A stretch of DNA of 29,470 nt from positions 1 through 29,470 of the IMG/VR virus record IMGVR_UViG_3300025112_004028; one strand, given 5' to 3'. How positions within the stretch are numbered: the first letter of the stretch is position 1; every line of letters begins with the position of its first letter. The notes beneath the pieces were generated by a model, which had not been told where the DNA came from, made no database searches, and was given only the letters and a program-made list of their open reading frames with translations. Position numbers and translations under genes: made by a program. Positions 1-29,470 of the stretch are shown here, in pieces. Source of the DNA: a virus.

Positions 1-25
1 GGGGCTGGGGGGGGGGTGCTTTCAG

Positions 26-145
26 TTAGCGGGGCAATACGCCATCCGTAAATCCTATGTCGCAGTTCCACTGGTCACTTCCGTCTTCGGCCGGCGGCAA
101 TTTGAAATGGGCCAACACCACAAACGGATGGTCATCATTTACCAT
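26..145 (-). CDS. Possible small hypothetical protein (39 aa)
   Basis: A short leftward frame runs from an ATG at 145 to a TAA at 26-28, encoding about 39 residues (starting MVNDDHPFVV, ending FTDGVLPR). The same frame stays open upstream to a TTG at 244, but that upstream part overlaps the better-supported 58-aa gene in another frame, so I prefer the internal ATG. No clear ribosome binding site precedes it. The peptide has no motif I recognise. It would be the third gene of the leftward group. It may also be only a chance frame near the window edge. Confidence 0.25.
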   Translation of the reverse strand: MVNDDHPFVVLAHFKLPPAEDGSDQWNCDIGFTDGVLPR

Positions 146-152
146 CCAAGGC

Positions 153-329
153 TTAAGTGCGGATTTGGTCGGGTAGTTGCCGATATTCTTTTTGACTCCA
201 AAGAGCTGTTTCCATACGATTGGCCAGAACCTGAGCTTCTTCAATCAAGCCTTTCATATATGAAAAATTCTTAGTTTCATCAGCTGTTCTCATTTCATTA
301 AGAACATCACAAATATACCTATGAGGCAT
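153..329 (-). CDS. Small phage hypothetical protein (58 aa)
   Basis: Leftward gene with ATG at 329-327 and TAA at 155-153. The protein begins MPHRYICDVLNEMRTADETK and continues with NFSYMKGLIEEAQVLANRME, an acidic helical pattern that I recall from short uncharacterised phage proteins. The start is preceded by an AAAGGAAG ribosome binding site and overlaps the end of the upstream leftward gene (319-648), which suggests translational coupling. Function is unknown. The overlap and ribosome binding site make it more credible than the TTG-started 72-aa frame covering the same bases. Confidence 0.6.
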   Translation of the reverse strand: MPHRYICDVLNEMRTADETKNFSYMKGLIEEAQVLANRMETALWSQKEYRQLPDQIRT

Positions 330-648
330 TAGTTTTTTCTTCCTTTAATAGATTGAGAGCTTTTATAATGACAGAGTTGATTTCTAGAATATCCGAAACT
401 TCCATAACAGCCGCGCCATGATCAATTGACAATCTGATTTGTTGCTTCCCACTCACGTTCTTAGCTTTCCAGCCATCAAGAGAAACAATCAATAACATTT
501 GAGCGTGTTCATTATATTTTTCCAGTTTTTGATTTGGCCACCGTCTGAGAATGGCGGCCCCAGAAAATGTCTTCCGACATTCAACTTGGTTTCCTTTAGT
601 CGTTAAGGTCCAGTCTCCGATTTCCATGTTTAGTTTTCCATTCGTCAT
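319..648 (-). CDS. Hypothetical protein (109 aa), first gene of leftward group
   Basis: Leftward gene with ATG at 648, preceded by a GGAAGGA ribosome binding site eight bases upstream. It is relatively AT-rich compared with the rest of the window. The protein starts MTNGKLNMEIGDWTLTTKGN and is a mix of predicted beta strands and a C-terminal helix; no catalytic motif, signal peptide or membrane segment is visible. It is divergent from the TerS-like gene and faces the control region at 650-756, so it may be expressed at a different time from the rightward morphogenesis genes. Small host-takeover or regulatory roles are possible but not supported by any motif. Confidence 0.6.
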   Translation of the reverse strand: MTNGKLNMEIGDWTLTTKGNQVECRKTFSGAAILRRWPNQKLEKYNEHAQMLLIVSLDGWKAKNVSGKQQIRLSIDHGAAVMEVSDILEINSVIIKALNLLKEEKTNAS

Positions 649-699
649 TTGCGTTTTCCTTCCAAACCATGTTAAGCAGTATGATGTTCATACAGCATG

Positions 700-738
700 T
701 TTGCATCTGACGCAAGAACTATTTTGCATCCGACGCAA
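700..738. promoter_or_regulatory. Two tandem palindromic boxes in divergent control region
   Basis: The 16-base box TTTGCATCTGACGCAA (700-715) recurs as TTTGCATCCGACGCAA (723-738), 15 of 16 identical, 23 bp apart, i.e. about two helical turns. Each box is an imperfect palindrome of the form TTGC-N-TC-N-GA-N-GCAA, typical of a site for a dimeric repressor or activator. They lie between the divergent genes at 648 and 757. Read leftward, the right arm of the first box gives TTGCGT, followed after 17 bases by TATGAA, a plausible though weak sigma70-type promoter for the leftward genes. The boxes end just before the AGGAGGG ribosome binding site at 747-753. Confidence 0.5.
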
Positions 739-756
739 ATTAATTTAGGAGGGCAA

Positions 757-1143
757 GTGACCTTTCAAAAAGGGCAGAGCGGAAACCCCGGCGGGCGCAA
801 CAGTAAGGAGCGGATATTTCGAGACGCTCTCTTGCTGGCGATAAAGCGCCCCTTCACCGATAAGGAAACCGGCGAAGAGAAGAAGTACCTCAACAAGATC
901 GCCGAGAAGCTGATCGAGTTGGCGGGGGCGGGCAACATGAATGCCATCCAAGAGATAGCCAACAGGCTGGACGGGCGCTCCGTCATCTACAGCGACAACA
1001 CCTCTGATGTGACGCACCACAATGAGGTGGTCGAGTTGACTGAGGACGAACGTGACCAGGCTGACGCAAAGTGGGTCCACCAGCTATTGCTGGGCGAGGT
1101 CAAACGAAAGAAGAGTAAGGCTCAAAAAAGCAAGATGAACTGA
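757..1143 (+). CDS. TerS-like / DUF5681-type phage protein
   Basis: The start is a GTG at 757, chosen because AGGAGGG lies at 747-753 and because the protein then begins VTFQKGQSGNPGG, the N-terminal FxKGxSGNPxGR signature of DUF5681-type phage proteins. The rest of the 128 residues is charged and helical with a Lys-rich tail (KRKKSKAQKSKMN). Proteins of this type usually lie just before the large terminase and are treated as candidate small terminase or packaging accessory proteins. Here the large terminase is about 13 kb downstream, with the sugar cassette in between. An upstream in-frame ATG at 697 lies inside the tandem boxes and is unlikely to be used. Confidence 0.7.
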   Translation: MTFQKGQSGNPGGRNSKERIFRDALLLAIKRPFTDKETGEEKKYLNKIAEKLIELAGAGNMNAIQEIANRLDGRSVIYSDNTSDVTHHNEVVELTEDERDQADAKWVHQLLLGEVKRKKSKAQKSKMN

Positions 1144-1144
1144 A

Positions 1145-1798
1145 ATGACATTGGTCGTCATCATGGCGGGAGGCAGGGGTCAAAGGCTTCACCCGTTAAC
1201 GGATTCTACACCCAAGCCGATGCTCCCTGTCGGCGGCAAGCCGATGGTCGAGGAGGTCATCGACCAGTTCATCGCGCAGGGCTTCACTGACTTCGTACTC
1301 ACCACCCACTACAAAGCAGACCTGATCGAGAACTATCTCTGGGATGGCTCGGCGAAGGGATGCAAGATCAATTACATCCGCGAGCAGACGCCGCAAGGAA
1401 CTGCCGGCGCCCTTCGAGATGTGAAGGCGATGGGTCCGATCATCGTCTGCAACTGCGATGTTCAGGCAACTGTGGACTATGGCGACCTGTTAACCCATCA
1501 CGCCGAGTGCAAGGCTGACGCCACCGTCTGCGTGGCGCTGCATCAGGCACAGATCCCGTTCGGCATCGTGGACACGGTCAACGGACTGATCTCTGGCATC
1601 GAAGAGAAGCCGATCAAGAACTATCCGGTGGTCGCCGGCATCTATGTTCTCGAACCATGGGTTTATGACGACATCCCTGACGGTCCATACAACATGCCAG
1701 AACTCATCGACCAGGCGTCGAGTGCGGTGCCATATTATCTGTCTGGTCACTGGGCAGACATCGGGACGTTCGAGGCATATGCTGGGGCGAACGCATGA
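1145..1798 (+). CDS. Sugar-1-phosphate nucleotidyltransferase (PtmE-like, without CBS domains)
   Basis: A 217-aa NTP_transferase protein. The N-terminal signature AGGRGQRLHPLTDSTPKPM (about residues 8-26) is the nucleotide-binding loop with the conserved Lys, followed by a GTAGAL motif and a CNCD metal-binding region typical of glucose/mannose-1-P nucleotidyltransferases. In the legionaminic acid route the equivalent enzyme (PtmE in Campylobacter) makes GDP-GlcN or GDP-GlcNAc from the sugar-1-P. PtmE carries CBS domains before the catalytic part; this protein has only the catalytic part. It begins directly after the TerS-like gene and overlaps the next gene by ATGA, so it opens the sugar operon. 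The base specificity (GTP versus UTP or dTTP) is inferred from context, not seen. Confidence 0.85.
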   Translation: MTLVVIMAGGRGQRLHPLTDSTPKPMLPVGGKPMVEEVIDQFIAQGFTDFVLTTHYKADLIENYLWDGSAKGCKINYIREQTPQGTAGALRDVKAMGPIIVCNCDVQATVDYGDLLTHHAECKADATVCVALHQAQIPFGIVDTVNGLISGIEEKPIKNYPVVAGIYVLEPWVYDDIPDGPYNMPELIDQASSAVPYYLSGHWADIGTFEAYAGANA

Positions 1799-2385
1799 TC
1801 ACCGCCGTCATCCTGGCCCGCAAAGGATCCAAACGACTCCCGGGCAAAAACACCATGGACTTCGGCGGTCGGCCGATGGTGGCGTGGTCTATCATCGAGG
1901 CGCTCAAGTCGAGTTACGTTGATGAGGTTCTGGTTTCCTCAGACGATGATGAGGTGATCGACATTGCGATCGACCACGGCGTCATCCCGATCAGGCGCCC
2001 CGGTCACCTGGCACAGGATGACACGCCCACCTACCCAGCCCTGCTCCACGCGATCGAGTACTCCGACATCGTTGATGACCTAACGCATGTGGTCTTGCTC
2101 CAACCCACCTCGCCGCTACGCATCGCGGTGGACATCGACAACTGCATCACCACCTGTCTGGAGACGGGCGTCCCGGCGGTGCAGTCTGCCGAACTGGGTG
2201 GGGCTGTGGCGACCGGCGCCGTCTATGTGGGTGAGGTTGAGTGGCTCAAGGGTGGCGGCTCATGGGATGACCCTGACGTTCCGCTGGTGCCATGGATGCC
2301 GGCAGAGCGATCGGTGGACATCGACACGCGGCTGGATTTCGAGACAGCCCTATTGCATCTAAAAGCAAACCATGACAATATCTGA
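1795..2385 (+). CDS. legF: CMP-nonulosonic acid synthetase (LegF/NeuA family)
   Basis: A 196-aa cytidylyltransferase. Visible family motifs are the CTP-binding loop LARKGSKRLPGKN near residues 7-19, LVSSDDDEV, the central LLQPTSPLR, and the C-terminal SVDIDTRLDFETA, which matches the RSIDIDxxxDF signature of NeuA/LegF/PseF enzymes. It would activate the nonulosonic acid with CTP so that a glycosyltransferase can use it. Cellular homologues are usually about 230 residues; the region between the QPTSPLR block and the ATGAVYVG strand is shortened. The ATGA overlap with the nucleotidyltransferase indicates coupled translation. Calling it LegF rather than NeuA or PseF depends on the LegB/LegC/LegG neighbours. 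Confidence 0.88.
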   Translation: MITAVILARKGSKRLPGKNTMDFGGRPMVAWSIIEALKSSYVDEVLVSSDDDEVIDIAIDHGVIPIRRPGHLAQDDTPTYPALLHAIEYSDIVDDLTHVVLLQPTSPLRIAVDIDNCITTCLETGVPAVQSAELGGAVATGAVYVGEVEWLKGGGSWDDPDVPLVPWMPAERSVDIDTRLDFETALLHLKANHDNI

Positions 2386-2387
2386 GC

Positions 2388-2600
2388 ATGACCAGTGCCG
2401 CTGAAATTGCACCAGAGATCCGCGTCAAAATAGTCGGCGACTTCGTCCGCGAGTATATGGACTGCGAGGTCAACGAGCGGCTTGCTGATGTGCTGAACCC
2501 AGTCACGCCCTCAGACGAAGCTGCCGCCATCACCATAATATATGAGATGAACGTCGAGAGCCTCATCGGGTTTTTCAAAACATGGGCGGATCATCAATGA
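2388..2600 (+). CDS. Small acidic hypothetical protein (70 aa)
   Basis: A compact frame with its ATG two bases after the LegF stop and its TGA overlapping the preferred ATG (2597) of the radical SAM gene, the same close packing as its neighbours. The protein starts MTSAAEIAPEIRVKIVGDF and looks wholly helical. It has no Cys or His ligands and no membrane segment. I do not recognise it. Its position inside the sugar operon could mean an accessory role, but small phage genes of unrelated function are also scattered through this cassette. Confidence 0.6.
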   Translation: MTSAAEIAPEIRVKIVGDFVREYMDCEVNERLADVLNPVTPSDEAAAITIIYEMNVESLIGFFKTWADHQ

Positions 2601-3556
2601 GCAACCCCTTCCAGCACTGGTACGATAGCTGCAACTCTGGTGACAGCGCCGCCAAGCTTGCCGCCCTTCCCCCCTTCCCCACCCACATCGATGTTGAACT
2701 GACCAGCGTTTGTAATTTCAGATGCCTGATGTGTCCCACCGGCAACCTATCCCTCCAGCGTGATGGTGAGTTCATGGAGTGGGATACGTTCGATCAGATC
2801 ATAGATCAGTGTGAGCCGCACGGCGCCGGCATCAGGTTCATTGGATGGGGCGAGCCGATGATGCATCCCCAGCTTTTCCGTTTCATACGCCGCGCCTCCG
2901 ACGCCCTTCTGCCTACGCACCTCAATACCAACGGGTCCAAGCTGCATCAGTATGAGCAGAACATGATCCTCAACATGGGTCTGGACAGCATCAAGGTTTC
3001 CATGCAGGGGACCACCGCGGAATCCTATCGCGACATGCGGAACATCGACTATTATGAGGGCGTCTTCACGGCAGTCAGAACTCTGCACCGACGCCGCGGC
3101 AACGCCCCTCGCCCGTGGATACATGTCTCGACCACCATCACCGACGAGCATCCTTCCACCGTCGAGGTGTTCAAGAAGCGGTTCGCCCCATACTGCGATC
3201 AGATCAGCGTCGGTTACACCACGTTCGACTACCTCGACCTCGCCGCCGTTCGCCTCGGCGATCAGGACCGCGAGCGCCTTGAGAAGATGGTCGCCAACCA
3301 AGAGGTGGAGAAGAGGCACCCGTCTTGCCCAGAGGTATACGACAAACTGACCATCCATGCTGACGGTTCGGCGCGGGTCTGTTGCAATGACTACAATGGA
3401 GAGACTTTTCTTGGCAACGTCAATGACACGCCTATAGGTGCGATGTTTCATCACCCAGTGATCAAGGAGTACCGAGAAAAGCTGGCTCGGGAAGAGCATG
3501 ACTACCTTCATTTGTGCGCGGACTGCTACGACTATATGGAGTTGACCAATGACTGA
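2597..3556 (+). CDS. Radical SAM/SPASM-domain protein
   Basis: A 319-aa radical SAM enzyme. The [4Fe-4S]/SAM motif CNFRCLMC is at residues 39-46, followed by the glycine-rich WGEPMMHP segment. A C-terminal SPASM-like region has Cys residues in SCPEVYD, ARVCCNDYNG and LCADCYD that could hold an auxiliary cluster. I chose the ATG at 2597, which overlaps the upstream TGA, over an in-frame ATG at 2582. Related SPASM proteins occur in bacterial surface-polysaccharide and nonulosonate gene clusters, where the substrate is often unknown. Its position next to LegF and the amidotransferase suggests modification of the sugar, but peptide modification cannot be excluded. Confidence 0.85.
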   Translation: MSNPFQHWYDSCNSGDSAAKLAALPPFPTHIDVELTSVCNFRCLMCPTGNLSLQRDGEFMEWDTFDQIIDQCEPHGAGIRFIGWGEPMMHPQLFRFIRRASDALLPTHLNTNGSKLHQYEQNMILNMGLDSIKVSMQGTTAESYRDMRNIDYYEGVFTAVRTLHRRRGNAPRPWIHVSTTITDEHPSTVEVFKKRFAPYCDQISVGYTTFDYLDLAAVRLGDQDRERLEKMVANQEVEKRHPSCPEVYDKLTIHADGSARVCCNDYNGETFLGNVNDTPIGAMFHHPVIKEYREKLAREEHDYLHLCADCYDYMELTND

Positions 3557-3815
3557 CGTTCCGCCTCCCGGCCGGCTGGCCCAGGCCCTCGGCGCCAACG
3601 CCGTCGCGACATGCACCTGTGGCTCGAACATCTTCTACCCTCTGGTCAAGCTACTCGAGGGCGTCATGGACAACTCCCTCGTCGCCATCAAATGCGTGGC
3701 ATGTAACGAGGAGACGGCGGTGCCGCTCGATCCGAAACGCGAGCAAGAGATCAAACCCTTCGACCGAAAACTTTCGAAAGAGATGGACCGCATGAGAAAA
3801 GAGAAGGCGAACTGA
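3549..3815 (+). CDS. Small zinc-ribbon-like hypothetical protein (88 aa)
   Basis: Overlaps the end of the radical SAM gene by eight bases and ends in TGATG with the HNH gene. Two cysteine pairs (CTCG at about residues 22-25 and CVAC at about 49-52) form a likely zinc-ribbon, followed by a highly charged helix rich in Lys, Arg and Glu. Such proteins are common small phage genes with nucleic-acid-binding or unknown roles. Nothing ties it to sugar synthesis except its place in the operon. Confidence 0.65.
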   Translation: MTDVPPPGRLAQALGANAVATCTCGSNIFYPLVKLLEGVMDNSLVAIKCVACNEETAVPLDPKREQEIKPFDRKLSKEMDRMRKEKAN

Positions 3816-4249
3816 TGAACCTTATAGAGAGATTTGAAAGCAAATTTATCCCTGAGCCAAACACAGGATGTTGGCTATGGGATGCATCGTTGGACACGGG
3901 TGGCTACGGCAGTTTTTCTGTTGCTGGAACGAACCAGCGGGCGCACCGGGTTTCGTATGAAATGTATACTGGCTCGATCCCTCAAGGTTTGGAGTTAGAC
4001 CATAAATGCAATGTCAGATCATGTGTAAACCCTGACCACCTTGAGCCAGTAACTCGGTCAGAAAATCAAAAGCGATCTTATCATCGAGGCAGGGTTGGGG
4101 GGCAATCAAAGAAAACTCACTGTAAGCAAGGGCATCAATATAGTGGGGACAATCTATATCTTATGCCCAACGGGCATCGCAGATGTAAGGAGTGCCATAG
4201 GCAGGAGCAATCAAGGCAAAGGCAGAAGAAAAGGAGCGCGGCTCAATGA
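3815..4249 (+). CDS. HNH homing endonuclease (HNH_3-type)
   Basis: A 144-aa HNH nuclease. The catalytic block LELDHKCNVRSCVNPDHLEP spans residues 59-78, with Asp62-His63, Cys65/Cys70, Asn72 and His75, then Asn84. A C-terminal zinc finger uses Cys103, His107, Cys124 and Cys127. The gene is AT-richer than the sugar genes on either side. It is inserted exactly between two operon genes, overlapping both (TGATG upstream, ATGATG downstream), so it does not break either. This is the usual form of a free-standing phage homing endonuclease; it is unlikely to take part in sugar synthesis. Confidence 0.88.
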   Translation: MNLIERFESKFIPEPNTGCWLWDASLDTGGYGSFSVAGTNQRAHRVSYEMYTGSIPQGLELDHKCNVRSCVNPDHLEPVTRSENQKRSYHRGRVGGQSKKTHCKQGHQYSGDNLYLMPNGHRRCKECHRQEQSRQRQKKRSAAQ

Positions 4250-5466
4250 TGTACCCAGAACTTTGGGATGCTGAAACAGAAAGCCGCGTCCGAAAAGAAG
4301 CCAAGAATCTGGACCCCCAGTTCACCGGGGAGGAAGTCAGATTCTGTAAGCGTTGTGTGGTATCAAATCAGCGGCCGCGGATCACCTTTGATGATGGTGT
4401 ATGCTCGGCTTGCCGGTTTGCTGACCGGAAACTTGACATCGACTGGATCGAACGGGCGCGGGATCTGGACGAACTTCTGAGCGAACACCGATGGACGGGT
4501 CACGATGTTGTGGTGCCGACCAGCGGCGGCAAGGACAGCGCCATGGTTGCTCACCGGCTGAAGCACGAACACAACATGACGCCGATGGCTGCGACATGGG
4601 CGCCGATGGGATACACCGAGAGCGGATACAAAAACTTCGAGGCGTTTATCCAGTCAGGCTTCGACTGCCAGGTCGGCTATGCCAACGGGCTGACCCACCG
4701 CAAGTTATCCAGGCTGGCCCTCGAGTTCTACGGTGATCACTTCCTCCCGTTCATCTGGGGACAGTTAAATTTTCCGCTGCACGTTGCCAAGGACCGCGGC
4801 ATTGACCTGATCATGCTCGGTGAAAATGGTGAGAGCGAGTATGGCGGGGACAGTTCAGCCGATGACCGGATGTGCTGGGAGCGCAAAGATTGGGACCGCA
4901 TCTACATGAAGGGCGCCAGCGCCTCGATCCTCTTCGAGGTGGGCCGTGACCTCGGAGTGTTCTCGCCGGATGACTTCCACAACCTCTCCCCCTTCTACTC
5001 GCCGCCCCTGGACTTCTGGCCGACAGTCGCCTGGTTTAGCTATTTCAGGAAGTGGCATCCACAGAGTAATTATTATTATGCAGTTGAGAACACCGGCTTT
5101 GAACCCAACGATATTAGATCGACGGGAACTTACTCGAAATATGCAAGCATTGATGACCGCTTCGATGACCCACACTATTATCTCGGCTATATCAAGTATG
5201 GACTTGGTCGAGCTACTTCTGACGCCGCCCATGAAATACGTGACGGCGATATCACAAGAGAAGAGGGCGTCGAGCTTGTGCGGAAATACGACGGCGAGTT
5301 CCCCGAGAGACACCAGGCTGAGTTCTATCAATACCTCGGGATAGACACCAAACACTTTATTGATATCTGCAACAGGTTCCGGCCAGATCATGTTTGGTCT
5401 GTAGAGAAGGATCAGCACGGTTTCACAGACTGGGAACTCAAACACAAAGTATGGGAGGAGACATGA
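4246..5466 (+). CDS. N-acetyl sugar amidotransferase (PseA/WbpG/PtmG-like)
   Basis: A 406-aa member of the N-acetyl sugar amidotransferase family. An N-terminal zinc site (Cys34, Cys37, Cys53, Cys56) precedes the ATP-pyrophosphatase PP-loop SGGKDS at residues 93-98. In characterised systems (Pseudomonas WbpG, Campylobacter PseA) these enzymes use ammonia from a glutaminase partner to turn an N-acetyl group into an acetamidino group; PtmG is the homologue associated with legionaminic acid modification in Campylobacter. No HisH/HisF-like glutaminase partner is seen in this window, so the nitrogen source would be the host or free ammonia. Length is about normal for the family. It probably converts the nonulosonate or its precursor to an amidino form. 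Confidence 0.85.
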   Translation: MMYPELWDAETESRVRKEAKNLDPQFTGEEVRFCKRCVVSNQRPRITFDDGVCSACRFADRKLDIDWIERARDLDELLSEHRWTGHDVVVPTSGGKDSAMVAHRLKHEHNMTPMAATWAPMGYTESGYKNFEAFIQSGFDCQVGYANGLTHRKLSRLALEFYGDHFLPFIWGQLNFPLHVAKDRGIDLIMLGENGESEYGGDSSADDRMCWERKDWDRIYMKGASASILFEVGRDLGVFSPDDFHNLSPFYSPPLDFWPTVAWFSYFRKWHPQSNYYYAVENTGFEPNDIRSTGTYSKYASIDDRFDDPHYYLGYIKYGLGRATSDAAHEIRDGDITREEGVELVRKYDGEFPERHQAEFYQYLGIDTKHFIDICNRFRPDHVWSVEKDQHGFTDWELKHKVWEET

Positions 5467-5570
5467 CCAAGTGGTTCGTGATAGCGGTCCTTGTCCTCGG
5501 CATCTGGTTCAGTTTAACGGCTGACAACCTTTTCATGGGAAATACGTTCCCGAAAATAAGGGGGTTCTGA
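5463..5570 (+). CDS. Very small membrane protein (35 aa)
   Basis: A 35-codon frame beginning at an ATG that overlaps the amidotransferase stop (ATGA) and ending in TGATG with the dehydratase gene, so it fits the operon's coupling pattern exactly. It opens MTKWFVIAVLVLGIWFSLTA, one hydrophobic membrane-spanning stretch, followed by a short polar tail. The role is unknown. Its precise packing argues that it is translated rather than spacer. Confidence 0.55.
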   Translation: MTKWFVIAVLVLGIWFSLTADNLFMGNTFPKIRGF

Positions 5571-6541
5571 TGAACTGGAACGGAATCAAAGTCTTCATTT
5601 CAGGATCTGATGGCTTTATCGGCTCCCACCTCGCCGAGGCTCTGGTCGAGCGCGGCGCTGATGTGACGGCGATGGCTCAGTACAACTCGTATGGCAAGCA
5701 TGGCTGGCTCGATGACAGCATGATGCGCCATGACATGAACCTGATCCACGGTGACATCAGGGATCCAGAGCAGACACGCGCACAGATCAACCATGATGTG
5801 GTGTTCCACCTTGCCGCCCTGATCTCTGTCCCGCACTCAAAGAACGCAGCCAGGGCTTACATGGACACCAACGCCTCTGGTACAATGAACGTCCTGATGG
5901 CGTCACGCGAAGCCAACAGGGTGGTGGTCACCTCAACGAGCGAGGTCTATGGAACAGCCAAGGTCGTCCCCATCATGGAAGGTCATAGCCTCAACCCTCA
6001 AAGTCCCTATGCGGCTTCGAAGGTTGCTGGTGATGCGATCGCTGGGTCTTTCTTCGAAACCTATGGGCTACCTGTTACGATCCTCCGACCGTTCAATACT
6101 TTTGGCCCCAGACAATCTGAGCGAGCTATCGTTCCAACCATCATCAGACAAGCCATTGACCCTCGTTGCCCGGTTGTTAAGCTCGGCTCCATTGACGCCC
6201 GCCGCGACCTCACCTTTGTTGGTGACACGGTCAACGCCTTCCTCGAGGTTGGCAGCTACGACAACCCGGTCTGCGTCGGCGAGACGTACAACTGTGGCGC
6301 CGGCAAGTCCCTCACCATCGGAGAACTCGCGCAGTACCTGTCCAACGGCAAGGAAATTGCGCTCGATGAAGAGCGAACGCGCAACAACGAGGTCTGGCAC
6401 CTCGAAGCCGGCACCACGAAGATCAGACAAGACACGGGCTGGGAGCCTGAAGTCTCGCTGACCGATGGCCTCGCCGTCACCAGAGATTGGTGGAGCTATC
6501 GGTTAGCGGAGATGAAAGACGAGGCTCGATATGTCGTTTGA
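5570..6541 (+). CDS. legB: NDP-N-acetylglucosamine 4,6-dehydratase (LegB-type SDR)
   Basis: A 323-aa extended short-chain dehydrogenase/reductase. The Rossmann motif GSDGFIG is at residues 12-18. TSTSEVYGTA at 121-130 supplies the dehydratase-type active-site segment, and Tyr147/Lys151 in SPYAASK form the YxxxK pair. LRPFNTFGPRQ and a C-terminal substrate-binding region follow. It matches the non-inverting 4,6-dehydratases of legionaminic and bacillosamine pathways, which make the 4-keto-6-deoxy sugar nucleotide using bound NAD. A strong AAGGGGG ribosome binding site precedes the ATG. It overlaps legC by 11 bases. Length is close to normal. Confidence 0.88.
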   Translation: MNWNGIKVFISGSDGFIGSHLAEALVERGADVTAMAQYNSYGKHGWLDDSMMRHDMNLIHGDIRDPEQTRAQINHDVVFHLAALISVPHSKNAARAYMDTNASGTMNVLMASREANRVVVTSTSEVYGTAKVVPIMEGHSLNPQSPYAASKVAGDAIAGSFFETYGLPVTILRPFNTFGPRQSERAIVPTIIRQAIDPRCPVVKLGSIDARRDLTFVGDTVNAFLEVGSYDNPVCVGETYNCGAGKSLTIGELAQYLSNGKEIALDEERTRNNEVWHLEAGTTKIRQDTGWEPEVSLTDGLAVTRDWWSYRLAEMKDEARYVV

Positions 6542-7541
6542 TATCCCGTTGCTTGAGCCGAACATGTCAGGCGGCTGGGAGCATACTTGCGTAGCGGCTG
6601 CGATAGATGGTAACGAGCCAACCCGCGGTGACTATGTCAAAGAGTTCGAAGAGCTTGTCGCCTCGGCGACCGGCAGGGTCTGGTGTGTGGCGCTTTGCAG
6701 CGGCACTGCGGCGCTACACACCGCCTTGCTCGCCCTCGGCACAGGTAAAGACCATGTGCTGGCGGTGCCGAGCTTCACCTTCGCTGCCACGGTCAACGCC
6801 ATCATCTATACCGGTGCTGCACCGTACTTCGTGGACATCGATGAGAACTGGGTGAGTAAAAGCCATCCTGATGGTGATGGCATATATGTCGAGGTCAACG
6901 GCAACCCTGCACCAGAGGGGGCCACCATTGTTGACGCCGCTCACTCCATGGGACGCGGCAAGATCGGCGGCCGCCTCGCCTGTCTCAGTTTCAACGGCAA
7001 CAAGATCATCACCACGGGCGGCGGCGGTGCGGTGATCGGGGATGACCCAGAGCTTGAGGCTCGTGTCAGATACCTCGCCAACCAATGCACCGACGAGAAG
7101 TACAAGCACGGCGCCATCGGCCTCAACTACCGTATGCCCAACATCAACGCAGCCATCGGCGTGGCGCAGATGCAGAGGCTCTATGAGTTTGTGGCGAAGA
7201 AGAAAGAGATACAGAAAATTTATCTTGAGGAACTGCCCTATGAACCTTTGGCTGGTAACGGGTTCTGGCTATCGGGTTACATCACCGACAATGCCGGCGA
7301 ACACATCGACGCCCTTCAAGCTATGGGCATCGAGGCGCAGCCGTTCTTCCACCCGCTACATCTTCAAGCCCCATACAAAGACTACCCGCGAGATGAACTG
7401 CCAAATACGGAGGCGATATACTCATGCATAGTGACACTGCCGTCATCGACAACCCTGACCGAGGAGCAACAGCAAAGAGTGATCGACGCTGTCTTGTCGT
7501 TACCAGTGGGAGAGCAGACGCCTCGCCGCTCAAGTGCGTGA
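6531..7541 (+). CDS. legC: PLP-dependent aminotransferase (LegC/DegT family)
   Basis: A 336-aa DegT/DnrJ/EryC1 aminotransferase that would aminate C4 of the 4-keto sugar nucleotide made by LegB, with glutamate as the usual amino donor. Visible features are CSGTAALHTALLAL (phosphate binding), VPSFTFAATVNA, VDAAHSMG and the PLP-lysine segment SFNGNKIITTGGGGA. The C-terminal LPSSTTLTEEQQQRV is conserved in the family. It is shorter than most LegC proteins (about 380 aa). Its last 118 bases overlap the start of legG in another frame, so the conserved C-terminus and the LegG N-terminus share DNA. Confidence 0.87.
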   Translation: MSFDIPLLEPNMSGGWEHTCVAAAIDGNEPTRGDYVKEFEELVASATGRVWCVALCSGTAALHTALLALGTGKDHVLAVPSFTFAATVNAIIYTGAAPYFVDIDENWVSKSHPDGDGIYVEVNGNPAPEGATIVDAAHSMGRGKIGGRLACLSFNGNKIITTGGGGAVIGDDPELEARVRYLANQCTDEKYKHGAIGLNYRMPNINAAIGVAQMQRLYEFVAKKKEIQKIYLEELPYEPLAGNGFWLSGYITDNAGEHIDALQAMGIEAQPFFHPLHLQAPYKDYPRDELPNTEAIYSCIVTLPSSTTLTEEQQQRVIDAVLSLPVGEQTPRRSSA

Positions 7542-8416
7542 TCGAGGAGCTTGAGAAGCGGTGTGATGTGTTTGTGGCTAATGCCCATGACGCCGAGACT
7601 TGCGTGGGCGTTCCTTCGTGGGAAGAGGTTGATGTGCTGATTCTGCTTGGGGATCGCTGGGAGGTGCTGTATGCGGCTGTTGATGCTGCTTGTAGCCGCA
7701 TCCCCATCGCCCACATCCATGGAGGGGAAAGCACATACGGCGCAATGGATGACAGTATGCGACACGCCATATCAAAGCTGTCCCACCTCCACTTCGTAGC
7801 CAACCATGACTTCGCCGCCGTCCTCCGTAAGATGGGCGAGCGCAACATATGGGTGACCGGGGCGCCGGGGCTGGACAACATGGTGCCGTATATGAAGATG
7901 AAGCGGAAGCCTGAGAAGTATTTCGTGGTGACCTATCATCCTGAGACGCTGGGCGACGACCACTTGCCGGCGCTGATAGCAGCACTCAAAGAGTTCCCAG
8001 ACTACACAGTTCTATGGACCGCCGTGAACAACGATCCCGGTTCTGATAATGTGCGGCAGACTATTAAGGATGCTGGAATCCGCATGGCTCATTGGTCCCT
8101 CGATCAGTATCTGCTCCAAATACATCAAGCCGCCGCCGTCATAGGCAACTCATCCTCTGGCATCATAGAGGCGCCGTACCTCGGGGTGCCGACCGTCAAC
8201 ATCGGGAAGAGGCAGGAGGGGCGACCGATGGGCGCATCGATCTGGTCAACTGATGGTGATCTGGTCAAGGGCATTGAGAACATGATCCAGCTTGCCATTG
8301 ATTATGACGGCTCCTTCGATCACCTCTACGGCGAACCCGGCGCATCCCGTCACATAGCCGAGGTCATCGCCACCCACCCACTGGATGACATACTGAGGAA
8401 GCCATGGGCAATATGA
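7424..8416 (+). CDS. legG: Hydrolysing NDP-sugar 2-epimerase (LegG/NeuC family)
   Basis: A 330-aa UDP/GDP-GlcNAc 2-epimerase-like enzyme. Family motifs include VVTSGRADASPL (residues 25-36), GDRWE (76-80), HIHGGE (97-102), GAPGLDN, TYHPET and GNSSSGIIEAP, so catalytic and nucleotide-binding positions look intact. It would release the nucleotide and epimerise C2, giving the 6-deoxy-mannosamine-type precursor for LegI. The start at 7424 follows a GGAGGC ribosome binding site and there is no later in-frame start before the conserved domain, so about 20 extra N-terminal residues are encoded inside legC. It is shorter than usual (about 370-390 aa). NeuC rather than PseG homology points to a Leg/Neu route, not pseudaminic acid. 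Confidence 0.88.
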   Translation: MHSDTAVIDNPDRGATAKSDRRCLVVTSGRADASPLKCVIEELEKRCDVFVANAHDAETCVGVPSWEEVDVLILLGDRWEVLYAAVDAACSRIPIAHIHGGESTYGAMDDSMRHAISKLSHLHFVANHDFAAVLRKMGERNIWVTGAPGLDNMVPYMKMKRKPEKYFVVTYHPETLGDDHLPALIAALKEFPDYTVLWTAVNNDPGSDNVRQTIKDAGIRMAHWSLDQYLLQIHQAAAVIGNSSSGIIEAPYLGVPTVNIGKRQEGRPMGASIWSTDGDLVKGIENMIQLAIDYDGSFDHLYGEPGASRHIAEVIATHPLDDILRKPWAI

Positions 8417-8910
8417 CCATACCGCGATTTAGTGAGTGGATTAAGGATGCTCGCGGGTTTCATACTGAGGAACTCTATGCACGAAACCTTGGTATTGGCG
8501 TAAGCGTTGCCGAGGGGCAGCGCACTGTCGATATAATGAAAGAGTATGGGGTTACGCGGAACATAGTAGAAAGGGTGGGCGCGAAGTTTTCGAGGCTTCA
8601 AGATAAGTGGATGTTTGTTCGGGATAATTGGGGCGCCCGTATGCCTGTTGAGGTCTTGATCAATACAAGGATAATAAACTGTTTAAGAAACGAAGGCGTT
8701 CGCTATCTCGATGAGGTAGTCAGACACAGCGCGGAGTATTGGGAAAGATCCCCAAACATGGGGGCAGGGTCAATCGCTGAGATGTATAGGCAACTGGCAA
8801 AGTATGGCATCAAGCCCCATCCCTCGAAAATAAGACCAACGACAGAGTGTCCAACTTGTGGAAGAAAGTTTTGGGTGAGTGTTTTCCCGCCTGACACCAA
8901 GGCAAGATGA
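8404..8910 (+). CDS. Protein with RNA polymerase alpha-CTD-like domain
   Basis: A 168-aa protein whose residues about 82-136 align by eye with the C-terminal domain of bacterial RNA polymerase alpha. INCLRNEGVRYLDEVV resembles the ANCLKAEAIHYIGDLV helix region, and SPNMGAGSIAEM resembles TPNLGKKSLTEI. By this alignment the DNA-contacting positions Arg265, Asn268, Gly296, Ser299 and Glu302 of E. coli alpha correspond to Arg89, Asn92, Gly120, Ser123 and Glu126; Lys298 is not kept. The N-terminal 75 residues may contain a helix-turn-helix. A CPTCG pair (149-153) follows the domain. The gene is AT-richer than its neighbours and sits inside the sugar operon with a 13-base overlap with legG. Role inferred: DNA binding or transcription control. 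Confidence 0.6.
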   Translation: MGNMTIPRFSEWIKDARGFHTEELYARNLGIGVSVAEGQRTVDIMKEYGVTRNIVERVGAKFSRLQDKWMFVRDNWGARMPVEVLINTRIINCLRNEGVRYLDEVVRHSAEYWERSPNMGAGSIAEMYRQLAKYGIKPHPSKIRPTTECPTCGRKFWVSVFPPDTKAR

Positions 8911-8922
8911 AAAGGATTTGAA

Positions 8923-9168
8923 ATGCCGTATCTCGATGACGAAGCAAAAGCTGACCAAGCACCGAAAACAAAGTATACTCTGGTGATGTTCATCACACCC
9001 GGCGACCAGGCTCAGACCATCGAAGCCCTCGACCAGCTTCCGCCGTCCACCATATACCTCGCCAGCGAGATCGAGGTCGGTGAGCAGGACCGCCTCGCCC
9101 CTGATCTGATGGCATCGACAGCCGAGGCGTTCAACCGGAAGATCGATGATGGGGGCTGGCCCAAATGA
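8923..9168 (+). CDS. Hypothetical protein (81 aa)
   Basis: Begins at an ATG preceded by AAAAGGA and ends in an ATGA overlap with the next gene. The first 20 residues are polar and acidic; the remainder (from about KYTLVMFITPGDQAQTIEAL) looks like a small alternating beta-alpha domain. No catalytic motif, zinc ligand or membrane segment is apparent. I do not recognise a family. The start-stop overlap places it in the same transcript as the synthase legI. Confidence 0.6.
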   Translation: MPYLDDEAKADQAPKTKYTLVMFITPGDQAQTIEALDQLPPSTIYLASEIEVGEQDRLAPDLMASTAEAFNRKIDDGGWPK

Positions 9169-9380
9169 GAGCCGTTCCTGTTGATGTAGATCCTCTGCCC
9201 AAGACGCTGGTCAACGGCTGTACTGGAAAGGTCAAGATACCCAGTAGAAAAGCAGCCCGAACAAAGGTGAAGCGGCTCAACGCTGAGAAAGCTCGCGGCT
9301 CAGACAGGTGGGCTGCTTATAAATGCAAACACTGCACGAACTGGCACGTTACCGGCCATGACAAAGGGTATCGGACATGA
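9165..9380 (+). CDS. Small basic CxxC...H protein (71 aa)
   Basis: A 71-residue, Lys/Arg-rich protein with ATGA overlaps at both ends. The C-terminal YKCKHCTNWHVTGHDKG (about residues 52-68) has the CxxCxxWHxxxH pattern seen in many short phage and bacterial proteins of unknown function, likely binding zinc. The preceding basic helix suggests nucleic-acid contact. Nothing specific connects it to the sugar enzymes apart from operon packing. Confidence 0.65.
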   Translation: MRAVPVDVDPLPKTLVNGCTGKVKIPSRKAARTKVKRLNAEKARGSDRWAAYKCKHCTNWHVTGHDKGYRT

Positions 9381-10195
9381 CCTACATCATCGCAGAAGTC
9401 GGCGTGAACCATCAGGGCGTACCCAGCATCGCCCGAAACTACATCGAGGCGCTCCATGATGTGGGTGCCGACGCCGTCAAGTTTCAAATGTTCAAGGCTG
9501 ATGAACTCGAGCCACCCGGTGAGCGCCGTGGTATGCTCAAGAACCTGGAGTTCGGCATCGGCGTGATGATGGACCTCAAGGCTGTCTGTGAGGCGATCGG
9601 CATCGACTTCCTCTGCACTCCCTTCGACCAACAGTCCCTACTCTGGCTCGCCGGCATGGGTCCAACCCCAATGCAATATATGAAGCTGGGTTCTGGAGCC
9701 ATCCACAACGGGTCTCTGATCTCGTCCGCCAGCAAGTGTGGGATACCGCTCATCGTGTCCACCGGAACGCTGAACTATCAGGAGATAAACACCCTGGTAA
9801 AAAAAACAGAGGCAAGCGTGGTAATGCACTGCATCTCAGCTTACCCAACGCAACCGGAAGACATGCACCTAGGCACCATACCTTGGCTGGTAAGAAAATA
9901 TAACAAGCGGGCAATTGGGCTGTCCGACCACTCCCTGTCCACAGTCATACCCGCCGCCGCCGTAGCCATGGGTGCCACCTTCATCGAGAAGCACGTAACC
10001 TTCGATCGATCCTGGCCCAGTCCAGACCATCACATGTCCCTTGATATGGGCGAGTTCAGCGAAATGATCGACGGCATCAGGGATGTGGAGAAAGCCATCT
10101 CTGGTGACATCCCAGTCTATGAGCGCCCAGCATGTGAGGATGAGACAAAGGCGATCATCGAAGAGAGAAATAAACACATGAAATCAATGGCATAG
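9377..10195 (+). CDS. legI: Nonulosonic acid synthase (LegI/NeuB family), lacking SAF domain
   Basis: A 272-aa NeuB-type TIM barrel that condenses phosphoenolpyruvate with the N-acetylated mannosamine derivative to make the nine-carbon acid. Conserved blocks are IAEVGVNHQG at residues 4-13, DAVKFQMFKADEL, FLCTPFDQQS, KLGSGAIHNGSLI, HCISAYPTQPEDMHL, IGLSDHSLS and FIEKHVTFDRSWPSPDHHMSL, which carry the metal and PEP ligands. The protein stops soon after the barrel. The C-terminal SAF (antifreeze-like) domain of about 60-70 residues found in most NeuB/LegI/PseI enzymes is absent. It overlaps the upstream small gene by ATGA. Confidence 0.88.
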   Translation: MTYIIAEVGVNHQGVPSIARNYIEALHDVGADAVKFQMFKADELEPPGERRGMLKNLEFGIGVMMDLKAVCEAIGIDFLCTPFDQQSLLWLAGMGPTPMQYMKLGSGAIHNGSLISSASKCGIPLIVSTGTLNYQEINTLVKKTEASVVMHCISAYPTQPEDMHLGTIPWLVRKYNKRAIGLSDHSLSTVIPAAAVAMGATFIEKHVTFDRSWPSPDHHMSLDMGEFSEMIDGIRDVEKAISGDIPVYERPACEDETKAIIEERNKHMKSMA

Positions 10196-10209
10196 GTAAA
10201 CATAGCAGG

Positions 10210-10932
10210 ATGATCTACATATTAGGCAAAGGCGGCCACGCGAAGACGGTGAGTGAAAGCCTCGGGTGGCAGTCCCATGAGATGCTGCCTCTTAATGAGG
10301 AGCATAAGATCGTTCGGTCAACGATGTTGACCAAGACCCAGTTGCAAGAGATCATAAATGGTGAGGCAGAAGCGCCGCCCCCAGGTGACTATCTGATCAA
10401 CGGTATTGGTATCGGCATCGACATCGGCGTTCCCAGAGATCGCATCGCCCTCTATGAGAAATATCAGGACAACCCATGGATCGATGTGGTTGATGGTTCT
10501 GCCCGATGGGGCAACAGTCCTAAGCTGGTGCCAGAGTATGGTGGCGCTGGCATTTACATCGGACCCTTCGCCTTCATCGGCGCTGATGTCACCATCGGCC
10601 GCAACGTCATGGTGAACCACGGCGCCCATGTTTCACATGACTGTGAGATAGGTGACCACACCGTGATATCGATCGGCGCTCAGATATGCGGCGGCGTCAA
10701 GCTTGGTAGAGCCTGTGCCATCGGGGCGGGCGCCATCATTGTTCAGAACGTGGAGTTGAAAGATGAGACAAGAGTCCCAGCCGGCACGGTCGTTGTCGGA
10801 CAAGATGATTTCAGGAAGCCTGTCTCTGTGGCACCGGGCGGTCGAGCCTATGCGTTTAAAGACGGCGAGGGATTCATTGCGTTCGAAGACGGCGACAGAC
10901 ACCCGCGTCTCAGTCCTGATCCCAACCCATAA
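10210..10932 (+). CDS. NeuD/PglD-family acyltransferase (left-handed beta-helix)
   Basis: A 240-aa sugar O/N-acyltransferase. The N-terminal MIYILGKGGHAKTV is the PglD-type nucleotide-sugar binding strand-loop. Residues about 110-200 are hexapeptide repeats (GIYIGPFAFIGADVTIGRNV, then CEIGDHTVISIGAQICGGVKLG), with the likely catalytic His in NHGAHVSHDCEIGDH. In this pathway it could be the 4-amino N-acetyltransferase (LegH role) acting between LegC and LegG, or an O-acetyltransferase acting on the finished nonulosonate like NeuD. No other dedicated LegH candidate lies among the sugar genes. Its 3' end overlaps the glycosyltransferase gene. Confidence 0.83.
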   Translation: MIYILGKGGHAKTVSESLGWQSHEMLPLNEEHKIVRSTMLTKTQLQEIINGEAEAPPPGDYLINGIGIGIDIGVPRDRIALYEKYQDNPWIDVVDGSARWGNSPKLVPEYGGAGIYIGPFAFIGADVTIGRNVMVNHGAHVSHDCEIGDHTVISIGAQICGGVKLGRACAIGAGAIIVQNVELKDETRVPAGTVVVGQDDFRKPVSVAPGGRAYAFKDGEGFIAFEDGDRHPRLSPDPNP

Positions 10933-11572
10933 CCGCGTAGACCTCTTGCTTGAGCGGGCGCTGCCGTCCGTCCTGGCGCAGACGCATACCGACATGGATA
11001 TCCACATCGTGCAGCATGGATGCTGGTATAGTATCGAGTGGCCGCAAGATGAGCGCATCCTTGTCCATCACATTGAACGTGATGTTCACTACCCAGACAA
11101 CCCATGGAACCGCTGGTACGCTGGACCGGTTGATCCACTGAACCATGCCCTGTCCCTCGCCACGGGAGCCTACATCGCCCGCATCGATGACGATGACACA
11201 TGGGAGCCGGATCACTTGGAGAAGTGCCTCCGGTTTATGGACAAGTTCCCGACGATGGAGTTTGTTTCGGCTGGTCACGCCACCCATGACAATGACCATG
11301 TCGATCCGTATCTGTTTCCAGGCAACAATGTGATCGGCGGCACCCAGACCTGGGTCTACCGCTCCTACCTCAAGATGTTCAAATACAACAGAAACTGTTG
11401 GCGTAATGCCTCGAACCGGGTTAATGACACTGATCTACAGTACCGCATGTATCGGGCTGGAGTTCGCATGGGATACCTCAATGAGGTTCATGCCCATGTT
11501 TTGCCCCGCCCAGGTGAAACAGAGATAGGGCTGAAGGCATATGTTAACATTGGAAGAAAAGAGGGTTCGTAA
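10877..11572 (+). CDS. Family 2 glycosyltransferase
   Basis: A GT-A fold glycosyltransferase of about 231 aa. TRVSVLIPTHNRVDLL is the canonical N-terminal nucleotide-binding strand, ALPSVLAQTHTDMDIHIV follows, and ARIDDDDTWEP carries the DxD metal site. The frame is open back to 10763, but the conserved domain starts near 10901. I favour TTG at 10877, preceded by GAGGGA, over ATG at 10850, which lacks a ribosome binding site. Either choice overlaps the acyltransferase end. GT2 enzymes normally use UDP- or GDP-sugars, so it may build an acceptor rather than transfer CMP-legionaminate. It closes the cassette and overlaps the following HNH gene by 32 bases. Confidence 0.78.
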   Translation: MRSKTATDTRVSVLIPTHNRVDLLLERALPSVLAQTHTDMDIHIVQHGCWYSIEWPQDERILVHHIERDVHYPDNPWNRWYAGPVDPLNHALSLATGAYIARIDDDDTWEPDHLEKCLRFMDKFPTMEFVSAGHATHDNDHVDPYLFPGNNVIGGTQTWVYRSYLKMFKYNRNCWRNASNRVNDTDLQYRMYRAGVRMGYLNEVHAHVLPRPGETEIGLKAYVNIGRKEGS

Positions 11573-11996
11573 GCGGGCGTATGATCTAAAATATAGAAGT
11601 AAGAATCGGCAGAAGTTAATTGCTAAAACAGAAGAGTGGCGCGATAGAAACAGGGGCAAGGTCAATGCCAATAGCAGGAAGTCATACGCTAACAATCGTG
11701 AAGCCCACCTTACCCGACAGAAGAGGTGGCGGCAGCAAAATCCAGAGACATATAAACGTAGTCAACGGGCGCATATCAGGCAGTTAAAAGTAGCCACACC
11801 AACATGGGTAGACTTAGAAGCCATAAATGCTGTATACCGTGAGGCTAAGGAAAAGGGGTTGGCGGTAGACCACATTATACCGATCACAAATGAACAGGTA
11901 TGTGGACTGCACGTACCGTGGAACCTTCAGCTTCTAACGAAGCAGGAGAACTCGCGGAAGTACAACCACTTCGAGGAGCCAAACCATGAGCCATAG
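11541..11996 (+). CDS. HNH endonuclease with Lys/Arg-rich N-terminal region
   Basis: A 151-aa HNH nuclease. Residues 1-80 are a very basic helical stretch with repeated NRxK units, usual in this HNH subtype. The nuclease core is LAVDHIIPI (Asp110-His111), then CGLHVPWNLQLLTKQENSRKYN, supplying His124, Asn128, Asn137 and Asn142. The gene is AT-richer than the neighbours and overlaps both the glycosyltransferase end and the start of the next gene. It therefore sits exactly at the junction between sugar cassette and virion genes and may have helped move the cassette, though that is inference. Confidence 0.85.
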   Translation: MLTLEEKRVRKRAYDLKYRSKNRQKLIAKTEEWRDRNRGKVNANSRKSYANNREAHLTRQKRWRQQNPETYKRSQRAHIRQLKVATPTWVDLEAINAVYREAKEKGLAVDHIIPITNEQVCGLHVPWNLQLLTKQENSRKYNHFEEPNHEP

Positions 11997-12510
11997 AGAA
12001 CCAGGCATACACCGCATCCGCGGTAACCTTTACTCCGTCACCTTCTCAGACATCGAGTGCAGCGGCGTTGCCGAGCGCGACGTGTTTGATATCCAAGGAT
12101 CAACTGAAACCCGCTTGAGGTTGCATCAGGTCGAACTGAGCCAGCACAGCGAGGTTGCCGGCGCATCTGAAGAGCGTCTGCCAGTCGAGATCCTTACCGG
12201 AGCCGTTGTCGCATCCTCGGGTGGGACTGCCGGCGTACCGACCAGATACCTCGACCGCGGCGCCACCTCACTGGTGAGCGCGGCATACAATGCGACCACC
12301 GTTGCCGGCGCGGCGTCCGACGAGACGCTGAGATGGGGCGGTGCGTGGCCGATCAACGAGTGTTTCAATTATGAACCGGCATCAGACAAGCGGATCCAGA
12401 CGGGTCTGAACGAGAACCTGTCGGTTCGCATCGGTGTTCCTGCCGACGCTCTGAGCCTGAACGGGACTATCGTTTGGGAAGAGATCGGCAAGGTGCCGGG
12501 TGAGAGTTAA
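11986..12510 (+). CDS. Probable phage virion-associated protein (174 aa)
   Basis: A beta-rich 174-aa protein. Segments such as RLHQVELSQHSEVAG, LPVEILTGAVVASSGGTAG and NGTIVWEEIG resemble a family of uncharacterised phage structural proteins that I recall having the same order of features (receptor-like beta strands, a GSGG loop, and a terminal GTIVWEE-type strand). No enzyme motif is seen. It overlaps the HNH gene by 11 bases and is followed by another likely virion protein, marking the return to morphogenesis genes after the cassette. Decoration, fibre-base or minor capsid roles are possible. Confidence 0.6.
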   Translation: MSHREPGIHRIRGNLYSVTFSDIECSGVAERDVFDIQGSTETRLRLHQVELSQHSEVAGASEERLPVEILTGAVVASSGGTAGVPTRYLDRGATSLVSAAYNATTVAGAASDETLRWGGAWPINECFNYEPASDKRIQTGLNENLSVRIGVPADALSLNGTIVWEEIGKVPGES

Positions 12511-12620
12511 TTTAAGACCAGCCAAGCCATAGAGATGCGGCTGAAGAGAGAGAGGCGTAAATGGTAGACCGAACGGTCACCGCTCCGTAGCAACAGCAAC
12601 AAGCAAGAGGAGATACGCAC

Positions 12621-13067
12621 ATGTCTGAAACAGTCTTTAAGTCGATGCATGGCCGGGAACTCGGCATGAACTCAAGCGGGCAGTTGGTTGGTCAACGTGA
12701 TAAGACCGACACAACCCTTTACCCGATCTCGTCCATCAAGAAAGTCCAGGCGGCGGTCGCCACTGGCTCGACGGCGGAAAACGCCGGTATGCAGATCCTT
12801 TCATCCGGCACGGCCACGGCCCAGTCGTATGAGATCAAGGCGCCGGTACCGGGCGTCGATGTCCAGTTGCATGTCCAGTCGTCGGCGTCCGAGGTCACCA
12901 TCGGCGGCACCGCTACCGGCGTGATCTTCAAACCCGCGTTGGCTGGGGCTGGCTCGTCCATGTTCCTGTCGGCCGCGAACCTTTCGGGCAAGGTGCTGAA
13001 GCTGACCGGCGTGACCACCACTCAATATGCGGTCACCGGCTCAACTCTGGCGCTGACGATCGGTTAA
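12621..13067 (+). CDS. Probable virion decoration-like protein (148 aa)
   Basis: ATG at 12621 follows an AGAGGAG ribosome binding site. The protein is Ala/Ser/Thr/Gly-rich and almost entirely beta-prone (SSGTATAQSYEIKAPVPG, EVTIGGTATGVIFKP), with no cysteines or catalytic signature. Such composition is common in phage capsid decoration or surface beta-sandwich proteins. It is preceded by a 110-base gap (12511-12620) that contains a short inverted repeat GACCG-AA-CGGTC at 12567-12578 but no clear terminator, so it may have its own promoter. Confidence 0.55.
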   Translation: MSETVFKSMHGRELGMNSSGQLVGQRDKTDTTLYPISSIKKVQAAVATGSTAENAGMQILSSGTATAQSYEIKAPVPGVDVQLHVQSSASEVTIGGTATGVIFKPALAGAGSSMFLSAANLSGKVLKLTGVTTTQYAVTGSTLALTIG

Positions 13068-13080
13068 CATTGAGGAAAGC

Positions 13081-14109
13081 ATGGCATCAGAGCAGGAAGG
13101 CGGGGTCACCATAAACACAGAAACTGGTGAGCCAATGGAACGACAAGAACAAGAACAAGCCACGCAGCCAATAGAGAAGGGAGGGGCGCCACTCGGCACC
13201 CTTCCCCTCGGCTGCACCATCTTGGCGGGATATCAGAAAGAACACCTCCCCAAGGCCGTGGGCAAGAAGATCGCCATCGTCGGCACCTGTCCATCGCGGG
13301 AACAGGCGCCGGTCCATGACAAGACATGGGAGATATGGACGATCGGACCCGGCGGCAAGAACGCCCACCGATGGGAACGCCTATTTGAACTACACGGCGA
13401 GGGATCCTGGCCTGAAGGGTTCAGGTTCTATCTCGAGGAACTGAAGGCGGTTCTGCCGCCGCGCATCATCTATACCGAGGCTCCGATGCCAGACTGGCCG
13501 GCGAACCAAGTCCTGAACAGGGACGGGTTGTTCGGGAAATATGGCCGCATGTGGTTTCAGTCTCAGATCAGCTATGCCCTGGCGGTGGCGATCGAGGAAG
13601 GGGCTACGAGCATCGGCATATGGGGCATCGACCTCGAGGCTGGCGAGGAGTACCGATCGCAGTTCACCGGGGCGAAATACTTCATGCAGTTGGCTCAGTT
13701 GGCGGGCATCGACATCGTGGTGCCGGAAGGCTGTGGTCTATTGCGGGATCCGAATCCGTATCCAGACGCATGGGAGACGCATCTCGCCATGACGCTGAAG
13801 TCGAAGATCGATCACCTCGAGGGGCTGAAGAACGTCAAGATGAACCAGTTCGAGCAACTGAAGACGGACATCGCCGGTCTGACTGGCGAGATAGGTATGG
13901 CTCAGTTCCTCCACAGCCTCTATGTGATCTCGGCGGTGGACCCGAACCAGCCCAAGGCGCTTCAGGAGCGGACGCTGTCAGAGGTGACGAACAACATCGA
14001 GTTCATGGTCCGCGGCATCAAGGACAGCGAGGGTCATTTCGTGAAGCCAGACCCTGAACTACCCAAGGCTCTGGATGCGCTGCCTGATCAGTTCACGGGA
14101 GAGAAATAA
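13081..14109 (+). CDS. Rossmann-like phage protein, possible glycosyltransferase-like fold
   Basis: A 342-aa protein with a Gln/Glu-rich N-terminus followed by KKIAIVGTCPSREQAP (about residues 62-77), a Rossmann-type first strand and loop, then WEIWTIGPGG and FELHGEGSW. The later segment ISYALAVAIEEGATSIGIWG is followed by GIDL and, further on, GIDIVVPEGCGLL. Homologues of this type are often found beside phage terminases without known function. The strand-loop-helix order is reminiscent of GT42 sialyltransferases (GNGPS loop and xSGIDF motif), but identity is too low to assign by eye. A helical C-terminal domain of about 100 residues follows. RBS GAGGAAA precedes the ATG. Confidence 0.55.
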   Translation: MASEQEGGVTINTETGEPMERQEQEQATQPIEKGGAPLGTLPLGCTILAGYQKEHLPKAVGKKIAIVGTCPSREQAPVHDKTWEIWTIGPGGKNAHRWERLFELHGEGSWPEGFRFYLEELKAVLPPRIIYTEAPMPDWPANQVLNRDGLFGKYGRMWFQSQISYALAVAIEEGATSIGIWGIDLEAGEEYRSQFTGAKYFMQLAQLAGIDIVVPEGCGLLRDPNPYPDAWETHLAMTLKSKIDHLEGLKNVKMNQFEQLKTDIAGLTGEIGMAQFLHSLYVISAVDPNQPKALQERTLSEVTNNIEFMVRGIKDSEGHFVKPDPELPKALDALPDQFTGEK

Positions 14110-16694
14110 TAGACGGTCTTGAAGACGTTCTCCAAATACTAGGCGACCTACCTGACGAGGCGCGTGAGGAGGTATCGGTTCGCCGTGAGGAATCCACCGC
14201 TCACAGGAAGTGGACGCCGAACCTTGGACCTCAGTATGAAGCCTACATGTCGCCCGCCAATGAGCTACTGTTCGGAGGTCAGGCTGGACCGGGTAAGACC
14301 GATCTCGTTCTCGGACTGGCTTTCGAGAAGCACCTCCGCTCCCTCATCATGCGCCGGCAGTACACCGACATGGGGGCGATGACCGAGCGGGCGATCGAGA
14401 TCAACGGAACCCGTGACGGCTACTCAGGCTCCAACCCGATGAAGTTGCGGCCGGCGGGGCGCGATGATCAACTGATCGAGTTCGGAGCCTGTGCCAAGCT
14501 GGGAGATGAGCAGCACTGGCAGGGTCAGCCGCATGACTTGGTTTGTGTCGGGAAGGGAACGCCCGTGCTTATGGGTGATGGCAGCTATCAGTCCGTTGAG
14601 ACTTTAGCTGCCGGCGACATGGTTAAAACTCTAGAAGGGCCTCGTCGCATTGAGAGGATATTTCCCAAGCAGATCAAGGATGCCGTGAAGGTGACTGCCA
14701 TTGACGCCGATGGAAATGTCATTGCGTCACAAGTCCAGGGTTCTTCTCACAGGCTTCTAACCACCGCTGGGTGGGTTTGCCACGGTAAGTTCTGTGTATC
14801 ATCCCCTTCTTTGACTTCCGTACCCAAGGGGTTTTGTTCAGTTTTGCCATTTCTAACAGGGTGCGCTCTCCAATATGGAACCGCCTTGAGATATCTTGGA
14901 TGGAGTGCTTATCACTCAGTGCATAAGGCTCTATCTTCTTCCATGCCCTTGCATCATTTGGTCGCGTTGGCGATGACCTCTGTCTTGGGCCGACCAAGAT
15001 GGGAAAGTGTTTGCGTAGCGTATAGTGACTGCACCCAAGAAGCGTGGCTGCCTGTTTTACGGAGCGACCATCGAGGGCCTTTCGGACTTGGTCCTCAGAT
15101 GGACGGCGGGCGGCGTAGTACTCACGGGACCGCCTTCCTGTATGATATGAGCGATGATCAGAGAAGGTCATTATCAGAAGGTTCGATGGATCATTGTTCA
15201 AGGGGTCTTCGTCAATATGGTGGACGCACTCCCGGCGCTTTGGGTTCTTCCCCTTGCGAAGACGGCGGCCAGCTATATCTTCACCAATCAGGCGATGCTG
15301 TGCCACCCATCCCCACATGTTCGCATCCTGATGTTCAGGGACGAACTCATGGATATACTTGCCTAGAACCATTGTACGACCACCCTTATAGGACGGGTAA
15401 ACGTCAAGCGACTGAATCAGTGCGCGTTTCTTCATTTGATGTCCAATCTGTTGGTGTTCAAGAGCTTTATGATATCGAGGTTGAAGAAGTAAACCACTAT
15501 ATCACAGGTGGTGGCTTTATCAATAAGAACTGTTTTGATGAAGCCGTCCAGTTCCTCGAGATGCAAGTCCGCTACCTCTGTGGCTGGAACCGATCGACGG
15601 TACCGGAGCAGAGGTGCCGCATCGTGATGGCGACGAACCCACCCATCACCGCGGATGGCTACTGGATCATACCGATGTTTGCGCCCTGGCTGGACATCAC
15701 GTTCCCGAACCCTGCGAAGGAAGGTGATCTCAGGTGGGTGGTGACCGATCCCGATGGGCGGGACATGTGGGTGGATGGAGAGCATGATGTCAAAACATGG
15801 AACGGGAAAGACTATCACCCGATCAGCCGTACTTTTATACATGGAGAGCTTTCGGACAATCCCTACCTCATTAACACCGACTATAGTAAGCGTCTGGATC
15901 AATTACCTGAACCAATGCGGTCTGCCTACCGTGACGGCAACTTCATGGCGGCAAGAGAGGATACGGTCAATCAGGCTATCCCAACAGCGTGGGTCTTAGA
16001 GGCTCAGAACCGCTGGCGCCCACAGGTACCCGAGGGCATCCCGATGTGTTCGATGGGCGTGGACTGCTCGGGCGGCGGCAAGGATCCGATGATCATCGCC
16101 CGCCGCTTCGACGGCTGGTTCGATGAGATGCATGAGACGGCGGCAAAGGATATCCCAAAAGACCGCATCGGCCGCTACTGCACAGGCATCGTGGTTTCGG
16201 TGCGGCGTCAGGAAGCCAAGGTCATCATCGACATGGGCGGCGGCTACGGCGGCTCGATGTACGAGATACTGAAGGAGAACAACATTGACCCGATTCCGCA
16301 TAAAGGGGCAGAGAAAAGCACTGCCAGAACGAGTGACCGTAACCTCGGGTTCTATAACAAACGCTCCCAGGTTATATGGCAGTTCAGGGAGGCCCTGGAC
16401 CCCAACCAAGATGGAGGTTCACCGATCGCTCTACCGCGTGACCCAGAGTTGCTCGCCGACCTTACTGCCCCCACCTTTGAGATAGGAACCCGCGGTATCC
16501 AAGTTGAGACGAAAGAAAAGGTCGTCGATCGCCTCGGGCGCTCAACGGATAAGGGCGATGCGGTGTGCATGGCGTGGTCAGGTGGGGATAGGCGCCTATA
16601 TCAAGGTCGGCTCCAGGGGCGTTCCGGTGGCGGCCGCAAGCCGGAAGTGATGACCAAGAAGACGCAGCGCGGGCAGAAGAGGAGGAAGAGGTGA
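14109..16694 (+). CDS. terL: Terminase large subunit, interrupted by an intein
   Basis: ATP-driven DNA packaging motor. An N-terminal segment KWTPNLGPQYEAY precedes the Walker A loop GGQAGPGKT. The Walker B strand HDLV-CFDEA is split by the intein at 14544-15530. The C-terminal nuclease has GVDCSGGGKDP, VIIDMGGGYGG and STDKGDAVCMAW, supplying acidic metal ligands. After splicing the protein would be about 532 aa, a normal TerL length. The first in-frame ATG is 14247, directly before Walker A; the frame is open and family-like upstream to 14109, where an ATA overlaps the previous TAA six bases after GGGAGAG. I therefore propose a non-ATG start at 14109. Start uncertain; identity clear. Confidence 0.88.
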   Translation: MDGLEDVLQILGDLPDEAREEVSVRREESTAHRKWTPNLGPQYEAYMSPANELLFGGQAGPGKTDLVLGLAFEKHLRSLIMRRQYTDMGAMTERAIEINGTRDGYSGSNPMKLRPAGRDDQLIEFGACAKLGDEQHWQGQPHDLVCVGKGTPVLMGDGSYQSVETLAAGDMVKTLEGPRRIERIFPKQIKDAVKVTAIDADGNVIASQVQGSSHRLLTTAGWVCHGKFCVSSPSLTSVPKGFCSVLPFLTGCALQYGTALRYLGWSAYHSVHKALSSSMPLHHLVALAMTSVLGRPRWESVCVAYSDCTQEAWLPVLRSDHRGPFGLGPQMDGGRRSTHGTAFLYDMSDDQRRSLSEGSMDHCSRGLRQYGGRTPGALGSSPCEDGGQLYLHQSGDAVPPIPTCSHPDVQGRTHGYTCLEPLYDHPYRTGKRQATESVRVSSFDVQSVGVQELYDIEVEEVNHYITGGGFINKNCFDEAVQFLEMQVRYLCGWNRSTVPEQRCRIVMATNPPITADGYWIIPMFAPWLDITFPNPAKEGDLRWVVTDPDGRDMWVDGEHDVKTWNGKDYHPISRTFIHGELSDNPYLINTDYSKRLDQLPEPMRSAYRDGNFMAAREDTVNQAIPTAWVLEAQNRWRPQVPEGIPMCSMGVDCSGGGKDPMIIARRFDGWFDEMHETAAKDIPKDRIGRYCTGIVVSVRRQEAKVIIDMGGGYGGSMYEILKENNIDPIPHKGAEKSTARTSDRNLGFYNKRSQVIWQFREALDPNQDGGSPIALPRDPELLADLTAPTFEIGTRGIQVETKEKVVDRLGRSTDKGDAVCMAWSGGDRRLYQGRLQGRSGGGRKPEVMTKKTQRGQKRRKR
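14544..15530 (+). other. Intein in terminase Walker B, with antisense HNH insert
   Basis: In-frame 329-aa intein. Block A starts at Cys1: CVGKGTPVLMGDGSYQSVET. Block B is GSSHRLLTTAGW with His69. Block F is ELYDIEVEEVNHYI and block G is GGGFINKN, followed by extein Cys at 15531. The penultimate residue is Lys, not the usual His; the terminal Asn and +1 Cys are present. Removing it joins HDLV to CFDEA, restoring Walker B. The middle (about residues 84-297) does not resemble LAGLIDADG or an in-frame HNH domain; it is the reverse-strand image of an HNH gene, yet contains no stop in the intein frame. The splicing blocks alone would make a mini-intein of about 120 residues. Confidence 0.9.
14719..15435 (-). 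CDS. HNH homing endonuclease encoded antisense inside the TerL intein
   Basis: A 238-aa protein on the minus strand, wholly inside the intein. The HNH core is RRECVHHIDEDPLNNDPSNL (residues 67-86; His72-His73, Asp75, Asn81, Asn85), followed by His94 and His98. Two helix-turn-helix-like units follow: SVKQAATLLGCSHYTLRKHF (125-144) and SIQDISRRFHIGERTLLEMA (178-197), plausible target-recognition modules. Its start lies opposite intein block F and its last ten codons run up to and partly past block B. No strong ribosome binding site is seen (GGA eight bases before ATG). It presumably cuts intein-free terL alleles. An in-frame endonuclease would be normal for an intein; an opposite-strand one is not. 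Confidence 0.88.
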   Translation of the reverse strand: MKKRALIQSLDVYPSYKGGRTMVLGKYIHEFVPEHQDANMWGWVAQHRLIGEDIAGRRLRKGKNPKRRECVHHIDEDPLNNDPSNLLIMTFSDHRSYHTGRRSREYYAARRPSEDQVRKALDGRSVKQAATLLGCSHYTLRKHFPILVGPRQRSSPTRPNDARAWKKIEPYALSDKHSIQDISRRFHIGERTLLEMAKLNKTPWVRKSKKGMIHRTYRGKPTQRWLEACEKNPGLVTQ

Positions 16695-17146
16695 TCACCC
16701 GCCCCGCTGAAATGTCAGACCGCTGGGAACTGATCGAGATCGCCAAGGGTTGGGCGAGGGAGACACGTTACGGCACCGAGTTCGATATGACCGAGGCGCT
16801 TCAGTATCTGGGGGCGTTCATCGAGTTTGACGGGCATGATATCCTCCTCGCCATTGATGATGACGGCGTTGCCGGTCTTGTCATGGTTGCCGCCTCAAAC
16901 ATGATCTACAAAAAACCACTTGGCTATGTCATACAGTTTTATGTTATAGAGAGAGCAAGGAAGGGTGTTGCGTCGAAGCATTTGATCGCAGCCCTCAAGC
17001 TTTGGTTTGCCGCACAGGAAGTGAGCCAAGTCTTCGTCACAGCGAACGCGGGCCTGAAGGATCGAGATCAGAGGGCGTTCATAGCAATAATGAAACGCTC
17101 GGGTTTTGAAGAGGCTGGTCCCTCGTTGTACTGGGATATGAGGTAA
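16691..17146 (+). CDS. GNAT-family N-acetyltransferase
   Basis: A 151-aa GNAT-like protein. The GTG at 16691 overlaps the terminase TGA and has GGAGGAAGAG just upstream; the N-terminus ITRPAEMSDRWELIEIAKGW is typical for phage GNAT proteins. FYVIERARKGVASKHLIAAL is the likely acetyl-CoA-binding region (family motif RxxGxG/A; here RARKGVASKHL), and KRSGFEEAG is the usual C-terminal segment. GNAT genes between TerL and portal are frequent in podoviruses, with unknown substrate. An amino-sugar acetyltransferase role in the legionaminic route is conceivable but unsupported, since it lies outside the cassette. Confidence 0.75.
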   Translation: MITRPAEMSDRWELIEIAKGWARETRYGTEFDMTEALQYLGAFIEFDGHDILLAIDDDGVAGLVMVAASNMIYKKPLGYVIQFYVIERARKGVASKHLIAALKLWFAAQEVSQVFVTANAGLKDRDQRAFIAIMKRSGFEEAGPSLYWDMR

Positions 17147-17149
17147 GCC

Positions 17150-17926
17150 ATGTGCGATCCAGTCATTACTCCCGCTCTTCTTGCTGCCGCCACTAAAGGT
17201 ATGGCCGCCGGAGCCGCCGCCGCTCCTACCCTCGCCGCCACCGCTCCGGCCGCTGCCGCCGCTACCGCCGCCGGAACAACTGCTGCGACCACGGCCGCCA
17301 CTGCCGGCACTGAAACCTTGATAGGAGGCGTTGCCGCTGACACGCTCGGCAAAGGCGTAGCCGTGGCAGGGGAGAAGGTAGCTGAAGGCGCGACGGCGTC
17401 ACTTGCTAACCCGGGGGTTGTCTCAGGCGTTCAGGGTGGCGTTATTCCTGGTGTATCGACGGTCGGAAGCAACGCGCCGGCACCGATGGCATACTCAACC
17501 CCACAGTCCCTCGTTCAAGCAAGACTGGACGCGGTGACGACAGGGACTCCTGTCACTGATGCCGGCGTTACAACAAAGGGCGCTGCTGACTATGCCTCGA
17601 CATCAGTAACCACTGGCGGCGCCGCCAAACCCCCCACCGTCATGGGCAAGGTATTGAAGGGTGTTGGGGACATGTCTACCATGGAAAAGATAGCGACGGC
17701 TGGTGCTGTTACCGGTGCAGCCGGAGCAGCCCATGGCATCGCGACCGCACCCGGAAAGCCTCCCCCCAGTCAGGGTCAGGGAACCAACCCCAAGTTCAAG
17801 TACGCACCCAACCGCGCCACCATCCGTCGATCGATGGAACTGGCCGCCGCCAAGCGCCGCAAGGAAGGCAAGTCACGGTTCGGGGCTACGACAGGTTACT
17901 CGCGTAGAAGCCTCGGGGGAGACTGA
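17150..17926 (+). CDS. Ala/Thr-rich phage protein (258 aa)
   Basis: A low-complexity protein. Residues 8-60 are strongly Ala/Thr-rich (for example ATAPAAAAATAAGTTAATTA), the centre is Gly/Thr/Val-rich, and the C-terminus is basic with KFKYAPNRATIRRSMELAAA followed by KRRKEGKSRFG. It lies between GNAT and portal. Proteins of similar composition occur at this position in podoviruses as likely internal or ejected virion components, but I cannot assign a function. No signal peptide is evident, though the Ala-rich stretch could associate with membranes. Confidence 0.6.
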   Translation: MCDPVITPALLAAATKGMAAGAAAAPTLAATAPAAAAATAAGTTAATTAATAGTETLIGGVAADTLGKGVAVAGEKVAEGATASLANPGVVSGVQGGVIPGVSTVGSNAPAPMAYSTPQSLVQARLDAVTTGTPVTDAGVTTKGAADYASTSVTTGGAAKPPTVMGKVLKGVGDMSTMEKIATAGAVTGAAGAAHGIATAPGKPPPSQGQGTNPKFKYAPNRATIRRSMELAAAKRRKEGKSRFGATTGYSRRSLGGD

Positions 17927-17928
17927 TC

Positions 17929-19650
17929 ATGTCATTTATCCACGCACGGCACCGCCGCCTCCTCGAACTCGACACCAAGATGTTCACCACGCAGAGGGAC
18001 ACGCTCCTGATCCTGTGGCAGGAGATCGCCGAGCAGTTCTATCCAGAGCGGGCTGATTTCACATATCAGAGGACGGCCGGCGAGACGTTCGCCTCCGACC
18101 TTGATACATCCTATCCGGTGCTGGCGAGGCGTGATCTCGCCAATGCGTTCGGCTCCATGCTGCGCCCACCGGCAAAGCAGTGGTTCCATATAAAGAAGAA
18201 GGGTGCGGAATCCGGCCTCGAGGATGAGCGGCAGTGGCTTGACCGCGCCGAGGCAACCCTGAAGCGGACGCTCTACGACATTGAGAGCGGCTTCGTGCGG
18301 GCGACGAAGGAGGCAGACAACGACTACGCCGCCTTCGGACAGGCTGTCATATCGTCCGAACTGGCGACGGCGCCGACCACCGGGCAGATCCTCCTGCATC
18401 GGTGCTGGCATCTGAGGGATATGGCGTGGACCGAGAACGCATACGGTCAGATCGGAGAGATCCACCGTAAGTGGGAGCCGGAAGCGCGAAACCTGGCTGC
18501 ATTATTTCCCGAGACGGCGTCAGACGCCCTGAACAACATGGCGAAGGAAGACCCATCGGCGAAGGTCGAGTGCAGACACATCATCATAGAGGCTGACGCC
18601 TACGATGCGGACAACAAGAAGTTCGGCAACAAGCCATACATCTCGGTCTATCTCGACCTCACCAACGAAACCATGCTCGAGGAGGTCGGAAAGTGGGACC
18701 GATACTACGTCATCCCGAGGTGGCAGACCGTCTCAGGCTCTCAATACGCCTACTCCCCAGCCACCGTCGCAGCCCTGCCGGATGCTCGGCTGATCCAGGC
18801 GATGACCTATACCCTGCTCGCTGCCGGCGAGAAGGCTGTCGATCCTCCGCTGCTCGGCGTGAGCGAGGCGATCAAGGGCGGCATCGAGAGCTATCCCGGC
18901 GGGTTCACCGCGGTTGACGCCGTCTATGACGAGAGGCTGGGCGAGGTGGTGCGGCCACTCCACATGAACGGCGAGAAGTACATCCCGCTGGGCTTCGATA
19001 TGATAACCGACACCCGGCAGATGATCGCCGAGGCATTCTACCTTAACAGGCTCAACCTTCCCGAGGCGCAGGGTGGCGACATGACCGCCTTCGAGGTGAG
19101 CAAAAGGATCGAGGAGTTCATTCGGAACGCCCTCCCATTGTTCCAACCCATGGAGGCAGATTACAACGGCGCTCTGATGCAGCAAGACTTCGACATCAGT
19201 CTGAGGAACGGCGGCTTCGGACCCGAGGCAGAGATGCCCGAGAGCCTCCGCGGCGTCGGCGTCGAGTTCGAGTTTGAATCCCCGCTCAATGAGGCGATAG
19301 ACCGCATCAAGGGCCAACAGCTTCTTGAGGCCAAGGGTATGGCTCTCGAGTTGGAGCCGCTGGATCCGCTGGCTCTCCGCATGGTGGACTGGCGCATTGG
19401 TCTACGCGATGCGCTGCACGGCATCGGTACGCCGTCCGACTGGATGGTCGAGGAAGACGAACTCGATCAGATACAGGAGGAGCAGCAACAGGAAGAAGCG
19501 GCGATGAAACTTGCCGAGCAGACGGCGATCGGCGCCGAGGTTGCAGGCAAGGTAGCCGATGCCGAGAGGACGGATTCCGAGACGGCGGCCGCCAACATGA
19601 ACTTGCCGCCTGAAGAGGTGGATGTGGCAGAGGAGGTCGGCGTAATTTAA
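17929..19650 (+). CDS. Portal / head-to-tail connector protein (T7 type)
   Basis: A 573-aa portal protein matching the podovirus head-tail connector family. The N-terminus has RHRRLLELDTKMFTTQRDTL, then LILWQEIAEQFYPERADFTY, the characteristic helical opening. NAFGSMLRPPAKQWFHIKKK is the early conserved block. Further on are FEVSKRIEEFIRNALPLFQP and a final Glu/Gln-rich helical tail (EELDQIQEEQQQEEAAMKLA). Length is normal for the family (about 520-580 aa). It forms the dodecameric ring at the capsid vertex through which DNA is packaged. Its position after TerL and before scaffold and capsid is the standard podovirus order. Confidence 0.88.
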   Translation: MSFIHARHRRLLELDTKMFTTQRDTLLILWQEIAEQFYPERADFTYQRTAGETFASDLDTSYPVLARRDLANAFGSMLRPPAKQWFHIKKKGAESGLEDERQWLDRAEATLKRTLYDIESGFVRATKEADNDYAAFGQAVISSELATAPTTGQILLHRCWHLRDMAWTENAYGQIGEIHRKWEPEARNLAALFPETASDALNNMAKEDPSAKVECRHIIIEADAYDADNKKFGNKPYISVYLDLTNETMLEEVGKWDRYYVIPRWQTVSGSQYAYSPATVAALPDARLIQAMTYTLLAAGEKAVDPPLLGVSEAIKGGIESYPGGFTAVDAVYDERLGEVVRPLHMNGEKYIPLGFDMITDTRQMIAEAFYLNRLNLPEAQGGDMTAFEVSKRIEEFIRNALPLFQPMEADYNGALMQQDFDISLRNGGFGPEAEMPESLRGVGVEFEFESPLNEAIDRIKGQQLLEAKGMALELEPLDPLALRMVDWRIGLRDALHGIGTPSDWMVEEDELDQIQEEQQQEEAAMKLAEQTAIGAEVAGKVADAERTDSETAAANMNLPPEEVDVAEEVGVI

Positions 19651-19959
19651 ATGGCAATGACCAAGCCGCTGGTGATGCCGGCGGATATACAGGACGCCTA
19701 CGCCATCCAAGCTGTGGCGCAGGGCGAGGGAGGACCGAACGAACAGATCAGGGCGATACGCTGTATCGTCAATGAGCTATCGAAAACATATGACATGTCG
19801 TTCGATGAGGAGTCGCCCCGCATGACGGATTTCAACGAAGGCAACCGGCATATAGGTCGGACCATCGTCAACATCATCAACCAGAACCTTGGTCAGGTAA
19901 CCAAGGCAACAGAACTCTTAAACAAACTTAAATTAGGAAGAGGCAAAGACAATGGCTGA
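19651..19959 (+). CDS. Bbp19-like small phage protein (102 aa)
   Basis: Starts immediately after the portal stop codon. The segment RMTDFNEGNRHIGRTIVNII resembles the short FxEGxRxxGxxI motif of the Bordetella phage Bbp19 group found next to podovirus portal and scaffold genes. Otherwise it is helical and uncharacterised. It overlaps the scaffold start by eight bases. The family match is from memory of a short motif, so the name is tentative while the gene itself is well supported by packing. Confidence 0.6.
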   Translation: MAMTKPLVMPADIQDAYAIQAVAQGEGGPNEQIRAIRCIVNELSKTYDMSFDEESPRMTDFNEGNRHIGRTIVNIINQNLGQVTKATELLNKLKLGRGKDNG

Positions 19960-20878
19960 AGCAGCACCAGAAGTAGCACCGGAACCAGAACCCGCGCCGG
20001 CTCCAGAGCCAGCACCAGAACCAGCACCTGAATCGGCTCCAGAGCCGGCACCAGAACCCGCCGGCAAACAAGCCGAGTGGCGTGACGACTGGCGAGACGC
20101 GATGTCTGGCGACGACAAGGACTTCCGCGAGCGCCTCAACCGCTTCGACTCCCCGCGTGAGGTCGCCGACTGGGGACGCAACGCCGAGAAGATGTGGAAG
20201 CAGGGTGAGCTTCCCGATCCATTTCCGACAGAAGGGTCACCCGAGGACCAGTCCGCATGGCGGGCAACGCACGGCATCCCATCGGCGATGGACGAGTACT
20301 CCAAGCATTATCCCGAGGGCTTCACGGTTCCAGACGGAGATACGGACTTCGTGAACTCCTACCTCGAGGTGGCGTACAAGCACAACCTCGCGCCTGACGT
20401 TGTCAATGACATTCTGGTTTCGGTCTACGACCACGCCAATACCACGGCAGAGGGGCAGACCACGCAGGACGCAACCGATCAGGCGGCGACCACCGCGGCG
20501 ATACGGGACGAGTACGGTGACCAGGCGAAGGCGATGACGACCGCCGGCCTCGCCGTCATAGGTCTGATGTCGAAGGAGGCGGCGACCGACTTCATGCAGT
20601 CCCGCCTACCTGACGGCACGTTGATCGTGAACTCGCCCGAGCATATGCGGTGGCTCGCCAACCGTGGCATGGAAGCCGGCGTGACGGCACCAGCCGAGGG
20701 TTCGGCGGATGCGAAGTCCCTCGCCGCCGAGAAGGCGGAACTCGAAACCATGATGAAGGAGACGAAGGGTCCGTACTACACCGACGCCAAGGGCAAGGAC
20801 GGCATGACGAACCATCAGCGCCGGTATGCTGAGATTCTCACCGTCGAAGAGAACATGGCGAGGAGCAAGGCTCGATGA
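19952..20878 (+). CDS. Capsid assembly scaffold-like protein
   Basis: A 308-aa acidic protein with an N-terminal Pro-Ala-Glu-rich repeat (residues about 3-38), a central helical region (QAEWRDDWRDAMSGDDKDFR, then VADWGRNAEKMWKQGELPDP) and a charged C-terminal helix ending MARSKAR. This composition and its place directly before the capsid genes are typical of podovirus scaffold or capsid assembly proteins, which fill the procapsid during assembly. RBS AGGAAGAGG precedes the ATG. Unusually, it is followed not by the capsid gene but by a radical SAM gene that overlaps its stop (ATGA). Confidence 0.8.
   Translation: MAEAAPEVAPEPEPAPAPEPAPEPAPESAPEPAPEPAGKQAEWRDDWRDAMSGDDKDFRERLNRFDSPREVADWGRNAEKMWKQGELPDPFPTEGSPEDQSAWRATHGIPSAMDEYSKHYPEGFTVPDGDTDFVNSYLEVAYKHNLAPDVVNDILVSVYDHANTTAEGQTTQDATDQAATTAAIRDEYGDQAKAMTTAGLAVIGLMSKEAATDFMQSRLPDGTLIVNSPEHMRWLANRGMEAGVTAPAEGSADAKSLAAEKAELETMMKETKGPYYTDAKGKDGMTNHQRRYAEILTVEENMARSKAR
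19960..20062 (+). repeat. In-frame Pro-Ala-Glu coding repeat
   Basis: Degenerate hexanucleotide-type repeats (GCACCAGAACCA-like units) encode alternating PEPAPA/APEPAPE residues at the N-terminus of the scaffold-like protein. Such Pro-Ala-Glu linkers are extended and flexible. The repeat is purely coding and likely prone to length variation between related phages. Confidence 0.75.
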
Positions 20879-21765
20879 GGGGCATCCATGAAAACACGGT
20901 TATCCAGATCGACATCACCAATGCCTGTCACCTCGGTTGTGCCAACTGCACCCGTTTTGTTGGACATCACAGGAAGCCGTATTTCATGGACGATAAAACC
21001 TTCATCCAAGCTATTGGGTCACTGGATGGGTATCCCGGTCGTATCGGCATCATGGGTGGAGAACCCGCACTTCATCCGCGGTTCACCGTGCTGCTTGCCA
21101 AGTTTCGGGAGATGGTTCCCGATAAAGATAAAAGAGAAATGTGGACTTCAGGCTGGCAGTGGGCAGAGTATAAGGAGGATATCCTTGATACCTTTCACAA
21201 GGAGCGGGTGGCTTTCAACGACCACAGTCAGCCATCCGGTAGACACCAGCCACTTCTGGTCGCCATCGACGAGGTTGTTAAAGACGATGACTTGCGACGA
21301 ACGCTCATTGATAACTGCCCATTTCAGGCGCGATGGTCGGCTTCTATTACGCCAAAGGGGGCGTTCTTCTGTGAGATCGCCGCAGCACAGGACTGGCTAC
21401 TAGATGGACCCGGTGGGTACCCATTGGTAAAAGACTGGTGGAGGAAAGAACCAGATGCATTTCAAGACCAGGTTGAGACATACTGTGGCAAATGTTCAGG
21501 CGCACTGCCGATGCCTACCTACAGTGACGGACGCGGAGGCAGAGATGGCCCTACTCGGGACGTTGTGTCCCCTGGTAACCTCGAGCGGCTCCTTCGTGCT
21601 GGCTCCCCCAAATGTCAGCGAGATGATGTTGAAGTCTGGCGCAGCCATATCACTGAAGAAGGCATAGATCCTGACTGGAATCCGCGGGCGTTCCGAAACT
21701 TCGTCGCCCATGATCCTAAAGATGTGGAGGAAGCACTTGGCACCATAGTTGACACCACAACATGA
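20875..21765 (+). CDS. Radical SAM protein inserted between scaffold and capsid genes
   Basis: A 296-aa radical SAM enzyme. CHLGCANC at residues 18-25 is the CxxxCxxC cluster motif, and MGGEPALHP at 60-68 is the GGE SAM-binding motif. Cys in DNCPFQARW, GAFFCEIAAA and TYCGKCSGALPMP may bind an auxiliary cluster (SPASM/twitch-like). It resembles radical SAM proteins in polysaccharide regions with the same FNDHS and ITPKGAFFCE segments. It overlaps the scaffold stop by ATGA and is therefore co-expressed with head genes. Its substrate is unknown: a surface sugar, as the other cassette suggests, or a virion protein are both open. Confidence 0.83.
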   Translation: MRGIHENTVIQIDITNACHLGCANCTRFVGHHRKPYFMDDKTFIQAIGSLDGYPGRIGIMGGEPALHPRFTVLLAKFREMVPDKDKREMWTSGWQWAEYKEDILDTFHKERVAFNDHSQPSGRHQPLLVAIDEVVKDDDLRRTLIDNCPFQARWSASITPKGAFFCEIAAAQDWLLDGPGGYPLVKDWWRKEPDAFQDQVETYCGKCSGALPMPTYSDGRGGRDGPTRDVVSPGNLERLLRAGSPKCQRDDVEVWRSHITEEGIDPDWNPRAFRNFVAHDPKDVEEALGTIVDTTT

Positions 21766-21961
21766 TGTGTCCTATAAGGCAAATACCGGATAACCCACCC
21801 AATACACAGATGCGGCGGCCCCGGGGCTACTGAACCATTTTAAGTTCTAAGGCGGCACCTATTGATCCGTCGAGGCCCTGGCGACAGACAACCCTCATGC
21901 GTTTCTGCATATAGGCTAACCCACCGGACGAACGTAACCCTTGTCCCGAAAGGAGCCTGTC
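21766..21961. other. 196-base non-coding gap before the capsid gene
   Basis: The longest gene-free stretch in the morphogenesis region. It contains an AT-richer patch near 21836-21850 (CATTTTAAGTTCTAAGG) and a GGCCCCGGGGC-type palindrome near 21815-21826 without a U-tract, so no convincing terminator. It ends with the strong AAAGGAG ribosome binding site (21949-21955) of the capsid gene. A promoter for high-level capsid expression is plausible but no clear -35/-10 pair was found. Confidence 0.3.
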
Positions 21962-22816
21962 ATGGCAGAAACTGCATTTCAGACTCAATACCGACAGGAG
22001 TTCATCCACGGCTTTGAAGACCGGCAAACCCGGTTGAGAAGCACGGTCGTTACGGAAACCGTCATCAAAGGCAACAAGGCAACTTTCCTCGTCGCCGATA
22101 GTGGCTCCGCATCTGCCGTCACCCGTGGCGTGAACGGCCTGATTCAAGCCCGAGCCGATAATCTGACCCAGACCACCGCCACACTTCGTGAGTGGCATGA
22201 TCTGGTTCGGAAGACCGGCTTTAATGTGTTTGCCTCCCAGTCTGATCAGAAGCGGATCATGCAGGAGACGAGCATGGCCGTCATCAACCGCCAGATCGAC
22301 GATGACATCATCGAAGTTCTGGATACGATGACCAACGATACCGGCACCAGCGCGATCGCGACTCTTGACATGATCGCGAAGTCGAAGACCATCCTCGGGG
22401 ACAACTTCGTTCCCACAGAGGAAATGGACAATATGTTCGGCCTTATTTCGCCGGGCTTCGACAACTACCTGATGCAGATACCGGAATACGCAAGCGGCGA
22501 CTATGTGGATGTGAAGCCATTCAACGGTCCTGCCCGCATGTTCCATCGTTGGTATGGCGTCAACTGGATCGTCCATCCCCGCCTCACTGGCTCTGTCGGA
22601 GCGAGCGGTGCGGGTACGACCGAAAAGTGCTACCTCTTCCATCGCAACTCGATCGGCCACGCCGTGGATAAAGACACCATGGAATCGCCGGTTGGCTATG
22701 ATGAGGAACAGGATTACTCCTGGGCGCGCTGCACGGTCTTCATGGGCAGTGTCCTCTTGCAGAACAGCGGTGGTGTGCAGATGAAGCACGATTCTTCCGC
22801 TTACGCAGCCAGTTAG
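21962..22816 (+). CDS. Major capsid protein
   Basis: A 284-aa capsid protein. ATG at 21962 is chosen over the upstream TTG at 21941 because AAAGGAG is seven bases before it and the protein then begins MAETAFQTQYRQEF, as in related podovirus capsids. Recognisable blocks are TVVTETVIKGNKATFLVADS, GLIQARADNLTQTTATLREW, DLVRKTGFNVFASQSDQKRI and AVINRQIDDDIIEVLDT. It should adopt the HK97-type coat fold. Position after scaffold and before two small decoration-like genes fits. The intervening radical SAM gene is unusual. Confidence 0.85.
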   Translation: MAETAFQTQYRQEFIHGFEDRQTRLRSTVVTETVIKGNKATFLVADSGSASAVTRGVNGLIQARADNLTQTTATLREWHDLVRKTGFNVFASQSDQKRIMQETSMAVINRQIDDDIIEVLDTMTNDTGTSAIATLDMIAKSKTILGDNFVPTEEMDNMFGLISPGFDNYLMQIPEYASGDYVDVKPFNGPARMFHRWYGVNWIVHPRLTGSVGASGAGTTEKCYLFHRNSIGHAVDKDTMESPVGYDEEQDYSWARCTVFMGSVLLQNSGGVQMKHDSSAYAAS

Positions 22817-22828
22817 GGGGTATGAACC

Positions 22829-23119
22829 ATGGCATATGCAGCTTATAACACCACCTCCCCCAACCCCATCGTTGCTTGCAACAACCAGATCGCCTTCGGC
22901 TCGACCGGCGGCAAGTCTTGGATGTATCGCAGCACCCATCTCCAGACGGATATTGGTGCCTCCGATTTCATCACGGACGGTCAGGATCTTGGGGTCAACG
23001 TCCATGACACGTTGTGCGCGATCTCGCTTTCGAGCGCCGTGTCCTTCCACCGCTGTTCCGCGGTGGCTGCAACCACTACGACTTGGTCGGCTGGTCTTGT
23101 CATCAGTTCGGCCTCGTAA
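22829..23119 (+). CDS. Capsid decoration-like protein, copy 1 (96 aa)
   Basis: Short beta-rich protein directly after the capsid gene. Its segment STHLQTDIGASDFITDGQDL, then AVAATTTTWSAGLVISSAS, aligns along its length with the next gene, showing a tandem duplication. It lacks catalytic motifs. Small proteins at this position often bind the outer capsid surface and stabilise it. The copies differ in N-terminus and loop lengths, so they may occupy different sites or have diverged for surface variation. Confidence 0.7.
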   Translation: MAYAAYNTTSPNPIVACNNQIAFGSTGGKSWMYRSTHLQTDIGASDFITDGQDLGVNVHDTLCAISLSSAVSFHRCSAVAATTTTWSAGLVISSAS

Positions 23120-23134
23120 CCAAGGAGGAAATGG

Positions 23135-23410
23135 ATGGCTTACGAAACAGGCAATCCTCCGCATCTTGCGGGCGACCAGCCGGTCGCAGCCCCGCGAACC
23201 TGGAAGTACAACTCGACGCACCTCCAGGCCGTGGTCGGGACTTCGGACCATATCTCAAATGGTCAGGATCTCGGCATGGCGCCGGGGGACACGGTTATCG
23301 CGATCGAGTCCACGCTCGGCACCTACACAACCAGCGTTCACGCTGTGACTGTTGTGGCTGCGACCTATACGAGCCTGACGACCGGGCTAATGGTAAGCTC
23401 GGCCTCCTGA
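23135..23410 (+). CDS. Capsid decoration-like protein, copy 2 (91 aa)
   Basis: Paralogue of the preceding gene: STHLQAVVGTSDHISNGQDL and VVAATYTSLTTGLMVSSAS match the corresponding blocks of copy 1. The ATG at 23135 has AGGAGG six bases upstream; another ATG at 23131 is out of frame and is not the start. It is followed by two tandem hairpins and is probably the last gene of the head transcript. Function inferred as virion decoration. Confidence 0.7.
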   Translation: MAYETGNPPHLAGDQPVAAPRTWKYNSTHLQAVVGTSDHISNGQDLGMAPGDTVIAIESTLGTYTTSVHAVTVVAATYTSLTTGLMVSSAS

Positions 23411-23414
23411 GAAT

Positions 23415-23438
23415 CCCAGCAGACCGGCGTCTACTGGG
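23415..23438 (+). other. Strong RNA hairpin after decoration genes
   Basis: CCCAGCAGAC and GTCTACTGGG pair over ten positions with one C-A mismatch around a CGGC loop. It lies four bases after the decoration gene stop and has no U-tract, so it may protect the 3' end, act as a processing site, or support the second hairpin that follows. Confidence 0.5.
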
Positions 23439-23445
23439 TAGTCAC

Positions 23446-23481
23446 GGGGGGCGTCTCGAGAGGGGCGCCCCTTGCTCTCTT
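23446..23481 (+). terminator. Terminator-like hairpin between head and tail genes
   Basis: GGGGCG at 23448-23453 pairs with CGCCCC at 23466-23471, extendable by G-U pairs, with a 12-base loop containing the palindrome TCTCGAGA. It is followed by TTGCTCTCTT, a weak T-rich tract. This would lower transcription from the abundant capsid and decoration genes into the tail genes rather than stop it fully, because no promoter is obvious before 23504. Confidence 0.45.
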
Positions 23482-23503
23482 AAACAGGAAAAGGACTTGA
23501 ACA

Positions 23504-23989
23504 ATGGCGAAAGCCGCAACCAAAACAAAAGCTCCAGAGAAGGCAAAACCAAACCCAGCCCGCGCACTCGCGCTGTCGGCAGTTGACTTCCACTACGCGG
23601 AGACGGTCGTAGCCCGCTTCGTCGCACAGGTTCCACCCGGCACCAAGCGTGAAGAGGTGCTGGATAAGACCTACTGGCGCCACTGCGCCTCCCAGATCCC
23701 GAGCATGTCCGAGATCGTGGTCATCCCCAAGGATGGATCGTGGTATGGGCGATATTTCGTGCGGTATGCCGACAAGGTCATGGCGAGCCTACATGAACTT
23801 GAGTGGCATGAGATGAAGGTCATCCTCGCAGACGAGATCGATGACAAGAAGTTCTCGGTGGACTTCACCACGGGTGAGAACTTCCGCGTCATCCGGCTCG
23901 CCGACATGGAGGTCATCAGCAAGGGCCACAACTCCTTTGAGGACGCCAACGAGTGGCTCGTCAACCACTCCAGGGCGGTGGCGGCCTGA
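23504..23989 (+). CDS. Hypothetical structural-region protein (161 aa)
   Basis: Starts after AGGAAAAGGA. The N-terminal 25 residues are Lys/Ala/Pro-rich (AKAATKTKAPEKAKPNPARA) and probably disordered. The remainder is a compact alpha/beta domain with no recognised motif. It overlaps the next gene by TGATG. Position between decoration and tubular tail genes suggests a virion or assembly role, as in podoviruses with a small gene at this place, but no family is recognised. Confidence 0.65.
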   Translation: MAKAATKTKAPEKAKPNPARALALSAVDFHYAETVVARFVAQVPPGTKREEVLDKTYWRHCASQIPSMSEIVVIPKDGSWYGRYFVRYADKVMASLHELEWHEMKVILADEIDDKKFSVDFTTGENFRVIRLADMEVISKGHNSFEDANEWLVNHSRAVAA

Positions 23990-24642
23990 TGGCTACCACA
24001 AGCCAGCTTACCCTCTACAATGGGGCGCTCTACCTCCTAGAGCAGGGGGAGATCGCCTCATTGGACGAGGACCGCGAGCCTCGCCACGTTCTCGACCACT
24101 TCTTCGAGGACAAGGACGCGAGGACCGACTGCCTCGAGATGGGCAACTGGAACTATGCCACCCGCACATCGAAACTCGAGTTCAACCCGTCGATCGAGCC
24201 TGACTTCGGACTTCAGCGTGCATTTACAAAGCCGACCGACTGGGTCCGAACCGTCGAGCTTTCCAGCGATGAGTACTTCTGGGATCCGATGACCGACAAC
24301 CAGTACAAGGATGAGCAGGGCTTCTTCTTCGCGGACATCGACGCGATCTACCTCCGCTATGTTTCCAATGATAGCTCGTATGGCTTCGACTACTCCCTCT
24401 GGCCCAAGTCGTTCGAGGATCTGGTCGAGGCATACCTCGCCTGGAAGGGCGCACCACGCATCAACTCCAAGCTGACGGACGACATGAAGACCGCCTTCGA
24501 GGATGCGCGGACCAACGCCCGATCGAAGGATGCCCTGCAAGAGGGCGTCAAGTTCCCGCCCGAGACAGGGTGGCAAGCCAGCCGCCGTCGCAGCCGCGGC
24601 AGTCGAAGGGATCTCGGAAGCCGATCCAACCTGACGGGGTAG
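23989..24642 (+). CDS. Tail tubular protein A-like
   Basis: A 217-aa protein like podovirus tail tubular protein A (T7 gp11 group), which attaches to the portal. ATG at 23989 (TGATG overlap) is preferred over 23953. It opens MATTSQLTLYNGALYLLEQG, the typical beginning of the family, and has CLEMGNWNYATRTSKLEF and YRYVSND-like (here LRYVSNDSSYG) segments. Its C-terminus is Arg/Ser-rich (SRRRSRGSRRDLGSRSN). It ends two bases before the end of the antisense HNH gene. Confidence 0.8.
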   Translation: MATTSQLTLYNGALYLLEQGEIASLDEDREPRHVLDHFFEDKDARTDCLEMGNWNYATRTSKLEFNPSIEPDFGLQRAFTKPTDWVRTVELSSDEYFWDPMTDNQYKDEQGFFFADIDAIYLRYVSNDSSYGFDYSLWPKSFEDLVEAYLAWKGAPRINSKLTDDMKTAFEDARTNARSKDALQEGVKFPPETGWQASRRRSRGSRRDLGSRSNLTG

Positions 24643-24643
24643 A

Positions 24644-25105
24644 TCAATGACCTCTGTTTGCAGCTTGCTCTTTCTTGGTGGCCCACCGGCAGTTTTCTGG
24701 CGTGTAGTTTCCATCGTTGTCTATGCGGTCCAAGGTTTTTTCCCTTGGTCTAAACCCCATGTCTTCAAGAAAGTTTTCAAAGAACCTCCACCGATCACAG
24801 ACCGTAATGCCGCGCCCCTTGTATCGATGGGTAGCTGGGTGACTGTTATTAGAGACTCGACTAACCATGTTGTACCAAGACACATAGGTTGGAGACATTA
24901 CTCTCCTTCTTGCATGTCCGTGGTGCCACCTTGGGTGTTTGCAGCCACAGCTTTTCGCCACGCCTCCAACCAGTTTATCGGCTGGCAACAAATTTTCTGT
25001 TCCACATACACACCGACAGAGCCACAAGGTTCTGTTTCTTATGGAACCCTCCCGCCTGATCACAGTCCAGTGGTTAAATCTCTTTCCCTGAAGATGGTGG
25101 GTCAT
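24644..25105 (-). CDS. HNH endonuclease, antisense between the two tail genes
   Basis: A 153-aa protein on the minus strand. ATG at 25105 has AGGAG eight bases upstream, so I prefer it to the longer frame from 25189. It has a zinc-like N-terminal part ([15 protein letters not shown], then SCGC), and the recognisable phage HNH block [20 protein letters not shown], then [20 protein letters not shown] and [14 protein letters not shown], with Asp-Asn and Asn residues of the H-N-H core. It is AT-richer than the tail genes and fills the whole gap between them without disrupting the first. It is a free-standing homing endonuclease in reverse orientation. The opposite strand is also open over nearly its full length (24647-25168). 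Confidence 0.87.
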
Positions 25106-25160
25106 CGCGTTTGCTCCTATTGCTACAGGGGCATTATAACGCTGAAAGTGAGGCGCGGCA

Positions 25161-28005
25161 ATGGCTGAACAGAACGCACCGCTGGCCACATTTCAATAGA
25201 GGCATTGTTGACGACCGCGCTCTCGGGCGCATGGATGTCAAGCGCATAGCCCTCGCCGCATCGACGCAGACGAACTGGATGCCACGCGCCCTCGGCGCCA
25301 TGTCCCTGCGTCCCGGTCTTGAGAAGGTAGAGGAGAGCCTCAGTTCAAAGAGGGCGAAACACATCCCGTTCGTGTTTGCGTTTGATGACCAGGCGCTGAT
25401 CGAGATCACTCCCGGCTTCGCCCGCATCCTGATAGACGATAAGGCTGTCACAAGACCAACCAACAACACCTCCCTCGCCAACGGCACCTTCGAGACGGAC
25501 CTCACAAGCTGGACCGACAGCGACGAGACTGGCGCCACATCAGCCCAGAAGACCGCTGACGGCAAGGGCGTCATGTCCCTGATAGGGACGCGGTTCACAT
25601 CAGCCATCAGGGATCAGGAGGTTTTCGTCTTCGATGCCCAGTCATCTCCCGGGAAGGTGGTTTGCGGAGAGCCGAAAGTCTACGGGCGCAAGTCGCGCAT
25701 CATAGGTGAGCCTGGAGCGGCCATGATGACGGCGGCTCCCGTCTCGGGTATCCACCAACATGCGGTCAGGATCGTCATCCACCGTGGTCCCGTCACCTTC
25801 AGCATCGGATCGTCTCTCGGCGGCGAGGACTACATCGAGGAGACGGAACTTGACGAGGGAACCCACTCGATCGCCTTCACGCCGAGGGGCAACTTCTTTC
25901 TGCGCTTTCGGAACAAGGACGAGATCGATGTGATGGTGGACAGCGTCAGCATCGAGAGTTCCGGTGACCTCACCATACCGGTCCCCTATAGAGACGAGGA
26001 CCTCAAGAACATCAGGGCGAGCCAGGTCGGCGACCTCGTCTATGTGTCCTGTGACGGATACCAGCAACGGGTCTTCGAGCGCCGCGGCACCCGATCGTGG
26101 TCGTTCGTGAAATACCTGACCAAGGACGGGCCGTTCAATGTCATCAATACCACGGAGACAACGCTCACGGCAGACGCCCTCAACGGCGAGGTCACTCTTA
26201 CCTCGAGTGAGAACCTCTTCAACTCCGGCCATGTGGGAAGTCTCTGGAAGGTTACCAGCGAGGCGTCGAGGGCGTCCGCGGTATTAAGCGGCGACAACCA
26301 GTTCTCAGATGCCATCCTTGTGACCGGTCTATCCGCGAACGGCGGCCGGGAAATCTTCAAGACCATCACCGGTACATGGTCGGGGACCATCCAGTTGCAG
26401 CGTTCGTTCGACAACCAGTTGTCATGGCAGGACGCCGCCGCATCGACCATCAATGTCGCCGACATAAAGCTGGACGACAACCAGAACAACGTGGATGTGC
26501 ATTACCGCATCGGCTTCAAGGAGGGGGACTACACCTCTGGACAGCCAACGGTCCTCATATATTATGTGAACGGCGGCATCGACGGCATCTTGAGGGTTCA
26601 CACCTATACCTCTCCAACCTCGGTCAGCGGTTCAGCCGTTCAGAGGTTCGGTGAGACGATATCGTCAACGCACTGGTATGAGCCGATCTGGTCCGACGAC
26701 AACGGCTGGCCGACCTCGGTAGAACTGTACGAGGGGCGGCTATGGTGGTTCGGGCGTGACTGGATATCCGGCTCGGTCACAGACGAGCTTCACTCCTTCG
26801 ATGATGACATAGAGGGCGATTCCGCACCCATCATCAGGACGGTGGGCAAGGGACCATCGGATAACATTTCATGGGGGCTTGGCCTTCAGAGGCTGCTCAT
26901 CGGCTTGCCGACGAACGTGTTCAGCATCAGAGCGTCTGCCTTTGACGAGCCTCTCAGTGTCAGCGAGTTCAATTTCAAGACGGCGGATACTAAGGGCGCC
27001 ACCGATATAGCAGCCCTGGCGGTCGGCGCCCGTGGCGTTCACGTTGACCGATCGACGTTTCGCCTCTGGCAGCTTGAGCTTTCGTCCGACAACATCACAG
27101 ACTACTCGCCGTCTGATCTGAGCCTTCTGGTGCCTGACATCGGCAAGCCGGGGTTCACCCACATCGCGGTGCAGGAACACGCCGATACGAGGATCCACGG
27201 CATCCGCTCCGATGGGACGGTGGCGGTGCTGGTCTATGATCCCGGTGAGGATGTGCGGGCCTGGATCGAGGTCGAGACAGGCGATGCGGATGGCGCCAAC
27301 GGCGTGGTGACCGACTGCGTGGTTCTCCCCGGCAAGGAGGAGGACAAGGTCTACTACCAGGTCTTGCGCGTGATCGACGGCAAGCCGCGGCACTTCCTCG
27401 AGCGGTGGGCGCTGGAGAGTGACTGCATCGGCGGCACAGTGAGCGAACAGGCAGACAGCTTCGTCCGGTTCTCGTATCCGACACCTCAGTCCACCATCAG
27501 CGGGCTGGAGCATTTAGAGGGGCAGACCGTCATCGTCTGGACCGATGGCAAATGTCTGGATGACGCAGATGGAGACATTGCCACGTTCACCGTGTCGTCG
27601 GGGGCGATCACGCCTACAGACGGCGGATCGGCGACCACGGTGAGCGAGGGCGTTGTCGGCATCCAGTATGAGGCTCCCTTCAAGTCGGCAGAGCTACCCT
27701 ATGGCGCTACCTTGGGAACCACGCTGACACGCCGGCAACAGATCAACCAGATCGGCTTGTTGCTGTCGAACACCCATCATCTTGGTCTTCAGTACGGCAG
27801 AAGCACATCGGCCCTCGACAACCTCCCACAGGTCATCGACGGCTCGACGGTTTCCGCTGACACCGTCCACTCGTTTCTCAGTGAGCAGGGCGTGACGTTC
27901 CCCGGCGAGAACTCAGCCGACACACGCCTCCACCTGAAGGCGGTCGCCCCGCGTCCGGTCACGATCATGGCCGCGGTCCTAGAACTCGACACAACGGATT
28001 CGTAA
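25161..28005 (+). CDS. Tail tubular protein B-like, with apparent +1 frameshift near its start
   Basis: Large tail tube or nozzle protein of about 948 aa. The body from [20 protein letters not shown] onward ([34 protein letters not shown]) matches podovirus tail proteins following TTPA. In the body frame the only starts before this block are TTG codons (25111, 25120) lying among antisense HNH sequence and its leader. The natural start ATG at 25161 gives [11 protein letters not shown], the expected N-terminus, but stops at TAG 25197. A +1 step at TTT-C (about 25191-25194) joins the two. Either a programmed shift, a real mutation or a base error; the body frame alone runs from 25111. Confidence 0.82.
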
Positions 28006-28006
28006 C

Positions 28007-28603
28007 ATGGCTTACACAAAGACAAGAATGGCGAACCAGATCCTCAAGCTGATGGGCGGTGGCCTCGGCGCTGCCGGCGGGTTCATCAAGGCTCGCGGTC
28101 TTGAAGAAGAGGGCATAGCCAAGCAAGCCTCATATGAGGATCTTGCCTCTCAGTACATGAGGCGCTCTAGCACCCATGTGGCGACCGCCCAGCGCAAGGC
28201 GTCGGAGAGCAGAAGGGTTGCCGACGTTCTCGAGAGTGATGCCCGAGCCAAGCTTCAGGGCGGCGCCAGTGACCCGTCATCGGTCAAGTACATCGCTGGC
28301 CTGAAAACCCAAGGATATTACAAGGCTGCGCTCCTGATGGCGGCCGGTGAACAGGCAGAGGTGGACGACATCGCCCGTGCGGCGGCTGCGAAGGACGCCG
28401 GCAGACGGGTCAAGGCGGCCGGCGAGAAGGCTGGAGCCGGTGCGCGTATCGGGTCTTTTCTGACCTTGCTTGAGGGTATGGGCAAGGCCGTGACCCTGTC
28501 CGACAAATACAATACCGATGAAACGCCGGAAGCCAAGACCAGCGCGGACGCTGATCTGTATGACGACGATGACGGTTTCTTCGGTCTGGGGATATTTAAA
28601 TAA
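28007..28603 (+). CDS. Probable internal virion protein (198 aa)
   Basis: A helical, Ala/Gly/Lys-rich protein beginning MAYTKTRMANQILKLMGGGL, followed by a glycine-rich segment that could be membrane-interacting, then long amphipathic helices (SQYMRRSSTHVATAQRKASE; AAAAKDAGRRVKAAGEKAGA). The C-terminus is acidic (DLYDDDDGFFGLGIFK). Proteins of this size and make-up after tail tubular B are commonly internal core or ejection proteins (T7 gp14-like in position and character, not clearly in sequence). It overlaps the next gene by TAATG. Confidence 0.68.
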   Translation: MAYTKTRMANQILKLMGGGLGAAGGFIKARGLEEEGIAKQASYEDLASQYMRRSSTHVATAQRKASESRRVADVLESDARAKLQGGASDPSSVKYIAGLKTQGYYKAALLMAAGEQAEVDDIARAAAAKDAGRRVKAAGEKAGAGARIGSFLTLLEGMGKAVTLSDKYNTDETPEAKTSADADLYDDDDGFFGLGIFK

Positions 28604-29470
28604 TGGGTAAGATGCCTCAAACCATACGATCGGAAACGCCGATAGCCGGCGCTGCCCCTGCGATCATCGCACCGCAAGAGGTGGCTGCGAACGCCAGGGC
28701 AGACCAGGCTTATGGCAAAACCCTCGAGGTCGGCGGCGCCAAGGTCAAGCGCGAAACCGAAATACTGGGCGCCAGGATCGATGTCTTTGAAACCAACATC
28801 GCCAAGACCAAGTTCTACGACGAGGCCACGCGCATCGGCGCCGAGGTCGAGGAGATGGAAGACCACACCCAGTGGCAGTCTGAGTACGACAAGCGCCTGA
28901 AGCAAGCCGCCAAGCGTCTAGGCGCACAGGAGATAAGCGGTGGGGATGCCTCGGTGTTCCATACGGCTGCGAGCAATTTCACAACCCGTGGCGCCGAGCG
29001 CATGAGGGTCAAGGCGCGGACCAGAAACAACCAGGTGAAGAACGCCGCCCTTCTGAACGCGGTGGACACGAACCTCAAGAACGCCCTGAGATCGGATAGC
29101 ACGGCAGACGCAGAGGGGTTCATCACCACCACCCACCAACTGATAGATCAGGCTGTCGCGAAATACGGCCTCAGTCCGCTGGTCGCCAACAACATGAAGC
29201 AGAAGTTCATCGATGATCTGTCTGCCGGTAAACTGTTGACGCTGGAGCCGTTTGCCTTGGTAGAGGCCGTTGATAAGATCAGGAGCGTTGACAAGAAAGG
29301 AAACATCACCTGGGACGACAAGCCCACCGGCACGTTCTTGGACCTCATCCCGAGGGAGAAGCTGGAGAAGGCATACCAGCAAGCCGAGGCTAAGTCCGCT
29401 GGTCAGAAAATTGCTGGTCGGTCACAGGCTGCGTCGGCGTCGATTTTCGAGGAGGCGACTAAAAAAGGGT
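28603..29470 (+). CDS. Large internal virion protein, 5' part only
   Basis: ATG at 28603 overlaps the previous TAA (TAATG). The frame stays open for 289 codons to the window edge without a stop, so the gene is cut by the window. The product begins MGKMPQTIRSETPIAGAAPA and is mainly long charged helices (IAKTKFYDEATRIGAEVEEM; WQSEYDKRLKQAAKRLGAQE). This matches the N-terminal region of large podovirus internal core or ejection proteins that follow the tail tubular and gp14-like genes. No lytic transglycosylase motif is present in the visible part. Confidence 0.72.
   Translation, partial: MGKMPQTIRSETPIAGAAPAIIAPQEVAANARADQAYGKTLEVGGAKVKRETEILGARIDVFETNIAKTKFYDEATRIGAEVEEMEDHTQWQSEYDKRLKQAAKRLGAQEISGGDASVFHTAASNFTTRGAERMRVKARTRNNQVKNAALLNAVDTNLKNALRSDSTADAEGFITTTHQLIDQAVAKYGLSPLVANNMKQKFIDDLSAGKLLTLEPFALVEAVDKIRSVDKKGNITWDDKPTGTFLDLIPREKLEKAYQQAEAKSAGQKIAGRSQAASASIFEEATKKG

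Follow-up and report, generated by a model that had tools for sequence, protein, structure and literature searches.

An HNH endonuclease gene antisense to a phage terminase intein, with the sense frame of the intein kept free of stop codons

The DNA analysed here, referred to below as the window, is the complete stretch of 29,470 nucleotides of the IMG/VR virus record IMGVR_UViG_3300025112_004028. Its gene for the large terminase subunit, terL, is contained in a continuous frame on the plus strand (14109–16694), without a stop codon across an intein that lies within it, and the centre of this intein carries an HNH endonuclease gene on the opposite strand. The features of the locus are the following:

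14109–14543, plus strand: TerL N-extein, with Walker A, ending in HWQGQPHDLV; PHROG terminase large subunit match at E 4e-25, aligned with intein-free TerL
14544–14789, plus strand: N-terminal Hint half of the intein, with Cys1, block A and block B; pLDDT 81–96, alignment of 15 inteins
14719–15435, minus strand: gene for an HNH endonuclease of 238 aa, ATG start, TGA stop, antisense in the intein centre
about 14739–14777, plus strand: block B with the invariant His69, from the alignment of 15 inteins
14790–15371, plus strand: linker of about 195 residues in the sense frame, stop-free, predicted to be disordered, opposite the HNH gene
15010–15093, minus strand: helix-turn-helix (HTH) DNA-binding region, HTH_23/NUMOD1-like
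15151–15222, minus strand: HNH catalytic motif HHID...NN...N...H, HNH_3 match, protein residues 47–94
15372–15530, plus strand: C-terminal Hint half of the intein, YxHPY...LYDIEV.EVNHYIT..GFINKN, ending in Asn329; pLDDT about 81–94 over most of its length
15496–15523, minus strand: promoter-like TTGATA-16-TATAGT with TG, sigma70-like, within the codons of blocks F/G and 60 nt 5' of the antisense ATG
15531–16694, plus strand: TerL C-extein, from Cys+1 of CFDEA (Walker B), nuclease domain included

The intein (14544–15530) comprises 329 residues without a stop and is of the Cys1/Asn-Cys type (C1...N329/C); it starts with CVGKGTPVLM and ends with VNHYITGGGFINKN, followed by Cys. C1, H69 and N329 are invariant in 15 aligned inteins, and Cys+1 is found in all 14 members of the family described below as well as in contig L112, which carries a mini-intein of 151 aa at the same site (7148–7600) without an HNH gene; L121 encodes an identical sequence. 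Comparison with this mini-intein and an AlphaFold model delimit the Hint halves, which correspond to intein residues 1 to about 82 and about 277–329, and the linker of about 195 residues between them. Based on a 15-row alignment, the model reaches a pLDDT of about 81–96 across most of both Hint parts, while nearly all of residues 82–273 have values below 50; the linker between the Hint halves is thus predicted to be disordered. The initial annotation had described a linker of roughly 215 residues opposite the nuclease, which is indeed present and stop-free, albeit shorter than stated. In a Foldseek search against the PDB, the best matches of the intein model were all inteins (gp41-1, PI-SceI, Prp8, DnaB and RecA), with gp41-1 at the top and both gp41-1 and PI-SceI at E about 1e-4. 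With the Pfam Hint models the window intein stays under the cut-off (E 3e-4), and TIGR01443 is over its cut-off in the window with the precursor only. Instead of the usual His, Lys occupies the penultimate position of the intein, and across the inteins of the family Lys, Arg, Ser or Gln is found there, never His; inteins without a penultimate His can be active, though they are not canonical. A group I or group II intron was ruled out, as Rfam at the gathering threshold gives no match anywhere in the window and the frame is open throughout.

Within terL, the intein is located in Walker B (LV^CFDEA), directly 5' of the Cys. Intein-free sisters with TerL proteins 81–84% identical to that of the window, and intein-free relatives from IMG/VR, including L003, L004 and L009 at about 80% TerL identity, align flush through this site, with LV/C-FDEA in the window versus LV/A-FDET in the sister, indicating that the insertion is exact. 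The proposal of the initial annotation, a terminase intein at 14544–15530 with a frame free of stops opposite the whole HNH gene, is borne out by the conserved splicing residues, the exact junction, the predicted Hint fold and the uninterrupted sense frame, and the findings that would have spoken against it did not materialize. The join expected at HDLV/CFDEA is indeed seen in intein-free terL genes; an assembly chimera at 14544–15530 is excluded by a second IMG/VR contig (L001/L002) that is 100% identical to the window across 7,397 nt, together with 13 diverged homologues; and no in-frame endonuclease domain was detected in the sense centre of the intein by profile search, this region being predicted as disordered. 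As a separate observation, the frame of the 861-aa precursor contains no ATG, GTG or TTG in 14109–14246, that is, in the conserved first 46 codons of TerL, and would start at an ATA that overlaps with the stop codon 5' of it.

The antisense protein is matched by Pfam HNH_3 (E 5e-6), by a PHROG HNH endonuclease (E 1e-14) and by HTH profiles, and these matches, along with the ORF itself, substantiate the earlier claim of a complete antisense HNH gene of 238 aa at 14719–15435. Its residues His72, His73, Asn81, Asn85 and His94 are invariant in all 14 family members, and HNH_3 was found, with HTH matches, in each of the seven members that were scanned. The model of the protein has a pLDDT of 89.5; a fold search with it returned no significant PDB match and only weak ones to HTH proteins such as the Tc3 bipartite HTH.

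A first search of IMG/VR for related elements, with GxxHDLxC....T.V written as a degenerate DNA pattern, yielded 12 contigs, several of them with terminase inteins at the same site that are open throughout and have an antisense ORF of 230–270 aa. The full family set was obtained by searching IMG/VR with an alignment of the antisense proteins (A2), where a sharp gap separates full-length HNH relatives (E 1e-43 or better) from matches to the HNH core only (E 3e-15 or worse). The family comprises 14 distinct members, namely the window, taken once, and 13 further phage contigs (L111, L113, L116, L117, L119, L122, L125, L128, L129, L132, L133, L134 and L135), all of them metagenomic, with no cultured phage among them. 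In 14 of 14, the HNH gene runs antisense within a TerL intein that occupies the identical site, in the identical frame relation and with an ATG start, and the same unbroken TerL frame is found in the 13 further members; whether homologues share the antisense HNH gene, a question raised by the initial annotation, is thereby answered in the affirmative. The HNH proteins of the other members are 39–51% identical to that of the window. Every full-length HNH homologue found sits in such a TerL intein, and no free-standing full-length relative was found; the full-length family was also not detected in INPHARED phages, in PLSDB plasmids or in 385 genomes of one bacterial class, the last being a small sample without a positive control. 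Two other matches were discarded: one in Klebsiella JD001 to the N-terminal block, which turned out to be a conventional in-frame intein, its host gene being annotated as terminase/helicase, and one in phage TPWB-08, which lies at the record end beside a helicase feature and is unrelated. In two members, L125 and L135, TerL has a further in-frame insertion with intein-like ends in Walker A, besides the Walker B intein.

In a tree of 102 TerL proteins, the presence of the intein (mini-intein included) requires at least seven changes, and the nearest sisters of the window are devoid of it; the intein-free rows of this tree were picked for their likeness to the window and do not constitute an unbiased sample. 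The HNH and TerL trees agree in part, indicating that vertical descent also occurs, and transfer between hosts cannot be proven from the HNH and Hint trees, whose support is too weak. It is conceivable that the element is immobile, with an intein that splices and an HNH gene that is merely a decaying remnant, as the deep divergence, the partly vertical grouping of some members and the lack of close intein copies in different phages would suggest. However, the catalytic His and Asn residues are invariant across 14 lineages, HNH third codon positions drift while first and second positions are kept, and the window intein is absent from a sister with 81–84% TerL identity, and we regard immobility as unlikely.

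A further possibility is that the antisense HNH protein is a packaging-associated cofactor of the terminase rather than a homing nuclease, given that HNH proteins encoded near terminase genes are said, in work by Kala et al. from 2014, to take part in packaging in some phages. Such packaging HNH genes are, as far as we are aware, separate genes on the sense strand, whereas the present HNH family is found inside inteins only; moreover, its proteins have HTH DNA-binding regions typical of homing nucleases, and the HNH-bearing intein is absent from the closest sister TerL, all of which renders a role in packaging distinctly improbable.

With respect to the register of the two genes, codon position 1 lies opposite position 1, and sense position 2 opposite HNH position 3, meaning that the overlap is not in the codon-complement frame, which is often open in the window. 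The open sense frame might be attributed to base composition or codon bias alone, with the HNH gene lying opposite by chance, and long antisense ORFs do exist elsewhere in the window, for example at 2747–3631 on the minus strand (294 aa); these, however, use the codon-complement frame, which the intein HNH gene does not. Under synonymous shuffling, the window HNH gene acquires 6.8 sense stops on average, and only 1 of 50,000 shuffles has none. Over the family, the same procedure predicts 4.8–11.2 sense stops per gene and about 109 in total, versus none observed in any of the 14 members; for the linker only, with the Hint-coding ends excluded, the figures for the 14 members are 84 expected and 0 observed. 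Among 41 free-standing HNH relatives, none is open in the equivalent frame, where stops average 12 per 230 codons. Full shuffles, middle-only shuffles and free-standing relatives thus all predict several stops per gene, and yet the frame is open in 14 of 14 members despite strongly diverged HNH third positions, so that chance openness is refuted and can be given practically no weight. The comparison with homologous HNH genes, suggested at the outset, shows the open sense frame to be unexpected and strongly supports a frame that is kept open.

For the HNH gene, identity by codon position is 0.56/0.61/0.36, with strongly diverged third positions, indicating that the HNH protein is the selected product. 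The sense frame in the middle of the intein has values of 0.55/0.36/0.57, which are the mirror image of the HNH pattern, and no sense-level conservation beyond this mirror image was found in the linker. One might nevertheless suspect that the sense linker is a functional protein, with protein-level selection on both strands. At its ends, the HNH gene overlaps the Hint motifs: block B (14739–14777) lies inside its 3' end and the YxHPYT motif also falls within the gene, so that short stretches at both ends are truly dual-coded. The central sense pattern, however, merely mirrors HNH conservation, and the linker has no profile matches and a pLDDT below 50, making a functional linker very unlikely. 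As judged from the codon-position identities, the middle of the intein is selected as HNH only, while its sense reading is held stop-free and is otherwise unconstrained.

Signals for separate expression of the antisense gene are present to varying degrees. A Shine-Dalgarno-like site is located 5' of the antisense ATG in most members (GGGGAGG in L113, AAAGGA in L119 and L122, AGGAG in L132, GAGGAGG in L128); that of the window itself is weak (TTGGAC). Hexamers related to the promoter-like sequence of the window recur at a fixed register in most members, with perfect TTGACA/TATAAT in L113 and L132 and a poor match in L134, and the fixed-register promoter score lies above synonymous nulls (P 0.002 and 0.007, in a post hoc test). 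The last 30 codons of the intein are AT-rich, and part of the likeness to a promoter is imposed by HYIT..GF.NKN, a protein motif that thereby biases the null. A sigma70-like promoter for the antisense HNH gene at a fixed position is consequently no more than suggestive, the host also being unknown. A terminator scan gave no hit.

We interpret the locus, with a probability of roughly 85%, as a mobile terminase intein of previously undescribed layout, the homing nuclease of which is an autonomous gene on the opposite strand. The anatomy of this element, its conservation, the maintenance of the frame and its scattered distribution are established at the level of sequence comparison, while splicing, antisense expression and homing are inferred. 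A cis-splicing Hint (mini-intein) domain would be translated together with TerL and excise itself at LV^CFDEA. The homing endonuclease would not be a domain of the intein; an HNH-HTH gene of the opposite strand would encode it, situated in the interval from block B to block F that is the usual place of intein endonucleases. Transcription of this gene would probably start at the putative promoter within the reverse complement of blocks F/G. Read in the TerL frame, the HNH DNA would amount to a long unstructured, stop-free linker and nothing else. The nuclease may then cut intein-free terL at Walker B, whereupon repair would copy in the composite element. Selection would maintain the HNH protein as well as the two Hint halves and would also act against sense stops, as we propose that a single one of these would abolish an enzyme essential for packaging. 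The inference of TerL splicing rests on the anatomy, on essentiality and on the exactness of the site, that of separate production of the HNH protein on its protein-level conservation and on the start and ribosome-site signals, and that of homing into intein-free terL on family membership and patchy distribution.

The prevailing view of inteins has been that the nuclease is either encoded in frame or lost. The initial annotation knew of no described case of the arrangement found here, and searching the literature for inteins with an antisense or opposite-strand endonuclease likewise brought up no published one; two candidate papers use the wording 'complementary strand' for contig orientation only. 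TerL inteins are known from mycobacteriophages (PMC5050341). As in these and other large inteins of the PI-SceI type, the nuclease of the window element is placed between blocks B and F of a Hint domain, and as in the mycobacteriophage TerL inteins, the insertion affects an ATPase motif of TerL (PMC5050341); in contrast to large inteins with an in-frame endonuclease, however, the window nuclease is a separate HNH gene on the other strand, outside the translated intein. Antisense homing endonuclease genes have been described for the Didymium group I introns Dsq.L2066 and Dir.S956-2, where they are transcribed from the opposite strand (PMC9548176), and the window element resembles these introns in being a selfish splicing element with a nuclease gene antisense to the host gene. 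Group I introns splice as RNA, and therefore their host frame need not be open, whereas the sense frame in the window must be. The ShiLan domain is an HNH domain hidden out-of-frame in insertions of phage methylases (PMC11855218). The window shares with it an HNH in a different frame of an insertion whose host frame stays open, but differs in that its HNH gene is antisense and a clear intein is present, while ShiLan is on the same strand and no splicing domain has been found (PMC11855218). In L160, L193 and L194, a second sense frame of a methylase ORF encodes an HNH, like the published ShiLan-type hidden HNH, and a phage DNA methylase in L155 (2547–3407) has intein-like ends (C1...GN/S) without a profile match and an HNH at 2632–3321 on the same strand in a different frame. 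Finally, Dassa et al. reportedly described in 2009 fractured phage genes with split inteins and free-standing endonucleases. These would be similar in having a separate endonuclease gene between intein halves, and gp41-1 is the top fold match of the window intein, but the host gene in the window is unsplit, with one frame crossing the endonuclease gene.

The layout is probably not confined to a single origin. In L144, a different terminase contains a Walker A intein of 287 aa on the minus strand (2665–3550; GGK/C...HHN/T), for which PF14890 is just under its cut-off (E 9e-8), TIGR01445 at the cut-off and TIGR01443 above it. Inside this intein lies an antisense HNH_3 protein in the same frame relation, opposite a sense frame with 0 stops versus 12 expected; no other full-length relative of this HNH was found in IMG/VR. 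As the L144 intein differs from the window family in its Hint sequence, in where it is inserted and in the context of its HNH, inteins with an antisense HNH gene would, by these comparisons, probably have arisen independently at least twice. Together, L144 and the intein-like insertion of L155 hint at several origins for nucleases encoded outside the frame of their intein. Capture of a free-standing HNH gene by a mini-intein is plausible, but this route is unproven, because no free-standing full-length relative has been found. We lean towards the broader view that phages harbour a distinct class of mobile inteins with an opposite-strand nuclease, a promoter hidden in the splicing motifs, multiple origins and, on the sense side, selection that does nothing but purge stops, whereby hundreds of codons of the host frame would stay open.

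In this family, a splicing element and its nuclease are separate genes on opposite strands of one piece of DNA, an arrangement kept in 14 deeply diverged phages, and it provides an unusually clean natural example of a long antisense overlap, coding on one strand and merely stop-free on the other. It also points to inteins tolerating linkers of about 200 residues. The layout uncouples nuclease expression from expression of the host gene and, if our interpretation is correct, terminase and nuclease expression would be mutually antisense, which, as the initial annotation proposed, might confine homing to another phase of infection. The layout further hints at a way in which fractured genes and split inteins may originate. 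Under the broader view above, such an element would represent a natural intermediate between a mini-intein plus free-standing endonuclease and split-intein fractured genes. More such nucleases may hide in other inteins, as annotation of the large terminase frame only would miss them.

Apart from this locus, the window encodes an aminotransferase-like protein (6531–7541) in this phage contig, and two radical-SAM-like proteins (2582–3556 and 20875–21765), the second of which is a weak assignment.
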